The notes: generated from the letters alone by a model not told the origin. A stretch of 64,000 nucleotides of DNA from Luteolibacter sp. LG18 (GCF_036322585.1 NZ_AP024600.1:496001-560000); one strand, 5' to 3'. Numbered from the stretch's first letter, positions 1 through 64,000 are shown. Translations and numbers: made by a program.

Positions 1-252
1 CACCTGCCCGAAATCGTCACCAAAAAGGACGCGAACGGCATCCGCATCGGCCGCACCATTCTCCAGCGCCCGATCACCCGGGAGGAGGTCCTGCTGCTGC
101 TCAGCCAGGGCAAGACCGGCCTGCTGCGCGGCTTCGTCTCCAACCGGACCAAGCGCAAGTTCGACGCGATGCTCACCTTCGAGGCGGACACCGGCAAGAT
201 CGGGTTCGAGTTCGAACCGCGGGCCAAGAAAACCGCGAAGACTGAATCCTGA
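1..252 (+). CDS. topB: DNA topoisomerase III-type enzyme, C-terminal end (partial)
   Basis: Only the last 83 codons are present; the gene enters from the left edge and ends at TGA 250-252. The visible segment has the pattern GRTILQRPITREEV, then LLLSQGKTGLLRGFVS, then AMLTFEADTGKIGFEFEPR. This matches the C-terminal repeat found at the end of TopB-type (type IA) DNA topoisomerases, which decatenate DNA. A basic tail (AKKTAKTES) follows. The catalytic tyrosine and Toprim domain lie outside the window, so the enzyme assignment rests on the C-terminal repeat alone. The gene is followed after 57 bases by an M50 protease on the same strand. Confidence 0.75.
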   Translation, partial: HLPEIVTKKDANGIRIGRTILQRPITREEVLLLLSQGKTGLLRGFVSNRTKRKFDAMLTFEADTGKIGFEFEPRAKKTAKTES

Positions 253-309
253 TCCGGTTTCGCTGACAGGGTGCCGGACCACCGGCCCCTTCCATCCCTG
301 TATTGCTCC

Positions 310-1026
310 ATGTTCCGCTTCACCCTGTTCGGCGTTCCGGTTGAGATCCAACCTTGGTTCTGGGTCGGAACCGCCATCTTCGGCGGCGGGATCGGCGCGA
401 GAACACCCGCACAGATCCTCGACGTCTTGATTTTCATGATCGTGGCCGCCATCTCGGTGCTCGTGCATGAATTCGGGCATGCGCTGGTGGGCCGCCGTGT
501 GGGTGGAGGTTCCGCCTCGATCTCCCTCCATGCCTTCGGCGGACTGGCCTTCAGCCAGGGCGGCCGCTTCACCCGCATGGGCCACTTCTGGCGCGTGGCC
601 GCCGGTCCCGGAGCGGGCTTCAGCCTTTTCCTCCTGACCGCCCTAGCGCTAATCGTAGCCTTCGGATTCCAGAGCGGCACCAATCTCATCGTCTACCTCA
701 CGTTCCATCAGTTCCCTGATTTTCTTTCACCCTCGGCAATCGCATTCGCGAAGGCTGAAACCCGGGTCGAGGTGGTCCACCAGTTCCTCCGGATCAATTT
801 CTGGTGGAGCCTGATCAACCTCGCACCCGTGCTGCCTCTCGATGGCGGACGCATCACCGACCTCTTTGTCACCCCTCAGCGCCGTGTCTATCAGATCGGG
901 CTGGTGGCGGGCATCGCCGTGGCGGCATTTGGCTGGTTTGGCTTCCGCAGCACCCTGATGGCCCTGATGTTCGGCTATTTCGCCTATCAGAACTATCAGA
1001 TGATGAACCAGGTGCGCTGGCGCTGA
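310..1026 (+). CDS. Site-2 protease family (M50) membrane metalloprotease
   Basis: A 238-residue integral membrane zinc protease. The zinc-binding HEFGH motif is at residues 53-57 inside a hydrophobic segment. The second M50 signature, NLAPVLPLDGGR, has Asn170 and the zinc-ligand Asp178, also in a membrane segment. There is no PDZ domain, so this is the compact SpoIVFB-like type rather than RseP. I chose ATG 310 because the family's N-terminal pattern (RFTLFGVPVEI) begins there; an in-frame GTG at 271 would add 13 unconvincing residues. The substrate cannot be inferred. The gene converges with the TauE-like gene, leaving only two bases between the stops. Confidence 0.88.
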   Translation: MFRFTLFGVPVEIQPWFWVGTAIFGGGIGARTPAQILDVLIFMIVAAISVLVHEFGHALVGRRVGGGSASISLHAFGGLAFSQGGRFTRMGHFWRVAAGPGAGFSLFLLTALALIVAFGFQSGTNLIVYLTFHQFPDFLSPSAIAFAKAETRVEVVHQFLRINFWWSLINLAPVLPLDGGRITDLFVTPQRRVYQIGLVAGIAVAAFGWFGFRSTLMALMFGYFAYQNYQMMNQVRWR

Positions 1027-1028
1027 TT

Positions 1029-1772
1029 TCACCAGAACAGCAACCGGATCCCGGCGATAGTCGAGAAACCGACGACCATCCACTCGAAGGCACGCTGCGG
1101 CACCAGCCGGATCAGGCGGCGGCCGCCGAACACGCCGATCGCCACGGCGGGCACCAGCTTGGCGTTCTCCAGCAGGCTTTCCGTGGTGATCGTCGCGAGC
1201 TGGGCATTGAGCGGCACCTTGATCAGGTTCACCAGCAGGAAGAACCGCGCGCCGGTGCCGATGAGCTCCATTTTGGGCACCCGCCGCGCCAGCAGGTAGA
1301 GCTGGATCACCGGCCCCGCGGCATTCGCCAGCATCGTGGAAAATCCGCCCGCGAGCCCCGCGAAGGTGCCGCAGCCGCGGGAATGCGCCCAGCGGTCGTA
1401 GACCTCCGGGCTCAGGCGGCGGGACGATTGCACCGCCACCATGGCCAGGATGGACACGCCGATCGCCCGGCGGAGCTGATGGTCATCCATGTGATGGAGC
1501 ACCACGCAGCCGATCAGCAGGCCGACCAAGGTCGGCAGCAGCAGCCCCCACACCGGCTTCCACGAACCGTGCTTCCGGAACGCCGGATAGGCCATCAGGT
1601 CCGCGGCGATCAGCAGCGGCAGCGCGAGGCCCACCGAGTTCTTCGCCTCGTAAAGCTCCGCGAACAGCACCACCGACACGAGCGAGATGCCGCTGAACCC
1701 GGATTTCGACAGCCCGATGCACAGCGCCGCCACAACGGCGAGGACATATCCAGCGGGCGAAAGGTGGGGCAC
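1029..1772 (-). CDS. Sulfite exporter TauE/SafE family permease
   Basis: A 247-residue, highly hydrophobic protein with about seven to eight membrane segments. It has the TauE/SafE (DUF81) pattern: an N-terminal GLSKSGFSG motif and a second-half counterpart FAGLAGGFSTMLANAAGP. Family members move small anions such as sulfite or sulfoacetate across the inner membrane, but substrate cannot be read from sequence. The start is GTG (1770-1772). It is convergent with the M50 protease and faces away from argG, so it is probably a single-gene unit. Confidence 0.85.
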   Translation of the reverse strand: MPHLSPAGYVLAVVAALCIGLSKSGFSGISLVSVVLFAELYEAKNSVGLALPLLIAADLMAYPAFRKHGSWKPVWGLLLPTLVGLLIGCVVLHHMDDHQLRRAIGVSILAMVAVQSSRRLSPEVYDRWAHSRGCGTFAGLAGGFSTMLANAAGPVIQLYLLARRVPKMELIGTGARFFLLVNLIKVPLNAQLATITTESLLENAKLVPAVAIGVFGGRRLIRLVPQRAFEWMVVGFSTIAGIRLLFW

Positions 1773-1846
1773 GCCCGGTTCCTAACCCGTCGGCCGCTCA
1801 TTCCAAGCGCCAAGGAACCATTTGCAGTCCACGCGACAAAAATTCC

Positions 1847-1958
1847 AACCGCAGATGGACAGGATGAACGCAGATGAATCCAATCATGGAACATTTCGGA
1901 CGGTCGCCTTTCATGCCATCCCCTCTTCCATCGGTGTTCATCCTGTCGATCCGTGGTT
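1847..1958. repeat. Imperfect inverted repeat with 25-base arms in the TauE-argG intergenic region
   Basis: The arms at 1847-1871 and 1934-1958 match at 21 of 25 positions when one is reverse-complemented; the shared core reads GACAGGATGAAC. About 62 bases separate them. The element lies in the 258-base gap between the starts of the divergent TauE-like gene and argG, so it overlaps their promoter region. A related motif (AACCACACAAATCC, ACGCAGATT) occurs near 60420-60450. Such sequences resemble the dispersed intergenic repeats common in verrucomicrobial and planctomycete genomes. Confidence 0.65.
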
Positions 1959-2030
1959 GAAAAATCTTCCATCGGGAAATCCGCCACTACGCTTGCACCC
2001 CCGCGCCCGGCGTGATTTTCTCCCGCCGCC

Positions 2031-3314
<1,284 letters not shown>

Positions 3315-3340
3315 GCCACCGGCCACCAACACCCTCTAGC

Positions 3341-3371
3341 AAAAGAGCGCGGGTCATCCCGCGCTCTTTTT
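3341..3371 (+). terminator. Intrinsic terminator of argG
   Basis: A perfect 13-bp stem (3341-3353 pairing with 3358-3370) around the loop TCAT, with GC-rich core GAGCGCGGG and a following T-tract. It lies 26 bases after the argG stop. The upstream A-run also gives a U-tract on the other strand, so it could stop convergent pheS transcripts too. Confidence 0.9.
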
Positions 3372-3380
3372 GTATCCGGA

Positions 3381-3515
3381 TGTAGCTGAAAGCTCCGCTT
3401 CCAGAATGTAGGGGGAAGCTCCAGCTTCCCTCTTTGGGATTGGACGTCGTTTGGCCCAACCGCCACCGCCAACAGAGCTGGCGGCGACGATTCGAAAGCG
3501 GAGCTTTCGACTACA
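3381..3515. repeat. Composite repeat with three 'tgtag..gaagctcc.gctt' units between argG and pheS
   Basis: Three related copies lie between the convergent argG and pheS genes. Unit 1 is at 3381-3402 and unit 2 at 3408-3431; both begin TGTAG and carry GAAGCTCC or AAAGCTCC then GCTT. Unit 3, at 3494-3515, is the reverse complement of unit 1 at 19 of 22 positions. Unit 2 is itself a near-perfect palindrome (GGGAAGCTCCAGCTTCCC). No coding signal is seen, and the arrangement looks like a dispersed intergenic element. Confidence 0.7.
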
Positions 3516-3523
3516 ACGCACCC

Positions 3524-4540
3524 TCAAGCGAACTGCTTGAGGAAACGCGCGTCGTTCTCGATCAGCAGGCGGATGTCCTTGATGCCCCAGCGGATCATTG
3601 CCAAGCGGTCGAGGCCCATGCCGAAGGCGAAGCCGGTGACCTTCGCGGGATCGAAGGCATCGTCCTTCCGCGCCTTGCTGATCGCCTCGAACACGGCCGG
3701 ATCGACCATGCCGCAGCCCGCGACCTCGATCCAACGCGGGGCCTGCCCCTTGGCGTGGAGCTTCACGTCGATCTCGAAGCTCGGCTCGGTGAAGGGGAAG
3801 AAGTGCGGGCGGAAACGCACCTCCGTCTCCGTGCCGAACAGCTCGCGGAAGAAGTATTCCAGCGTGCCCTTGAGATCCGGCAGCGAGACATCCTCGGCCA
3901 CGTACAGGCCTTCGAGCTGGTTGAAGACGGACAGGTGGGTAGCGTCGATCTCGTCGCGGCGGTAGGCCGAGCCGGGCGCGATGATGCGCACCGGCGGCTT
4001 CTGGCCCTCCATGGTGCGGACCTGCACGCTGGAGGTGTGGGTGCGCAGCAGCTTGCCCGAGTCGAAATAGAAGGTGTCCTTCTCGTTGCGCGCCGGGTGA
4101 TCGGCGGGCGTGTTGAGGGCGTCGAAGCAGTGGAACTCGTCCTCGATCTCCGGCCCCTCGGCGAGGGCGAAGCCCATCCGGCGCAGGATGCCGATCGCCT
4201 GGTCGCGCAGGATCGTGAGCGGGTGCAGCGAACCGGCGTTCACCGCGCGGCCCGGCAGGGTGATGTCGATTCCGGCCAGCGCGGCGCGATCGGCGGCTTC
4301 GCGGACGGCGAGCTGCTTTTCCTCCAGCGCGGTGGTGATGGCGGAGCGGGCGGCATTCAGGAGCTGGCCGACGGCGGCCTTGTCCTCCTTCGGCACGTCC
4401 TTGATGCCGGCGGCGGCCAGCGTCAGCGTGCCCTTCTTGCCGAGGACGGCGACGCGGGCATCGTCGAGCGAACGCTCGTCGGCAGCGGCGGAAATGGCGG
4501 CGAGGGCCTCGGCCTGGATGGAATCGATTTGCTCCTTCAT
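3524..4540 (-). CDS. pheS: Phenylalanyl-tRNA synthetase alpha subunit
   Basis: A 338-residue class II aminoacyl-tRNA synthetase subunit that charges tRNA-Phe as an alpha2-beta2 enzyme. The N-terminal coiled coil (about residues 1-80) is followed by the catalytic core. Motif 2 lies around PGSAYRRDEIDATH, the phenylalanine-pocket segment is HFFPFTEPSFEID, and motif 3 is FGMGLDRLAMIRWGI near residue 310. All are typical of bacterial PheS. The pheT gene, which normally follows, is not in the window: the gene is followed by the convergent argG. The order rpmI-rplT-(YcxB-NOS)-pheS on one strand suggests an ancestral rpmI-rplT-pheS cluster that has been interrupted. Confidence 0.96.
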   Translation of the reverse strand: MKEQIDSIQAEALAAISAAADERSLDDARVAVLGKKGTLTLAAAGIKDVPKEDKAAVGQLLNAARSAITTALEEKQLAVREAADRAALAGIDITLPGRAVNAGSLHPLTILRDQAIGILRRMGFALAEGPEIEDEFHCFDALNTPADHPARNEKDTFYFDSGKLLRTHTSSVQVRTMEGQKPPVRIIAPGSAYRRDEIDATHLSVFNQLEGLYVAEDVSLPDLKGTLEYFFRELFGTETEVRFRPHFFPFTEPSFEIDVKLHAKGQAPRWIEVAGCGMVDPAVFEAISKARKDDAFDPAKVTGFAFGMGLDRLAMIRWGIKDIRLLIENDARFLKQFA

Positions 4541-4608
4541 GTGCGAAAACGGACGCCGGGATAGCGGGAACCGGCGGCGACGTCAAAGCCAGTTCCCAAG
4601 GAATGTCC

Positions 4609-5631
4609 CTACTCCCAGCCAGTTTGCTCCACAAACGCCGGGCCCGGCTGGTCGCCGTCGTAATAGCGGTGGAACACCGGGCAGGCGGAGCCGGACATCG
4701 GCGGCACCAGCCACGACCAATCGCCCGGCACCTTCCGCCCGCACTCCGATTCCTTCTGGAGGTGCTGCATGAACTGGAGCGAGGCGGTGTGGTGGTCGAC
4801 GATGGTCACCCCGGCCTCGCGGAACGAATGCAGCACGGCGGTGTTCAGCTCCACCAGCGCCCGGTCCTTCCACAGCATCCGCCGCAGAGAACGATCCAGC
4901 CCCATCCGGTCGGCGATGACCGGCAGCAGGTTGTAGCGCTTCTCGTCCCCGAAATTACGCGACCCGATCTCGGTGCCCATGTAATAGCCGCTGAACGGAC
5001 AGGCCGGATACCGGAACCCCTCCCCCTCCAGCGCCATGTCCGAGATCACCGGCACCGCGTGCCAGCACAGCCCGAGATCCGCGAACCACGGCAGATCCGG
5101 ATGACTGATCTCCACCTCCATCACCGCGTCCGGCGGCAGCTCATACCATTTCGGCGCCTGCCCCGGCATCTCGATCACCAGCGGCAGGACGTCGAAACGC
5201 CCCGGCTCGTCCGGCGGCTGCCAGCCCAGCTCGATCACCCGGCGCGTGAACGCCGCCTGCTCGGGATCACCCAGCACGCTACCATCCCCGGACTCATAGC
5301 CCGCATAGCGGACGAACTGGCGGTTCCAGATCCGGATCCCACGCTCCCCCGCTTCCGCGGCGGCAAATACCGTGGCAGCGGAACGGATGCGCCCGCCATT
5401 CGTCGAAAACCGCAGATGATGGACGCAGGCCTCGAACACCTCGTCCGCCGTGCGGGCCTCCCGGGCATCGAGAACCTCCAGCGTGTTCCAGAACAAGCGG
5501 CCGATGCAGCGGGCATTGTTCCGCCAAGCGACCTTCGCCATGACGGTGAGCTCCTCCTGTGTCTGCGCGGCCTGCATGTCCGCGGCGAACGTGCCCGGGA
5601 TTTCGCAACCGTCCAGCGTGGAGACGAACAA
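4609..5631 (-). CDS. nos: Bacterial nitric oxide synthase oxygenase
   Basis: A 340-residue heme enzyme that oxidises L-arginine to citrulline and nitric oxide. The proximal heme-thiolate motif AWRNNARCIGRLFW is at about residues 35-48, with Cys42 as the predicted heme ligand. Other NOS signatures include HHLRFSTNGGRIR, IWNRQFVRYAGYE, WYELP, and GYYMGTEIGSRNF, which holds the arginine-binding Glu. Further on are LWKDRALVELN, VDHHTAS and GDWSWLVPPMS. There is no flavodoxin or reductase domain, as in other bacterial NOS, so electrons must come from cellular reductases. The start is TTG 5631, one base after the upstream YcxB-like stop. The N-terminus is about 20-30 residues shorter than Bacillus NOS, so the true start is uncertain. 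Confidence 0.93.
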   Translation of the reverse strand: MFVSTLDGCEIPGTFAADMQAAQTQEELTVMAKVAWRNNARCIGRLFWNTLEVLDAREARTADEVFEACVHHLRFSTNGGRIRSAATVFAAAEAGERGIRIWNRQFVRYAGYESGDGSVLGDPEQAAFTRRVIELGWQPPDEPGRFDVLPLVIEMPGQAPKWYELPPDAVMEVEISHPDLPWFADLGLCWHAVPVISDMALEGEGFRYPACPFSGYYMGTEIGSRNFGDEKRYNLLPVIADRMGLDRSLRRMLWKDRALVELNTAVLHSFREAGVTIVDHHTASLQFMQHLQKESECGRKVPGDWSWLVPPMSGSACPVFHRYYDGDQPGPAFVEQTGWE

Positions 5632-5632
5632 C

Positions 5633-6136
5633 TCAGGCAGGCGTTCCCATCTTCGACCGGAGAATCTCGATCGACGCTTGGAAATCGGCTTCTGCCGCGA
5701 AGGCGTGCCTCGGAAGCAGGAAACACACGGCCCCGGTTTGATAAATCGCGATCAGATCGTCCCCCACCCGCCATTTGAGCAGATCGGACCATGCCTGCGC
5801 CAAATATCCCTGTTCACTGGTCCACTTCAGCCCCTCTTCGCCCAGTTCGATCTCATAGGGCATCTGGAGCTGCTTGCGCACACGATAAGCCTTCTTCATT
5901 TGGGACGGCCCGCGAACGAAAGCCGCCCAAGCAAAAAGCCCCATCAGCCCAACGATCAACCATCGAGTCACATCCACGACCTCCCCGCGAGCAAGCTCCA
6001 CGAAGTTGTAGATCGCCATTCCCAAACCGTTGATCGCCACAAACATCATCATGAGACGAAACGTGCGGTTGCCCCGTAGAGCCAGCCAGTATGCCGACAT
6101 GTAATCCTTCTCCGTCAGCTGCACCCGGATCTTCAT
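5633..6136 (-). CDS. YcxB-like membrane protein
   Basis: A 167-residue protein with two predicted membrane segments (about residues 28-45 and 60-77, AFVRG at the end), followed by a soluble C-terminal part. That part has the pattern YEIELGEEGLKWTSEQG then AWSDLLKW then IYQTGAVCFLLPRHAF, which fits the YcxB-like C-terminal domain of unknown biochemical role. It ends one base before the NOS start, so the two are very probably co-transcribed and translationally coupled. Whether it affects NOS is unknown. Confidence 0.7.
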   Translation of the reverse strand: MKIRVQLTEKDYMSAYWLALRGNRTFRLMMMFVAINGLGMAIYNFVELARGEVVDVTRWLIVGLMGLFAWAAFVRGPSQMKKAYRVRKQLQMPYEIELGEEGLKWTSEQGYLAQAWSDLLKWRVGDDLIAIYQTGAVCFLLPRHAFAAEADFQASIEILRSKMGTPA

Positions 6137-6198
6137 GACGCCTGATCTATCCAGAAGCTCTCAAGCTGCCAAGGATACTCCGCCCATCAAGCCCCAAC

Positions 6199-6234
6199 AA
6201 AAAACCGCCGCTTGGCGAACCAAGCGGCGGTTTT
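6199..6234 (-). terminator. Intrinsic terminator of rplT
   Basis: A perfect 15-bp stem (AAAACCGCCGCTTGG pairing across loop CGAA), followed on the minus strand by a run of six T. It lies 22 bases after the rplT stop and separates the ribosomal genes from the YcxB-NOS pair. Confidence 0.9.
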
Positions 6235-6256
6235 GGGAAACGAATTCGTTTCAGGC

Positions 6257-6637
6257 TCAGGCAGCGGCTTTCGAAGCCTTGGCTTCGAGGGCCTTCTTGA
6301 CCTGCGCGACGATCGCCGAGAAAGCGGCGGCGTCGTTGATCGCGAGATCCGAGAGGATCTTGCGGTCGGCTTCGATACCGGCGGCCTTGAGGCCTTCGAT
6401 GAAGCGGGAGTAGGTGATTCCTTCGTTGCGGACGGCAGCGTTGATACGTGCGGTCCACAGGCGGCGGAACTGACCCTTGCGCTTCTTACGGTCGCGGTAT
6501 TCGTAGGTCATCGCCTTCCGCACGGCATCCTTGGCGTAGCGGAAAAGCTTCGAGCGGAATCCGCGGAAGCCCTTCGCACGCTGCAGGGTGCGCTTGCGGC
6601 GCTTGCGGCTGGCCGGGGAATTGGTGGCGCGTGGCAT
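6257..6637 (-). CDS. rplT: 50S ribosomal protein L20
   Basis: A 126-residue basic protein that binds 23S rRNA early in 50S assembly. It begins [16 protein letters not shown] and has the family cores [41 protein letters not shown] and [23 protein letters not shown]. It has a short alanine-rich C-terminal tail. It follows rpmI on the same strand with 138 bases between; a small hairpin-forming sequence lies there, and no initiation factor IF-3 gene is adjacent. Confidence 0.97.
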
Positions 6638-6775
6638 GTGTTGTGTCTCTTGAGCGGGTCGTTGTTTACTTACCTCCTACAGTCTCACCTGCTCGTGCTT
6701 CCCTTGCGGGACCAGGCTGTATGGAGGCCACCCGAAACGCGGGTGGGGGCGTGGTTGCGTCGGACGACGAGGGGA

Positions 6776-6985
6776 TCAGGCGAAGGGAAGATTTTCCTTC
6801 ACACGCTTGTGGTCTGCATCACAAACAACAACGGCCTTGCTCAGCGAGCGCTTCCGTTTGCGGCTCTTGCACTGAAGCAAGTGGCGCTTTCCTTGTTTGC
6901 GGCGCAGGATCTTCCCGGTGCCCGTCACCTTGAATCGTTTGGCGACGGCCTTTCGGGTCTTTGCTTTTCCTCCAATCCTTGGCAT
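6776..6985 (-). CDS. rpmI: 50S ribosomal protein L35
   Basis: A 69-residue, very basic ribosomal protein. The N-terminus MPRIGGKAKTRKAVAKRFK, then GTGKILRRKQGKRHLL and the KSRKRKRSLSKAV segment are characteristic of L35. It is the first gene of the rpmI-rplT pair. In many bacteria infC precedes it; here the next gene upstream is gatA, after a 191-base gap containing an inverted repeat. Confidence 0.95.
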   Translation of the reverse strand: MPRIGGKAKTRKAVAKRFKVTGTGKILRRKQGKRHLLQCKSRKRKRSLSKAVVVCDADHKRVKENLPFA

Positions 6986-7051
6986 GGGGCGGGCAGACTA
7001 GGAATCCGCGGCCCCTTGGCAAGGGAAAAGTGGCTGTTTCACAGCAGATTT

Positions 7052-7149
7052 AAGAATCCAGAGCCCAGCGAGGCGGTTTGGGGAACCCCTTCCCGCCAAA
7101 AGGCACCCGGAGTCCCGCCTCTTGTCTGGACTCTGGGGTCTGGATTCTT
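7052..7149. repeat. Inverted repeat 'aagaatccagagccc' upstream of rpmI
   Basis: The arm 7052-7066 (AAGAATCCAGAGCCC) and the arm 7135-7149 (GGGGTCTGGATTCTT) are complementary at 14 of 15 positions, with 68 bases between them. The core word (GAATCCAGA / TCTGGATTC) recurs at 61921-62130 in another inverted pair, so this is a dispersed intergenic family rather than a gene-specific leader. It sits between the end of gatA and the start of rpmI. Confidence 0.65.
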
Positions 7150-7176
7150 GTGTCTGCCGCGAAGCGGCCCAGCGGC

Positions 7177-8580
7177 CTATTCCGCCGCCTTGGCGATCTG
7201 AAGCAGCTTCGCCTCCCCGAAATGCGGACCCAAGATCTGGAGGCCGACGGGGAGTTCCGTGCCGGTATCCGAAGTGATGGTGCCGGCCGGGACCGAGATC
7301 CCGCAGATGCCCGCGAGGTTCGTGGAGAGGGTGAAGATATCCGAGAGATACTCGTGGAGCGGGTCGTTCGCGAATTCGCCGAGCTTCCGGGCGGCGGAAG
7401 GGGCCACCGGCGAGAGGATGGCGTCCACTTTCTGGAAGGCTTCCTCGAAATCGCGGCGGATCAGGGTGCGGACCTGCTGGGCGCGCTTGTAATAAGCCTC
7501 GCTGTAGCCGGAGGAGAGCACGTAGGTGCCGAGGATGATGCGGCGCTTCACCTCCGGGCCGAAGCCTTCCTCGCGGGAGCGGCGGTAGAGTTCGTCAAGA
7601 TCGGCGGGGTCCTTGGCCCGGTGGCCGTAGCGGACGCCATCGAAGCGGGAAAGGTTCGAGGACGCCTCAGCCGGGGCGATGACGTAGTAAGTCGCCACGG
7701 CATATTCGGTGTGCGGCAGGGAGATTTCCACCAGCTCGGCTCCGGCGGCGGCCAGCTTTTCGGCGGCGGCCATCACCCGGGCGCGGACCTGCGGGTCGAT
7801 GCCATCGCCGAAGTATTCCTTCGGGAGACCGAGTTTCATGCCCTTCACCCCGTCGTGCAGGGTAGCGAGGTAATCCGGCACCGGCAGGTCCAGCGAGGTG
7901 GAATCGAGCGGGTCGTAACCGGCGATCGCCTGGAGGACGAGCGCGGCGTCTTCCACCGTGTTCGTGATCGGGCCGATCTGGTCGAGGGACGAGGCGAAGG
8001 CCACCAGACCGTAGCGGGACACGCGGCCGTAGGACGGCTTCAGGCCCACCACCCCGCAGTGCGAGGCGGGCTGGCGGATCGAGCCACCGGTGTCCGAGCC
8101 GAGCGCGGCAAAGGCGGAGCCAGCGGCCACCGAAGCGGCGGAACCACCGGACGAACCGCCCGGCACGCGATCGAGATCGCGCGGGTTGCGGGTCGTCTGG
8201 AGCGCGGAGTTCTCCGTGGAGGAGCCCATCGCGAACTCATCCATGTTCAGGCGGCCGAACGGGATCGCCCCGGCGGCGCGGAGCTTCTTGATCACCGTGG
8301 CGTCGTAGGGAGAAACGTAGTTCTCCGAGAGGAACTTCGAGCCGCAGGTGCAGGGCTGGCCGATGACGTTCAGGTTGTCCTTGATCGCGATCGGGATGCC
8401 ACCGAGCGGCAGCGAGAGGTCGGCCGCGGCCGCCTCGGCCTTGGCGGCCGCCAGGTCGTAGGACAGGTAGGCGCCCACCTGCGCATCGCTGGCGGAGATT
8501 TTCGCGGCGAGGTCGTCGAGGAGCGCTTCCGGGGTGGTGGCACCGCTGCGGAGCTGTTCGCGGAGGGAAAGGAGGGACAT
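7177..8580 (-). CDS. gatA: Asp-tRNA(Asn)/Glu-tRNA(Gln) amidotransferase subunit A
   Basis: A 467-residue amidase-signature enzyme. It releases ammonia from glutamine so that GatCAB can convert Glu-tRNA(Gln) or Asp-tRNA(Asn) to the correctly amidated tRNA. The catalytic Lys is in AIKDNLN (Lys67). The signature [14 protein letters not shown] and the [11 protein letters not shown] segment supply the cis-Ser and nucleophilic Ser, and [16 protein letters not shown] follows. It starts 6 bases after the gatC stop, so gatC-gatA form an operon. gatB is not present here and must be elsewhere. Confidence 0.96.
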
Positions 8581-8586
8581 GGCGGA

Positions 8587-8889
8587 TCAGGCTTCGGCGA
8601 TGACTTTCGGAACGCGGATCTGGTGCTGGGCCTGCTCCGGGGCGTTCTGGAGCATGGCCTCGCGCGACAGGCTTTCGTGCGGGACGTCGTCGCGCATGCG
8701 GTCGAACACCGGGGCCGGGTAGGACGTCGGCTCGATGCCGGAGACATCCAGCTTCGAAATCGTGTCCACGTAGCCGAGGATATCCTCGAGCTGGCCCTTG
8801 AACGTGGCGATCTCCTCGTCGTTCAGTTCCAAGCGGGCGAGGGTGGCGATGTTCCGCAGGGCGCGGTCATCGATGTGCGTGTTCGACAT
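8587..8889 (-). CDS. gatC: Asp-tRNA(Asn)/Glu-tRNA(Gln) amidotransferase subunit C
   Basis: A 100-residue subunit that stabilises GatA in the GatCAB complex. The family pattern is present: the IATLARLELNDEE helix, then QLEDILGYVDTISKLDVSGIEPTSYP and a C-terminal stretch with LQNAPEQ. I chose ATG 8889 (protein beginning MSNTHIDDRAL) because the residues encoded upstream in the same frame do not fit the family. It is the first gene of gatC-gatA and is divergent from the TlpA-like gene. Confidence 0.93.
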   Translation of the reverse strand: MSNTHIDDRALRNIATLARLELNDEEIATFKGQLEDILGYVDTISKLDVSGIEPTSYPAPVFDRMRDDVPHESLSREAMLQNAPEQAQHQIRVPKVIAEA

Positions 8890-8988
8890 GGCCGGGAGAG
8901 TCCAAAGCCGGGCCGGACGTGGCAAGACTCAACCGCCGCGAAGATGAGGGATTGCGCCCCGCGGGAATGACCCTCTAGGTTCCCACCC

Positions 8989-10098
8989 ATGCACCCTTCG
9001 CGCTGGCTTCCGCTTGTCACCATCGTCCTCGCCGCCCCGGCCCACGCCGGCAGCCCGGCGGACGCGGCCCGCATCCGGAAGGAGTTCACGCTGCTGAACG
9101 AGCGCTGGGAACTCCAGATCAAGGCCGCCCCGGACGCAGCCGCCCAGCAGGAGCTCCTGAAAAAGCGCCCGGACGCCCAAGCCGCCGCCACGGAAATGTG
9201 GAACTGCCTGCGCCCGTCCCTCGCCGAGGACTGGACGCTGGAACCCGGTGCCTGGCTGTTGCGCATCGCCGCGGCCCAGGCCGGGAAACCCTCCGCCACC
9301 CCGGGTGCCCCGAAGGCACCGCTCGCCGAGGCCGCCACGAAAATCCGCGAGGCGGTGGAGAAATACCACCTCCGCAGCCCGAAGCTGGCCCCGATGTGCC
9401 TTTCCCTCGTCGGCGGCCAGGACCCTGGCGCGCTCTCGTTACTTCAGAAAATCGAGGCCCAAAACCCGGACCCGAAGGTCCAGGGCGTGGCCGCGCTGGG
9501 CCAGGCGATGATCCTCAAGGGCATCGGCGACGATGGCGACGCCATGAAGAAGCGCCTGACCCTGCTCCGGAAGGCGATCATCAATGCTGGCGACCAGGAA
9601 GTGGAGGGAGTGTCCATCTCCCACCTCGCCGAGGACGAGCTCTACATCATCCTTCACCTCAGCAAAGGCCGCGAAGCCCCCGACCTGGCCGGCACCGGCA
9701 CCGGCGGGCAGCAGATGAAGCTCTCCGACTACAAGGGCAAGGTCGTGGTCCTGCTGTTCTGGAACACCACCAGCCTCGCCGATCCGGACCAGTTCTTCGA
9801 CATCGCCGACAGCCTTCAGAAGAAATTCGCGGGCAAGCCGGTGGCGCTGGTGGGCGTGAACAACGACCCCCGCACCACCCTCCGCGCGATGGAGGTCCAG
9901 AAGGACACCCGCGTGGACTGGCCGAATTTTTCCGACCCCGAGAACAAGCTCGGCAACGAGTACCGTGTGGGCACCCGTCCGCTGGCTTACGTCCTGGGCA
10001 AGGACCGCTCGATCCAGTATTTCGGCGCGCCCGGTTCGTTCGTCGAACTGGCGGTCGATGCCCTGCTGTCGGAAAGCAAGCCCGCCGCGGGCAAGTGA
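8989..10098 (+). CDS. Secreted TlpA/thioredoxin-fold protein lacking the CxxC motif
   Basis: A 369-residue protein with a signal peptide (about residues 1-20, cleavage near AHAG). A long alpha-helical middle region follows, then a C-terminal thioredoxin-like domain from about residue 225. That domain begins APDLAGTGTGGQQMKLSDYKGKVVVLLFW, the typical TlpA/AhpC-TSA opening, and contains VALVGVNND and the cis-Pro-like strand GTRPLAYVL. At the place where TlpA proteins have WxxWC..C this protein reads FWNTTSLADPDQ with no cysteine, so thiol-disulfide chemistry is unlikely. It probably acts as a binding or scaffold domain in the periplasm. No operon partner is evident. Confidence 0.75.
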   Translation: MHPSRWLPLVTIVLAAPAHAGSPADAARIRKEFTLLNERWELQIKAAPDAAAQQELLKKRPDAQAAATEMWNCLRPSLAEDWTLEPGAWLLRIAAAQAGKPSATPGAPKAPLAEAATKIREAVEKYHLRSPKLAPMCLSLVGGQDPGALSLLQKIEAQNPDPKVQGVAALGQAMILKGIGDDGDAMKKRLTLLRKAIINAGDQEVEGVSISHLAEDELYIILHLSKGREAPDLAGTGTGGQQMKLSDYKGKVVVLLFWNTTSLADPDQFFDIADSLQKKFAGKPVALVGVNNDPRTTLRAMEVQKDTRVDWPNFSDPENKLGNEYRVGTRPLAYVLGKDRSIQYFGAPGSFVELAVDALLSESKPAAGK

Positions 10099-10114
10099 CC
10101 CCCAAACCGCGGAA

Positions 10115-10132
10115 GATTACAGTTCTGTAATC
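10115..10132. other. Short perfect palindrome upstream of the glycan operon
   Basis: GATTACAG-TT-CTGTAATC is a perfect 8-bp inverted repeat centred about 100 bases before the first gene of the glycosyltransferase operon and 17 bases after the TlpA-like stop. It has no T-tract, so a terminator is unlikely. A protein-binding operator or a small mRNA hairpin is possible; nothing more can be said from the sequence. Confidence 0.4.
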
Positions 10133-10223
10133 CTGGGCCGCTCCGGAAGTTTGACTGTGACATTTCCGTCGCGCGCTCTCCATTGTCCGCGCGGAAACGA
10201 AACCGCCAGCTTCTGGCCCGCCT

Positions 10224-11768
10224 TTGCCAGCTCCACTCTCCACACAATCGTCAGGCAATCCGGATGCCAACCCGCCGGAAGGCACCGCCAGTTGGGACCG
10301 GCGGGCGATCGTTTTCCTCCTCGTCCTAACAGCCCTGCGGCTCGTGATCCACGCATGCGGCGTGGTGGGTGTGCTCGGCGATGAAGCCTACTACTGGGAG
10401 TGGGGCAACCACCTCGCGGCGGGGTATTACAGCAAGCCGCCGCTGATCGGCTGGATCATGGGCCTGCTGCGGTTGGCCGGGCTGGACACGCCCTTCGGCC
10501 TCAAGACCACGGCCAACCTCCTCTCCACCCTCTCGCTGGGCGGCCTCTATCTTTTCACCCGCCAGTGGTTCGGTGCCCGCACCGCATGGTGGACCCTGGC
10601 CACCGCGGGACTTTCGGCAGGCAGCCTGATGCTGGGCTCGTTCCTCACCATCGACTCGCCGCTCGTGGCCACTTGGTCGGTTGCCCTGGCCGCGGGTTCC
10701 AGCCTGCTGCGGAACGGCCCGCGCCCCGCGAACGTGATCACGCTCACGCTGGCACTCGGAATCGGCATGCTCGGGAAGCAGATGATGATGCTGTTCCCGG
10801 TGCTCCTCTTCATCGCCGCTTGGCGTCTCAAAGTCCCGCGCCGGACCTGGCAGGCCGCCATCGCCTGCTCGCTACTGTCCTTCCTCGCGCTCACCCCGCC
10901 GGTGCTCTGGAACGCCCACCACGACTGGGTCACCTTCAAACACACCGGCCACCATTTCGAGGGCGCGCCGGTGACGCCCGCAGCGATCGGCAAGCGGCTG
11001 CTGGAATACATCGGCAGCCAGTTCATGGCGGCCGGCCCGCTGGCGCTCGCCCTGGCCTTTGCCGCGCTCCGCAACCGGGAAACCCGCCACCGCTACCGCG
11101 TCCCGCTCATTTTCGGAACCATCGGCTGGACCGTGTGCCTGCTCATGAATGTCCGGCAGGAGGTCAACCCGAACTGGCCCGCCGTCTACCTGTTCTCCTG
11201 GCTGCCAGCCGGGATCGCCTGGGCCATGGACCGCAAGCCGGTCTTGGCGAGGGCCGCCCTGTGGATCAACGCCGGGGTCACCGCCGTGGCGCTCGCCGCG
11301 GTCCTTTTCCCCTCGGTCTGGAACAAAGGCGACAAGAAGTTCTGGTTCGGCTGGGACACCTTGGCTCGCGAGGTGGATGCCCTCCAGCCTCCCACCGCGC
11401 CCGGGGAGAAACCGCTCCTGATCGTGGCGGGCAGCCGCTTCACCGCCGCCCAGGTGGCGTTCCTGTGCCCACGCCGCCCCGAGCTGCACACCTGGTACTA
11501 CGGCCGGGACTTCATCCCCGGCACCACCAAGCAGCGCGGCGTGACCAGCCAGTTCGACCTGTGGCCCGGCCCGGCCTGCCCGGTGACGCGCCCGTTCGTC
11601 GTGCTGGTGGATGAAAACCTCCCGCTGCCCGAAGGCCTGCGGAGCGCCCTCGTCAACCCGGCCCCGCCGAAAAAAGTGCACGTCCAGTTCGGCAAGAAGA
11701 ACGGAGCCAATTTCAACCTGATCCGGGCCGAGGGACTCACCTCCTGGCCCCCGCCCCCATTCGAATGA
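10224..11768 (+). CDS. GT39-family membrane glycosyltransferase (ArnT/PMT-like)
   Basis: A 514-residue polytopic protein with roughly ten membrane segments. The GT-C fold signature is the first periplasmic loop [14 protein letters not shown] (Asp53-Glu54), followed by [10 protein letters not shown]. This is characteristic of ArnT/dolichyl-P-mannose mannosyltransferase (PMT_2) enzymes that move a sugar from a polyprenyl-phosphate donor to lipid A, protein or another acceptor. The start is TTG 10224; no better start exists before the first membrane segment. Its stop overlaps the ATG of the GT2 gene (ATGA), so it heads a translationally coupled operon with GT2, LAB_N, a second GT39 and a PAP2 phosphatase. 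Confidence 0.85.
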
Positions 11769-12448
11769 ACGCCAAGCTCAGCATCGTCGTCCCCTTCTAC
11801 AACGAGGAGGAAACCGTCGCCGACGTCGTCGCGGAAATCCTCCGCGCGGTCCCCGGCGCGGAAGTCATCGCCGTGGATGACGGCAGCAAGGACCGGACCT
11901 GGGAGATCCTTTCCGCCATCCCCGGCATCCGCGCCATGCGCTTCCCGCAGAACCGCGGCCAATCCGCCGCAATGTACGCGGGCATGCGCCAGACCACCCG
12001 TGAGATCGTCGCCCTGATGGACGGCGATGGCCAGAACGACCCCGCCGACTTTCCGAAACTCGTCGAGGCGCTTGAGCAGGGAGCCGACGTCGCCTGCGGC
12101 TACCGTGCCCACCGCCAGGACACCGCCAGCCGCCGTTACGCCTCGAAGATCGCGAACAAGATCCGCCGCGCCTTCCTGCACGACGGTGTGCGGGACACCG
12201 GCTGCTCGCTCAAGGCCTTCCGCCGCGAGGCCGTGGACCACCTCATCCCGTTCAACGGCATGCATCGCTACATTCCCGCCCAGCTCCTGCGCGCGGGCAT
12301 GAAGATCGTCGAGCTGCCCGTGAACCACCGCGGCCGCATGGCCGGCACTTCGAAATACACCAACTGGGACCGTGCCCTGCGCGGCATCCACGACCTGATC
12401 GGCGTGTCCTGGTTGCTGAAACGCAAGGTCAACATCCGCTTCGATTGA
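11765..12448 (+). CDS. GT2-family glycosyltransferase (polyprenyl-phosphate sugar synthase-like)
   Basis: A 227-residue GT-A enzyme of the DPM1/ArnC type. It opens with [13 protein letters not shown], then has [12 protein letters not shown] (the nucleotide-sugar binding Asp39-Asp40 region) and [10 protein letters not shown] (metal-binding DxD-like, residues 85-92). Such enzymes load a sugar onto undecaprenyl or dolichyl phosphate on the cytoplasmic face. It lacks the C-terminal membrane helices of ArnC, so it may be held at the membrane by the LAB_N protein encoded next. The start overlaps the preceding stop (ATGA). Confidence 0.9.
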
Positions 12449-12453
12449 ACGCC

Positions 12454-12762
12454 ATGATGAGGGAAACCCTTTTCGAATTCGACATCTACAAGGCTCACGT
12501 CGTCGTGAACCTGTGGAAGATCATCGGCTGGACCGGAGCCGCGCTCTTCGGCCTGCGCTGGATCCCGCAGTTCTTCGCCACCCGCAAGGCGAAACAGGTG
12601 ACCATGCCGCGCGTCTTCTGGGTGATGTCCGTGACCGGCAGCATCTGCCTGCTCGGTTACTTCATCGGCTACCGCGCCGACTCGGTGGGCGTGCTATCCA
12701 ACCTCTTCCCGACCTTCGTCGCGCTCTACAACCTCTCCCACGACCTGCGGAAGCGGCCATGA
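12454..12762 (+). CDS. Small LAB_N (lipid-A-disaccharide synthase N-terminal-like) membrane protein
   Basis: About 100 residues with three likely membrane segments. The pattern KIIGWTGAALFGLRWIPQFFATRKAKQV, then PRVFWVMSVTGSICLLGYF, then NLFPTFVALYNL matches the stand-alone LAB_N domain that often sits beside GT2 and GT39 genes. It probably anchors or partners the GT2 enzyme; that role is inference. Start choice: two adjacent ATGs at 12454 and 12457, or TTG 12445 overlapping the previous stop. Its stop overlaps the ATG of the next gene. Confidence 0.85.
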   Translation: MMRETLFEFDIYKAHVVVNLWKIIGWTGAALFGLRWIPQFFATRKAKQVTMPRVFWVMSVTGSICLLGYFIGYRADSVGVLSNLFPTFVALYNLSHDLRKRP

Positions 12763-14447
12763 CGGAAACGCGCGACAGATCCCTGCGTTTCATGCTGCCC
12801 GCGGTGGTCGCGCTGGCCATGCTGGGCCTCGTCGCTGGCATCTTCACGCTGCCGATCCTCGATCGCGACGAGCCGCGCTTCGGCCACGCCGCGCTGGAGA
12901 TGATGCGCCGCGGGGATTTCACCGTGCCGTGGTTCAACGATCTGCCGCGCCTCGCGAAACCGCCGCTCAGCTACTGGTGGATGATCGCGAACGTGAAGCT
13001 CTTCGGCGCCAGCGAATGGGCCGTGCGGCTCCACTCCGCCCTCGCCGCCTGTGGGGTGGCAGGCGTGCTGGCTTCGTTCGGCAAGCGCCTGACCGGCCGC
13101 TGGCAACCCGGGCTGCTGACCGCCGGAGCCTGGCTCACCGCGCTCCAGACCGGCATGCAAGGCCGCGTGTGCACCGCGGACATGGTGCTGGTGCTGGCGG
13201 TCACTCTCGCCATGCGGGCCCTGTGGGAACTGCTTTACCCGGCCCCCAGCGCGGGCCGTGGCTGGTGGTGGGCATTCTGGCTTTCGATGGCCGCGGGCTT
13301 CCTCGCCAAGGGCCCGGTCGCTTGGGCGGTGCCGCTTCTCGCGGGGTTGATCCACGCTTGGCGGTCCCGGAAGGATCCCGGTTCGACGCGGAAACCACCC
13401 CACCTCGCCGCAGGCATCCTGCTGTGCCTGGCCCTGTGCGCGGCCTGGGGCATCCCCGCCCTGATCGCCACCCATGGCCGATTTTTCAGCGAAGGCGTGG
13501 GCCACGACATCGTGGAACGTGGCACCACCTCCCTCAATGGACGGCTCTATCTGCCGGGGGTCTTTTATCTGGTCACCATCCCGATCTCGCTGCTGCCGTG
13601 GACACCGCTGCTACCCGCCGCGCTCCGCCGGTTCCGGGAAGCGACTCCGGAGGCACGGTTCCTGAGCGCATGGTTGCTCGCGCCGTTCCTGATCTTTTCC
13701 TTCTACGCCACCCAGCTCCCGCACTACGTGCTGCCGGGCCTGCCCGCGTTCTTCCTGCTGGCCCTCTGCCGTCCGGCCACCACCCGGCCCCATCCGGCTT
13801 GGACGTTCCTTTCCGCAGCGCTGCCGCTGCTCGGCGCGGGTCTGGCCCTCACACCGGCCCTGAAAATGCCCGACCTGCCGACCTTGGCCGATCCACGAGC
13901 AGCGCTCGTCTACATCGCCGGGTTCTTCTTCTGCCTCGGCATCGCCTCGCTGCTCGTCGGCCGGAACCGCCCGATGGCGGCGATCGCGCTGGTGGCCCTC
14001 GCCGGTTTCCTCACCCTGCCCGGCGGCCGGGTTTTCACCCGCATGAATCCCACCGTGCTCGCGGTGGACGGAATCGACCGCCAGACCCCGTCCAAGCCGA
14101 TCGGAGTCGGCTACACCGAGCCCAGCCTGGTGTGGTGCAGCGACCGGATCTGGCGCTTCGCCTCCGGCTGGAAAGATGCCGCGGACACCTCTTCCTGGCG
14201 CGTGGTCCAACTCCGGTCGTGGGATGCCAGCGCGAAAAACTACCAAGCCCTGATCTCGGGCAAACTGCCTGAAACTCCGTCCCGCGATTTCCGCCCGAAG
14301 CTGGCGGAGGCCGGCGTGGGCGATGAACTGGCCCACGCCCGCGTGATCCACGCGTGGAACCTGGCCACCTCGAACTGGGTGGAACTCGCCGTGATCCCGC
14401 CCGCAACCGCCCCGGTCACCGCCACCACGGACACGGCCGCCAACTGA
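12759..14447 (+). CDS. Second GT39-family membrane glycosyltransferase (ArnT-like)
   Basis: A 562-residue polytopic GT-C enzyme. After the first membrane helix it has PILDRDEPRFGHAA (Asp35, Asp37, Glu38), the catalytic-loop motif of ArnT-type enzymes, then RLAKPPLSYWW (the KPPL motif). The C-terminal third is soluble and less conserved. It starts with ATGA overlap to LAB_N. Two GT39 enzymes in one operon suggest two different acceptors or sequential sugar additions. A shadow frame extends further upstream, but the domain begins exactly at ATG 12759. Confidence 0.88.
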   Translation: MTETRDRSLRFMLPAVVALAMLGLVAGIFTLPILDRDEPRFGHAALEMMRRGDFTVPWFNDLPRLAKPPLSYWWMIANVKLFGASEWAVRLHSALAACGVAGVLASFGKRLTGRWQPGLLTAGAWLTALQTGMQGRVCTADMVLVLAVTLAMRALWELLYPAPSAGRGWWWAFWLSMAAGFLAKGPVAWAVPLLAGLIHAWRSRKDPGSTRKPPHLAAGILLCLALCAAWGIPALIATHGRFFSEGVGHDIVERGTTSLNGRLYLPGVFYLVTIPISLLPWTPLLPAALRRFREATPEARFLSAWLLAPFLIFSFYATQLPHYVLPGLPAFFLLALCRPATTRPHPAWTFLSAALPLLGAGLALTPALKMPDLPTLADPRAALVYIAGFFFCLGIASLLVGRNRPMAAIALVALAGFLTLPGGRVFTRMNPTVLAVDGIDRQTPSKPIGVGYTEPSLVWCSDRIWRFASGWKDAADTSSWRVVQLRSWDASAKNYQALISGKLPETPSRDFRPKLAEAGVGDELAHARVIHAWNLATSNWVELAVIPPATAPVTATTDTAAN

Positions 14448-14452
14448 TCTCC

Positions 14453-15829
14453 ATGAACGATTCCTCCACACACCCCCCCCCTCCGTCCTGGTGCCGCCTG
14501 CTGGTCGCACCCGTCGTCGTCGGACTGGTGGCCATGGCGTGGTTGTCGTGGAGCGGACTGGACCTGAAATTCCAATCCATGGCCTTCGATTTCGACCTGC
14601 GCCGTTGGACATACGGTGAGGACGATCTCTGGCTCTGGCTCTTCCAATACGGCCCGCTGCCGATGCTGGCGATGGGTTTCACGGCGCTGTTCACCCTGCT
14701 GGCGGGCTTCGCCTTTCCGAAGCTCGCCCGCTTCATGAAGCCCGCGCTGTTCCTGATCCTCACCATCGTGATCTCCAGCGGCCTGATCACGAATGTCATC
14801 CTCAAGGATACCTGGGGCCGCCCGAGACCCTCGCAGGTGGAGGGCTTCGGACTGATGACGGATGTGCCGGGGCTTCCCTACCGACCTCCATTTTCCCCGG
14901 CCTTTGGCCAGGACGGCAAGTCCTTCCCCTGCGGCCACGCCACCACTGGTTTCGGCCTGGCGGCCATCGGTTTCGTGCTGCTGCGGCGTCGCCCCCGGCT
15001 GGCCACCGCGGTGTTCGCGGCCACCTACGGCTACGGAGTCCTCATTGGCATCGCCCGCATGACACAAGGCGGTCATTTCGCCACCGATGTGATCGCCTCC
15101 GCGCTGATCTGCCACGTCACCCAATCGGTGCTCTACCGCGTGATGCGGCTCCATGAGCATCCCGAATGGGCTTACCGCCCCGGGCGCTCCCGCTGGGGCA
15201 TGGCCGCCGGCATCGGCGTGCCGGTGATGGGCGCGGCCGCCTTTGGAGCGATGCTGGCCACGCCCTATCGCGACGCCGTCCAGATCGCCCCCGAGACACT
15301 GGCCAAGAACGACCGGGACGCCACCGCGATGAAGATCGAAACCTTCGGGAACGTGCACATCGATCTCGGTGAAGCCACCCAATGCCACGGCACCACCAAG
15401 GGATTCGGATTGCCGAAAAGCCGCGTGAAATACGCGCTCCAGACCCGCGGCTCCGTGACCCGCTTCTTCCAAATCGAGCGCGGCTGGTTCACCGAACTCA
15501 GCCAGGAACTGGTCGTCACCGTCCCGGCGAAACCCGGCATGACCGTGGACCTTTCCGCCCCGGAGCGCGCCGCGATCTGGGACATCGATCTGACCCGTGC
15601 CACCGCCGGCCTGAATCAATCCTGGGTGCTCCACGACGGCCCCGGCACCCACCCGGTCATCCACGTGAACGAGGACTCCCCGGTGGTGATCCAGCGCGCG
15701 AGCGCTCTCACCCCGAACCCCGTGATGCTGTTCCAAGGCCCGGGAGCCGGTGCCATCCACGTCACCGTGAACGGCCCCGTCGACCCCGAGGTGCGTGTCC
15801 GCCCCCGCGAGGTGGCCTCGACTCCCTGA
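14453..15829 (+). CDS. PAP2-family membrane phosphatase with an extra C-terminal domain
   Basis: A 458-residue protein. Residues about 15-225 form a PAP2 (type 2 phosphatidic acid phosphatase) domain with five to six membrane helices. All three active-site motifs are present: KDTWGRPRP (118-126), PCGHATTG (159-166) and ARMTQGGHFATD (201-212, His208, Asp212). This family includes LpxE/LpxT-like lipid A and undecaprenyl-pyrophosphate phosphatases. A further membrane segment near 245 leads to about 200 residues of beta-rich, probably periplasmic sequence (from about 260) that I do not recognise. It starts five bases after the GT39 stop and closes the operon. Confidence 0.85.
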   Translation: MNDSSTHPPPPSWCRLLVAPVVVGLVAMAWLSWSGLDLKFQSMAFDFDLRRWTYGEDDLWLWLFQYGPLPMLAMGFTALFTLLAGFAFPKLARFMKPALFLILTIVISSGLITNVILKDTWGRPRPSQVEGFGLMTDVPGLPYRPPFSPAFGQDGKSFPCGHATTGFGLAAIGFVLLRRRPRLATAVFAATYGYGVLIGIARMTQGGHFATDVIASALICHVTQSVLYRVMRLHEHPEWAYRPGRSRWGMAAGIGVPVMGAAAFGAMLATPYRDAVQIAPETLAKNDRDATAMKIETFGNVHIDLGEATQCHGTTKGFGLPKSRVKYALQTRGSVTRFFQIERGWFTELSQELVVTVPAKPGMTVDLSAPERAAIWDIDLTRATAGLNQSWVLHDGPGTHPVIHVNEDSPVVIQRASALTPNPVMLFQGPGAGAIHVTVNGPVDPEVRVRPREVASTP

Positions 15830-15849
15830 TCGGGGAAACCAGGGCAGGC

Positions 15850-16851
15850 TCAGACGGCCCCCGACAAGGCGGGAACAGCGGTCTGCCCCTCCTCGCGCCC
15901 ATACCAGTCCGCGAATTTCCGGATGCCATCGGTGAACGACCAGCGCGGGCTGTAGCCGAAGCGCTCGCGCGCATAGCTGATGTCCGCATGCGTCGTCTCC
16001 ATGTCACAGGCACGCGGCGGCAGCTCGACGATCCTCGCCTTCTGCCCGAAGGCATCGGCGATCTCCTCGATCATCCGCTTGAGCGAAATCGTGCGGCCCG
16101 AGCCGAGGTTCACCACCTCGAAGGGCACCGGTTCCGCGTCCACGATCCGCAGCAATCCATCCACGAGATCCTCGATGAAGGTGTAGTCCCGCAGCGAGCT
16201 GCCATCTCCGAACATCGTGATCTCCTGGCCCTGCGTCATGAGTTTCGCGAACTTGTGGATCGCGAGATCCGGACGCTGGCGGGGACCGTAAACGGTGAAG
16301 AAACGCAGGCAGGTGGTCTGGATGCCGTGAAGGTGGGAATACACCGCACACAGGTGTTCCCCAGCCACCTTGGTGGCGGCGTAGGGGCTGAGCGTGCGGC
16401 TGATGGCCAGGGATTCCCGGAAAGGAGGCTCCTGCCCCGCGCCGTACACCGAGGAACTGGAGGCGAACAACAGGCGCGTCACCCCGGCCTTACGGCAGGC
16501 TTCCAGGATGTTGAGCGTGCCGTTGACGTTGGTCTCCACATAAGTCGCCGGTTGCTCGATCGAGGGCCGCACCCCAGCGAGCGCGGCGAGGTGAATAACC
16601 TGATCGAACTTTCCATCGGCCACGATCCGGTCCATCGTGGCGGCGTCGCGGATATCCGCCTCAATCATGGTCACGCTCTCCGGAAACCCCGCGACAGTCG
16701 CGCGCTTGATGGCCGGATCGTAAAACGAATCGAACACATCCACGCCCGTCACCAGCCAGCCGGCGGCGGCCAGAGCCTCCACCAGATGCCCGCCAATGAA
16801 TCCCGCGGCACCCGTCACCATCACCCGTCCTCGCGGAACTGCGTTCATCAT
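15850..16851 (-). CDS. NAD-dependent epimerase/dehydratase (UDP-glucuronate 4-epimerase-like)
   Basis: A 333-residue short-chain dehydrogenase-fold enzyme acting on a nucleotide sugar. The NAD-binding GAAGFIGGHL (Gly14, Gly17, Gly20), then HLAALAGVRPS, the catalytic SSSSVYG (131-137) and SPYAATK with Tyr157 and Lys161 are all visible. TCLRFFTVYGPRQRPD and YTFIEDLVDGLL are typical of UDP-glucuronate epimerases and related enzymes supplying sugar acids for surface polysaccharide. Start is ATG 16851 (second ATG directly after). It converges with the PAP2 gene and may supply the sugar donor for the adjacent glycan operon. Confidence 0.88.
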   Translation of the reverse strand: MMNAVPRGRVMVTGAAGFIGGHLVEALAAAGWLVTGVDVFDSFYDPAIKRATVAGFPESVTMIEADIRDAATMDRIVADGKFDQVIHLAALAGVRPSIEQPATYVETNVNGTLNILEACRKAGVTRLLFASSSSVYGAGQEPPFRESLAISRTLSPYAATKVAGEHLCAVYSHLHGIQTTCLRFFTVYGPRQRPDLAIHKFAKLMTQGQEITMFGDGSSLRDYTFIEDLVDGLLRIVDAEPVPFEVVNLGSGRTISLKRMIEEIADAFGQKARIVELPPRACDMETTHADISYARERFGYSPRWSFTDGIRKFADWYGREEGQTAVPALSGAV

Positions 16852-16954
16852 GGAGTTGTCTCGGCGGCCCGGTTTCCGGTCACGATTTGAATTATTACAA
16901 TTTCGATAGAAACTCAAGGCGGCGCCCGCGCGTTCCGCCTTCCACCCCACCCGC

Positions 16955-17353
16955 ATGAAGCAGCTCAAAGATGGCATCCGCTCGACCGTCCGGATCGATT
17001 TCCAAGGACACGTCCACAAGCGGCTCCGCGGCACCGGCGCCGCCGAACGATACGCCACCGAAGTCGCCGTCCTGAAGGTGCTGGAGGAACGCGGCTGCCC
17101 CTACGTGCCGCGCCTGGTGGAAGAACACCCCGAGGAATTCTACTTCGTCTCCACGAACTGCGGCCGCATCGCCGACCAGATCCGCAAGGAGCGCGCCGAC
17201 GAGCTTTTCGCCGACCTGGAACGCGACTACGGCATCCGCCACCTCGACGCGGAGCCGCGCAACGTGACCTACTCCGACAAGCTCGGCCGCTTCTGCCTGA
17301 TCGATTTCGAGCTGGCCGAGATCCTGCCCGATCCGAGGGCGGCTCAAGCGTGA
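16955..17353 (+). CDS. Minimal kinase-fold protein
   Basis: A 132-residue protein that reads like a truncated protein-kinase/Kdo-kinase-like fold. Visible features are VHKRLRG (candidate ATP-binding Lys22), a helix with Glu36 (ATEVAVLKVLEERG), a catalytic-loop-like HLDAEPRNV (His96, Asp98, Asn103) and a DFG-like LIDFELAE (Asp117). The usual C-lobe is missing, and the whole catalytic loop sits close to the C-terminus. It might phosphorylate a small molecule or lipid, or be a pseudokinase. It is followed after 44 bases by the DsbD N-domain gene and is divergent from the epimerase. Confidence 0.6.
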   Translation: MKQLKDGIRSTVRIDFQGHVHKRLRGTGAAERYATEVAVLKVLEERGCPYVPRLVEEHPEEFYFVSTNCGRIADQIRKERADELFADLERDYGIRHLDAEPRNVTYSDKLGRFCLIDFELAEILPDPRAAQA

Positions 17354-17397
17354 CGATGCTTGCAAGTTTTCCCGCTCCCCACCGTTCTTTTCCGCCC

Positions 17398-18204
17398 ATG
17401 CGTGTCGCCCTTTCCTGCCTTGTGGCCCTCACCGGCTTTTCCGCCGCGCTCAGCGCCGAGGAGGCGACCAAGGGCGTCGACGTCGCCCTGGTGTCCGAAG
17501 TCGCCACGGTGACCGCTGCGAAGCCGTTCACAGTCGCCCTGAAGGTCCACCATCACCCGAAGTTCCACACGTATTGGAAGAACTCCGGCGTCGTCGGGGT
17601 GCCCATCAAACTGAAATGGCAGCTCCCGGAGGGATTCACCGCAGGTCCGATCCAGTGGCCCACACCGGAGCGGGTGATGATGGCGAAATATCCCGCCCAT
17701 GGCTACGAGCGGGACATCCTGCTGCTCGTCGAAATCACCCCGCCCGCCGTGGTGCCGGAGAAGGTGGAGCTGAAAGCCGAGGCCTCGTGGATGGCCTGTG
17801 CCGACGGCTGTTATCCGGGGAACAAAATCCTCACCCTCGATTTCCCCGCCACCGCGCAGACGGCCGAGATTGCCAAGGCCCGCGCCGAGCTTCCCCAGCC
17901 GCTGCAAGGGTGGACCGCCACCCTCGAATCCGCGAAGGACGCCGCCGAGATCCGGGTGAAGTTCACCCGCGCCAGCGGCAACGACGCCCAACCCGGCACG
18001 CTCTATTTCTTCTCCAGCGACGAACAGATCTCGTCCGATCCGCCCCAGAAGATCGAGCCGCTGGCCGACGGTTTCCGGCTGATCGCCCCGCGCTCCGAAT
18101 ACAGCCCGAAGAACAAGGCCAGCCTCCCCGGCGTGCTCGTCGGCGAGAAGCCGCTCGCACCGGGCGCAGGCACCGCGGCGACGGTGGAACCCGCTTACCC
18201 GTAA
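17398..18204 (+). CDS. Secreted DsbD N-terminal (alpha)-domain protein
   Basis: A 268-residue protein with a signal peptide (residues 1-20, ending FSAALSA). It is followed by an immunoglobulin-like DsbD N-terminal domain: PKFHTYWKNSGVVGVPIKLKW, GFTAGPIQWPTPER and the redox motif WMACADGCYPG (Cys134, Cys138). In DsbD this domain passes electrons from the membrane domain to periplasmic partners. Here neither the membrane domain nor the thioredoxin domain follows, so it is a stand-alone version that needs a reductant encoded elsewhere. ATG 17398 was chosen because it begins the signal peptide. Confidence 0.82.
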   Translation: MRVALSCLVALTGFSAALSAEEATKGVDVALVSEVATVTAAKPFTVALKVHHHPKFHTYWKNSGVVGVPIKLKWQLPEGFTAGPIQWPTPERVMMAKYPAHGYERDILLLVEITPPAVVPEKVELKAEASWMACADGCYPGNKILTLDFPATAQTAEIAKARAELPQPLQGWTATLESAKDAAEIRVKFTRASGNDAQPGTLYFFSSDEQISSDPPQKIEPLADGFRLIAPRSEYSPKNKASLPGVLVGEKPLAPGAGTAATVEPAYP

Positions 18205-18265
18205 GCGAAAACTGACAGGCATTTGGCCAGCCGTTTTGGGCAAATTGGCAATCGAAAGGATTTTA

Positions 18266-18278
18266 TGGCATTTTGCCA
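18266..18278. promoter_or_regulatory. Candidate operator palindrome upstream of the XylR-like regulator
   Basis: TGGCA-TTT-TGCCA is a perfect 5-bp inverted repeat 24 bases before the regulator's ATG. Two further TTGGC half-sites (TTGGCC near 18222, TTGGCA near 18245) lie in the same 98-base gap. The arrangement would suit autoregulation by the downstream protein; this is inference. Confidence 0.4.
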
Positions 18279-18302
18279 AAAAATCCCTGAAGCTGCCCCA
18301 TC

Positions 18303-19493
18303 ATGCTTGATGACGTGTCGCTCCCCCGGCGCTTCCGCGTTGGCGTCCGCCTGCCGGAATGGTCCACGGGATTCAGTTTCCGGATCTTCGCCGGACTGAC
18401 GGATTTCCAGCGCCAGAACGCACCGTTCCAATTGTTCTTCAATCAACCGAGCGGCGGCGACCTGCCCGCCACGGTGATCGATGAGACGTGGGATGGCGAC
18501 GGGCTGATCGTCTTCCGCTACACCGCCGAGGAGGGACGGGCATGGAAAGCACGCGGCATCTCCGTGGTGAATCTCAGCGCGGAAATCCCGGAGGGAGGCC
18601 CGGTGTTTCCAAGGGTCACGCTGGACAATGCCAAGGTCGGCGCGATGGCCGCCGATCACCTGGCCGCACTCGGGCTGCGCGACTTCTGCTACATCCACGA
18701 ATCCACCCGCCGTTATTCGGAGGCACGCTGGAAGGGTTTCGAAGAAGCCGTAAAGGCCGCGGGTGGCCGCAGCCACCGCATCGACATCCCTGTCTCCGCC
18801 TTCCCGGAGGACATCCGCGTCCGGCGTATCCGGGAAACCATGCGCGGCCCGCTCTCCAAGCTCCCCCGCCCCTGCGGCATCTTCACCAAGGACGACATCG
18901 CCGCGGTCTGGACCATCACCGCCCTCGCCGAACTGGGCATCCGTTGCCCCGAGGAAATGCCGGTGCTCGGCGTGGATGATGACATCGTCTTCTGCCACAC
19001 CACCCAGCCGCCGCTCAGCAGCATCTCCTACCCCGGCCGCCACATCGGCTTCGAAGCCGCTAAGCTCCTCCATCGCATGCTATCGGGAGAGGTCCCCAAA
19101 GGCACCGACCATCACCAGGCCATCGCCCCAGCCGGGGTCGTTTCCCGTGAATCGACCCGCCACGTGATTCTCAAGGACCCGGTGGTCACCAAGGCCCTGG
19201 CCGTGATCCGCCGCGAGGTGCCGCGGACCAACATCCAGGTCGCGGAAGTGGCACGGCTGTGCGGCGTCTCCCGCGAACTCCTGCGTCAACGCTTCCAGGA
19301 CCAGCTCCAATACAGCCCGAAGGACGAGATCAAGCGGCTGCGGCTGCGCCATCTCATCGAGGTCCTGACCACCACCGACTGGACGCTGGAAGCCATCGCC
19401 GAAAACTGCGGCTACTCCGGCGCGGAGGAAATCTGCCGCTTCATCAAGCGCAACACCGGCAAGACCACCGGCGAGATCCGGAAGGCGGTCTAG
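18303..19493 (+). CDS. XylR-like transcriptional regulator (periplasmic-binding-like sensor plus AraC HTH)
   Basis: A 396-residue DNA-binding regulator. Residues 10-275 form a LacI/GalR-type ligand-binding fold (GVRLPEWSTGFSFRI, DNAKVGAMAADHLAALGLRDF, FTKDDIAAVWTITALAELGIRCPEEMPVLGVDDD). The C-terminal 100 residues are an AraC-type double helix-turn-helix: VAEVARLCGVSRELLRQRFQ, then TLEAIAENCGYSGAEEICRFIKR. This is the XylR (xylose) regulator architecture, which is abundant in Verrucomicrobia for many sugars. The effector is unknown; no sugar-utilisation genes are adjacent. Confidence 0.9.
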   Translation: MLDDVSLPRRFRVGVRLPEWSTGFSFRIFAGLTDFQRQNAPFQLFFNQPSGGDLPATVIDETWDGDGLIVFRYTAEEGRAWKARGISVVNLSAEIPEGGPVFPRVTLDNAKVGAMAADHLAALGLRDFCYIHESTRRYSEARWKGFEEAVKAAGGRSHRIDIPVSAFPEDIRVRRIRETMRGPLSKLPRPCGIFTKDDIAAVWTITALAELGIRCPEEMPVLGVDDDIVFCHTTQPPLSSISYPGRHIGFEAAKLLHRMLSGEVPKGTDHHQAIAPAGVVSRESTRHVILKDPVVTKALAVIRREVPRTNIQVAEVARLCGVSRELLRQRFQDQLQYSPKDEIKRLRLRHLIEVLTTTDWTLEAIAENCGYSGAEEICRFIKRNTGKTTGEIRKAV

Positions 19494-19501
19494 CCACCCA
19501 C

Positions 19502-19536
19502 AAAAAAACGGCCGCCCGCGCGAGCGGACGACCGTT
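19502..19536 (-). terminator. Intrinsic terminator of glnA
   Basis: A 13-bp stem (19507-19519 with 19524-19536) that pairs fully if G-U pairs are allowed on the minus-strand RNA, closed by a 4-base loop and followed by seven T on that strand. It sits 26 bases past the glnA stop, between the convergent regulator and glnA. Confidence 0.8.
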
Positions 19537-19562
19537 CTTGAAGCAATAAAGACGCGTCAATC

Positions 19563-20579
19563 TCAGGCGGTCGGAACTTCCGAGATCGTCTTGAGAACGC
19601 GGCCGGCGATCGCGTACGGGTCGCCCTGGGAGTTCGGACGGCGGTCTTCGAGGTAACCCTTGTAGCCGTTGTTCACGAAGCTGTGCGGGATACGGATCGA
19701 GGCACCGCGGTCGGCCACGCCGTAGGAGAACTTGTCGATGGACTGGGTCTCGTGCAGGCCGGTGAGGCGGAGGTGGTTGTCCGGACCGTAGACGGCGATG
19801 TGCTCGTCGCGGTTCTTGTCGAAGGCAGCCATGAGCTTCTCGAAGTACTCCTTGCCGCCGACTTCACGCATGTGCTCGGTGGAGAAGTTGCAGTGCATGC
19901 CGGAACCGTTCCAGTCGCCCTTGATCGGCTTGCAATGGAACTCGACGTCGAGGCCGTAGGATTCGCAAAGGCGGAGGAGGATGTAGCGGGCCACCCAGAT
20001 TTCGTCGGCGGCGCGCTTGGAGCCCTTGCCGAAGATCTGGAATTCCCACTGGCCCTTCGCCACTTCGGCGTTGATGCCTTCGTGGTTGATGCCAGCGTCC
20101 AAGCAGAGGTCGAGGTGCTCCTCGACGATCTGGCGGGCGACGTCACCGACGTTCTTGAAGCCGACGCCGGTGTAGTACTCACCCTGCGGAGCCGGGTAGC
20201 CTTCCTTCGGGAAACCGAGGGGCTTGCCGTTCTCATAGAGGAAATATTCCTGCTCGAAGCCGAACCAGGTGCCCACGTCGTCGAGGATGGTGGCGCGGGT
20301 GTTGGACGGGTGCGGGGTGACGCCGTCCGGCATCATGACTTCGCACATCACGAGGGCACCATTGATGCGGGTGCTGTCCGGGTAGATGGCGACCGGCTTG
20401 AGCACGCAGTCCGAGCTGCGGCCTTCGGCCTGCTGGGTGGAGGAACCGTCGAAGCCCCAGTTCGGAAGCTGCTCGAGGGTCGGGAAGGATTCGAACTCCT
20501 TGATCTGGGTCTTGCTACGAAGGTTCGGAACGGGGGTGTAGCCGTCGAGCCAGATATACTCCAATTTGAACTTGGGCAT
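19563..20579 (-). CDS. glnA: Glutamine synthetase, type II (eukaryotic-like)
   Basis: A 338-residue enzyme that makes glutamine from glutamate, ammonia and ATP. The beta-grasp N-domain (YIWLDGY, then NWGFDGSSTQQAEGRSSD) and catalytic domain (FGFEQEYFL, INAEVAKGQWEFQI, PIKGDWNGSGMHCNFSTEHMR, NHLRLTGLHET, DRGASIRIP) follow the GSII pattern. GSI enzymes are about 470 residues and have an adenylylation loop; that loop is absent here. Length equals that of plant/animal-type GSII. The gene is monocistronic, with a terminator downstream and a 312-base divergent region upstream. Confidence 0.92.
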   Translation of the reverse strand: MPKFKLEYIWLDGYTPVPNLRSKTQIKEFESFPTLEQLPNWGFDGSSTQQAEGRSSDCVLKPVAIYPDSTRINGALVMCEVMMPDGVTPHPSNTRATILDDVGTWFGFEQEYFLYENGKPLGFPKEGYPAPQGEYYTGVGFKNVGDVARQIVEEHLDLCLDAGINHEGINAEVAKGQWEFQIFGKGSKRAADEIWVARYILLRLCESYGLDVEFHCKPIKGDWNGSGMHCNFSTEHMREVGGKEYFEKLMAAFDKNRDEHIAVYGPDNHLRLTGLHETQSIDKFSYGVADRGASIRIPHSFVNNGYKGYLEDRRPNSQGDPYAIAGRVLKTISEVPTA

Positions 20580-20891
20580 CGATGTGGTGGTTGTTGTTTG
20601 CGGATTCGCGGATGATTCGAGGGCGCGTTAGACCTCACGGACCATCGCGCCCACGGGCGGCTAAAAAGCAATTCCCGGGCCAATCCGCAACTGAATCCTG
20701 ATTTTTTCGGGCATGTGGAAGACGTGACCTGCGGATTTCCACCGCTAGTCCGGCCACCATAAGGACAGGAGAAGCGGGCCGGAGGAAAGGAGGAGGAGTT
20801 CCGTAACCCCTTTATTTCGCATCGATGGTTCATCGATACGGACTGGAATAGAGTTGTTCGAAGCGACGTTCCCAAAGCAAAATCCGCCTGC
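20580..20891. promoter_or_regulatory. Divergent intergenic region between glnA and the HSP90-like gene
   Basis: 312 bases without a gene. It must hold the promoters of both divergent genes, though no clear -35/-10 pair stands out. A perfect palindrome ATCGATG-GTT-CATCGAT lies at 20821-20837, about 55 bases before the HSP90-like ATG, and could be an operator or 5' UTR hairpin. A purine-rich stretch (GGAGGAAAGGAGGAGGAG) lies around 20780-20800. Confidence 0.4.
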
Positions 20892-22700
20892 ATGGCGGCT
20901 TCTCCTCAACAGCGTTTCCAAGTGGATCTCGCCGGGATTCTCAGCGTCCTTTCCGAGCACCTTTACAGCACGCCGACAGTGGCGTTTCGCGAACTGCTCC
21001 AGAACAGCACGGACGCAATCTCAGCCCGAACCTCGCTGCAACCGGCCCACCGGGGAGCGATCACCATCGAATGGATCGACGACAAGGAATCGCCCACGCT
21101 GGTGGTCGAGGACAACGGAATCGGCCTGACGGAGGACGAGGTGCACCTTTTCCTCGCCACCATCGGGGGCTCCTCGAAGCGGACCGGAAAACAGGGCGAC
21201 CGGGAGAAGTTCATCGGGCAGTTTGGGATCGGCCTGCTCTCGTGCTTCGTGCTCAGCGATGAAATCGTGCTGATCACGCGCTCCGCAGCCGACGAAGATG
21301 CTCCCGCGGTTGAATGGCGGGGACGCGGCGACGGCACCTACCACGTGCGGGCGCTTGAAACCAAACACCCCGCCGGCACCCGTTTGTATCTAAAGATCAA
21401 GGCATCGCAGACCAAACTTTGCTCACCGCGCATGCTCAAGGACTGGTTCTCGCACTACGGCGAATACCTTCCGATCTCCATCGAACTGCACGCGGGCGGT
21501 CAGTCCGGTCGCATCACGAATACCGAAGCGCCCTGGGACAACGGCGGCCTGCCCGCCATGAATCAGAAGGCGATGTGGGAAGCCGGAACCGGCTATTTTG
21601 GATCGGAGTTCATCGACATGGTCCCGATCTCCTCCGCAAAAGGCGGCTTGGCCGGGGTGGCGTTCATTTCCGTGCAGTCCCGGAGCCTCCATTCGAAGCC
21701 GCGGCACCGCCTCTACCTGAAGGGCATGCTGCTTTCCGACCACACGGAGGGCATTGTGCCTGACTGGGCGGTGTTCGTGAACGTCCTGGCCAACACCACC
21801 AAGCTCCAACCGACGGCCTCGCGCGAGTCCCTTATGGAGGGCCCGGCCTTGGACGACACCCGGGAGGAAATCGGGGACTGCATCCTGGCCTACCTCCGCC
21901 GCCTCGCCGTCAGTGACGAGGCCAAGCTCGCCGTGATCATCCAGACCCATCATCTGGCGCTCAAGTCGCTCGCGCTTGAGGACAGTGATGTCCTGCACTT
22001 CTTCGCGCCCTGGTTTCAGTTCGAAACCTCCCAGGGCCGCATGAGCTTCGAGGAAATCCGGCGGCAGGACAGCCCCCGGTATTGCATCTCGGTGGACCGC
22101 TATCGACAGCTTGCACCCGTGGCAGCCGCCGAAAACCGCTGCCTCATCAACGCCGGCTACGTCTTCGATGCCGAGCTCATGAGCGCCTTGGCCGCGGAGC
22201 TCCCGGATCTCGGCCTGGAGGAAATCAGCGCCATGAGCTTCACCGACCAGCTCGGCGAGCTCGCCACCGGCAAGGCCCACCTCTTCGAGGACCTCGTCGA
22301 GGCTGCCGCAGCGGCACTGCGCCCGCACCAGTGCCGTGTGGAGGCACGTCATTTCCAGCCGGCCACCCTGCCCGTGCTCTATGTTCAAAATGACGCGGCC
22401 CATTCGAAACGCGCTCTGGAGCAGTCCCAGGAGGATGCCGACGGCTTTTTCAGTTCGCTGCTCGGTGACATCAGCGCCCGCTTCGCGGAGGATGCTTACC
22501 ATGTCTGCTATCTGAACGCCGCAAATCCACTCATCCAGCGCCTGACGAACGTCAAAGACCGCCAGCGCCTGCTCGTCATCACCGAAGTCCTTTATCTCCA
22601 GGCCCTCCTCCTCGGCCAGTATCCCATCACCTCCAAAGAAACCCGCCTCTTGTCCGACGGGCTGCTCCAGCTCATCGAAATGGGGGTCTCGACCCACTGA
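20892..22700 (+). CDS. Divergent HSP90-family ATPase/chaperone
   Basis: A 602-residue protein with a GHKL-type N-terminal ATPase domain. Visible motifs are FRELLQNSTDAI (Glu34, Asn38), VVEDNGIGLT (Asp74) and IGQFGIGLLS (109-117), all diagnostic of HSP90. The middle domain has a recognisable RLYLKGMLLSD segment and the NTTKLQPTASRESL arginine-containing region. The C-terminal part (from about 380) is poorly conserved and no charged linker is seen. It resembles the ~600-residue bacterial 'HSP90 family protein' group rather than canonical HtpG. It starts a three-gene cluster with a helical-repeat protein four bases downstream and a PP2C phosphatase. Confidence 0.88.
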   Translation: MAASPQQRFQVDLAGILSVLSEHLYSTPTVAFRELLQNSTDAISARTSLQPAHRGAITIEWIDDKESPTLVVEDNGIGLTEDEVHLFLATIGGSSKRTGKQGDREKFIGQFGIGLLSCFVLSDEIVLITRSAADEDAPAVEWRGRGDGTYHVRALETKHPAGTRLYLKIKASQTKLCSPRMLKDWFSHYGEYLPISIELHAGGQSGRITNTEAPWDNGGLPAMNQKAMWEAGTGYFGSEFIDMVPISSAKGGLAGVAFISVQSRSLHSKPRHRLYLKGMLLSDHTEGIVPDWAVFVNVLANTTKLQPTASRESLMEGPALDDTREEIGDCILAYLRRLAVSDEAKLAVIIQTHHLALKSLALEDSDVLHFFAPWFQFETSQGRMSFEEIRRQDSPRYCISVDRYRQLAPVAAAENRCLINAGYVFDAELMSALAAELPDLGLEEISAMSFTDQLGELATGKAHLFEDLVEAAAAALRPHQCRVEARHFQPATLPVLYVQNDAAHSKRALEQSQEDADGFFSSLLGDISARFAEDAYHVCYLNAANPLIQRLTNVKDRQRLLVITEVLYLQALLLGQYPITSKETRLLSDGLLQLIEMGVSTH

Positions 22701-22704
22701 CACC

Positions 22705-23787
22705 ATGACGGAAATCCGGCCTCTCCTCCACCAAGTCAAACAAATGCCCCATGGCTCCGCCAAGGTCGAGGCGGCCCGCGAGCTGTGGAATCTCGCCAGC
22801 CGGGACGAGGATCCCTCGCTGCGCTTTGAGGTGCTCGGGGAAATCCTCCAAGCGGCTCTCTTCGGCGGTGCCACGGATTTCTTCCTCGCGTTGATGCCCC
22901 AGATGGCCCGCCTCAAACGGGACCATCCCGAGGCCGTCAATCCGTTCACCTATTTGTGGCGCTTCAAGTGGCTCACCCATAATCTTGAAAACTATCCCGA
23001 GGTGCCACTCGATCGCATCCGCCAGGCGGAGGCCGAGTATGAACGGGAATTGCGGAATGCCGGTGGCAGCGAACGCACCGCCATTTATATCCGATGGAAG
23101 AATGCGATCGCCATGGGGCGGCTTGATGACACGGACCCGCTCCGCGAGCAGTTCCTGAGCATGCAAAGGGATGAGCACGCGGACTGCCTCGCCTGCGAAG
23201 CCGACGAGCTCGTCCGGGATGCCGCTCGCCGTGGCGATCACGCGGAAGCGTGCAAGCGGGCCAAGGCCATTTTGGCGGGCTGGATGCGTTGCGCGGAGGT
23301 TCCCCACCTGACCCTCCCTCATCTGGCGATCTCCGCCGAATTGAATGGCGAGCCGGACAACGCCCTCTCCCACCACCGGAAAGGCTACCCGCTCATCCGC
23401 TCGAACATCCAGTTTGTTGGCGAGGTGGGCATTCACATGGCCTACCTGGCTGCCAGCGGCCAAATCGAACGCGGGACACGGCTCCTCAAGACGCATATCG
23501 GCTGGCTGGAGCAAAACCGGAATCCCAAATCGCACTACCACTTTCTGCTCGGCGCGACCGCCGTGTGCCAGGCACTCGCCGGAAAGCAGCAAGGTGCCGT
23601 GAAACTGCCCTTGCCCTCCAAATGGCTCGTGGCCTGGGGCGACAAGCCGCTTTCACCTGCGGACCTCGCTGAACGGTTCGAGCAGGAAGGCAGGACCCTC
23701 GCCGCGGCCTTCGACCGCCGGAACGGAAATTCGTGGCACAGCGACCATTTCGACCAGACACTTGCCAGGATACGGGAACGGAATTAG
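22705..23787 (+). CDS. Helical-repeat (TPR-like) protein of the HSP90 module
   Basis: A 360-residue, mostly alpha-helical protein without signal peptide or membrane segments. The repeated helix pairs, such as AARELWNLASRDEDPSLRFEVL, CEADELVRDAARRGDHAEACKRAKAIL, HLAISAELNGEPDNALSHHRKG and AYLAASGQIERGTRLLKTHI, look like degenerate tetratricopeptide units. Given its position four bases after the HSP90-like stop, it is probably a partner or co-chaperone of that ATPase, since TPR proteins classically bind HSP90. I do not recognise a named family. Confidence 0.65.
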   Translation: MTEIRPLLHQVKQMPHGSAKVEAARELWNLASRDEDPSLRFEVLGEILQAALFGGATDFFLALMPQMARLKRDHPEAVNPFTYLWRFKWLTHNLENYPEVPLDRIRQAEAEYERELRNAGGSERTAIYIRWKNAIAMGRLDDTDPLREQFLSMQRDEHADCLACEADELVRDAARRGDHAEACKRAKAILAGWMRCAEVPHLTLPHLAISAELNGEPDNALSHHRKGYPLIRSNIQFVGEVGIHMAYLAASGQIERGTRLLKTHIGWLEQNRNPKSHYHFLLGATAVCQALAGKQQGAVKLPLPSKWLVAWGDKPLSPADLAERFEQEGRTLAAAFDRRNGNSWHSDHFDQTLARIRERN

Positions 23788-23801
23788 CGCCTTCTTCCTC
23801 C

Positions 23802-24629
23802 ATGGACTCCGCTCCAGACACCTTACCACCCGCCATCCTCCGTTGGTCCGGCATGACCCATCCCGGCCGGTTCCGGGCGAACAACGAGGATGCCTTCCTC
23901 GCCCTGACCTTCGACGCCCGCGAGTTCCACTACCTCGGCAAAAACGGCCACGGCTCGATGGCGCAATCCGACTACGTGTTCGCCGTGAGCGACGGCATGG
24001 GCGGCGCGAAATCCGGCGAGTTCGCGAGCAAGATCGCCGTGGAGAAGATCACCCGCCTGCTCCCGAAAAGCTTCGGCATGGCCGCCCAACACCTCGACGC
24101 GGGCTTCGAGGACGTGCTCGGCGAGCTATTCGACAGCATCCACGCCGCGATCGTCGATCTCGGCCGCCACTACGAGGAATGCCACGGCATGGGAGCGACC
24201 CTCAGCCTCGGCTGGTTCATGCCCGGCTGGCTGTGTTTCTGCCACATCGGCGACAGCCGGATCTACTACCTGCCGAAGGACGGCGAAATGATCCAGATCA
24301 CCCACGACCACTCCCACGTCGGCTGGCTGCGCCGCGCTGGCAAGATCAACGAGCGCGAGGCCCGCGGCCATCCGCACCGCCATGCCCTGTCCCAGGCTCT
24401 CGGCGGCGGCCAGAAAACCATCGATCCCCATATCGGCCGCGTAGCCTACCAGCCCGGCGACCGTTTCCTGATCTGCTCGGACGGGCTGGTGGACGGCCTC
24501 TGGGACCGCCGGATGGCGGAAATCGCCCGCGGCGAGCTGGATGCCTCCCGTCTGGTGCTGGACGCGGTGATGGAATCCGGTCGGGACAACACCACGGCTC
24601 TCCTGATCGAAGTCGCCGAGACCGAATGA
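23802..24629 (+). CDS. PP2C-family protein serine/threonine phosphatase
   Basis: A 275-residue metal-dependent phosphatase. The PP2C motifs are in order: RANNEDAF (Asn28, Asp30), FAVSDGMGGAKSGEFAS (Asp64), GMGATLSLGWF, CHIGDSRIYY, QALGGG, FLICSDGLVDGLW and GRDNTTALLIEV. It is soluble and has no extra sensory domain. ATG 23802, 14 bases after the TPR-like gene, fits the domain start. Its place in the HSP90/TPR cluster suggests control by reversible phosphorylation, but no cognate kinase lies in the cluster. Confidence 0.92.
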   Translation: MDSAPDTLPPAILRWSGMTHPGRFRANNEDAFLALTFDAREFHYLGKNGHGSMAQSDYVFAVSDGMGGAKSGEFASKIAVEKITRLLPKSFGMAAQHLDAGFEDVLGELFDSIHAAIVDLGRHYEECHGMGATLSLGWFMPGWLCFCHIGDSRIYYLPKDGEMIQITHDHSHVGWLRRAGKINEREARGHPHRHALSQALGGGQKTIDPHIGRVAYQPGDRFLICSDGLVDGLWDRRMAEIARGELDASRLVLDAVMESGRDNTTALLIEVAETE

Positions 24630-24639
24630 CGGTCCGCCC

Positions 24640-24668
24640 ATAGGTCCTATAAGTCCTATAGGACCTAT
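24640..24668. repeat. Perfect 12-bp inverted repeat 'ataggtcctata' between the PP2C gene and lysA
   Basis: Arms 24640-24651 and 24657-24668 are perfectly complementary, with a 5-base loop AGTCC. The word GTCCTATA also repeats directly inside. It follows the PP2C stop by ten bases and could end the HSP90 operon, but there is no T-run after it. Similar TATAGGTCC palindromes are, from memory, widespread in verrucomicrobial intergenic DNA. Confidence 0.7.
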
Positions 24669-24745
24669 CCCTCCACCCGGCAGCCTGCCACCGCTCGACT
24701 CTTCGCGCTTGGCACCCGCTCCCCGGCGTCTAAAACAGCCGTCCC

Positions 24746-26032
24746 ATGCACGGTTTCGCTTACAAGAACGGCTCCCTTTTCTGTGAGAACGTCGACCTCC
24801 AGGCGCTCGCGGAGACCCACGGCACCCCGCTCTACGTCTATTCCGCGAACACGATCCTCGATCACTTCCGCCGCCTCGACCAAGCGCTCGCCGGAATCGA
24901 CCACGAGGTGGCCTACGCGGTGAAAGCGAACTCCAACCTTTCCGTGCTGCGCCTGCTGGCCAAGGAAGGCGCCGGTTTCGACATCGTCTCCGGCGGTGAA
25001 CTCTACCGCGTGATCAAGGCCGGCGGCGATCCGGCCCACTGCACCTTCGCCGGTGTCGGCAAGACCCGTGCGGAAATCGAATACGCGCTCCAGCAGGGCA
25101 TCTACTCCTTCAACGTCGAAAGCGAAGCCGAGCTGCGCTACATCGACCAGGTCGCCGGTGAACTCGGCGTGATCGCCCCTGTCGCCGTCCGCGTGAACCC
25201 GAACGTCGACGCGAAGACCCACAAGTACATCTCCACCGGCAAGTCCGAGAACAAGTTCGGCGTGGACTTCGGTTTCATCGAGGAGGTCTACGACCGCGCC
25301 TCGAAGGAGCTGAAGAACGTCAAGCTGCGTGGCCTGCAAATGCACATCGGCTCCCAGCTCACCTCCGTCGACCCCTTCGTGGAAGCGGTCAAGAAGGTCG
25401 CCCCGCTCGCCACCGCGCTGAAGGAAAAGCACGGCATCGAGTTCTGGTCGATCGGCGGTGGCATCGGCATCGTCTACCGTGAGTCGCTGGAGTCCGGCGC
25501 GCAGGATTGGTGGGACCACCAGGCCGACGCGGACCGCCCGCTCACCATCGAGCAATACGGTGCCTCCGTCGTCCCGCTGATCAAGGACCTCGGTCTGAAG
25601 ATCCTCCTTGAGCCCGGCCGCTACATCGTGGGCAACGCCGGAGTGCTGCTCACCCACTGCCTCTACGAGAAGAAGGGCACCGCGAAGACCTTCAAGATCG
25701 TGGACGCCGGCATGAACGACCTGATCCGCCCGGCCCTCTATGAAGGCCACCACGAGATCGTGCCGCTGAAGCAGGCCGGTCCGGAGCGCCTCAAGGTCGA
25801 CGTCGTCGGCCCGATCTGCGAAAGCGGCGACTTCTTCTGCCAGGACCGCGAGCTGCCGGACTTCCAGCCGGGCGAGACCGTCGCCCTGATGAGCGCCGGT
25901 GCCTACGGCTTCGTGATGGCCTCGAACTACAACACCCGCCCGCTGCCGGCCGAGATCCTCGTCGATGGCGGCACGGCCACCGTGGTCCGCAAGCGCCAGA
26001 CACTCGACGACCTCCTCGTCGGCGAACTCTGA
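24746..26032 (+). CDS. lysA: Diaminopimelate decarboxylase
   Basis: A 428-residue PLP-dependent, alanine-racemase-fold enzyme that decarboxylates meso-diaminopimelate to L-lysine. The PLP-binding Lys60 is in YAVKANSNL. Downstream are GAGFDIVSGGEL, GLQMHIGSQL, a glycine-rich phosphate-binding GGGIGI, EPGRYIVGNAG, and GPICESGDFF with the active-site Cys contributed across the dimer. It fits with the meso-DAP-type MurE encoded at 44-45.5 kb. It is followed by a strong terminator. Confidence 0.96.
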   Translation: MHGFAYKNGSLFCENVDLQALAETHGTPLYVYSANTILDHFRRLDQALAGIDHEVAYAVKANSNLSVLRLLAKEGAGFDIVSGGELYRVIKAGGDPAHCTFAGVGKTRAEIEYALQQGIYSFNVESEAELRYIDQVAGELGVIAPVAVRVNPNVDAKTHKYISTGKSENKFGVDFGFIEEVYDRASKELKNVKLRGLQMHIGSQLTSVDPFVEAVKKVAPLATALKEKHGIEFWSIGGGIGIVYRESLESGAQDWWDHQADADRPLTIEQYGASVVPLIKDLGLKILLEPGRYIVGNAGVLLTHCLYEKKGTAKTFKIVDAGMNDLIRPALYEGHHEIVPLKQAGPERLKVDVVGPICESGDFFCQDRELPDFQPGETVALMSAGAYGFVMASNYNTRPLPAEILVDGGTATVVRKRQTLDDLLVGEL

Positions 26033-26049
26033 ACGGTTGCCAGGTTTCC

Positions 26050-26093
26050 AAACGCGGTGGTCGGCTTCAGGAAAGCCGCCACCGCGTTTTTTG
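26050..26093 (+). terminator. Intrinsic terminator of lysA
   Basis: A long stem with arms AAACGCGGTGG-(T)-CGGCTT and AAGCCG-CCACCGCGTTT with a single bulged base, followed by six T. It lies 17 bases after the lysA stop. Confidence 0.88.
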
Positions 26094-26110
26094 TTTCAAC
26101 GCCCCGCGCC

Positions 26111-27022
26111 ATGCCTCCCCTGTTCCAACTCCACCTGCTCGTCGTGCTGCTGGCCGCCACCGCCATCCTCGGCCGGCTGATCTCGCTGCCAGCGCCCGCA
26201 CTGGTGACATGGCGCACGCTGTTGGCGGCGATCGGAGCCGCGCTCCTCGTGAAAATGGTCCGGCGGCGTCCGCTGTTCGTGCCGCGGCGGCAACTGATGG
26301 GCCTGCTCGGCATCGGTGCGATCATCGGCCTGCACTGGACCTGCTTCTTCGGAGCCATCCAGCTTTCGAACATCTCGATCTGCCTGGCGGGCATGGCGAC
26401 GATCTCGCTGTTCACCGCCTTCACCGAGCCGCTGCTGGAGAAACGTCCGATCCGGCCGCTGGAGGTCGGACTCGGCCTGCTGATCGTCGCCGGACTGGCG
26501 ATGGTCGCGGGTTTCGAGCGCGGCCGCTGGCTGGGCCTGCTGGTCGCTCTCGGTGCCGCTTTCCTGGCCGCGATCTTCCCGGTGCTCAACCGCCGCGTGG
26601 TGAACACCAGCGACCTCGACATCCAGACCATGGTCGCGTGGGAAATGCTCGGCGCATGCGCCACCGTGCTGATCCTCCAGCCGGTCCTCACCGGCCACCT
26701 CGCCGATCCCGGCACCGCCTATCGCGGGCTCCTCGCCTTCCACGGCCTCGACTGGCTGTGGCTGCTGATCCTCGCCTGGGTGTGCACCGTGTTCGCGCAC
26801 GGTTTCCACATCCACCTGCTGCGATCGCTCAGCGCCTACACCAGCAACCTCGCGATCAACTTCGAGCCGGTCTACGGCATCCTCGCCGCCGCGCTGCTCT
26901 TCGGCGAACACAAGGACCTGCACGCCGGGTTCTACGCAGGCGCGCTCACCATCGTGATGGCGAATCTCCTCCACGCGCTGATTCCGCGGTGGCGAAAAAA
27001 GCGCGTGGACCAGGAATCGTGA
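26111..27022 (+). CDS. EamA/DMT-superfamily transporter
   Basis: A 303-residue membrane protein with ten predicted helices in two five-helix EamA repeats, typical of drug/metabolite exporters. The first repeat includes LVTWRTLLAAIGAALLVK and GIGAIIGLHWTCFFGAIQLSNISI. The second includes FEPVYGILAAALLFGEHKDL and YAGALTIVMAN. Substrate is unknown; its location after lysA could hint at amino-acid export, but a terminator separates the two. ATG 26111 was preferred over an earlier in-frame start that runs through the terminator. Confidence 0.85.
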   Translation: MPPLFQLHLLVVLLAATAILGRLISLPAPALVTWRTLLAAIGAALLVKMVRRRPLFVPRRQLMGLLGIGAIIGLHWTCFFGAIQLSNISICLAGMATISLFTAFTEPLLEKRPIRPLEVGLGLLIVAGLAMVAGFERGRWLGLLVALGAAFLAAIFPVLNRRVVNTSDLDIQTMVAWEMLGACATVLILQPVLTGHLADPGTAYRGLLAFHGLDWLWLLILAWVCTVFAHGFHIHLLRSLSAYTSNLAINFEPVYGILAAALLFGEHKDLHAGFYAGALTIVMANLLHALIPRWRKKRVDQES

Positions 27023-27031
27023 CAACTGCCC

Positions 27032-27859
27032 TCAATGGGCGGCCACGGAGTTGACCGCGCCATCCTTCTTGCTCTCCGCCACCGGCTTCACCGGGATCGG
27101 GAAGGTCGCGGACACCGGCCGGCCATCGCCGCCCTCATACACCACGACCACGTTCCGGGACACCGGATCGGCCTTCAGACCGGAGAACACGATCGGCAGG
27201 ATCTCGTTGTTCCGGCCCAGGCAATCGATCTTGTAGTTGAGGGTCGGCGCACCCTTCACCGGCGGCACCACCACCCCCGACTTGAACGCCAGCGGGCGGG
27301 CCTGGTTCGTCTGCGGAGTCAACAGCCGCACCGAGCGCTGGGTGAAGTTGATGAAGTAGAAACTGCCCGCCGGAACACTGGTTTCGGACAGATCCAGCGG
27401 ATGGAACAACGGATGGCTCCAGTCGTCCTTCGGATCGTTCCGCCACATCATCACCATCTGGTAATCGACACCCTTCACCGTGGGGATGGTCAACGTCGCC
27501 GACGGAGCCTTCTGCTCCTGCTCGGACTTCGCGGCATCCGCACCGAACAACGCGAGTCCCTCGGCCCCGAACGGCACCGGCATGGACGGAATGTTCAGCG
27601 TGAAGGGAAACGGCTCGTACTTGGTCGCGCCGTTGTTCACCACCTTCACCTGCAGGCCGGTCGGCGGCATCGTCTGGCGCTGGCTCATCTCGTATTCGAC
27701 CTCGCCGCCGGTGCCCCACTTGACGACGCTCTTCGGCAGCGAGCCCAGCGCGACGACGGTCACGCGGGCTGCGGGAGGCGGACCTCCGGCGACCGGATCG
27801 GCATGCAGGGCCACCGTGAGGAGCGCCCAGGAAACGGAATGGAGAAACGCGGTTTTCAT
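27032..27859 (-). CDS. Secreted protein of the pseudopilin couplet (copy 1)
   Basis: A 275-residue protein of unknown function. It has a signal peptide (about residues 1-20, SVSWALLTVALHADP), then an all-beta looking body with a central segment SVPAGSFYFINFTQRSVRLL and a proline-rich C-terminus. Its ATG overlaps the TGA of the giant pilin-like gene by one base (TGATG), so translation is coupled. Copies at 51332 and 56066 hold the same position after their own giant partners and share the central 'P.G...N.SP.PV' type pattern, although overall identity is low. The gene is convergent with the EamA gene. Confidence 0.75.
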   Translation of the reverse strand: MKTAFLHSVSWALLTVALHADPVAGGPPPAARVTVVALGSLPKSVVKWGTGGEVEYEMSQRQTMPPTGLQVKVVNNGATKYEPFPFTLNIPSMPVPFGAEGLALFGADAAKSEQEQKAPSATLTIPTVKGVDYQMVMMWRNDPKDDWSHPLFHPLDLSETSVPAGSFYFINFTQRSVRLLTPQTNQARPLAFKSGVVVPPVKGAPTLNYKIDCLGRNNEILPIVFSGLKADPVSRNVVVVYEGGDGRPVSATFPIPVKPVAESKKDGAVNSVAAH

Positions 27860-30800
27860 CAGACTTCGGATGCTTTGAGCCAACGGAAGGAAACGATTTG
27901 GTAACGACGGCCGAACTGCTTGTTCAAAGCAGACAGCTTGCCATTCTCGCTAAGGAACGGGCTGTTCACCGTGGACGATGCGGGGATCAACGCGCGGGTG
28001 GCGGATTCGTTCGCGGGATCGACGTAGTCGGGCGTGCGCTGCACCACGGCCTCGCACCAGGTGCTGGCCACCACCTTGCCTTCACCATCGCGGGCATCGC
28101 CGTAGGCACGGACGAGGAAGGTATCGCCGCGGGCGGTGAGCGTGGGCGCGAGCGAGGACAGCAGGTCGCCCTGCGTCAGGTAACCCGGCAGACCGATGGT
28201 CTTGTAGTCCGGCTGGGAACCGTAAGGCACGTAGCCCTTCGCGAGATCGTCCGAAGTCACGACCTGCTCGCAGCCGGCCAGACGCCCCTTGAGCGTCCCG
28301 CCGCTACCAGGCGTTTCCAGGCTCTTGTTCAGTCCCGCACGGCGGATGGCGGCATCGAGCGCGCCGTAGCGGCCGGTGGCTTCCAAGGTGGCCCTCTCCG
28401 GGTCTTCGGTGAGCGACGAGCTCGCGGATGACGGTGCATCGACCAAGCGGCGGTTCACGAAGTCCGAAAGAGAGACGAACGGCCCGCGGAGCTTCACCTC
28501 GGTCACGATCGCCGCGGCCAGTTTCCGGATCTCGTCATCGCTGAGGCCACGGGAACTGCTCCATGCCGCCGGATCGATCCAACTGGAAGGCGCGCCGCTG
28601 AAGGCAGGAGCCGTCTGGAACCGGGAGTATGGGGAGTCTGTGCCACCCGAGCCCTGGAGCGTGTTCCGCTTCAGGCCGCGCAGCGCGCTGAGGTGAGCCA
28701 CCCAGGCATCCTCGGAGGTCGAGTTCACGTTGAACGCGCCATAGTTGCCGAGCAACGCCGCGGACTTGTTGAAGGCGGTTTCCAAATTGCCGAGCTGCGC
28801 GCGGGATTCGCTCACGGAATTGCTGAACACCGGACGCAGGCGGCCGTTCGGCAGCGCCGTCTGGAGATTCCAGGTCGAACCCGAGGAGCCGTAGGGAATG
28901 GTGGAGAGGTAGTAGTTGTCGAACAGCCGCTGGTTCACCTCGAAGGGCATGTCATACAGCAGGATGCCATCCTTCTGGGTCTTGTCCCGCTGGATCAGGC
29001 CCGCGTGCCCGGTCGTCCAGCGGCCCGCCTGCGAGATGTCATCCTGGGTCGACACCGTCGCGCTGCCGGCGCGGCCAGGTCGCACGACAGTGGCACCGCG
29101 CTCGCTGAGGGTGCTCTGGAACGACCATCCGACCACATTGCCCGGCTGGTAGTTCTGATAGGAAAGCTCGGCATTCTGGAACTGCGCGAGAGACGCAACC
29201 GGCGTGTCCTGGCGCGGGATCTCGTAGAAGACGAAGGACTGCACGCCGCCCAAATCCTGCGCGGTGCCGAACGGCGGCATGGTGAACTGGCCGTTGTCGT
29301 TCGGCACGGCCTGCACGCGCGGGTCGTCGTTGGAGATGTGGTTGCGGACGTTGATGTAGTTGCCACCCGGGTTCCATTCCCACGCCTTGCCGACATCGCT
29401 GTTGTAATTCACGTTCGGCCCCAGCCAGGCGGTATGGACATGGCCGCCGCGCAGGTTGTACTGCGCCCACGCCGAGACGAACGGAGTCGCCCCCATCACC
29501 AGCGCGCCATCGTTGGTGCGCACGGACCACTCGTTCGACTCATCGAAGTAACGCACGCGGACGCCCACGCGCCAGGTGCTCTGCTGGTGGCGCTTTGTCC
29601 GCAACCCGTATTCCTCGAAGATCTGGCCCTCGCTGTTGGTGCCATCCTTCAGACCCTCGTAGGTCAGGTAACTGGTGCCCTGCGCGTTCGGCACGACGTA
29701 CTGGAGGGACTGGTAGTTGACCACGTCCTTGATGGTGACAGCCTTCGCGCCCCGGGGCAGCGGCTTGAACTGGTAGAACATGCCGACATCGTTCGTGTAG
29801 CTCCACCGGTAGACCGTGTTGTCCCCGGTCTTCGGCACGCCCGCGAAGCGCGAGGTGATTGGCGCGTCGGCGTAGAAGTTCTCCTGCCCGACCGGCTGGC
29901 GGCAGGTCAGGACGTTCATTTCCAGATTGCGCGGATCGTATTTTGCCGCGGTGCCGTTCAGGAGCCCGCCCGCGCCTTTCGAGGAATCCGGCGTGAACAC
30001 CAGCGCCTGGCCCGGTGGGATCACCGCGGGCTCGGTGGAGAAGACCAGGCAGTTGTTGGTGTAGTTCTCGTCCTGCTCCAACATGGAAAGCAGATACGGA
30101 TAGGCGTAGTGGGAGGAAGAATTCGTGGCGTAGTACGAGGAGGTCAGCGAAGTGCCACGCATGGTGAAGGAAACGCGCGGATCATAGCGCATGACCGCCA
30201 GGTAGGCCGGAGCGTTGATCGCCACGTTGTAGGGATTCCAGAGCACCACCCGCGGATAGAGATGCAGGCGCAGGCCGTCCTTGTCCGCGGCGCGACCGGT
30301 CTGCGGCGTGCTGAACGGGCTGAAGTCGAAACCCACGGTGAACTCCGTCATCACCGGATGGATGGCCTGGGCGGCGATGCGGGTGATATCCGGCCCCTTG
30401 TAGGGGTGCGTGGTGGTAAAAGGCGGCAGGGTGGCGGCGATCTGCGCGTTCGCGCCGGAGCCGTTCACGGTCTTCGCGAGATCCGCCCAGGCCTTGAGCG
30501 CCCCGAAGCGCGGGGCCGTCTCGGTGTGGCGCTCTCCATACACGAGCGGAGTGCCGATCGACAGCCCGGGGGTGCCGATGGAACCATCCGCATTGAAGCC
30601 GCTGGACGACGCGCTCAGGGACGTGCTGTCGGTGATGGTTTCCGAGCGGGCCAGGAACGCCGAGAGGTCCTGCTGGTATCCACCGGTCTGGGGATTCGTC
30701 AGCAAACCCACGCTCGTGGCCGTGAGGTCGTGGGCGTGCTGCTTGACCATCTCCGGCAAATTGCCCGAACCGCCCGAGAGCGGCAGCAGCGCGCTGGTGT

Positions 30801-31686
30801 TGAGCGTGCCGACCTTCGACACCGGGGAGCCCTGCTTGCGAGCAAGCGCGCCGTGGCCTTGGAAAGCCGCGTCCACCAGATCCGCCTGCGAGGTCTGCGC
30901 GACCGCCAGCGAATTCTGCGAGCCTTCGATCTGGGTGCCATCGACCGCGATGTTCGCCTTCTCACTCTCGTCACTGACCCAATAGGCATAGGCACCGTCC
31001 TGGTTCAGAGCATCCTTCACCCGGACCAGGGGCGCGGACACCGCTTTCTTTTTCAAAACCGGATCCGACGAGCGAGCCCACTCCGCGCCGAACAGCACTT
31101 TGCTTGTCTCCTCGCTGGCGCTGAAGGTCCGCGGATCGGGCGTGGTCCCCGCGGGGCTCGACACCAGCCAGCCAAGCTGGCCCTTCCCGGAGAAATCATT
31201 GCGGGTCGCATCGAAGGTCCCGTCGCCGGAAGCCGGCGTGGAGGCATTCCGCACGTCCATCAGGTAGTTTTCCTTGTCCGCGCCCGAGCCGAACCGGCCG
31301 ACGAGGAAGCCGGTGTTGGTTCCGGCACTCACCGTGGTGGGCCACACTCCCACCCAGTGGGGCTGGACCACGTCCTGGCTCTTGGCCGCGGAGCCCGCCT
31401 TGGCATCCAGCTCCAACTGGGCGGCGGACGCAGTCGCCCGGGTATCCTGGCCCGCCAAGGTCTGCAACTGGCCGATCGCCAGAGCCAGAGCCATCCGGGC
31501 ATTCGCCCGGGCGGTCGCTTGCGCCGCCCCCTTGGTGGACGTCCTCAGGGAAATCGAGGATAACGATAGCAACCCCAACGCGAGGATGCTGAGAAGGATC
31601 ATCATCAGCAGCGTGATGACGAGGCTGAAGCCCCGCTCATCCACAGCTCTGGATTTAATTGGGAATTTCTGGAGTCTCGGTCTCAT
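27859..31686 (-). CDS. Giant pilin-like protein, Verru_Chthon cassette A / GspK-PilX-like (copy 1)
   Basis: A 1275-residue protein starting with a type IV prepilin-like leader: basic residues, then RG^F (Gly19-Phe20) and a 25-residue hydrophobic helix SLVITLLMMILLSILALGLLS. Residue +5 is not Glu, as in GspK/PilX minor pilins. The helix runs into TARANARMALALAIGQLQ, a segment conserved in all three copies of this window. A very long beta-rich central region follows. The C-terminal third carries LSDDEIRKLAAAIVTEVK, GPFVSLSDFVNRR, TARGDTFLVRAYGDARD, STWCEAVVQRTPDYVD and the end FRWLKASEV. It resembles the large protein I know as Verru_Chthon cassette A; the TIGR02600 assignment is from memory. 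It probably sits in a pseudopilus or is exported by the adjacent Gsp system. Confidence 0.75.
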   Translation of the reverse strand: MRPRLQKFPIKSRAVDERGFSLVITLLMMILLSILALGLLSLSSISLRTSTKGAAQATARANARMALALAIGQLQTLAGQDTRATASAAQLELDAKAGSAAKSQDVVQPHWVGVWPTTVSAGTNTGFLVGRFGSGADKENYLMDVRNASTPASGDGTFDATRNDFSGKGQLGWLVSSPAGTTPDPRTFSASEETSKVLFGAEWARSSDPVLKKKAVSAPLVRVKDALNQDGAYAYWVSDESEKANIAVDGTQIEGSQNSLAVAQTSQADLVDAAFQGHGALARKQGSPVSKVGTLNTSALLPLSGGSGNLPEMVKQHAHDLTATSVGLLTNPQTGGYQQDLSAFLARSETITDSTSLSASSSGFNADGSIGTPGLSIGTPLVYGERHTETAPRFGALKAWADLAKTVNGSGANAQIAATLPPFTTTHPYKGPDITRIAAQAIHPVMTEFTVGFDFSPFSTPQTGRAADKDGLRLHLYPRVVLWNPYNVAINAPAYLAVMRYDPRVSFTMRGTSLTSSYYATNSSSHYAYPYLLSMLEQDENYTNNCLVFSTEPAVIPPGQALVFTPDSSKGAGGLLNGTAAKYDPRNLEMNVLTCRQPVGQENFYADAPITSRFAGVPKTGDNTVYRWSYTNDVGMFYQFKPLPRGAKAVTIKDVVNYQSLQYVVPNAQGTSYLTYEGLKDGTNSEGQIFEEYGLRTKRHQQSTWRVGVRVRYFDESNEWSVRTNDGALVMGATPFVSAWAQYNLRGGHVHTAWLGPNVNYNSDVGKAWEWNPGGNYINVRNHISNDDPRVQAVPNDNGQFTMPPFGTAQDLGGVQSFVFYEIPRQDTPVASLAQFQNAELSYQNYQPGNVVGWSFQSTLSERGATVVRPGRAGSATVSTQDDISQAGRWTTGHAGLIQRDKTQKDGILLYDMPFEVNQRLFDNYYLSTIPYGSSGSTWNLQTALPNGRLRPVFSNSVSESRAQLGNLETAFNKSAALLGNYGAFNVNSTSEDAWVAHLSALRGLKRNTLQGSGGTDSPYSRFQTAPAFSGAPSSWIDPAAWSSSRGLSDDEIRKLAAAIVTEVKLRGPFVSLSDFVNRRLVDAPSSASSSLTEDPERATLEATGRYGALDAAIRRAGLNKSLETPGSGGTLKGRLAGCEQVVTSDDLAKGYVPYGSQPDYKTIGLPGYLTQGDLLSSLAPTLTARGDTFLVRAYGDARDGEGKVVASTWCEAVVQRTPDYVDPANESATRALIPASSTVNSPFLSENGKLSALNKQFGRRYQIVSFRWLKASEV

Positions 31687-31811
31687 GCAATAAGGAATTG
31701 CAAGAAACTTCGCCCCAATATCGTACGAAGTAAATACGACGGCCTCCGGGAAATCTGCCGAAGTGGCGTCGGCAGAACTACCGACGCCTTTCACCCAAAC
31801 CCATCCGAGCC

Positions 31812-32510
31812 TTAGCGGCAGCGGCGGCCCTGCTCTTCCAGGAAGATCTCCGCCAGCTTGAAGCTACGGCGGCTGATCTCGCGGGCATCCTGATCTCCGA
31901 TCAGAGCGAGCCCTTCTTCACCCACCTCATTGAGGAAGATCCGCCAAGCCTTCTTGGCCAGGTCGTCCGGATCGACCTGAATCCGCGGTCCCTGCTGGTG
32001 CTGGGGCTGCTGCTGGCCTTGTTGCGGCTGCTGGGCCTGCGGACGGGCCTGCCCCTCGGCCGGAGCCGCCTGCTGCGGACGCGGCTGCTGGCCTTCAATC
32101 GGCGGGTGACCGCCTTGCTGGGGTGGCTGGCCGCCTTGGCCGCCCTTCTTCTTGCGGCGGCGCTTGCGCTTGCCGGACGACGAACCCTCGGTGCCACCTT
32201 GGATCGTCTCGGGCTCCGGCCAACCGGAGTGGGCGGCCGGGCGCTCGTGCGCGGAAATATCATCGAGCCGCGGATCCCGCGGAATCGGCGTGTGCTCCAC
32301 CTTCACCAATGGCGCTTCGACCGGTGCCGGAGCAGGCTCGGAACGCGGAGCCTCCACCACGGCGGGAGCCTCCGGGGCGCTTTCCGCCTGTTCGGATGCG
32401 CCCTTGGCAGCCGCCTTCTTGGCGGTCTTGCGGGGACGGGGAGTGGAAACCCGGCGGGATTTCTTCGGCGCTTCGGAAGCGGAATCGGAGGACAAAGGCT
32501 CTTCGCTCAT
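31812..32510 (-). CDS. Disordered basic/Gln-Pro-rich protein with a small conserved C-terminal domain
   Basis: A 232-residue protein, not recognised. Residues 1-100 are Ser/Pro/Ala/Lys-rich; a cluster SSSGKRKRRRKKKGG lies near residue 112, followed by about 60 residues dominated by Gln, Pro and Gly. Only the last 55 residues look folded: DPDDLAKKAWRIFLNEVGEEG, then IGDQDAREISRRSFKLAEIFLEEQGRR. It has no signal peptide or membrane segment. The basic cluster suggests nucleic-acid or acidic-surface binding. It lies between gspG and the giant pilin-like gene, so it is probably co-transcribed with the secretion core. Confidence 0.65.
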   Translation of the reverse strand: MSEEPLSSDSASEAPKKSRRVSTPRPRKTAKKAAAKGASEQAESAPEAPAVVEAPRSEPAPAPVEAPLVKVEHTPIPRDPRLDDISAHERPAAHSGWPEPETIQGGTEGSSSGKRKRRRKKKGGQGGQPPQQGGHPPIEGQQPRPQQAAPAEGQARPQAQQPQQGQQQPQHQQGPRIQVDPDDLAKKAWRIFLNEVGEEGLALIGDQDAREISRRSFKLAEIFLEEQGRRCR

Positions 32511-32580
32511 GGACTGGAAACAAGAAGCCCGCCGGAACGGCGGGCGTCGAGTGGAAACGGTGGTTCCGCAGGGCGGAAAC

Positions 32581-33096
32581 TCAGTTGTTGCGGATGTCGT
32601 CCAAGCTGTCCTTCGCCTTCAGGTCATCCTCCTTGGTCTTGCCATCCTTGCCCATCGACCAGACATCGAAGTCCGGGTTCAGGGCCGCCTTGCCGGAACG
32701 GAAACGGTACTCATTGCCATACGGGTCGGTGATGGTGGCGGAGTCACCCGTGCCGGTGATCCAGTTCTGGCGGGAGGACTCCTCCAGCTCGGGGAGGTAG
32801 ATCTTCTTCTTCTCGTCGTTCTTGCCGTCGAGGTAGAGGAGCTGGCGCAGATTCTTCGTCTCGCCTTCGCCGCTGGCGTTGGTCGAGGCCGGGAAGCTGC
32901 CGTTGTCCGCCTTGTATTCCTCGATCGCCTTGGAGAGCAGGGCGACCTGGATACGGGCTTTCTCACGGTCCTGCTTGTCCTTCGCGAACTTCATGCCACC
33001 GACGACGAGTGCCGCCAGGATGACGATGATCGAAATCACGGCCAGCATTTCGACGAGGGTGAAGCCCCTGCGTCCTGCGGGTTTGGAATATTTCAT
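32581..33096 (-). CDS. gspG: Type II secretion/type IV pilus major pseudopilin (GspG-like)
   Basis: A 171-residue prepilin with leader MKYSKPAGRRG, cleavage Gly11^Phe12 and mature N-terminus FTLVEMLAVISIIVILAALVVGG. It has the canonical Glu at +5 (Glu16 of the precursor), which prepilin peptidase processing and helix assembly need. The C-terminal domain follows the GspG pattern: LSKAIEEYKADNGSFP, then NWITGTGDSATITDPYGNEYRFR and DFDVWSMGKDGK (calcium-site-like). It would form the pseudopilus driven by the two ATPases and GspF encoded just upstream. No prepilin peptidase is in the window. Confidence 0.92.
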   Translation of the reverse strand: MKYSKPAGRRGFTLVEMLAVISIIVILAALVVGGMKFAKDKQDREKARIQVALLSKAIEEYKADNGSFPASTNASGEGETKNLRQLLYLDGKNDEKKKIYLPELEESSRQNWITGTGDSATITDPYGNEYRFRSGKAALNPDFDVWSMGKDGKTKEDDLKAKDSLDDIRNN

Positions 33097-33126
33097 ACTG
33101 ATTCAGGTTTTACCGCGGGCGCCGTC

Positions 33127-34419
33127 TCAGGACTGCTGGCCCATGGTGGAGATAATCTTGATCAGCGGTAGGAACAATGCAAATACAACCGCACCCACAA
33201 CCAGCGCGAGAATCACGATCATGATCGGCTCGAGAATCGAGGTCAGGGCGGTCACGGCGTTGTCGACTTCGTCGTCATACACTTCCGCCACCTTCAGGAG
33301 CATCTCGGGGAGCTGACCGGTTTCTTCACCGACGTCCACCATCGAGATCACCATCGCCGGGAAGACGCTGGAGGCGGAGAGCGGGGTCACGATCGATTCA
33401 CCTTCCTTCACCGCCTCGTAAACCTTCTCGATCGCCTGGGACACGACGACGTTGCCGGCCGTGTCACGGGTGATGTTGAGGGCCTGGAGGATCGGCACAC
33501 CGGAGGTCACCAGGGTGCCGAGGGTGCGGGAGAAGCGGGCGATGGCGCTCTTGCGCTGGATGTCACCGAAGATCGGCGCCTTGAGCTTGAGGTTATCGAT
33601 GATGTTGCGGCCGTTCTTGGTGCGGCCCCACATGTTGAAGCCCACGGCGATGGCACCGAAGACGAGGAAGATGAAGACGGCGTTCGGCAGCAGGAACGGA
33701 CGCGCCAGCATGAACTCGGAGAAACCGAAGACGACCTTCGAGATGGTCGGCAGCTCGGCGTCGCCGACTTCCGCGAACATCTCCTTGAACTTCGGCACGA
33801 TGAACAACATCAGGAAGACAAGGATCGCCACCGCGATGAACATGACGATCACCGGGTACACCATGGCCGAGACGATCTTGTTCTTCAGCTTGTGGGCCTT
33901 TTCCTGGTACTCGGCCAGACGCTGGAGAACGATTTCCAGCACACCGCCGAGCTCACCGGCCTTCACCATGTTCACGTAGAGCTTGTTGAAGATCTTCGGG
34001 TGCTGGGCGAGCGACTCGGAGAAGGTGGAACCACCCTGCACCGAATCCGCCAGCGCGTTGACCGTGGCCTTCAGGACCGGATTCGGCTCCTGCTTCGCCA
34101 GCACGGTGAGGCCGCGCAGCAGCGGCAGACCCGCGTCGATCAGGGTCGCGAGCTGGCGGGTGAAAATCATCAGCACCTTCGGCTTGATGCGGCCACCGAC
34201 CTTGCCCTTGGCGGCTTTGGGAGTGGCCTTGCCCTTGGCTTTCGGGGCGGCCTTGCCCTTGGTCTGGGCGATCTTGCCCTTGCCTTCTTCCACCACCTGG
34301 GTGGGGTACAGACCCTGCCCGCGCAGGATGGAGATGGCTTCGGCATCGTTCGACGCCTGGATCACGCCGATGGTTTCTTCGCCTTTGGCATCAAGGGCTT
34401 TGTATTGGAAGTTGGCCAT
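33127..34419 (-). CDS. gspF: Type II secretion/type IV pilus inner-membrane platform protein (GspF/PilC-like)
   Basis: A 430-residue platform protein. It has a short N-terminal domain (FQYKALDAKGEETIGVI), then an unusual Lys/Gly/Ala/Pro-rich linker at about 48-78 (repeats of KGK and APKAKGKATPKAAKGK). Two T2SSF domains follow, each ending in membrane helices: FTRQLATLIDAGLPLLRGL with VMFIAVAILVFLMLFIVPKF, and FSRTLGTLVTSGVPILQAL with EPIMIVILALVVGAVVFALFLPL. It organises the pseudopilus at the inner membrane and contacts the ATPase. It is in one run with gspE, gspE and gspG. Confidence 0.94.
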   Translation of the reverse strand: MANFQYKALDAKGEETIGVIQASNDAEAISILRGQGLYPTQVVEEGKGKIAQTKGKAAPKAKGKATPKAAKGKVGGRIKPKVLMIFTRQLATLIDAGLPLLRGLTVLAKQEPNPVLKATVNALADSVQGGSTFSESLAQHPKIFNKLYVNMVKAGELGGVLEIVLQRLAEYQEKAHKLKNKIVSAMVYPVIVMFIAVAILVFLMLFIVPKFKEMFAEVGDAELPTISKVVFGFSEFMLARPFLLPNAVFIFLVFGAIAVGFNMWGRTKNGRNIIDNLKLKAPIFGDIQRKSAIARFSRTLGTLVTSGVPILQALNITRDTAGNVVVSQAIEKVYEAVKEGESIVTPLSASSVFPAMVISMVDVGEETGQLPEMLLKVAEVYDDEVDNAVTALTSILEPIMIVILALVVGAVVFALFLPLIKIISTMGQQS

Positions 34420-34534
34420 GGAACGGTGGGATTTTTAGAAAACGGAAATAGGAAAGGTCTTAGTCTATGGAACCGAAACGGGGGGCTGGCGACTCGAAAA
34501 TGCCGCCAGCCTTGAATCCGTGGATCGGTGTATA

Positions 34535-36208
34535 TCAGGTGTATTTCAGCACTTCTTCGATGGTCGTCGCGCCGGTGTAGATGTTGCGCAGGCCGTCCTC
34601 GCGCAACGTGTTCATGCCCAGTTCGACAGCCTTCTGCTTGATCACCACGCTGGGTTTGCGTTCGGTGATGAGCTCGCGGATCGGCTCGGTGACGTCGAGA
34701 AGCTCGTAAAGACCGCGGCGGCCCTTGTAACCGGTCTGGCCGCAGACGGGGCAACCACGCCCGGTGAAGAACTCCTTGTCGCCAAGCTCGTGCGGGGAGA
34801 CGCCGAGCTGGGAAAGAATCGCCTCGCTGGGTTCATACGGGGCCTTGCACTCCTTGCAGATGGTGCGGACGAGACGCTGGGCGAGCACCCCTTCGAGCGA
34901 GGCGGCGACCAAGAACGGCTCGCAACCCATGTCCACGAGACGGGTCATGGCACCGGCGGCGTCGTTGGTGTGCAGGGTGGAAAGCACCAAGTGACCGGTC
35001 AGGGACGCCTGGATGGCGATCTGGGCGGTATCGAGGTCTCGCATTTCCCCCACCATGATGCGGTCCGGGTCCTGGCGCAGGAAGGCGCGGAGGATGCGCG
35101 GGAAGGTCAGGCCGATCGCCTCGTTGACCGGGATCTGGACGATGCCGTCCATGTCGTATTCGACCGGGTCCTCGGCGGTGAGGAGCTTGTGGTCGATGGT
35201 GTTGATGCGGCGCAGCGCGGCGTAAAGCGTGGTGGTCTTGCCGGCACCGGTCGGACCGGTGACGATGAAGATGCCGTTCGGCTTCTCGATGGTCTCGCCG
35301 ATGTAGTCGTAGATGTGTGGCGGAAGACCAAGGTTCTCGAGCGAGAGGTTCACCGAGGAACGGTCGAGGATTCGGAGCACGATCGATTCACCGTGCTGGG
35401 TCGGCAGCGAGGACACGCGCATGTCGACCTGCTTGTCCCCCACCTGCTTCACGATGCGGCCGTCCTGCGGCACGCGGCGCTCGGCGATGTTCATGTTCGA
35501 CATCACCTTCACGCGCGAAAGGATCGGCACGGCGAGGTGCTGGGGCGGCGGCGCCATTTCGTAGAGCGCGCCGTCCACGCGGTAGCGGATCTTGAAGTCC
35601 TTCTCGAAGGGCTCGAAGTGGATGTCCGAGGCCTTCTCCTTGATGGCCTGGTAGAGCACCAAGTCCACATAGCGGATGATCGGAGCGGAGTTCGCCTCGG
35701 CCTCGAGGTCGGCCTGGCTCATGCCGCCTTCGCCGCCAAGCTTGAGCTGGGCGAGCAGATCGTCCATCGCCTTGCCTTCACCGCCGTAGCACTCGTTGAG
35801 TTTCTCTTCGACGAGGTAGTCCGGCGCGATCACCAGCAGGATCTCACGACCGAGGGTGAAGCGCAGGTCCTCGACGGTCTGCGGGTTGAGAGGATCGACG
35901 AGGGCGACGTGGAGGCCATTCTGGTCGAAATGGACCGGCAGCGCGCCATGGAGGCGGGCCGTGCCGGCTGGCATCAGCGCCAGCAACTCGGCGGGCGGCG
36001 TCCAGTTGCGGAGGTCCACCATTTCTGCCCCGAGTTCGGAGGCGATCACCGGCCAGACATCGTCGCGGTGGTTGATGACCTGGTAGTCGGCGAGGATCTC
36101 GGCCGGCTCCTTGCCGCTGGTGTCGATTTCAGCGAGGATGTCCTGGGCGAGCGAGCGATCAATGAGACCGCGCGATTGGAAAAGTTCGATAAGCTGGGAA
36201 TTGTCCAT
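34535..36208 (-). CDS. gspE: Type II/IV secretion ATPase (GspE/PilB-like), copy A
   Basis: A 557-residue AAA-like hexameric ATPase. The N-terminal GspE/MshE-N domain covers about 1-145 and the ATPase domain 170-557. Walker A GPTGAGKTTT is at about 318-327; the Asp box, Walker B RIMVGEMRDLDTA and His box STLHTNDAAGAM follow. Near the C-terminus is the zinc-type tetracysteine CKECKAPYEPSE...CPVCGQTGYKGRRG. This is an assembly ATPase for a pseudopilus or pilus; retraction ATPase PilT lacks the N-domain and zinc motif. It lies 34 bases downstream of copy B. Confidence 0.94.
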   Translation of the reverse strand: MDNSQLIELFQSRGLIDRSLAQDILAEIDTSGKEPAEILADYQVINHRDDVWPVIASELGAEMVDLRNWTPPAELLALMPAGTARLHGALPVHFDQNGLHVALVDPLNPQTVEDLRFTLGREILLVIAPDYLVEEKLNECYGGEGKAMDDLLAQLKLGGEGGMSQADLEAEANSAPIIRYVDLVLYQAIKEKASDIHFEPFEKDFKIRYRVDGALYEMAPPPQHLAVPILSRVKVMSNMNIAERRVPQDGRIVKQVGDKQVDMRVSSLPTQHGESIVLRILDRSSVNLSLENLGLPPHIYDYIGETIEKPNGIFIVTGPTGAGKTTTLYAALRRINTIDHKLLTAEDPVEYDMDGIVQIPVNEAIGLTFPRILRAFLRQDPDRIMVGEMRDLDTAQIAIQASLTGHLVLSTLHTNDAAGAMTRLVDMGCEPFLVAASLEGVLAQRLVRTICKECKAPYEPSEAILSQLGVSPHELGDKEFFTGRGCPVCGQTGYKGRRGLYELLDVTEPIRELITERKPSVVIKQKAVELGMNTLREDGLRNIYTGATTIEEVLKYT

Positions 36209-36242
36209 GGGACGAGGGAAAGTCGGTTGCGAGTTGGGTTGA

Positions 36243-37901
36243 TCAATCGAAGTCGGCCATGGTGGCGTGGATCACCTCCTGGGCGGAGGTCAGACCCGCG
36301 AGCACCTTGCGGATGCCGTCTTCGCGGAGGGTTCGCATGCCGAGTTCCCGCGCGCGGCGGCGAAGCTGCATGGTGGTCAGTTCAGCGTTGATCATATGAC
36401 GGGCCTCGTCATCGATCTGGAAGATTTCGAAGATGCCCATGCGGCCCTTGTGACCGCCGCCACGGCACTTGTCGCAGCCCACCGGTCCAAAGATGGTGGC
36501 AGCAGCGGTGCGGGAGGCATCGAGGTTGAGCGCGCGCAGCTCCTTTTCCGTGAGATCGGTGGGAGTTTTGCAGTTCGGGCAGAGCTTGCGGACGAGGCGC
36601 TGGGCCATCACCGCGCGGACCGCGGAGGCAATAAGGAAGCGCTTCACGCCGATGTCGGCGAGACGGGCCACCGCGCCGGGGGCGTCGTTGGTGTGGAGGG
36701 TGGAGAACACCAAGTGACCGGTGAGGGACGCGTTGATCGCGATGTTCGCGGTCTCGGCGTCACGAATTTCCCCGATCATGACGATGTTCGGCGCCTGGCG
36801 GAGCATGGCGCGGAGGGCAGCGGCGAAGGTCATGCCGATGTCCGCCTTCACCATCACCTGGTTGATACCGGCGAGCTCGTATTCGACCGGGTCCTCCACG
36901 GTGATGATCTTCTTGTCCGGCTTGTTGATGACGTTCAGGCAGCCGTAGAGCGTGGTGGTCTTGCCGGAACCGGTCGGGCCGGTCACCAGGATGATGCCGT
37001 CCGGCAGGCCGATGAGTTTCTCGAAGGTCGCCTGGTCGTCCGAGAAGAACCCGAGCTGCGGCAGGCCGAGCACGAGGGCGGACTTGTCGAGAATACGCAT
37101 GACGATCGATTCGCCATGGTTCGAGGGCACCGAGGAAACGCGGAGGTCGACCTCCTTGTCGCCCGCCTTGATCTGGATGCGGCCGTCCTGCGGCAGGCGC
37201 TTTTCCGCGATGCTCATGGTGCCGCTCATCACCTTCAGACGGGCGATGATGGCGGGCAGAAGCTTCTTGGGATGGTTGTCCACCTCCACCAGCTTGCCGT
37301 CCATGCGGTAGCGGATGCGCACCGAAGTCTCCATCGGCTCGATGTGGATGTCGGACACCTTGAGGCGCATGGCCTCGGTGAGGATCTGGTAAACCAGCTT
37401 GATGATCGGGGCATCCGCGCTGTTCACCTCGTCGTCCGGCGTGGCCAGGTCACTGGTCGCGGAGGAAGTGTCCACGCCATAGAACTGGCGCAGGCAGTTG
37501 GTGATCGCGTGCGGCGTGCCGCAGACAAAGTTAAGTTCGCGTCCCAACACGTGTGGCAAGCTGTCCATCACCTCGAAATTGAGGGGATCGGCCACCGCCA
37601 GGGTCAGGTAGTAGCCGTCATCCTGGACCGGAATCACGTTGTAACGGCGGGCCACGTCCTCGGGCATCGATTCGGTGATCGTCGGCTCGAAGGAGAACGA
37701 TTCCAGGTCCACGTAAGGGAGCCCGGCATTGGATGCCAGCACCTGCGCGACCGTCTCCTGGGTCAGGGTGCCTTGGCTCAACAGCTTCTCGATGAGGGTT
37801 TCGCGGCCTGAAAGCGCGAGGCGGGCATTCGCCACATCCTCATCGCTCACCATGCCGGATTCGATCAGCAATTGGGCGAGATATTCTTCGTTGGAAAACA
37901 C
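36243..37901 (-). CDS. gspE: Type II/IV secretion ATPase (GspE/PilB-like), copy B
   Basis: About 552 residues, paralogous to copy A. The N-terminal domain begins NEEYLAQLLIESGMVSDEDVANAR. The ATPase domain has GPTGSGKTTTLYG (Walker A), IVMIGEIRDAETANIA (Walker B), STLHTNDAPGAVARL (His box) and the tetracysteine CPNCKT...CDKCRGGGHKGRMG. I prefer GTG 37901 because the domain starts there; TTG 37979 would add 26 residues of no clear fold. It is the first secretion gene after ftsW, with 193 bases between. Two assembly ATPases in tandem suggest two specialised pseudopili, or a heteromeric motor. Confidence 0.9.
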   Translation of the reverse strand: MFSNEEYLAQLLIESGMVSDEDVANARLALSGRETLIEKLLSQGTLTQETVAQVLASNAGLPYVDLESFSFEPTITESMPEDVARRYNVIPVQDDGYYLTLAVADPLNFEVMDSLPHVLGRELNFVCGTPHAITNCLRQFYGVDTSSATSDLATPDDEVNSADAPIIKLVYQILTEAMRLKVSDIHIEPMETSVRIRYRMDGKLVEVDNHPKKLLPAIIARLKVMSGTMSIAEKRLPQDGRIQIKAGDKEVDLRVSSVPSNHGESIVMRILDKSALVLGLPQLGFFSDDQATFEKLIGLPDGIILVTGPTGSGKTTTLYGCLNVINKPDKKIITVEDPVEYELAGINQVMVKADIGMTFAAALRAMLRQAPNIVMIGEIRDAETANIAINASLTGHLVFSTLHTNDAPGAVARLADIGVKRFLIASAVRAVMAQRLVRKLCPNCKTPTDLTEKELRALNLDASRTAAATIFGPVGCDKCRGGGHKGRMGIFEIFQIDDEARHMINAELTTMQLRRRARELGMRTLREDGIRKVLAGLTSAQEVIHATMADFD

Positions 37902-38094
37902 GGGTTTTTGAGATCCAGGGATGGAAAAAGCCTTCCCGCGAATCGTTTCACGGGCTGCTGCTTGTCGCAGATTGGTCAACCCCGCCCGGTGTTGTCAACC
38001 AACCACGGCGCGATTTTCCGCATACGCGGATTCCCGTAACAACCCCGTCATTACAAGGCCCGGCGCGCCTCGGAGGCACTTCCCTGGCCCTCTA

Positions 38095-39237
38095 TCAGAG
38101 GCGGAGGTCGTGGCCGCGTTGACGATCCAATACCAGCCCGCCCGCATCCTCTTGGATGCCCCGGCGGTGGATTCCCACCAGCATCCCCACCGCCGCGAGG
38201 GCGAAAACGATGCTCGATCCCCCGTACGAAATGAACGGCAGCGGCAGGCCGTCGTTCGGCAGGCAACCGGTGGTCACGGCAATGTTCTGCATGGCCGGAA
38301 CGACGATCATGCAGGTCAGACCGATGGCCGCCAGCCGGGCGAAGACCGTTTTCGCCTGCGCCGCGATCCCGATCCCGCAGACGGCGATCATCACGTAGCA
38401 GAGCACCACCCCGAGGGTGGCCGGGAGCCCCAGTTCCTCGCCGATTTCCGGGAAAATGAAGTCGATGTGGGCGAAAGTCAGGTTTCCGAACTTCTCGTTG
38501 CCGTTGCCCAGGCCCACGCCGGTCGGTCCGCCATTGCCGAAGGCGATGAGCGCCCGCCATTGTTGCATCCCGTTGTCCTTCTGATGGTTCTCGGGATCGA
38601 GCCACGACTCGATGCGCGACCAGCGGACCGGATCGTGGCGGACGTAGGTGTAGGCCGCGGTCATCCCGAGGATGGCGATCGGGATCAGATAGCGGAGGCG
38701 GGTGCCGGCGCAGAAAAACACCGTGGCGCAGGCCATGGACATCGAAAGAGCGGAGCCGACGTCCGTTTCGATCGCGATCAGACCGATCGGCAGGCCGATG
38801 ATCATCCCGGGCAGGATGAACCCGCGCCAGAAGGTGCGGGTCTCCGTCTGCCAGCGGGCAAACCAGCCCGCCAGCGCGATCACGCCCACCACACGGGCCA
38901 GCTCGGAGGGCTGGAACGCCCCCATCACCGGCATCTTCACCCAGCGTTTCGATCCGTAGATTTCGATCCCCACCCCGGGGATCAGGCACATCACCAGCAG
39001 CACGCAGACCGCCGCCAACGCCCACGGCCACAGCTTCCGCAGCGGGGCATCCGGCACCCGGGCGGCGAAAATGGCGAGCACCGCACCCACGACCACCATC
39101 AGGGCCTGTTTCTTGACGAAGGAGTAGGGCTCCCCCCCCTCCAGCACCCAGGCGCTCGTGCTCGCCAGCATCACCAGCCCGAGGCACACCAGGAGGGCCA
39201 CGGCGATGCACAGGACGATGGCGGCGTAGCGGATCAC
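38095..39237 (-). CDS. ftsW: Peptidoglycan polymerase FtsW (SEDS family)
   Basis: A 380-residue polytopic SEDS protein with about ten membrane helices. It has the family segments FVKKQALMVVVGAVLAIFA, GSKRWVKMPVMGAFQPSELAR (SEDS signature with the conserved KRW and QPSE), IAIETDVGSALSM (normally QPDxG; here ETDVG) and NDGLPLPFISYGGSS. It polymerises lipid II at the septum with the FtsI transpeptidase encoded in the same cluster. It lies four bases after the LysM gene and ends the dcw-type part of the run; murG, murC, ftsQ, ftsA and ftsZ do not follow. Confidence 0.92.
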   Translation of the reverse strand: MIRYAAIVLCIAVALLVCLGLVMLASTSAWVLEGGEPYSFVKKQALMVVVGAVLAIFAARVPDAPLRKLWPWALAAVCVLLVMCLIPGVGIEIYGSKRWVKMPVMGAFQPSELARVVGVIALAGWFARWQTETRTFWRGFILPGMIIGLPIGLIAIETDVGSALSMSMACATVFFCAGTRLRYLIPIAILGMTAAYTYVRHDPVRWSRIESWLDPENHQKDNGMQQWRALIAFGNGGPTGVGLGNGNEKFGNLTFAHIDFIFPEIGEELGLPATLGVVLCYVMIAVCGIGIAAQAKTVFARLAAIGLTCMIVVPAMQNIAVTTGCLPNDGLPLPFISYGGSSIVFALAAVGMLVGIHRRGIQEDAGGLVLDRQRGHDLRL

Positions 39238-39241
39238 CGGG

Positions 39242-40135
39242 TCAGTTGGGAATCGAAAGGGTCATGCCGGGCATCAGCTTGCGGGCATCGCTGATGCCGT
39301 TCGCCTTCATGAGCTGGTCCGGGCCGATCTTGTAGCGGCCGGCGATGCGGTAGAGGGTGTCACCGTTCTGCACCACGTAGCTGCGGCCCGAGGCAGCCTT
39401 CGGGGTCGAGGCCTCCTTTTCCTTCTCCTTGGTTTTCTCCTTGGTGACCGAGACCACCTTGGTGGAGGTGGCTTCCTTCTCCGAGGCGGTGGACTTGACC
39501 GGCTTTTCGGACGCACGGGTGGTGGCGGTGAAATCCGCGGTCGACCGCTTCGATTTCACGACCACGGCGTCCGGCACGACGGTGGCCTTCGGCACCTCGA
39601 CCTCGTTGCCGCGCATGTCCGGCTGGTTGCCCAGACGGAGCGCCGCCAGCTCCGGCGATTCGGCCGGGGCGATGGTCTTCGGCGGGATCTTCAGAATCCG
39701 GCCCGCGCTGAGCGGGGTATTCAGGTTCGCCTCGCGGAGGGCACTTTCGTCGACCTTGTGCTGGGCCGCGATCGCCGCATAGGTCTCGCCGCTCCGCACC
39801 GGGTGCAGCTCGTCGGACTTGGAAACGGTCGGCAGCGTGGCGTTCGCCTGGGACGCGAGCGCGAGCGGGGCGGATTTCCCGGACGCGGAATCACCGCCGC
39901 GACCTTCCAGGCGCCAGTGGTGGAAAAACACCAGACCCGCGGCCACCACGTGCACGCCCACGATCACGGCGAGGGCCATGCCGATCTTGCGACCTGGCAA
40001 TTCGGTATCGAAGTCACCCGCCATCGCGGTGGCGGCCACACGCTGCTTGCGGTTCTTCGTGACGGCGTGGAGACGCTTGATGATGCCCTTTTTGACGGGC
40101 TCCCGTTTGGTGGGAAGGGTCGGGTGATGTTTCAT
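39242..40135 (-). CDS. Membrane-anchored protein with two LysM domains
   Basis: A 297-residue protein with a basic cytoplasmic N-terminus (1-50), one membrane helix (about 51-71, IGMALAVIVGVHVVAAGLVFF) and two LysM peptidoglycan-binding domains. LysM1 is at about 110-153 (HPVRSGETYAAIAAQHKV...LSAGRILKIP); LysM2 is at about 250-297 (YVVQNGDTLYRIAGRYKIG...LMPGMTLSIP). A Lys/Glu/Thr-rich linker joins them. No enzymatic domain is seen. Lying between murD and ftsW, it is probably a periplasmic cell-wall-binding division or wall-synthesis factor. Confidence 0.85.
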   Translation of the reverse strand: MKHHPTLPTKREPVKKGIIKRLHAVTKNRKQRVAATAMAGDFDTELPGRKIGMALAVIVGVHVVAAGLVFFHHWRLEGRGGDSASGKSAPLALASQANATLPTVSKSDELHPVRSGETYAAIAAQHKVDESALREANLNTPLSAGRILKIPPKTIAPAESPELAALRLGNQPDMRGNEVEVPKATVVPDAVVVKSKRSTADFTATTRASEKPVKSTASEKEATSTKVVSVTKEKTKEKEKEASTPKAASGRSYVVQNGDTLYRIAGRYKIGPDQLMKANGISDARKLMPGMTLSIPN

Positions 40136-40140
40136 CGGGT

Positions 40141-41451
40141 TCAGCGCAGTTGATGGACGATGTCGCGGAAGACATTTCCGCGGTTTTCATAACCGGAGAA
40201 CTGGTCGAACGACGACGTCCCCGGGGACAACAGGACCGTCGAACCCCGCGGCGCCAGGCGGCGGGCGGTGTGGACGGCTTCTTCGAGCGTGAAAACGGTT
40301 TCGACCGGCACGGCGTCCGCCAGCACCTTGCCCAGCGGCACGGCGATCTGGCCGAAGGTGACGGCGGCGAGGCCCTTGCGTTTCAGCAGCGGCACCACCG
40401 GGGCGTAATCGAGCCCCTTCTCCTTGCCGCCGGCGATCAGCACCACCGGGCGGGTCTGGGAGCGCAGCGCGCTTTCCAGCGCGTGCAGGTTGGTGGCCTT
40501 GGAATCGTTGAGGTACTCCACGCCATCAAGCGTGCGGATCAGCTCGCAGCGGTGCGGCGGCGGCGCGTAGCCATGCAGGGACTCCCGCATGGTGGCGAAG
40601 GGAATCCCCAGCGCGTGGCCAGCGGCGAGCGCGGCCATGGCGTTCTCCGCGTTGTGGAGGCCGCGCAGGCTGGTGTCGTGCTGGAGATCCAGCACCACCT
40701 CGCCGCGGTGGCGGACGACGAGACCGTCCGAGAACCAATCAGCGGACTCGTCCTCGGTGGAAAAGCGCTCGGTGCGGGCCACCAGCGCGGGCAAGGTCTC
40801 CCCGGCCCGGACCACCGCGGTGTCGGCGGTGGTCTGGTTTTCGAAAATCCGCAGCTTGGCGGCGTAGTAGGCCTCCACCGTCGGATAGCGGTCCATGTGG
40901 TCCGGCGCGAAATTCAGCCAGATGGCCACCACCGGATGCAGGGTGCGGATGGTTTCCAACTGGAACGAGCTGAGCTCCAGCGAAACCGCCGCGGGCTGTT
41001 CCTTCTGCAGGACCACCTCGGCCAGCGGCACGCCGTAGTTGCCGCAGGGTGTGCCACCGAGACCCGCGCCCGCCAAGATGCGGGCCACCAGCTCGGTGGT
41101 GGTGGTCTTGCCATTGGTGCCGGTGATGCCGACGATCCGGCCGGTGAAATAGCGCGCGGCAAACTCGGTTTCCCCGATCACCTCGCCCGCCTGTTCGGAG
41201 AACGCGGCGACGTAGGGACCGTAGGTGTCGATCCCCGGGCTCACGACCAGCAGGTCCGAGGTCACGGTGCTGCCGATGCCCGCGGTGGCGTGCGGCACGA
41301 CACCCGCGCCTTCCGGCATGCCCTTGAAGACTTCCGCTCCCGCCGCGTCATACACGGTCACGGCCGCCCCTTCGCGCAGGGCGAGCGCGGCGGCGGCCCG
41401 GCCGCTGTGGCCGGCGCCAAGGACGGCGACATGTTTACCAGAAAGCGTCAT
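40141..41451 (-). CDS. murD: UDP-N-acetylmuramoylalanine-D-glutamate ligase
   Basis: A 436-residue cytoplasmic Mur ligase that adds D-glutamate to UDP-MurNAc-L-Ala. The N-domain has VLGAGHSGRAAA, the ATP-binding loop GITGTNGKTTTTE is at 109-120, and LELSSFQLE, WLNFAPDHMDRY, NDSKATN and GGKEKGLDY are MurD hallmarks. ATG 41451 overlaps the mraY stop (ATGA). The gene is followed by the LysM gene after five bases. Confidence 0.95.
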   Translation of the reverse strand: MTLSGKHVAVLGAGHSGRAAAALALREGAAVTVYDAAGAEVFKGMPEGAGVVPHATAGIGSTVTSDLLVVSPGIDTYGPYVAAFSEQAGEVIGETEFAARYFTGRIVGITGTNGKTTTTELVARILAGAGLGGTPCGNYGVPLAEVVLQKEQPAAVSLELSSFQLETIRTLHPVVAIWLNFAPDHMDRYPTVEAYYAAKLRIFENQTTADTAVVRAGETLPALVARTERFSTEDESADWFSDGLVVRHRGEVVLDLQHDTSLRGLHNAENAMAALAAGHALGIPFATMRESLHGYAPPPHRCELIRTLDGVEYLNDSKATNLHALESALRSQTRPVVLIAGGKEKGLDYAPVVPLLKRKGLAAVTFGQIAVPLGKVLADAVPVETVFTLEEAVHTARRLAPRGSTVLLSPGTSSFDQFSGYENRGNVFRDIVHQLR

Positions 41452-42671
41452 GCGATTTTCAAAAGGGCGAGACCGAAGAGGGCGAGCATGATGGAGAGCA
41501 GCCAGAACCGGATGATCACCTGGTTCTCGTGCCAGCCGAGCAACTCGAAGTGGTGGTGGATGGGCGACATCTTGAAGATGCGCTTCTTCCGCAGCTTGAA
41601 GCTGCCGACCTGCAGGATCACCGAAAGCGCCTCCATCACGAACACGCCGCCGATGATGACGAGCAGCAGTTCCTGCTTGGTGCAGATTGCCGCCGTGGCG
41701 AGCGCGCCGCCGATGCCGAGCGAACCGGTGTCGCCCATGAAGACCTTCGCCGGATGGCAATTGAACCACAGGAACCCGAAGCCCGCGCCCACCAAGGCCA
41801 TCAGGAACACCGCCAGTTCACCGACGTAGCGGTTGTGCGGGATCACCAGGTAATCGGTGGCCATGTAAAAATGCCCGGCCAAGTAGGCCAGCAGCGAGTA
41901 GGCGAGCGCGGTGGTGATCGTGCAACCGGTGGCCAAGCCATCGAGGCCATCGGTGAGGTTCACCGCGTTCGAGGTGCCGATGATGATCGCTACGAAGAAC
42001 GGGATCGCCAGCCAGCCGAGATTGATCAGCGGGGCTTTCCACAGTGGGAAGCAAATCGCGCCGATGCCGATCGGCTCCTTGCCGAGCCGGAACCCGGCGA
42101 CGCCCAGCGCGCGCTCGGCCTCGGTGGCACCGAAGCCGGAGATCTCCTTCTTGTAGTAAATGAAGCAGGCTGCCACCACCGCGATCACCAGTTGCCAGAA
42201 CAGCTTGGTGCGGGCGCTGACGCCGTCCGACTTCTTTTCCTTCACCTTCTTGAAGTCATCACAGAAGCCCAACAGGCCACAGGCCCCCATGGTGCAGGCG
42301 CAGACCGCCACGAAGGGATTGAACACGCGCGCGCAGACCAGCGTCGAAACCAACACCACGCCGAGAATCAGGACGCCGCCCATGGTGGGCGTGCCGATCT
42401 TGCCACCATGCAGCTCCGCGAGCTTGTGGACCTCGGCGGCGGTGCGGATCGGCTGACCGACCTTCAACGAGATCAGCTTGCGGATCACCCGCGGCCCGAT
42501 CAGCAGGCTGAGGATGAAGGACAGCAAGCAAGCCACCGCGGCACGGAAGGTGATGTAGCCGAGGAGGTTGAAAAACGAGTAGGTGTGGGCCCATCCCTCG
42601 GGATGGCGCGGGTTGGCGAGGATTTCCGCCTCATAGGCGGCTTTCCAGAAATCGTAGATCGCGGTGAGCAT
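41448..42671 (-). CDS. mraY: Phospho-N-acetylmuramoyl-pentapeptide transferase
   Basis: A 407-residue integral membrane enzyme that makes lipid I. It has about ten membrane helices, and the family segments KLAELHGGKIGTPTMGGVLIL, GFCDDFKKVK (Asp-Asp catalytic motif), NAVNLTDGLDGLATG, VFMGDTGSLGIGG and the histidine motif MSPIHHHFELLGW. ATG 42671 overlaps the murF stop (TGATG). A cytoplasmic insertion around EKKSDGVSARTK is typical. Confidence 0.96.
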   Translation of the reverse strand: MLTAIYDFWKAAYEAEILANPRHPEGWAHTYSFFNLLGYITFRAAVACLLSFILSLLIGPRVIRKLISLKVGQPIRTAAEVHKLAELHGGKIGTPTMGGVLILGVVLVSTLVCARVFNPFVAVCACTMGACGLLGFCDDFKKVKEKKSDGVSARTKLFWQLVIAVVAACFIYYKKEISGFGATEAERALGVAGFRLGKEPIGIGAICFPLWKAPLINLGWLAIPFFVAIIIGTSNAVNLTDGLDGLATGCTITTALAYSLLAYLAGHFYMATDYLVIPHNRYVGELAVFLMALVGAGFGFLWFNCHPAKVFMGDTGSLGIGGALATAAICTKQELLLVIIGGVFVMEALSVILQVGSFKLRKKRIFKMSPIHHHFELLGWHENQVIIRFWLLSIMLALFGLALLKIA

Positions 42672-44035
42672 CAGGGACGGGGAAAGGCGGAGTTCATGAC
42701 ACGCTCGATGGCGGCGGAGCGGCTGCCCTTGAAGAGGACGACGTCCCCGGCATGGCAACCGGACGAGAGCCAGCCGGCGGCGGATTCGACATCGGGGAAA
42801 TGGCGGCCGTTCTCGGCGGCCCCGGCGATTTCCTCGGCTCCATCGCCCACGGCGACCACGGTGATGCCGCGGCGGGCGGCGAGCTCACCAGTGCGGCGGT
42901 GGGCGGCGGGGGCGTGCTCGCCCTGCTCGGCCATCCGGCCCAGCACGGCGATGCGGCGGGAACCGGCGGCCACCGGCACATCGGCCAGGGTTTCCAAGGC
43001 GGCGGCCATGGATTCCGGGTTCGCGTTGTAGGTGTCGTCGAAAAGGGTGATGCCGTTCCACTCGATGCGGCGCAGGCGACCGCCGGTGAGGACGGTGGCG
43101 GAAAGACCGGCGGCGATTTCCTCCGGAGAAAGGCCCAGCTTCCAGGCGGCACCTGCGGCAAGCAGGGCGTTCGTGACCATGTGGCGGCCCGCCACCGGCA
43201 GCAGGACATCGGCTGGAGCCTCGCCCTCGATCACCAGCGTGAACCGCGAGAATCCGTCGCCGATTTCCAAGTTCTCCGCGCGCACCAGGCCGCGGCCATT
43301 GCCGACCGGCACCACGTGCGCCTTCGTGCGCTGGCGGAAGTATTCGTAGAAATCGCAGCCCGCGGGCAGAAACAGCGTGCCATCGGACGGCAGCGCGCGC
43401 GCGAGCATCCCCTTCTCTTCCGCGATGCCCTCGCGGGAGCCGAGATACTCGATGTGGGCGGTGCCGACATTGGTGATGATGCCGAACTTCGGACGCGCGA
43501 TCTCGCACAGCGGCGCGATCTCGCCGCTGTGGTTCATGCCCATTTCCCACACCGCCGCGCCCGTGTCCTCGTCCGTGCCCAGCACGGTCAGCGGCACGCC
43601 GATGTGGTTGTTGAGGTTGCCCTTGGTCGCGCTGACCTTGAACCGGCGGGACAGCACCGAGGCCATGAAGTCCTTGGTGCTGGTCTTGCCGTTCGAACCG
43701 GTGATGCCGATCACCGGGATATCGAGCTGGCCGCGCCACCAGAACGCCAGGCGCTGCAGGGCGGCCAGCGTGTCCGGCACGACCACCACACCCGCGTTCT
43801 CCGGGGCTTCGCCTTCCCAGCCGACCACCACCAGCGCGGTGGCACCGGAATTCAGCGCCACCTCGGTGAAGCGGTGGCCGTCGAAATTCTCGCCGCGCAG
43901 GGCGAAGAACGCCGAGCCCGCGGGCAGCGTCCGGGTGTCCGTGGAAACCCCGGCGGACACACGCGCCTCCCCGGATCCCGCGGCGACCGTGGTGCCGAGG
44001 ATTTCCGCGAGTTCGTGGACGGTGATGGTTCTCAC
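42671..44035 (-). CDS. murF: UDP-N-acetylmuramoyl-tripeptide-D-alanyl-D-alanine ligase
   Basis: A 454-residue Mur ligase that adds D-Ala-D-Ala to the UDP-MurNAc-tripeptide. The N-domain has GVSTDTRTLPAGSAFFALRGENFDGH, the P-loop GITGSNGKTSTK is at 110-121, and WEMGMNHSGEI, TNVGTAHIEYLGS, FDDTYNANPESM and LGRMAEQGEHA match MurF. GTG 44035 overlaps the murE stop (GTGA), which decides the start. Confidence 0.95.
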   Translation of the reverse strand: MRTITVHELAEILGTTVAAGSGEARVSAGVSTDTRTLPAGSAFFALRGENFDGHRFTEVALNSGATALVVVGWEGEAPENAGVVVVPDTLAALQRLAFWWRGQLDIPVIGITGSNGKTSTKDFMASVLSRRFKVSATKGNLNNHIGVPLTVLGTDEDTGAAVWEMGMNHSGEIAPLCEIARPKFGIITNVGTAHIEYLGSREGIAEEKGMLARALPSDGTLFLPAGCDFYEYFRQRTKAHVVPVGNGRGLVRAENLEIGDGFSRFTLVIEGEAPADVLLPVAGRHMVTNALLAAGAAWKLGLSPEEIAAGLSATVLTGGRLRRIEWNGITLFDDTYNANPESMAAALETLADVPVAAGSRRIAVLGRMAEQGEHAPAAHRRTGELAARRGITVVAVGDGAEEIAGAAENGRHFPDVESAAGWLSSGCHAGDVVLFKGSRSAAIERVMNSAFPRP

Positions 44036-45528
44036 GGGCGTTCCTCGGTTTCGCTGCGTTCGCGCAGCGCCTTCCAAGCGTGTTTGCGGTCGTCGAAGTC
44101 GATGGTCCGGTCGGCGAACTGCTGGTAGGTCTCGTGGCCCTTGCCGGCGATGAGGACGATGTCCCCCGCACGGGCGGCCTTCACCACCGAGGAGATGGCC
44201 TCCTCGCGGTCGGCGATGACCTTGTAATTCGCGCTGCCAATGCCTTTTTCGATTTCCTGAATGATCGCCATCGGATCCTCGCTGCGCGGATTGTCCGAGG
44301 TGATGATGCAGATGTCGCTGTTCTGGGCGGCGGCGGCCCCCATCAGCGGGCGCTTGGTGCGGTCGCGATCACCCCCGCAGCCGAAGACGGTGATCAGGCG
44401 GCGCGGGTTCAGCTCGCGCAAGGTGCGGCAGGCGTTTTCGAGGGCGTCCGGCGTGTGCGCGTAATCCACGAACACGGTGGCGCCACCCGCCTGGCCAATG
44501 TTTTCCATGCGGCCCGGGACCTGAGGGGCCTCGGCGATGGCGGCGACGGATTCGCGCGGGCGGATGCCACAGGCGCTGGCCGCGGCGATCGCGCCAAGGA
44601 GGTTGTAAACGTTGAAGCGGCCGATGAGCGGCGCGCGGACCAGGAACGATTTACCCTTCGCGGTGAGCTCGAACTCCATACCGCGAGCGCTCTGCTTCAG
44701 GTTGTTCGCGCGGAAATCGGTGTGGACGCCGAAACCGAAGCGGTAGACCGGCAGCTTGCCTTCCAGCGACTCGGCGATCTCCAAACCGTGGGCGTCGTCG
44801 ACGTTGATCACGGCCACCGGCTTCTTGCCGAGCGGATTGTCCGCCAGCTTGTCGAACCACGACTTCTTCGCCTCGAAGTAGCGCTCCATCGTGCCGTGGT
44901 AGTCGAGATGGTCCTGCGTGAGATTCGTGAAAATCGCGGCGTCGAAGCCGAGCGAGGCGATCCGCTGCTGATCGATCCCGTGCGAGGACACCTCCATCGA
45001 GACACCGCGGCAACCGTGGTCCCGCATGCGGCCGAGCAGGCCCTGGAGCTCCAGCGAACCCGGGGTGGTGGAGGTGGCGGGCACCGCCTTTTCGCCATCG
45101 TCCACGGTCACCGTGCCGAGCAAACCGGCTCGGTGCCAAGTGGTCTTCATCAGGTGATGAACCAGGAAGGCGGTGGTGGTCTTGCCATTGGTGCCGGTCA
45201 CCCCGGCGATGGCCATGTCCTTCCAAGCGTCGCCATTGAAGGCGCTGGCGAATACCGCGAGCACGTAGCGGCTGTCCGGCACATGCAGCCAGGTGACGGC
45301 GGTGGAGAAATTCCGCGGCTGGGCGGTTTCCGCCACGATCACGGTCGATCCGGCCTCGATCGCCTTGTCGATGTAGTCATGCCCGTCGGCGGCTTCCCCG
45401 CGGACGGCGACAAAGAGAACTCCGGGCCCGGCCTGGCGGGAGTCATCGGTGACGGAGGTGAGTTCCTGATCGAGGGATCCGGCGACCGTCGAGCGGGTGA
45501 GTTTGGCAGCAAGGTCGCGGAGGATCAT
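44032..45528 (-). CDS. murE: UDP-N-acetylmuramoyl-L-alanyl-D-glutamate-2,6-diaminopimelate ligase
   Basis: A 498-residue Mur ligase. The P-loop GVTGTNGKTTTA is at 109-120, and STTPGSLELQGLLGRM, VSSHGIDQQRI, NLTQDHLDYHG and FVDYAHTPDAL follow. The substrate-specificity motif is DNPRSEDP, the form that selects meso-diaminopimelate rather than lysine. This indicates DAP-type peptidoglycan, in line with lysA in this window. The stop of ftsI overlaps its ATG region by four bases. Confidence 0.96.
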   Translation of the reverse strand: MILRDLAAKLTRSTVAGSLDQELTSVTDDSRQAGPGVLFVAVRGEAADGHDYIDKAIEAGSTVIVAETAQPRNFSTAVTWLHVPDSRYVLAVFASAFNGDAWKDMAIAGVTGTNGKTTTAFLVHHLMKTTWHRAGLLGTVTVDDGEKAVPATSTTPGSLELQGLLGRMRDHGCRGVSMEVSSHGIDQQRIASLGFDAAIFTNLTQDHLDYHGTMERYFEAKKSWFDKLADNPLGKKPVAVINVDDAHGLEIAESLEGKLPVYRFGFGVHTDFRANNLKQSARGMEFELTAKGKSFLVRAPLIGRFNVYNLLGAIAAASACGIRPRESVAAIAEAPQVPGRMENIGQAGGATVFVDYAHTPDALENACRTLRELNPRRLITVFGCGGDRDRTKRPLMGAAAAQNSDICIITSDNPRSEDPMAIIQEIEKGIGSANYKVIADREEAISSVVKAARAGDIVLIAGKGHETYQQFADRTIDFDDRKHAWKALRERSETEERP

Positions 45529-47462
45529 CGGTTGGCAGTCCGGGAAGACGGGGTTTCGACGGGTTCGGTCGGTTGCAAATTCATGGCGTTGGCGATCCGG
45601 GCCGCCATTTTGCCAAACACCGGGGCGGCGATGGTGCCGCCGTAGAGGGTCACCTTGGTCGTACGCGGATCGTCGATCACGACCACCGCCACGAACTTGG
45701 GATCCTCGGCGGGAAGCATGCCCGCGAAGGACACCGTGTAGTGCCCCTCGAGGTACCCCCGCCCGTTCGGATTGTGCATTTTGGCCGTGCCGGTTTTGCC
45801 GGCGACATGGTGGCCCGGGACGGCAGCGAGGGGTGCGGTGCCCTGTTTATCAACCACTTTTTGAAGCGCGGCGCGCATTTTCCGGGCAACCTCGGGTTTC
45901 AGCACCTGGGAGACGGTTTCCGGATCGAAACGCTCGACCACGCTGCCGTCGTTGGCGATCAGCCCCTTGACGATGTGGGGCTTCAGCAGCCTGCCATCGT
46001 TGGCGATCGCGCAGTAGGCCGTCGCCACCTGCAAGGGCGTGACGTTCAAGGCGTAACCGTAGGACGCACGGGAGAAATCGACCGGATTCCCGGAATTCTT
46101 CGCCCGGCCGGAGCTTTCGCCCGCGAGCAGCACCCCGGTCTTCTTGCCGAAGCCGAATTGGTTCACGTAGCGGTAGAAACGGTCGTTGCCGAGCTGGCGG
46201 GCCAGCTTGTAGGCACCGATGTTGCTGGATTTCTGGAGGATACCCTCGACCGTCAGCATGCCGTAGCTGCCGTGGTCCGGCACCTTGATCGGGCCTTCCT
46301 GATAGAGGCCGTTGTGGCAGAAAATCGAGGTCTGCGGGGTGACCAGTCCCTCGTTCAAGGCCGCTGCGGAGGCCACGATCTTGAAGGTCGAACCGGGCTC
46401 GTAGACCGCCTGCATGGCGAAGTTGAACCCGTTCGTGGAGATGTTCTCACGGCGGTTCAGGTCGAAATTCGGGCGGCTGACCATGGCGAGGATGCCACCG
46501 GTCTTCGGGTCCATCACGACGACGGCCGCGCGCTTCGACTGATATTCGATCATCGCCGCGTCCAGCTCCTCCTCCACGATCGTCTGGATGCCCATGTCGA
46601 GCGTGAGCTGGACATTGAGCCCCGCCTTCGGCGGACACAGGCTGCCCGCATCGCCGGGCATCGGCAGCCCGCGGTTGTTGCTCTTGTATTGGCGCCAGCC
46701 GTCGCGGCCGCAGAGATACTCCTCCATCGAGGCCTCGATGCCGGCTTTTCCAACGGTGCGGTACAGGACATCCCCGTCCTCGTCGGTCTCCTCTTTCTCG
46801 CCGGTGTAGCCGGTGACGTGCGTGGCGAGGGTCGGCGAGGTGTACCAGCGCTTCAGCGAGTTCACCAGCTTGATGCCGCGCACGCCGCTGTCCTCGAGGG
46901 CATCGCGCAGCGGCTCGGCGAGATCACCGGGCAGGTCCTTCGCGATCGGGAAAGTCCCCTTGCCGCCGGTCGAGCGCTTCTCCTCGATCTTGGCGCGCAG
47001 CTCCTCCCGGCGCATCCCGAGCGGGCGCGCCAGCACGCCGATGGCGTAGGCGAGGTGTTTCTCGACGATCGCGTCCTCCGTTTCACTGGAAAGGATCTTG
47101 CCGCGGATCTGGCTGAGCACCTTGTCCCGGTCCCGGCCATCGAGCGCGCTCCAGTCCGGGCGGGCGTGGGCCTCGGCGTAGGCCAGGCCGTAAGCCGCGA
47201 TCTTCGGATCGGTGAGGTGCATCAGGTCCACGACCACCGAGGACATCGGCAGGCTCTTCGCCAGCACCTCCTCGTTGCAATCGACGATCATGCCCCGCAT
47301 CGCGGGCAGTTTCTCCGAGCGCTGGTAGGTCCTGTTCGAGCTCCGGGCGTACCGCTGCCGATCCACGAGCTGGATCTGGATCAGGCGGGCCGAGAGGCCG
47401 CTCATCCCGGTCACGAGGACCGCGCAGACGACCAATGACCGGCTCTGGAACGTGCGGAGCAT
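45525..47462 (-). CDS. ftsI: Division transpeptidase (class B penicillin-binding protein, FtsI/PBP3-like)
   Basis: A 645-residue inner-membrane protein with an N-terminal helix (about 9-28), a pedestal/dimerisation domain (RGMIVDCNEEVLAKS onward) and a C-terminal transpeptidase domain. The active-site motifs are present: YEPGSTFKI (SxxK, nucleophilic Ser), KSSNIGAYK (SxN) and GKTGTAK (KTG). It crosslinks septal peptidoglycan with FtsW. ATG 47462 begins one base after the ftsL stop. An insertion of about 60 residues near 110-170 (Asp/Arg/Lys-rich) lies in the pedestal region. Confidence 0.94.
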   Translation of the reverse strand: MLRTFQSRSLVVCAVLVTGMSGLSARLIQIQLVDRQRYARSSNRTYQRSEKLPAMRGMIVDCNEEVLAKSLPMSSVVVDLMHLTDPKIAAYGLAYAEAHARPDWSALDGRDRDKVLSQIRGKILSSETEDAIVEKHLAYAIGVLARPLGMRREELRAKIEEKRSTGGKGTFPIAKDLPGDLAEPLRDALEDSGVRGIKLVNSLKRWYTSPTLATHVTGYTGEKEETDEDGDVLYRTVGKAGIEASMEEYLCGRDGWRQYKSNNRGLPMPGDAGSLCPPKAGLNVQLTLDMGIQTIVEEELDAAMIEYQSKRAAVVVMDPKTGGILAMVSRPNFDLNRRENISTNGFNFAMQAVYEPGSTFKIVASAAALNEGLVTPQTSIFCHNGLYQEGPIKVPDHGSYGMLTVEGILQKSSNIGAYKLARQLGNDRFYRYVNQFGFGKKTGVLLAGESSGRAKNSGNPVDFSRASYGYALNVTPLQVATAYCAIANDGRLLKPHIVKGLIANDGSVVERFDPETVSQVLKPEVARKMRAALQKVVDKQGTAPLAAVPGHHVAGKTGTAKMHNPNGRGYLEGHYTVSFAGMLPAEDPKFVAVVVIDDPRTTKVTLYGGTIAAPVFGKMAARIANAMNLQPTEPVETPSSRTANR

Positions 47463-47463
47463 G

Positions 47464-47802
47464 CTAGGGAACGGCGGAAACCACCGCACGCGGCTGGGCG
47501 GGACGCACGTCCTCCACCACCCCGCGCCCGATCGGCTTCAGGGAAGAATGCTGGTGCGCGAGTTCCTCGCGGACCGTGTAGCGGTTGAGCAGCTCACCCA
47601 CCCGCATCTGCGTGGTGAGAATCTCGAGCTCGTGCTCCTTCGTCTCCACCTCGATGCGGTGCACCTCCCGGCGGGCCTCGACCTGCCGGTTCATGTAGTA
47701 GGCATGCGTCACGCCACCGAACGCCGCGACCACCGCCCCGGCGATGACCGAAAGGTAGGTGGTGAAGTGGCTGCGCGGGATATCTGTGCGACGGCGGTTC
47801 AT
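47464..47802 (-). CDS. ftsL: FtsL-like small division protein
   Basis: A 112-residue bitopic protein: a short basic N-terminus (MNRRRTDIPRSHF), one membrane helix (about 14-34, YLSVIAGAVVAAFGGVTHAYY) and a coiled-coil-like segment NRQVEARREVHRIEVETKEHELEILTTQM. FtsL proteins have little sequence conservation; size, topology and position between rsmH and ftsI are the evidence. Its ATG overlaps the rsmH stop by four bases. It probably forms the FtsQLB-type scaffold. Confidence 0.78.
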   Translation of the reverse strand: MNRRRTDIPRSHFTTYLSVIAGAVVAAFGGVTHAYYMNRQVEARREVHRIEVETKEHELEILTTQMRVGELLNRYTVREELAHQHSSLKPIGRGVVEDVRPAQPRAVVSAVP

Positions 47803-48758
47803 GTTGGGGCTAGAAGCTCGGCGACCCGCAGTTTCGCACTGCGGGCCCGAGGGTTCTGGGAGATTTCCTTCGTGGTGGGTGCCACGGCTTTCCGCACCAG
47901 GAGGCGGAATTGGTAGTCCGGATTCGGCCGTGGATCGGGCCAGCCGGGTTCGTCCAGCCAAGCGGTGGAGCGGTAGCGCAGGAAGCGCTTCACCATCCGG
48001 TCCTCCAGGCTGTGGAAAGTGATGATCAGGAGCCGCCCGCCGGGCTTCAGCACGCGGGTGGAGGCTTCGAGCGCCTTGGCAAGGGATTCGAGTTCCTCGT
48101 TCACCGCCATCCGGATCGCCTGGAAGGCGCGGGTGGCGGGGTGGGTCTTGCCGTGGCGGCCGATGGCCTTTTCGATGCAGGTGGCGAGAGCGGTGGTGGT
48201 GTCGAACGGGCGGCGGGCGCGGTGCTCGACGATGGCGGCGGCGATGCGGCGGGCCTTCGGCTCCTCGCCGTATTCAAAGAGGAGCTTGGAAATCTCCGCC
48301 TCCGGCCAGGTGTTCACGATCTCCGCCGCGGTGCGCGGGCTGGACGGCCCCATGCGCATGTCGAGCGGGCCTTCCCGCATGAAAGAGAACCCGCGCCCTG
48401 CGGCGTCGAGTTGATGCGAAGATACCCCGAGGTCCAAGAGCAGGCCATCGGCCTGTTCCCCCCCTCGGACCTCGGGGGTCTCTTCAAAATCGGCGAAATT
48501 GCCTTCCCAGGTGGAAAACCGGTCACCGTATTGCGCCAGCCGCTTGCGGGCGTAGGCCAGCGCCTCCGGATCGCGGTCGATCCCGAGCACGCGGGCTCCC
48601 GTGGCGAGCAGCGCGCCGCTGTGGCCGCCACCGCCGAGGGTGCCATCGATGATGAACTTGCCCGGGCCGGCTGCCATCCACTCGTTCACCTCGTCCGGCA
48701 GGACCGAAAGGTGGTAGTGCGGCAGCTCGCCACCGGCGGCTTGTTCCGGAGCTTCCAT
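47799..48758 (-). CDS. rsmH: 16S rRNA (cytosine-1402 N4)-methyltransferase
   Basis: A 319-residue SAM-dependent methyltransferase acting on C1402 of 16S rRNA. Motifs: YHLSVLPDEV, IIDGTLGGGGHSGALL (SAM loop), LGIDRDPEAL, LLLDLGVSSHQLDAAGRGFSF, GPLDMRM, FGQAIRM-like AFQAIRMAVN, GGRLLIITFHSLEDRMVKRF. I chose ATG 48758, which gives normal family length. The frame stays open for another 174 codons upstream through a tandem-repeat region, but that sequence does not resemble any RsmH N-terminus. Confidence 0.93.
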   Translation of the reverse strand: MEAPEQAAGGELPHYHLSVLPDEVNEWMAAGPGKFIIDGTLGGGGHSGALLATGARVLGIDRDPEALAYARKRLAQYGDRFSTWEGNFADFEETPEVRGGEQADGLLLDLGVSSHQLDAAGRGFSFMREGPLDMRMGPSSPRTAAEIVNTWPEAEISKLLFEYGEEPKARRIAAAIVEHRARRPFDTTTALATCIEKAIGRHGKTHPATRAFQAIRMAVNEELESLAKALEASTRVLKPGGRLLIITFHSLEDRMVKRFLRYRSTAWLDEPGWPDPRPNPDYQFRLLVRKAVAPTTKEISQNPRARSAKLRVAELLAPT

Positions 48759-48773
48759 GTGGAAAGAAGGGGT

Positions 48774-49190
48774 CGCCCGCGCCGACAACCAGCCAGAAGC
48801 GGCACGGACGACCTTGTTGAGGAGCGAAAGAGGGGCTGTCCCGAGAACCCTCTCACGCCCAGCCAGGAAAGTGTCCGACCGCCGTTCCGGAAACCAGCCA
48901 GGAACCGGAACGACAGTCGGCATTTGAGTGGCGGAAAGAAGCGCTGTCCCGAGTGCTTCTGCCCGCCCAGCCAGGAAAATCCGGGACGCCCGCGCCGACA
49001 ACCAGCCAGAAGCGGAGCGGACGGCCCATTTGAACGGCGAAAGAGGTACTGTCCCGAGAAACCTCCTCCGCCCAGCCAGGAAAATTTCCGGTCCCCGCTC
49101 CGCCAACCAGCCAGGAGTGGAGCGGACGACCGGTGCAAGGGATGCCGGAGCCGCTGTCCCGAGCGTGCTCCGCAATCCCGCCATGGAAAT
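48774..49190. repeat. Tandem repeats of about 105 bp between mraZ and rsmH
   Basis: About four diverged units fill most of the 556-base interval before rsmH. The marker CTGTCCCGAG recurs at 48836, 48944, 49049 and 49154 (spacings 108, 105 and 105). Each unit also has CAACCAGCCAG, GCGGACG, and CGCCCAGCCAGGAAA. Units 1 and 3 are the closest: both begin CGCCCGCGCCGACAACC, 213 bases apart. All spacings are multiples of three and the minus-strand frame joined to rsmH stays open, so an N-terminal coding extension cannot be excluded. I favour non-coding. Confidence 0.8.
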
Positions 49191-49314
49191 CAGTCCCAAC
49201 CCCGGCGCCTGGGCGTCGGAGACCGGAGTCGCCGCAGGGTGCGTCGCTCCAAGTGCCGAAGTTGGTGGGGTGAACAGCATGTCTGCCGTTGGGTGTGGGT
49301 GAGTGTCTGTGAAA

Positions 49315-49767
49315 TCAAAGGACTCCGAGTTCGTCCTCGTCGTCCTGGTTCATCTCGATCTCGAGCACGCGGTCGTGGTTCGCCTTGCTCCAGATCTCGA
49401 AATGTTTTCCGCGTCCGGCCAGGACCACTTCGGCTTCCGCCTCGATCCCGGCTTTCTCGCTCAAATCCTTTGGAACGAGCAGCTTTCCCTGGTCGTTCAG
49501 CGATGCCTCGCGGCAAAGCATGTACAGGCTGTCCAGCGTCGCCCGCTTTTTGGCGGGAGTCAGGTCGCTGGCCTCCACGACCGCCACCCGCTCGTCAAAG
49601 GACTCCTGCGTCAGGACCTTGATGACCGGCATGCCGTGCGTTTTGGAAAACAGCAGCCGAAGCACCTCACCAGGAGCTGGGCGCCAACCGGGCTGAATGG
49701 AGACCCGGAACTTGGGGTCCATCTTGTATGGCGAGAAGCCAAAGTAGCGCTGACCGGTGGTGCTCAA
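49315..49767 (-). CDS. mraZ: Transcriptional regulator MraZ
   Basis: About 150 residues with two MraZ/AbrB-like beta domains: YFGFSPYKMDPKFRVSIQPGW (first domain with DPKxR) and CREASLNDQGKLLVPKDLSEKAGI (second domain with DxQGKxxVP). MraZ is the first gene of dcw clusters and represses its own operon by binding direct repeats upstream. I place the start at TTG 49767 because the family normally begins about ten residues before the first DxKxR motif. TTG 49827 would add 20 residues that also overlap repeat motifs; the start is uncertain. The acidic tail NQDDEDELGVL is unusual. Confidence 0.85.
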   Translation of the reverse strand: MSTTGQRYFGFSPYKMDPKFRVSIQPGWRPAPGEVLRLLFSKTHGMPVIKVLTQESFDERVAVVEASDLTPAKKRATLDSLYMLCREASLNDQGKLLVPKDLSEKAGIEAEAEVVLAGRGKHFEIWSKANHDRVLEIEMNQDDEDELGVL

Positions 49768-49790
49768 CTCGGGGGAGAGGTTCGCTTCAG

Positions 49791-49820
49791 TGCCCCGAAG
49801 TACACCAGAGAACACCGAAA
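49791..49820 (-). promoter_or_regulatory. Candidate MraZ-box decamer repeats
   Basis: Read on the minus strand, this segment gives GGTGTTCTCT, GGTGTACTTC and GGGGCACTGA: three ten-base units, each beginning GGKG. Known MraZ operators are direct GGG/GTG-containing repeats with a 10-bp period just before mraZ, so the layout fits. Part of it also forms one arm of a larger inverted repeat (see 49796-50009), which is a competing explanation. Confidence 0.4.
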
Positions 49821-50009
49821 GGGTCAACGAGAAACTAGACCTCTCTTAATAAAATTTTAATCCATTCATTATCAATGAATTGAATCGTAAAAATTGATCT
49901 TTAAAACACTCGATTCAAGGGGTTTTTATTTCAAAAAAGCCCCTTGAGGCCGATTTTAAGGCTTAAAAATCCCAAAAAGAACCCCATTTTGGGCTTCTGG
50001 TGTACCTCG
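49796..50009. repeat. AT-rich island bounded by 14-base inverted repeats upstream of mraZ
   Basis: The ends 49796-49809 and 49996-50009 are inverted copies at 13 of 14 positions (core TCTGGTGTAC). The interior is strikingly AT-rich against a GC-rich background and is full of smaller palindromes: ATTCATT-ATC-AATGAAT (49864-49880), TTGAATCG/CGATTCAA (49880-49887 and 49911-49918), and a TCAAGGGG hairpin (49915-49947). It contains no gene. It probably includes the dcw promoter and may be a MITE-like insertion or a decayed IS end. Confidence 0.6.
49971..49993 (-). terminator. Possible terminator of the GH16 gene
   Basis: CCCAAAA pairs with TTTTGGG across a 9-base loop; on the minus strand it is followed by ATTTTTAAG. 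It lies about 50 bases after the GH16 stop. The stem is short and AU-rich, so this is tentative. Confidence 0.4.
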
Positions 50010-50044
50010 ACCCGGAAAAGTGGACCCCGGTGTACGTGAGCGCC

Positions 50045-50845
50045 TCAATCGCGCTGGTACACCCGCACGTAGTCCACCGTCATCCGCTGCGGGAACACGG
50101 TGGCCGAGTCCGGCGGGCCCGGCCACGCCCCGCCCACGGCCACATTCAGCACCAGGTGGAACGGCTGGTCGAAGGGCGCGGGAAACGCGCCGCCAGTGCT
50201 GCTCCACTTCGTCTGGGTCTGATAGAGCGCGCCATCCACGTACCAGCGGAACACGCCCTTTTCCCATTCCAGCGCGAAGACGTGGAAATCATCGGCGAAG
50301 GCGCCCTTGGCCAAGCTGAACTGCTCTCCGGTGTGGACGTTCTTCGGCCACGAGGCCCCGTGATGGAGGGTGCCGTGGACCTTCGCCGGCTCGTGGCCGA
50401 CGAGTTCCATGATGTCGATCTCGCCGCTGGCCGCCCAGCCGCCGTAGGCCTCCTTCTCCGGCAGCATCCAGATCGCGGGCCAGATCCCCTTCCCCGTCGG
50501 CAGCTTCGCCCGGACCTCGAACTTCCCGTAGGTCCAGCTCGCGTGGCGCTTGGTGCGGACGCGGCCGGAACTGTAGTCCTTCTCCACCCCCGCGGACGCG
50601 AAACGCTCCTTCCGCGCCTCCAGCACCAGGCAGCCGTTTTCCAAGCGCACGTTCTCGCTACGATCCACGTAGTACTGGAGCTCGCCGTTGCCACCGCCGT
50701 GGCCGTTCTCCTCCACGGACCATTTGGTGAAATCGAGTTCGTTGCCCTCGAACTCATCGGACCACACCAGCTTCCAGCCCGCGGGCTCGGCGGCGTGGAG
50801 GGTTCCCATCCAACAAGCCGCGGCGAATCCAATTCGGGAGATCAT
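50045..50845 (-). CDS. Secreted GH16-family beta-glucanase
   Basis: A 266-residue glycoside hydrolase with a signal peptide (about 1-19, ending HAAEP). The domain begins WKLVWSDEFEGNELDFTKW and includes GKFEVRAKLPTGKGIWPAIWMLP, the catalytic ASGEIDIMELVG (nucleophile and acid/base Glu in ExDxxE), GTLHHG and FHVFALEWEKGVFRWYVDG. This is the laminarinase/lichenase-like GH16 pattern, hydrolysing beta-1,3 or beta-1,3-1,4-glucans outside the cytoplasm. ATG 50845 begins the signal peptide. It is monocistronic upstream of the mraZ region. Confidence 0.9.
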   Translation of the reverse strand: MISRIGFAAACWMGTLHAAEPAGWKLVWSDEFEGNELDFTKWSVEENGHGGGNGELQYYVDRSENVRLENGCLVLEARKERFASAGVEKDYSSGRVRTKRHASWTYGKFEVRAKLPTGKGIWPAIWMLPEKEAYGGWAASGEIDIMELVGHEPAKVHGTLHHGASWPKNVHTGEQFSLAKGAFADDFHVFALEWEKGVFRWYVDGALYQTQTKWSSTGGAFPAPFDQPFHLVLNVAVGGAWPGPPDSATVFPQRMTVDYVRVYQRD

Positions 50846-50935
50846 GTCTGACACGCTCTCCAACCGGAGGGCGGGCCGTCAATCCGCATCGACGGAGCCC
50901 TTGCCTCCGGGCCCACTTTCCCCGAAAACGCCTGC

Positions 50936-51235
50936 ATGACCGCCGCCGACCTCGCCCGCTCCGCCGCCACCGACAGCCGCCCGCCGGAAGGCATCGACGA
51001 CACCGCGCGCTCGCTGTGGCTCGCCAAGGCCGGGAAATGGCACGAGGCCCACGACCTGTGCCAGACCCTCTCCGACGAACGCGCGGGCGCGTGGATCCAC
51101 GCCTGGCTGCACCGCGAGGAAGGCGACTTCGGCAACGCCGCCTACTGGTACGCCCGCGCCGGGAAACCCGCCCCGGCCAACCGCGCCGACCTCGCCGCGG
51201 AGTGGCAGCAGATCGCCACCGCCCTGCTCGGCTGA
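50936..51235 (+). CDS. Small conserved protein of unknown function
   Basis: A 99-residue soluble protein. The core SLWLAKAGKWHEAHDLCQTL, then AGAWIHAWLHREEGDFGNAAYWYARAGKP is a pattern I have seen in many unrelated bacteria as a conserved hypothetical protein; it looks like two TPR-like helix pairs. ATG 50936 is the only reasonable start. It is divergent from the GH16 gene and followed by a weak hairpin at 51257-51280. Confidence 0.75.
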   Translation: MTAADLARSAATDSRPPEGIDDTARSLWLAKAGKWHEAHDLCQTLSDERAGAWIHAWLHREEGDFGNAAYWYARAGKPAPANRADLAAEWQQIATALLG

Positions 51236-51256
51236 TCGAAGCCCGGAAACCGAAAT

Positions 51257-51280
51257 GCCGCCCCGGTTTCCCGGGACGGC
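51257..51280. terminator. Weak hairpin between convergent genes
   Basis: GCCGCCCCGG pairs with CCGGGACGGC (one mismatch, or a G-U pair) around loop TTTC. It is followed by GTGGTTT on the plus strand and by ATTTCGG on the minus strand, so there is no good T-tract on either side. It may act as a bidirectional transcript end for the small conserved gene and the secreted-protein gene. Confidence 0.4.
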
Positions 51281-51331
51281 GTGGTTTCTGGGTTATGCAA
51301 TGAAGAATCGGTCAGAGCTCTTTGTAGCCGC

Positions 51332-52177
51332 TCACGGCTTGGAAGGCGCGGTCGGAGCCGCGGCAGGAGACGGAGCGGTCAGGTTGGGCTTCTTCCACGG
51401 GGGAATGTCCTGATAGAGGCGGATCACCGGCTGGCGGCTGTTCGGATCCATCGAGGTGATCACCCAGTCCCGTTTGCGGTCGACCGCCTTCCACGATTGG
51501 TTCGCCACGGCCACCCACGCCTCCTTCACGAAGAAGTCCACGCGGGCGTTGTACATGTTCCATTCGTCCACGGCTTTCACCTGGGGATAGAGCTGGGCTC
51601 CCTCCGGTTTGATCGGCGGAAGATCGGCGCCCGCGAGGTTCAGGCGGATGGGAAACGGCGACAGGTTGATCACCCGGGTGCCCCCCATCGGAAACGAATC
51701 CCCGCTGTCATCGAAGCAGAGGGCACGGTACGTCATCGGGTCTCCGGCCGGGGCCGGCAACAGGACGATGGCCTGGCGGGCCACCTTCAGCAGCGGGGCT
51801 TCCGCCACCACCCTCCGCACCGGTTTTCCAGCGGGGCCATCCTCCTCGGTGAAGAAGAAGGCCTTGTCTCCCGGAAAGGTGGTGTCGATCAGGTCCGAGA
51901 AATCGTTGGTATACAGCGGCACCTCGGTTTTGCCCTCCTTGCCTCCCGCCAGCGGGACATACACCTTGGTCATACCCTTGTTGTGGTCGAAGCAAAGGAC
52001 ACGGAAGGAGACGTTGGTGCCCGGGTTCTGGGCGGCGGCGATGAAGGGAAACAAGGCGCAGGCCCAGGCAAGCAACAGCCGGGGCATCGGTACACGGAAA
52101 GGCATGATCTTGATAAAGCGGGTTTGAATGAATTGAGCTGCCGGATGGCTTCTTGTCGACTTCCGATCAGACTTCAT
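51332..52177 (-). CDS. Secreted protein of the pseudopilin couplet (copy 2)
   Basis: A 281-residue protein of unknown function. Its ATG (52177) lies inside the 3' end of the giant pilin-like gene, overlapping by 11 bases. A long basic leader precedes the signal-peptide core RLLLAWACALFPFIAAAQ; internal ATGs at 52105 and 52087 are alternative starts. The body has VSFRVLCFDHNKGMTKVYVPL, then YRALCFDDSGDSF, TRVINLSPFPIRLNLAG and RDWVITSMDPN; the C-terminus is Ala/Pro-rich. The segment around INLSPFPIRL corresponds to IHNYSPVPVAL in copy 3. This indicates a shared beta-sandwich-like domain. Confidence 0.72.
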   Translation of the reverse strand: MKSDRKSTRSHPAAQFIQTRFIKIMPFRVPMPRLLLAWACALFPFIAAAQNPGTNVSFRVLCFDHNKGMTKVYVPLAGGKEGKTEVPLYTNDFSDLIDTTFPGDKAFFFTEEDGPAGKPVRRVVAEAPLLKVARQAIVLLPAPAGDPMTYRALCFDDSGDSFPMGGTRVINLSPFPIRLNLAGADLPPIKPEGAQLYPQVKAVDEWNMYNARVDFFVKEAWVAVANQSWKAVDRKRDWVITSMDPNSRQPVIRLYQDIPPWKKPNLTAPSPAAAPTAPSKP

Positions 52178-55100
52178 CAGGTGACAGCCAGCGGAAGCTG
52201 ATGACCTCGAAACGGCGCCCGAACTTCTGGTTGAGGAGCCCCGAGGATGCGAAGGCCGTCGTGGAAGGCACGGAGGAATCCACGAAGTCGGGGGTGCGCT
52301 GCACCACCGCCTCGCACCACGCGCGGCTGACGATCTCCTTGCCGGTGGAGTCCCGGACTTCCCCGTAGGAGCGGATCCGGAAGGTGTCCGACCTCACGGT
52401 GATGCGGGAACCGATCGCCGAGAGCACGTCGCCCTGGCTGACCTGCCCCGGGCCGCCGGCGGCGCTGTTGCCGATACCGGCCTCCACGGAAGCATAGCCG
52501 TTCAGACCGACCGAGCTGGTGGTGAGTTCGATGCCGTCGGAACTGGAGTTCATGGCGTTGATCGTGGTCTTGTCGATCGCCGCCTGCACGGCCCCCTTGA
52601 CCGCGGTATCGTCGGCACCGGGGTTGCGGTTGACGAAATCGGCGAGGGAAAGGAACGGACCGCGCTTGCGGACCTCCGCCACGATCTGGGTGGCCAGCGA
52701 GCGGATCTCGTCATCCCGCAAGGAGCGGTAACCCTGCCAGCTCAACTGGTGGGATCCCAGCGGGGCACGGTCGATGTTCTTCTCCGAGGGACGGCGCACC
52801 CGCGGCATCACCGAGGTGGCATCCATGCCCGAATCCATTCCGGCACTCGTTTCCATCGAGGCCTTGCGGAGGCCGGCGAGCACCGCCACCCAAGCATCCA
52901 CCGAGGTCGAGTTCACGTTGAAGCCACCATCCAGCGCCAGATAAGCGGCATCCTTCAGGTAACCATCCACGGCGCTGAGGCTGACCGGAACGGTGGTCAA
53001 GCCCGGGTTGAAGAGCCCGACCCGCTGGTTCGGCAGCCGGACCTTGCCCGCGAAGAAGTCAGTCATCAGGGTCTTGGCCGTCTTGGTGCTGCCCGAGTAC
53101 ATGGGGCCCATCTGGTCGGCGATGGTGGAGAGGAAGCACGAATCCCACAACGCCTCGTTGGCGAGCCAGGTATGGTCGATCATCGGGGTGCCATCCGTCC
53201 AGCCGCGGGTGATGCCGGCGGTGCCGATCGAAGGATGGGCTCTCGATTCACCGACCGTGTAGGTGACGCGGGGCATGAAGCCGGAGCCCGCCAGGTTCGC
53301 GTGGCGGAACTGGGCCAGAGACTGGAGCGGAGCGATCGGAATCTCGTAGAAGGTGGCACGGGGAGTCCCGTTCCGGGCACCGTTGCCACCGAAGAAGTAG
53401 GCTTCCTCGTTGGTGCGGTTTTCCTCGATCGCCGCATTGCCGTTCCGGATCGGCATCATCACGATCTCCAGCGGCACGGCTCCGATCGGGTCCTTGTTGG
53501 CGTTGAGATCGATGTCGGCCACGTTCGCCAGCGGGCTGCTGTCGGCGATGGTGCGGCTCGGCACGAACGATTCCATCGTGGTCTTGGCCGCGATGCTGAA
53601 GATCAGGAAGGGCTTCGGGTTGACGTAAGCGCTCACCGCAGTGGTTCCCGCCTCATAGAGGTCGGCACCCTTGATGGGCTTGTCCGCGGGCAGCTTCGGA
53701 TAGGTCTCCGGGAAGGTGCGGGCAGACGGGAAGCGCAGCGAGGTGCCCGATTGGACGAGCTTGGTGAGCTGGGGAATGTCCCCGTACTTGAGCAGCATCG
53801 CACCACACTGCAGGTTGCCGGTCCCTTTCACCAACGAGACGTCGACAGCGAAGGACTTCGTGGAAGTGTTCGGAGCCGTGGGGCCGAACTCGACGCTGAG
53901 GCTGTCGGACGGGGCAACTCCGATCAACCCCTCGCTCCAAAGGCGCAGGGCTCCCAAGGTTGCCTCACTGGCAGTATCGCGCTGCGCCTTGGGTGCCAGC
54001 CAGTCGACGTCGAATCCCGCGCCCGAGGTCGGGGGGGCCATGAGCTTCGGCCCCATGTTGAAATCCTGGGTGAATTTATTCCGCCAATCGAAAAGGTTGT
54101 TGCCGTCCGCGGTGCCGCCTGCCTGCTCGTCATTCCATGTCCAAGAGGAAGGCACCCGCGGAGTGCCGAAGATTTTGGTCTGACCCGGCTCCAGCATCAT
54201 CGATCCGCCGCCGCTGACGGTTTTCATCAGGGTGAAACTGAAGGTTTTGCTGGCAGACGTGGAGTTCTCGGTGGAAGTGAACATCTGACAAAACGGGACC
54301 AAACTCTTGGTCACCGGACTGCCATTGACCCAAAATCTCATGCCTATCGGCAAATCTTTGAACGTAACCTTCAACCCCTCGAACGAAACGGGAACATTGT
54401 AAGGATTGTGAAGCGTCACCACTGGCAAATACTGCATGTGGAGGAGCTTGTTGCCTGCTGCACGAGCATTGTCTCGACCGCTGCCCTTACCGCCGCCGTG
54501 GATGTCCCGGGTGATCAGCGAGAAGATGATGTCCGCGCGCACGAGGGTCGGCACCAGAACCGGATCCTGTGGAAGCACCGGCGTGACCGCCGTAGCACCG
54601 GCGGCCGCCTTCAAATTGTAGCTGGTCGGCACGTCCGCCGCCACGCCCATCCCGGAGAGATCGGATGCCCCCGTTTTGACGTTGGTGAGCTTCTTGTAGA
54701 GATTGTGGTAACCGTAGAGCAGCGACCAGTAAGGGTCCGAGGAGTACTGGTTGCTCGTGACATTGGAGCTCTTGTAGAGCGGCGTGGTGCCGAAGGGGTT
54801 GGTGGTCTGGCTGAACGCCAGGCTGAGGTCCTTCTTGAAGCCACCGTTGACCGGGTCGGTGAACAGCGAGCGCGAATACACCGTGAGGTCCGGGCTGAAT
54901 GGAGTCATCGCCTCCTTCGGAACGGTCGTGAGCAATTGCAGGCTCTTCGTCGTCGCCCATTTCACGGACTCGCTTTCCGTGGGCGAGGTCATCTTGTCGA
55001 GGCCCTCGATCGCCGCGATCCCGTCGGTGGGAGGGGCTCCGGCCCGCAGGATGTTGTCAGCCACGACGGAGGTGCCGGCTTTCGAGAAGCTGTTCACCTT

Positions 55101-55700
55101 CGATTTGACGCTTTCGTCCAAGACAGCCCATGCGTAGGAGGCCTTCGTCGTTCCGATGTTCACCGGAGTCGACATCACGGAAATCCGCTGGTCGTCCTTC
55201 TTCAACTGCTGGCGCTGTCCCAGGGAACCGTCTCCCAGCAACTGAACCGAATTGTTGGTGCCAGCCTTCACGAGGGGTGGAGCCTTCATCACGGAGGCGG
55301 GAAGACCATCCGGCGAAGACAGCAGCCACTCCTTGAACCGCTTGTCCCGCTCCGCGCGGGTGCGCGAGGTGGGAGTCAACACGGTGGTGGTGTCCCACGA
55401 ACTCCAGACCCCGGTCACACCACTGGGATTGGTCGCGGCGACGATCGATGCCGGAGCGGTGATCGCCTTGTCGGTACCTGCCGTTTTTTGAAGTTCGCCG
55501 ATCGCCAGCATGAGGGCCAAACGCGCATTCGCACGGGCTTGTTGGCGGGCTTCCGTGCGAGTCGAACTTCGCAGGCTGATCGCGGACATGCTCAACAGAC
55601 CCAACGCGAGGCCCGCGAGCAACACCATGACCGTTAATGTGATTACAAGCGCGAAGCCGCGTTTGCGAACCGACCGTTTGGGTTGTGACGGAGTTCTCAT
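52167..55700 (-). CDS. Giant pilin-like protein, Verru_Chthon cassette A / GspK-PilX-like (copy 2)
   Basis: A 1177-residue protein. The leader MRTPSQPKRSVRKRG is followed by predicted cleavage Gly15^Phe16 and the helix FALVITLTVMVLLAGLALGLLS, again without Glu at +5. Then come QARANARLALMLAIGELQ, a long beta-rich middle region, and the conserved C-terminal blocks LRDDEIRSLATQIVAEVR, GPFLSLADFVNRN, ITVRSDTFRIRSYGEVRD, SRAWCEAVVQRTPDFVD and FRWLSPDEV. The block order equals that of copies 1 and 3, while the central 700 residues are much less similar. ATG 55700 gives the short basic leader expected of a prepilin. Confidence 0.75.
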   Translation of the reverse strand: MRTPSQPKRSVRKRGFALVITLTVMVLLAGLALGLLSMSAISLRSSTRTEARQQARANARLALMLAIGELQKTAGTDKAITAPASIVAATNPSGVTGVWSSWDTTTVLTPTSRTRAERDKRFKEWLLSSPDGLPASVMKAPPLVKAGTNNSVQLLGDGSLGQRQQLKKDDQRISVMSTPVNIGTTKASYAWAVLDESVKSKVNSFSKAGTSVVADNILRAGAPPTDGIAAIEGLDKMTSPTESESVKWATTKSLQLLTTVPKEAMTPFSPDLTVYSRSLFTDPVNGGFKKDLSLAFSQTTNPFGTTPLYKSSNVTSNQYSSDPYWSLLYGYHNLYKKLTNVKTGASDLSGMGVAADVPTSYNLKAAAGATAVTPVLPQDPVLVPTLVRADIIFSLITRDIHGGGKGSGRDNARAAGNKLLHMQYLPVVTLHNPYNVPVSFEGLKVTFKDLPIGMRFWVNGSPVTKSLVPFCQMFTSTENSTSASKTFSFTLMKTVSGGGSMMLEPGQTKIFGTPRVPSSWTWNDEQAGGTADGNNLFDWRNKFTQDFNMGPKLMAPPTSGAGFDVDWLAPKAQRDTASEATLGALRLWSEGLIGVAPSDSLSVEFGPTAPNTSTKSFAVDVSLVKGTGNLQCGAMLLKYGDIPQLTKLVQSGTSLRFPSARTFPETYPKLPADKPIKGADLYEAGTTAVSAYVNPKPFLIFSIAAKTTMESFVPSRTIADSSPLANVADIDLNANKDPIGAVPLEIVMMPIRNGNAAIEENRTNEEAYFFGGNGARNGTPRATFYEIPIAPLQSLAQFRHANLAGSGFMPRVTYTVGESRAHPSIGTAGITRGWTDGTPMIDHTWLANEALWDSCFLSTIADQMGPMYSGSTKTAKTLMTDFFAGKVRLPNQRVGLFNPGLTTVPVSLSAVDGYLKDAAYLALDGGFNVNSTSVDAWVAVLAGLRKASMETSAGMDSGMDATSVMPRVRRPSEKNIDRAPLGSHQLSWQGYRSLRDDEIRSLATQIVAEVRKRGPFLSLADFVNRNPGADDTAVKGAVQAAIDKTTINAMNSSSDGIELTTSSVGLNGYASVEAGIGNSAAGGPGQVSQGDVLSAIGSRITVRSDTFRIRSYGEVRDSTGKEIVSRAWCEAVVQRTPDFVDSSVPSTTAFASSGLLNQKFGRRFEVISFRWLSPDEV

Positions 55701-56065
55701 ACCAATTTTCTGAAAATCAAAGCGCAATGAACAAGTACAGGGTAATGCACCTCCAACCTATTCGCCCCGCCGAGCCCCATCGTCAATACATTTGATATTC
55801 ACCCACTCAAACGGATTGGGTGCCTCACCGTGAATTCCAGTCCACTTGCGGCGGGAGCAAAATGCATCTCACTCATTTCCAAAACTTTTCCAGGAAACTT
55901 TGTTTCCCTTTAGGACTCCCCTCCCACCCAAAATAAAAAGAGCGGTTTTTGAATTCTCCATGCCACAACGCTCCCCACCCAACATGGCTATTTTTGCATT
56001 CAATAACGCATGCAACAAAAAAGCCGCGTGGAGAACCACGCGGCTCTGGAAAACGGAATCTCTGC
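55701..56065. promoter_or_regulatory. Intergenic region upstream of giant pilin-like copy 2
   Basis: 365 bases without a gene and with lower GC than the surroundings. It contains the terminator of the preceding couplet (56016-56045) and a small palindrome GGAAAC-TTT-GTTTCC (55893-55907). It presumably holds the promoter of copy 2: a possible TTGACG (minus strand, near 55790) has no convincing -10 partner. I see no small gene or RNA here. Confidence 0.35.
56016..56045 (-). terminator. Intrinsic terminator of couplet copy 3
   Basis: A perfect 10-bp stem AGCCGCGTGG/CCACGCGGCT with loop AGAA, followed on the minus strand by six T. It is 21 bases past the stop of the secreted-protein gene. Confidence 0.88.
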
Positions 56066-56839
56066 CTAGGGAGCCGGCGCTTCCTTTTGGCGACGGAGGA
56101 CGACCGCTTGCAAGAACCCCGAGCGAGTGCCGTTGGTGCCGGTGAAGTAGCCGGAATCACTCTTGAGAATGATCATCTGGGCCTGCTCGTCGTCTCCCAC
56201 GCGCAGGATGTTGTTCTCCTGCATCTTCCACTGCCCTTGGTCTTGGTATGCGAGCTCGTAGATCACCTGGTGGTTGTTCGGCGCGGTCACCATCGATTCC
56301 CGGCCCTTCAACTCCTTGGGAGGCGCGCCATTGCAGCGCAGGGCGACAGGAACCGGGCTGTAGTTGTGAATGCGCAGCTTGCCGGGAGGCAGTTTCGACG
56401 GATCGTCGTCAATCACCACCGCGCGGAAGGTGTGGTCTTGGGCCGGAGCCAGCAGGATCGTCACGCGTTTCGAATCCGCTGGCAACTGGGCCAGGGCGAC
56501 CAGATCCGGCTTCTCCTTCCGCAATGCGAGCAGTTCGGGCGGGATCGCATCCTTGATCACCGCCTCCTTGCTGTCCGCGGGAACCGTCTGCACCCCCGCC
56601 CGCTGGTAGATCTCCAGGACGTTCGATCCGGAGTAGGCGATGTCCTTGGAATACTGGAAGGCGAGCGCGGTGACTTCGTCGTTCTTGCTGCCAGCCTTGA
56701 TCGAGAGGCCGGGGATGTCATTTCCCCAGGCGACGAGATCGATCTTGAGGGAGACGGTGTTGTTCTGGGCAGAAGCGCGGGAGGCGAGAAGGAATAGCGC
56801 CGCCATCATGGTGGCGCGGAAGAGGGATTCAGATTTCAT
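56066..56839 (-). CDS. Secreted protein of the pseudopilin couplet (copy 3)
   Basis: A 257-residue protein of unknown function. It has a clear signal peptide (MKSESLFRATMMAALFLLASRASAQ, cleavage after about residue 24). The body includes LKIDLVAWGNDIPGLSIKAG, VTILLAPAQDHTFRAVVIDDD, KLRIHNYSPVPVALRCNG and NILRVGDDEQAQMIILKS. The start codon lies within the last codons of the giant gene (11-base overlap), in the same relative position as copy 2. Like its paralogues, it has no pilin leader, so it would leave by the Sec route and might be the cargo or periplasmic partner of the giant protein. Confidence 0.75.
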   Translation of the reverse strand: MKSESLFRATMMAALFLLASRASAQNNTVSLKIDLVAWGNDIPGLSIKAGSKNDEVTALAFQYSKDIAYSGSNVLEIYQRAGVQTVPADSKEAVIKDAIPPELLALRKEKPDLVALAQLPADSKRVTILLAPAQDHTFRAVVIDDDPSKLPPGKLRIHNYSPVPVALRCNGAPPKELKGRESMVTAPNNHQVIYELAYQDQGQWKMQENNILRVGDDEQAQMIILKSDSGYFTGTNGTRSGFLQAVVLRRQKEAPAP

Positions 56840-59800
56840 CGGATTTGAGCCAGCGGAAGGAGACGACGGAGAATTGGCGGCCGAACGAGCGGTTCACGGC
56901 GGTAAGGGACGGGCCACGGTCGGAAGGGGCATTCGCTCCGTCCACGTAGGATGGCAGGCGCTGGACGATCGCCTCGCACCACGCGCGGGCGGTGGTCGTG
57001 CCGGACTGGGCATCCACGGCTTCGCCGTAGGCACGGATCCGGAAGGTGTCCGAGCGGGCGGAGATAGAGGATCCAATCACCTGCAGGACATCCGCCTGGG
57101 TCACCCAGCCGGGAATGCCGGTAGAGCGGAAACCCTGTTCGCCCTTCAGGGCTGGATCGGTGAGCAGACCACGGTCCGCAACGATGCTGGCCACGGTGCC
57201 GGGATTCAAATCCTGGGAGCTGGTGGACCAATCGTAGGCCGTATTGGGCAACCCGGTCGGCCTGCCGCCCGCCATGTCGGCCCGCGGGGCAGGGCCTTCC
57301 GCCTGGAGCGCCAGAGCATCCGTCGACACGGTGCCGACGCCCGAACCGGTCGTGCGGATGTCGCTGAACGCGGAAGCGGATCCGTCCGGCTTGATGTTCG
57401 CGCCGCCTTCATCGAGGGCCCGCTGGAGCGCGCCGCTGCGGCCCATGACGTTTTTGTCCGAGGCGATCCCGCCGCTCAGATCAACCAGCGCTCGGTTCAC
57501 GAACTGGGACACGGAGACGAACGGACCACGCAGGCGCACCTGTTTGACGATCTCCTCTGCGATCGTGTCGATCTGTGCGTCGGTGAGACGGCGGAACCCG
57601 GAATAGGAGTCATCGCCCGAACCGGTGGGCGGTGTGACACCCGCGGTGATCTGCTCGAGGCTGCGCGGATAAAGGGCATCCGTGGAACCGCCGCCAGCCG
57701 CATGGTTCCGGAACTTGCTGCCCGCAAGCAATGCCTTCCACGCCGCTTTCTCGGTGCAGTTGATGTTGAAGGATCCGCTCACCAGCAGATGTCCGGCGGA
57801 GCGGAGGCCGGTGAGGAGTTCCGGCGATTGATCGCTCCCGGCGACCTTCACCAGCGTCTTGTTCAAGGGCTCAGTGCCGCCGGTGCGGGGGATGGTCGAG
57901 AAGTAATAGCCATCCCACAGCGCCGTGTTCAGCAGGTAGGAGAGGTCGTAGTAGTTCTGCGTGGTGGTGGAGGTGCTGGTATATCCGTTCGGCACGATCA
58001 CGTAATCGGTCCGCGACTGGACGGTGGCGGAGCGCTTCACGAATGGCGTGGCGTAGGAATTCCCCACCGCGTTGCCGGGCTGGTGGCCGACGGAGACAAA
58101 CAGGTCATCCGCGGTCAGGTCCGCGTGCTGGAACTGGGAGAGCGACACGAGCGTCTGCTGCGGGCTGAACAGCACCGTCTTCCGGGACTTGAACGGCGAG
58201 CCACCCCATCCGATCGGAGTCACCGCGAGGTTTCGCGCGAAGGCGGTTCCAGCATCGCCACCGGGTGGAGACCAAGGCAGCATGCTCTTTGCATCCGTGC
58301 TTTCCATGAAATACGGAGGGGGATTGTAGGAGGTGATCGGCTTGCGGAAACGGGTGGCCTGGACATTGAAGTCGGCGAAGGTCCGCAGGGTGGATCCGCG
58401 CAGGCCCAGGTAGTTCGAAGGCAAGAGCGGCAGCACCGATTCGTAATCCGCGCCTGGCTGGCTGAGCTGGAAGCTGTACTGCATCAGCGGGAACGCCTTG
58501 GTCATCGCGCTGGTGCCGCCCGGCGCGCGGGTGGCGTCGATCGTACGCTGGTAGGCACTGAAATTGGCGTTATCCAACTCGAAGCGCTCGAGCCGCCGCA
58601 GCACCTCCGTGGTGGAACCCGCGGGCCGCAATTCGACGCAGAGCGGCGAGGTGATCGTGCTCTCCCGCACATCCAGGCGGACCCCCGGACCGTTCGAGCT
58701 GCCATGCTCGAGTTGGATGGAGTTTTCGAAATTCAAGGGATCACTCGTTTCGAAGGGCCCCATGCCGACGGTGAACGTGCCGGTGCCGGTGGCGCGTGGG
58801 GCCGGGGCGGTCATGGTGTAGGCCTTGGCCTCTCCTGGAGCCAATTCACCCGCAGGGATCTGGAACAACGCCCCATTGAACACGGCGGAGTGCCCGGAAT
58901 TCATCGGGAGGAACGCGGGCTGGCCGGCGGCCTCCCAAATGCAGCTCGGGTGGTAGCTGGTGGAGTAGCCGGCGGGCATCTCGCACTTCAGCTCCACATC
59001 CAGCTTGGTGTTCCATTTCAGAGGGAACGGATAGGGATTGGCCAAGGCGATCGCGATCTTGCCGCAGGGGTAGATCTTGAAGTTCGGGGCGGTGATGGGC
59101 ACCAGCTTCGCACCCATCAGTATCCGCAGGTCGCTGATCACGGGCGCAACGGCGTAGTCAGTGTCTCTGGCGGCGGCCTTACACGCGATGCCGCTGCTGG
59201 ACGACGCGTAGGCGTCCTTGAAGTCTTTCAGCCGGTCCCACTTCGGCCCCTTGATCGAGGGCGCAATGGACTGGGGAATGATGTTCCGGTTCGCCACCGG
59301 GGAATTGGTGACGTTCGCCTCGGCCGCGGAAGGCAGGGAACCGGCGAGGTAGGCGGTGAGATCGAGTTTCAGGCCGCCGCCCACCGTGTTGGAAAGCACG
59401 CCGAAGCTGTCACTGGTGGCCGCATGGAACACCTGACCCAACGGTCCGCCCGCGATATTGTTCAGAGTGGGTGCCAGGAGCTCACCCTGGGTGACGGTCA
59501 CCAGCTTGGTGAGGGACATGTCCGCCCCGCCCGCGGGAACCGGATAGCCGGTCAAGCCCGCGACCTCCCAACCGCGCCGCATCGAACTGAGATTGGCATA
59601 CGAGGCCACCGCGCTGGCCGCATCTCCCGCTGGCTGGTTGATCCGGACTTTGACACCCTCGTCCCCCACCCACCAGCCGTAACGGCCGTTCGGTTGCGAG
59701 ATTCCCTTCCCGTCGGTGCTGATCGGCACCAGCGGCGCGCTGACGAAATGGGGCAGGTTGGCGGCATTCGCCTGGCCGACGGTGGCCGCGCCCACCAGTA

Positions 59801-60419
59801 CGACCGCTTTCCGGGCATCGGAAACCGCGCCGCTGCCTCCAACCGCCGCCACGGCGGAGGCCGGAGTGACCATCGAGGCGGGATTAGCGGCCTCGTTGCC
59901 ACTGACCAGCCACTGCACGAACGAGGGCGACGGGGTCTTGGTGTAGATCTCGACCTCCGGGTTGGTGGTGTTGCTGTTCTTCCAAACGCCGGTCCAGTAA
60001 CGGGTCCCCTGCTGCACGGAGCTCAATCCCTTGGCTTGGCCGGTCACCGAGGTGTTGTTCTGCGGGCTGGCACCAACTCCGAGGGAGGAACCGTTGGCGG
60101 CCCCGGCGATGTCCGCGGTGGCGGTCACCCGCTGATCCGGGCCGACCTGCTTCTGGAGCTCCGCCAGCGCCAGCATCATCGCCAGACGCGCATTCTGGCG
60201 GGCGGTGGCCATCGCGGTGGTGGCTCCGCTCTGACGCAGCGTGATGGAGGAAAGCGATAGCAGACCGAGCGCGAGCGTGGCCAGCAGCACCATGATCAGG
60301 AGCACGACGATCAGAGCAAATCCACCCGATTTCCCCGATTGAAGCCGCTTGGATTTACTTGGATTTGAACCAAGTCCTTTCTCCACTTTCAGCCACCGAA
60401 CAACAAATGAACCACTCAT
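56829..60419 (-). CDS. Giant pilin-like protein, Verru_Chthon cassette A / GspK-PilX-like (copy 3)
   Basis: A 1196-residue protein. A basic leader of about 33 residues ends SGKSGG^F (Gly33-Phe34), followed by FALIVVLLIMVLLATLALGLLS, without Glu at +5. ATARQNARLAMMLALAELQ follows directly. C-terminal blocks: LTDAQIDTIAEEIVKQVR, GPFVSVSQFVNRA, ISARSDTFRIRAYGEAVD, ARAWCEAIVQRLPSYVD and FRWLKSDEI. GTG 60389 is an alternative start with a shorter leader. Together with the secreted gene it forms a two-gene operon ending in a terminator. Confidence 0.75.
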   Translation of the reverse strand: MSGSFVVRWLKVEKGLGSNPSKSKRLQSGKSGGFALIVVLLIMVLLATLALGLLSLSSITLRQSGATTAMATARQNARLAMMLALAELQKQVGPDQRVTATADIAGAANGSSLGVGASPQNNTSVTGQAKGLSSVQQGTRYWTGVWKNSNTTNPEVEIYTKTPSPSFVQWLVSGNEAANPASMVTPASAVAAVGGSGAVSDARKAVVLVGAATVGQANAANLPHFVSAPLVPISTDGKGISQPNGRYGWWVGDEGVKVRINQPAGDAASAVASYANLSSMRRGWEVAGLTGYPVPAGGADMSLTKLVTVTQGELLAPTLNNIAGGPLGQVFHAATSDSFGVLSNTVGGGLKLDLTAYLAGSLPSAAEANVTNSPVANRNIIPQSIAPSIKGPKWDRLKDFKDAYASSSSGIACKAAARDTDYAVAPVISDLRILMGAKLVPITAPNFKIYPCGKIAIALANPYPFPLKWNTKLDVELKCEMPAGYSTSYHPSCIWEAAGQPAFLPMNSGHSAVFNGALFQIPAGELAPGEAKAYTMTAPAPRATGTGTFTVGMGPFETSDPLNFENSIQLEHGSSNGPGVRLDVRESTITSPLCVELRPAGSTTEVLRRLERFELDNANFSAYQRTIDATRAPGGTSAMTKAFPLMQYSFQLSQPGADYESVLPLLPSNYLGLRGSTLRTFADFNVQATRFRKPITSYNPPPYFMESTDAKSMLPWSPPGGDAGTAFARNLAVTPIGWGGSPFKSRKTVLFSPQQTLVSLSQFQHADLTADDLFVSVGHQPGNAVGNSYATPFVKRSATVQSRTDYVIVPNGYTSTSTTTQNYYDLSYLLNTALWDGYYFSTIPRTGGTEPLNKTLVKVAGSDQSPELLTGLRSAGHLLVSGSFNINCTEKAAWKALLAGSKFRNHAAGGGSTDALYPRSLEQITAGVTPPTGSGDDSYSGFRRLTDAQIDTIAEEIVKQVRLRGPFVSVSQFVNRALVDLSGGIASDKNVMGRSGALQRALDEGGANIKPDGSASAFSDIRTTGSGVGTVSTDALALQAEGPAPRADMAGGRPTGLPNTAYDWSTSSQDLNPGTVASIVADRGLLTDPALKGEQGFRSTGIPGWVTQADVLQVIGSSISARSDTFRIRAYGEAVDAQSGTTTARAWCEAIVQRLPSYVDGANAPSDRGPSLTAVNRSFGRQFSVVSFRWLKSDEI

Positions 60420-60628
60420 AACCACACAAATCCACATAAACGCAGATTAGGTCAATCATTTAGTGGCCAAAGTATTTACATGGATTCTGCAGAGGCTGGA
60501 CAATCCTTGAAATGCCAAGGATTCACTTGGGTTTTGTCGGCATTACTCCCGACGCAAAAAACGCCACCCTGAAGACCCAGGGTGGCGTTTTTTTCGAGAA
60601 TCCTTTCCGGGCAAGCCGGAGGAAGAAA
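60420..60628. other. Intergenic region with a dispersed-repeat fragment and terminator
   Basis: 209 bases without a gene. At 60420-60450 a stretch AACCACACAAATCC...ACGCAGATT resembles the repeat arm at 1847-1871. A promoter for giant copy 3 must lie here but is not obvious. The right half holds the aminotransferase terminator. Confidence 0.4.
60556..60594 (-). terminator. Intrinsic terminator of the aspartate aminotransferase gene
   Basis: A perfect 11-bp stem ACGCCACCCTG/CAGGGTGGCGT with a 6-base loop. It has six T on the minus strand and seven T on the plus strand, so it can work in both directions. It lies 35 bases after the aminotransferase stop. Confidence 0.9.
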
Positions 60629-61795
60629 TCAATGCTCGCGGCAGAACTGCTCGAAGCGGGTCAGACCCTCGTTGAGCACGTCCAGCGTGGTGCAGTAGCT
60701 GAGGCGGATGCCATCGTCGTAGCCGAAGGCGATGCCCGGCACGGCGGCGACCTTGTAGCGGGACAGCAGCTTGTCGCAGAGGTTCTGGGACTTCAGGCCG
60801 AGGTTGCCGGTGTAGACGAAGAAGTAGAAGGCACCCTTCGGCTCGATCACGCGGATGTTGTTGATCGCCTTGAGGCGGTTGAACATGAACTGGCGGCTCA
60901 CGTCGTATTCGCCGCGGAGGTCTTCGATGAAGGTCTGGTCGCCGGTGAGGGCCGCCACCGCCGCGTACTGGGCGAAGGAGGTGACGTTGGAAACCGTGTG
61001 GTTCTGGATCTTGTCGATCGCGTCGGCGAAGTGCTTCGGCGCGGCGGTGTAGCCGAGGCGCCAGCCGGTCATCGAATAAGCCTTGGAGAAGCCGTTGACG
61101 GTGATCGTGAGGTTGTAGAGCTCGTCGCTGAGGGAGGCGATGGAGACGTGCTTGGCCTCGCCGTAGACGAGCTTTTCGTAGATCTCGTCGGACAGAATGA
61201 CGATGTCCTCGCCGAGGGCGATGTCACCGATGTCGCGGAGTTCCTGCTCGGTGTAAACGGCACCGGTCGGGTTGGAGGGCGAGTTCAGGATCACCATCTT
61301 GGTGGCCGGGGTCATCGCGTCCTCGAACTGCTCGGCGGTCATCTTCCAGCCGGTCGATTCCTTGGTCTCGACGAGCACCGGGATACCACCGGCGAGGCGG
61401 ACCATCTCCGGGTAGGACACCCAGTAGGGGGTCGGGATGATGACTTCGTCACCTTCCTCGACGACGGCGAGGATGGCGAGGTAGCAGGCCATCTTGGCGC
61501 CGGCGGTGACGCAGATCTGGTTCGGGGCGTAGGTCAGGCCGTTGTCCTTGAGCAACTTGTCGGACAGCGCCTGGCGCAGTTCCGGGATGCCGGCGGAGGC
61601 GGTATACTTGGTCTTGCCGCTCTGAAGGGCCGCGATGGCGGCTTCCTTGATGAAATCCGGAGTGTCGGAGTGGGGCTCGCCACCGGCGAGGCCGTAGACT
61701 TCCTCGCCCTTGGCCTGCATGGCCTTGGCCTGATTCGTGACGGCCAGGGTGAGCGACGGTAGAACCTGTGCGATGCGGGATGAAATGCTGTCCAT
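60629..61795 (-). CDS. aspB: Aspartate aminotransferase (class I/II PLP enzyme)
   Basis: A 388-residue fold-type I aminotransferase of the AspB / I-gamma subgroup. Features: GLAGGEPHSDTPD, YTASAGIPELRQAL, TAGAKMACYLAILAVVEEGDEVI, the PLP-ring Asn in NSPSNPTGAVY, the Asp in ILSDEIYEKLVY, the PLP-Lys motif NGFSKAYSMTGWRLGY and the C-terminal Arg in GIRLSYC. It exchanges amino groups between aspartate and 2-oxoglutarate; related members use aromatic amino acids or prephenate. It has its own terminator. Confidence 0.92.
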   Translation of the reverse strand: MDSISSRIAQVLPSLTLAVTNQAKAMQAKGEEVYGLAGGEPHSDTPDFIKEAAIAALQSGKTKYTASAGIPELRQALSDKLLKDNGLTYAPNQICVTAGAKMACYLAILAVVEEGDEVIIPTPYWVSYPEMVRLAGGIPVLVETKESTGWKMTAEQFEDAMTPATKMVILNSPSNPTGAVYTEQELRDIGDIALGEDIVILSDEIYEKLVYGEAKHVSIASLSDELYNLTITVNGFSKAYSMTGWRLGYTAAPKHFADAIDKIQNHTVSNVTSFAQYAAVAALTGDQTFIEDLRGEYDVSRQFMFNRLKAINNIRVIEPKGAFYFFVYTGNLGLKSQNLCDKLLSRYKVAAVPGIAFGYDDGIRLSYCTTLDVLNEGLTRFEQFCREH

Positions 61796-62146
61796 GGAAG
61801 CGCGCGGATGAAGGTTGACCGTCCTCCGGGGCGGTCAACGGCGTTGGACAGCCCGGAAGGCGGGGCGCTGTTTTCACCGCTGGCCCCCGGGGGTGGCAAG
61901 TGAAATGGGACCCTGCGGGTAGATTCCAGAATCAAGAGTCCAGAATCCAGAGAAGATAGGGAAGATGGCCGGGCCACCAAAACTGGGCCGTCAGGGGCGT
62001 GAAGTGGATATCGCCCGCCTGACTCGATGAAATCCGCGAACTGAAGTCCGCGGTCCAATTGGAAGAGACGTTCCCGATCCAGATTTCTTCTCTGGGTTCT
62101 GGGTTCTGGGTTCTGGGTTCTGGAGTCTCGCCGCAGGCGCCCGTGA
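61796..62146. repeat. Intergenic region with a 'ccagaatccagagaag' inverted repeat and 7-bp tandem repeat
   Basis: 351 bases without a gene. Arms 61940-61955 and 62087-62102 are complementary at 15 of 16 positions, 131 bases apart. The right arm runs into four tandem copies of TCTGGGT (62091-62118) plus a degenerate fifth. The left arm region also has a second copy of the word (AGATTCCAGAATC, 61921-61933). The same word family occurs at 7052-7149. The promoter of the aminotransferase presumably lies at the left end. Confidence 0.65.
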
Positions 62147-63004
62147 CTATTCTTTCACCAAGTCCTCCATCCGGCCGCCGCGGGCGGTGACCCACTTGCC
62201 CTTCCGGATGACCTGAGTGAAACCGAGGCCATTGGCGGCGGCGGCGGTGAAGACATCCCACGCCTGGGAGGCGAGGATGCCGGAGACGATCAGGTCGCCG
62301 CCGGGAGCGACCGATTTCGCGATCACCGGCCAGGCCTGGATGAGCACGGTGGAGAAAATGTTGGCGAGGACCACGTCGTAGCCCTTCTTGCGGGGCTTCC
62401 ACTTGAGGATGTCCTGCTCCTTCACGTCCACGCCGTCGACGCCATTTCGCTCCAGGTTCTCGATGGCGACCTTCACGGCGAAGGGGTCGAAGTCACAGGC
62501 GTAGGCCTCGCCGGAGCCCAGCTTGCGGGCGGCGATGGCGAGCAGGCCGGTGCCGGTACCGAGGTCGGCCACGGTCCAATCGGCGCCCTTGCGCTCGCGG
62601 GCGATGTCCACCAGCAGGCGCAGGCAGGTGGAGGTGGTGGCGTGATCGCCGGTGCCGAAGGCCATTTCCGGCGGGATCGAGATGATTTCGCGGCCGGCGT
62701 GCTCCTTGCGGATCTTCGCCAGCTCCTTTGGCTTGCTCTCACCGGTCACGAGGAAGACGTCGCGGACCTTGATCGGGCGTGGCAGCGGGACTTCCTTCTT
62801 GTGCCAGTCGCTGGCCAGCGGGCGGACCGAGCCGCCCCATTGCTCGACGATGGCGTCGGCCTCCTTGCGCGTATTGCAATAGACCTGCACGCGCACGGAC
62901 TTGCCGCCCTTGATGATCTCAATGGCGAGGTTGGGATTGCCGGCGAAGCGTTCTTCCCAAGCATCCATCCACTGCGCGGCGGAGAGTTTCGACCAAACGA
63001 ACAT
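62147..63004 (-). CDS. prmA: Ribosomal protein L11 methyltransferase-like enzyme (PrmA family)
   Basis: A 285-residue SAM-dependent methyltransferase. The N-terminal part is weakly conserved. The catalytic domain begins IISIPPEMAFGTGDHATTSTCLRLL, the PrmA signature (PxxAFGTGxHxTT), then VADLGTGTGLLAIAARKLG (SAM loop), YACDFDPFAVKVAIENLERNGV, and LANIFSTVLIQAWPVIAKSVAPGGDLIVSGIL (the NI[FL] motif). PrmA trimethylates L11; a related protein could have another substrate. ATG 63004 is preferred; ATG 63019 would add five residues. Confidence 0.88.
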   Translation of the reverse strand: MFVWSKLSAAQWMDAWEERFAGNPNLAIEIIKGGKSVRVQVYCNTRKEADAIVEQWGGSVRPLASDWHKKEVPLPRPIKVRDVFLVTGESKPKELAKIRKEHAGREIISIPPEMAFGTGDHATTSTCLRLLVDIARERKGADWTVADLGTGTGLLAIAARKLGSGEAYACDFDPFAVKVAIENLERNGVDGVDVKEQDILKWKPRKKGYDVVLANIFSTVLIQAWPVIAKSVAPGGDLIVSGILASQAWDVFTAAAANGLGFTQVIRKGKWVTARGGRMEDLVKE

Positions 63005-63082
63005 GCGGGCACGTTGCACGGCGGGCGCGTGTTTGGGAAGCAGGAGCTTGGCGTTTCGATGGGAGACAACCCCTTGAAACGC

Positions 63083-63105
63083 AAAAACCTCCCGAGAGGG
63101 AGGTT
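63083..63105 (-). terminator. Intrinsic terminator of tRNA-Gly
   Basis: An 8-bp stem AACCTCCC/GGGAGGTT with loop GAGA, followed on the minus strand by a T-run (TTTTT). It directly abuts the CCA end of the tRNA. Confidence 0.8.
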
Positions 63106-63179
63106 GGAGCGGGCGATGAGATTCGAACTCACGACATCCACCTTGGCAAGGTGGCGCTCTACCACTGAGCTACGCCCGC
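63105..63179 (-). tRNA. tRNA-Gly (anticodon GCC)
   Basis: The minus strand gives a complete cloverleaf: acceptor GCGGGCG pairing with CGCCCGC, D-arm GCTCAGTGGTAGAGC, anticodon stem CCACC/GGTGG around loop TTGCCAA with anticodon GCC (plus-strand 63145-63147), and the T-arm with GTTCGAATC. The discriminator is U and the CCA end is encoded (63105-63107). The length of 75 bases including CCA is normal for glycine tRNA. It is divergent from trpC. Confidence 0.96.
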
Positions 63180-63361
63180 GACGCTGAATTGCGTGCGCGC
63201 TTTCTACGCATCCGCGGCCCGCGCGCAAGAGAAAACCGTAAAGTTTTTTGCCATCGGGAGAAAGAGCATTGGCAGCCAGTGGTTTGACGAATGGCATGAT
63301 CCCGGACGCGGTCCGCACTTGGGACTTGGAACTTGTCGCCACTGCCTCCAAAAACCGCCGC

Positions 63362-64000
63362 GTGTCCGACAAGCTCGCCCAGATCATCGCCACCAAGCAC
63401 CAGGAAGTCGAAGCGCTGATTCCCCGCGCCGCCCATTTGCGCGCCGCCGCGCTCCAGCGGAACGACTTCGGCGGTTTCCGCGCCGCCCTCGACCGCGGCC
63501 CGGGCAAGCTGGGTGTGATCGCGGAGGTGAAGAAGGCGTCGCCCTCGGTGGGTCTGATCGATCCGTCCTTCGACCCGGTGCGCCAGGCGAAGCGCTATCT
63601 GGATGGCGGCGCGTCCTGCCTCTCCATCCTCACCGATGAGAAGTATTTCCAGGGCTCGCTGAGCTACCTGACGCAGATCTCGCGTTTCTCGACCGCTCCC
63701 CTGCTCCGCAAGGATTTCACGATCCATCCGCTGCAGATCCACGAAGCGGTGGTGTCCGGCGCGGACGCGATCCTGCTCATCGTGGCGGCGCTGGATGACG
63801 ACCTTCTCCGCAAGCTCTACGACGAGGCCAAGGCTTTCCAGCTCGACGTGCTGGTGGAAGTCCACGACCTGCCGGAAATGGAGCGCGCGCTGGAACTCGG
63901 CGCGGACCTGATCGGCATCAACAACCGGAACCTGAAGACCTTCGAAATCGACCTGGCGACCACCGAGGCGCTGGCCGACGAAGTGCCGGACGAGGTGCTG
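63362..64000 (+). CDS. trpC: Indole-3-glycerol phosphate synthase (partial, runs off the window)
   Basis: The first 213 codons of a TIM-barrel enzyme of tryptophan synthesis that closes the indole ring of CdRP. The opening SDKLAQIIATKHQEVEAL, the active-site Lys segment VIAEVKKASPSVGLI, then YLDGGASCLSILTDEKYFQGSLSYL, PLLRKDFTIHPLQI, ADAILLIVAAL, LVEVHDLPEMERALELGADLIGINNRNLKTFEID are all diagnostic. GTG 63362 fits the family N-terminus; an in-frame ATG at 63296 would add 22 residues. The remaining ~45 residues are beyond position 64000. Confidence 0.94.
   Translation, partial: MSDKLAQIIATKHQEVEALIPRAAHLRAAALQRNDFGGFRAALDRGPGKLGVIAEVKKASPSVGLIDPSFDPVRQAKRYLDGGASCLSILTDEKYFQGSLSYLTQISRFSTAPLLRKDFTIHPLQIHEAVVSGADAILLIVAALDDDLLRKLYDEAKAFQLDVLVEVHDLPEMERALELGADLIGINNRNLKTFEIDLATTEALADEVPDEVL

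Follow-up and report, generated by a model that had tools for sequence, protein, structure and literature searches.

An HSP90 gene of the PRK14083 subfamily and a TPR-like partner gene travel together across bacterial phyla and adjoin an apparently older PP2C gene in Luteolibacter

The first two of three closely spaced genes in Luteolibacter sp. LG18, encoding an HSP90 of the PRK14083 subfamily (ORF1) and a TPR-like protein (ORF2), were found to be a travelling pair, in which the second gene almost never occurs without a PRK14083 HSP90. Our preferred reading, to which we assign a probability of roughly two in three, is that the two genes form a portable, horizontally acquired chaperone unit, with ORF2 as a likely co-chaperone or client adaptor and the third gene as an older neighbour. 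The genes lie in a 64,000-nucleotide stretch of DNA (the window; C1:496001-560000 of a 5.80-Mb single-contig genome), all on the plus strand. ORF1 occupies positions 20892..22700 (602 aa), ORF2 positions 22705..23787 (360 aa) and ORF3, a PP2C-type Ser/Thr phosphatase, positions 23802..24629 (275 aa from its ATG; at its longest the frame begins with a GTG at 23733). The gaps between them are 4 and 14 nt. In genes and spacing the original prediction was borne out, but the three genes did not prove to be one unit.

The HSP90 and its TPR-like neighbour

ORF1 scored 646.8 bits against the NCBIfam model NF010683 (PRK14083, 'HSP90 family protein') over residues 5-600, far above the equivalog cut-off of 455 bits, and it keeps the ATPase residues and the three-domain fold of that family. 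The NCBI model of canonical HtpG (PRK05218) covered residues 6-577 (E 5.7e-49), but at 167.1 bits, below its equivalog cut-off of 371 bits, although fold and catalytic residues are shared with HtpG. Pfam reported chiefly the GHKL ATPase domain, and the top PDB match was E. coli HtpG (E=4e-28). The GHKL motifs had been predicted to be intact, and residues E34, N38, D74, G76, G78, G109, F111, G112 and G114, together with R311 of the middle domain, were indeed identical in all 87 homologues (the window and 86 others). A C-terminal half unlike HtpG had also been proposed. This was ruled out by the full-length matches to both models and by the AF2 model of a planctomycete relative of ORF1, in which ~630-670 columns aligned with full-length HSP90, TRAP1 and HtpG structures, so that the C-terminal half diverges in sequence and not in architecture. 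ORF1 is a full-length PRK14083 HSP90 with intact ATPase residues and the complete N-M-C fold.

A gene above the PRK14083 cut-off was present in 1/73 genomes of the genus and 1/289 of the phylum, in both cases the window's own, which makes the window an isolated case in these samples. HtpG-like matches were found in 63/73 genus genomes, and the same genome encodes a separate canonical-type HtpG at ~C1:4559760. A further difference from canonical HtpG is the TPR-like partner, which was detected in 1/388 phylum genomes (again the window's own), with one additional marginal match of repeat type. Chen et al. 2006 sorted the HTPG proteins of bacteria into three groups, A, B and C, and noted genomes with two copies (PMC1525184); PRK14083 is perhaps one of their divergent groups B and C.

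ORF2 by itself gave zero matches in Pfam, NCBIfam and PDB, and no NCBIfam family describing its homologues was found. The original prediction of TPR-like helices was nevertheless supported by modelling. The AF2 model, built on a 54-row alignment, is an all-helical solenoid with mean pLDDT 95.6 and pTM 0.93. Foldseek placed designed PPR proteins first and TPR proteins lower (probability 1.0, with TM of only 0.3-0.6), and the ORF2 profile likewise matched designed PPR/TPR chains. Any one Pfam TPR model matched at most 6/54 homologues, and weakly. We place ORF2 in an uncurated family of TPR-like alpha-solenoid proteins, whose members share a near-invariant DCxACE...C motif.

Twelve positions were near-invariant in the 54-row alignment (W85, K88, W89, D160, C161, C164, C196, P200, A220, D337, R339 and N340), falling largely into the motifs D160-C161-x-A-C164-E, W85xxKW89 and D337-x-R339-N340. 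Each of the three cysteines was present in 52/54 rows. In the predicted secondary structure one helix begins with C161/C164, and C196 would lie in the loop after the next hairpin. The three could thus face the same side, which makes a metal or redox site plausible, and a site that responds to metal or redox state is their probable function. A search for a further conserved metal ligand to join the three cysteines found none.

Linkage, co-occurrence and predicted contact of the pair

A single-sequence query of the genome contigs found no relatives, and 84,980 species genomes were scanned with an alignment instead. The best 80 of 454 HSP90 relatives were kept and, joined by the window's own locus and six from plasmid or phage records, made a set of 87 HSP90 loci; the sampling is uneven, as the 80 are those that rank nearest to the window's HSP90. 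In this set an ORF2 homologue followed the HSP90 directly on the same strand in 82/87 loci, always downstream of the PRK14083 gene where the two were linked, and most gaps measured -10 to +66 nt, while four were wider, at 107-439 nt. Among the unpaired loci, one contig ends after the HSP90 (L090) and another breaks off within ORF2, whose start is visible (L086). In the other three (L108, L112, L114) an ORF2 homologue is encoded at another place in the genome, and the short flanks examined there contain no HSP90. Paired loci came from Planctomycetota, Acidobacteriota, Myxococcota, Thermodesulfobacteriota, Bacillota, Actinomycetota, Bacteroidota and Pseudomonadota, and with the window counted as Verrucomicrobiota the pair occurs in at least nine phyla. 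A DNA search of E. coli gave zero matches.

Co-occurrence was counted in three phylum samples, each drawn evenly around one genome: G463 for Actinomycetota, G457 for Planctomycetota and G464 for Bacillota (576 genomes in total). The numbers of genomes with both genes, HSP90 only, ORF2 only and neither were 4/0/0/145 in Actinomycetota (one-sided Fisher p 5e-8), 6/1/0/191 in Planctomycetota (p 9e-11) and 4/0/0/225 in Bacillota. Pooled, ORF2 was present in 14/15 genomes with a PRK14083 HSP90 vs 0/561 without it; these counts include G463, G457, G458 and G464, which were known beforehand to carry the HSP90, and leaving them out gives 10/11 vs 0/561. The sole HSP90-only case (G791) is a fragment that begins at base 9 of its contig, and one genome holds both genes unlinked (G720). 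Because the ORF2 profile derives from members linked to an HSP90, it could miss divergent unlinked ones, and one Actinomyces oris record carried an ORF2 homologue with no HSP90 within the same record. Protein distances of HSP90 and ORF2 were correlated (r=0.96, and r=0.69 for HSP90 distances >0.4), to which shared ancestry contributes.

A possible contact between the two proteins was modelled by means of the thirteen loci in which the two genes share one frame. The stop between them was read as glycine to make pseudo-fusions, and twelve such rows, together with unpaired HSP90 and ORF2 rows, served to model the L083 pair. The AF2 model of the L083 pseudo-fusion reached pTM 0.83 and mean pLDDT 91.8 (near 52-56 in the disordered linker); these two measures refer to a single chain with an HSP90 monomer, and to the pair of a relative rather than that of the window. 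As a rough estimate, a pTM of ~0.6 would be expected for two bodies of ~600 and ~360 residues with no fixed placement relative to each other, so the value of 0.83 weakly favours an HSP90-ORF2 interface. The model is consistent with the suggested complex of ATPase and TPR-like protein as far as the relative's pair represents the family. No natural HSP90-TPR fusion was found among the 87 loci. In the eukaryotic systems the carboxylate clamp of TPR proteins binds a C-terminal (M)EEVD peptide of HSP90. No such peptide was found at the C terminus of any of the 87 HSP90s, which excludes an EEVD clamp as the conserved mode of docking; the ORF2 repeats diverge too far from known clamps for a dependable alignment with them.

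In the chaperone-unit reading, an ATP-driven PRK14083 HSP90 would work with its own TPR-like partner. ORF2 would dock on the HSP90 and either select or present clients or tune the ATPase cycle, and the three-cysteine site might control ORF2. The strict co-occurrence fits equally well with ORF2 being an obligate client, a TPR-like effector or sensor which the HSP90 folds or activates and which does the actual work. Such a role would also agree with the actinobacterial ORF2 proteins, which are fused to several hundred extra residues and reach ~1000 aa, and with the two ORF2 copies per HSP90 in Listeria, G660, G720 and G915. ORF2 is, however, predicted to be a well-formed solenoid by itself, and no catalytic domain was found in its common core with Pfam and NCBIfam; we consider the client explanation unlikely.

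A role in defence had been raised as well, and the patchy distribution (~2-4% of genomes in the three phyla) and the horizontal acquisition in the window genome would suit a mobile defence or conflict system. Copies of the pair were also seen on large plasmid-labelled replicons and one phage-labelled contig, and tblastn against plasmid-labelled records placed ORF2 relatives directly beside PRK14083 genes in Paenibacillus, Streptomyces and Listeria. IMG/VR viral contigs gave only short partial HSP90-like matches. Against this, PADLOC returned only generic GHKL-domain similarity for ORF1 and none for ORF2, and its matches shown among the 111 neighbours were generic kinases and helicases. A recurrent effector partner is absent: the pair had no other recurring neighbours, with no Pfam family in more than 3 of the 111. 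The Listeria pair sits among housekeeping genes, next to fri. With no specific PADLOC support and generic neighbours, the defence explanation was set aside as very improbable.

The PP2C gene and the inserted block

The original prediction described ORF3 as an intact PP2C, which agrees with its matches to PF13672 and to the Stp1-like model NF033484, as in Stp1/IreP-type phosphatases. Its score of 169 bits is, however, below the Stp1 equivalog cut-off of 230 bits, and its neighbours in the genus are glnA and lysA rather than an HSP90 gene. PP2C orthologues 77-89% identical to ORF3 were found in four relatives (G289, G322, G325 and G326), which are without a PRK14083 HSP90 above the cut-off. The order glnA-PP2C-lysA was seen in 4/4 of them, with glnA and PP2C divergent and <200 nt apart, and EamA follows lysA in the three with contigs long enough to show it. 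By this synteny the PP2C is a native gene of the genus and part of an ancestral glnA-PP2C-lysA block. It was also found near the HSP90 in 0/86 other HSP90 loci. Synteny and survey together rule out the PP2C as a part of the module; of the proposed combination the HSP90 and TPR-like half is upheld by linkage and co-occurrence, and the PP2C half is not.

The window DNA aligned with that of G289 (L071) up to 20708 and again from 23813, so that ~3.1 kb stand in place of ~56 bp of G289. This inserted block, in the interval between glnA and PP2C and with the HSP90 and TPR-like genes on the plus strand, spans 20709..23812; its edges are alignment ends and hence approximate, the right one lying up to 11 nt inside PP2C. 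GC3 was 0.80 and 0.76 in the inserted genes, and 0.87 and 0.89 in PP2C and lysA. Since the pair is missing from the glnA-PP2C-lysA order of four close relatives, we place the HSP90-ORF2 block as an insert between glnA and PP2C, and its insertion into the window's lineage is the simplest reading. The HSP90 and TPR trees pointed to no donor because the branches of the window are long; these were placed differently, and weakly, in the two trees.

With the unit inserted between glnA and the old PP2C, transcription that starts upstream of the HSP90 may now extend into the PP2C, which is probably co-transcribed through its chance position. Searches of the locus found no CIRCE operator, no sigma-70-like promoter and no Rfam RNA. 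A three-gene HSP90-TPR-PP2C module acting like eukaryotic HSP90-PP5, to which the tight spacing and probable co-transcription in the window genome had lent some appeal, is largely refuted and hardly tenable: the PP2C is ancestral, flanked by glnA and lysA where relatives lack the pair, it is missing from the other loci, and the analogy to PP5 fails because these HSP90s have no eukaryote-style EEVD tail.

Relation to known HSP90 partners

Like Hop/Sti1, FKBP51/52 and PP5, ORF2 is a helical-repeat protein that appears functionally tied to HSP90, here as judged from genes and models. It differs from them in that its HSP90 has no MEEVD tail, its solenoid is longer, unrelated to theirs and marked by a cysteine motif, and it has no PPIase or phosphatase domain. 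A partner of PRK14083 proteins was unrecorded in the sources searched, and no open-access publication linking the subfamily to a TPR partner was found (subscription journals and preprints lay outside the search). The pair is notable because, according to a 2021 paper, no co-chaperones with a part in protein remodelling have been identified for bacterial Hsp90 (PMC7926864).

We hold a wider claim more tentatively, and doubt it somewhat more than we believe it: that in at least nine phyla a bacterial HSP90 subfamily works with a dedicated TPR-like co-chaperone that bears a three-cysteine metal or redox switch, a system evolved separately from the eukaryotic HSP90-TPR partnerships. The present results correct what looked like a three-gene operon, in which the third gene is a bystander, and they offer ORF2 as a concrete co-chaperone candidate for purification and testing, whose inheritance is tied almost entirely to a single HSP90 subfamily. 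The presence of the pair across distant phyla raises the question of whether HSP90-TPR partnerships have arisen more than once. If the wider claim is true, the two genes would encode a two-component bacterial HSP90 machine parallel to the eukaryotic HSP90-TPR system.

Variation of the TPR-like partner

The TPR-like partner of the HSP90 was found to be lengthened to about 1000 amino acids in actinobacteria (L033, L035 and L036, together with those loci in the range L117-L157 that are actinobacterial), and the added portion, too, gave a weak score against the same repeat profile. One HSP90 followed by a tandem duplicate of the partner was observed in Listeria (L034:7803-9771) and also in genomes G660 and G915. 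In a plasmid-labelled record of Actinomyces oris (L037:5941-8976) the TPR-like protein was present, with HSP90 absent within that record.

Unlinked and phage-labelled loci

At two planctomycete loci (L108 and L112) HSP90 was located apart from its own TPR partner. Judged by the translation of L108, both appear to share a saccharopine-dehydrogenase-like ORF immediately downstream of HSP90, in place of the partner. An actinobacterial-type HSP90-TPR pair was also detected on a 6.6-kb gut scaffold (L038, MT837560.1; unverified and phage-labelled), which is probably mislabelled bacterial DNA.

Surroundings of the PP2C gene

A perfect 12-nt inverted repeat (ATAGGTCCTATAAGTCCTATAGGACCTAT) is located at 24640-24668, between the PP2C gene (23802-24629) and lysA. 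No second copy was found elsewhere in the window, and the repeat is perhaps a terminator or a REP-like element. The glutamine synthetase gene glnA is located at 19563-20579. In six further genomes of the genus (L071-L074, L076 and L077) glnA is adjoined by a PP2C gene, in some of them divergently and in others on the same strand, and this adjacency hints at a nitrogen-related role for the phosphatase.
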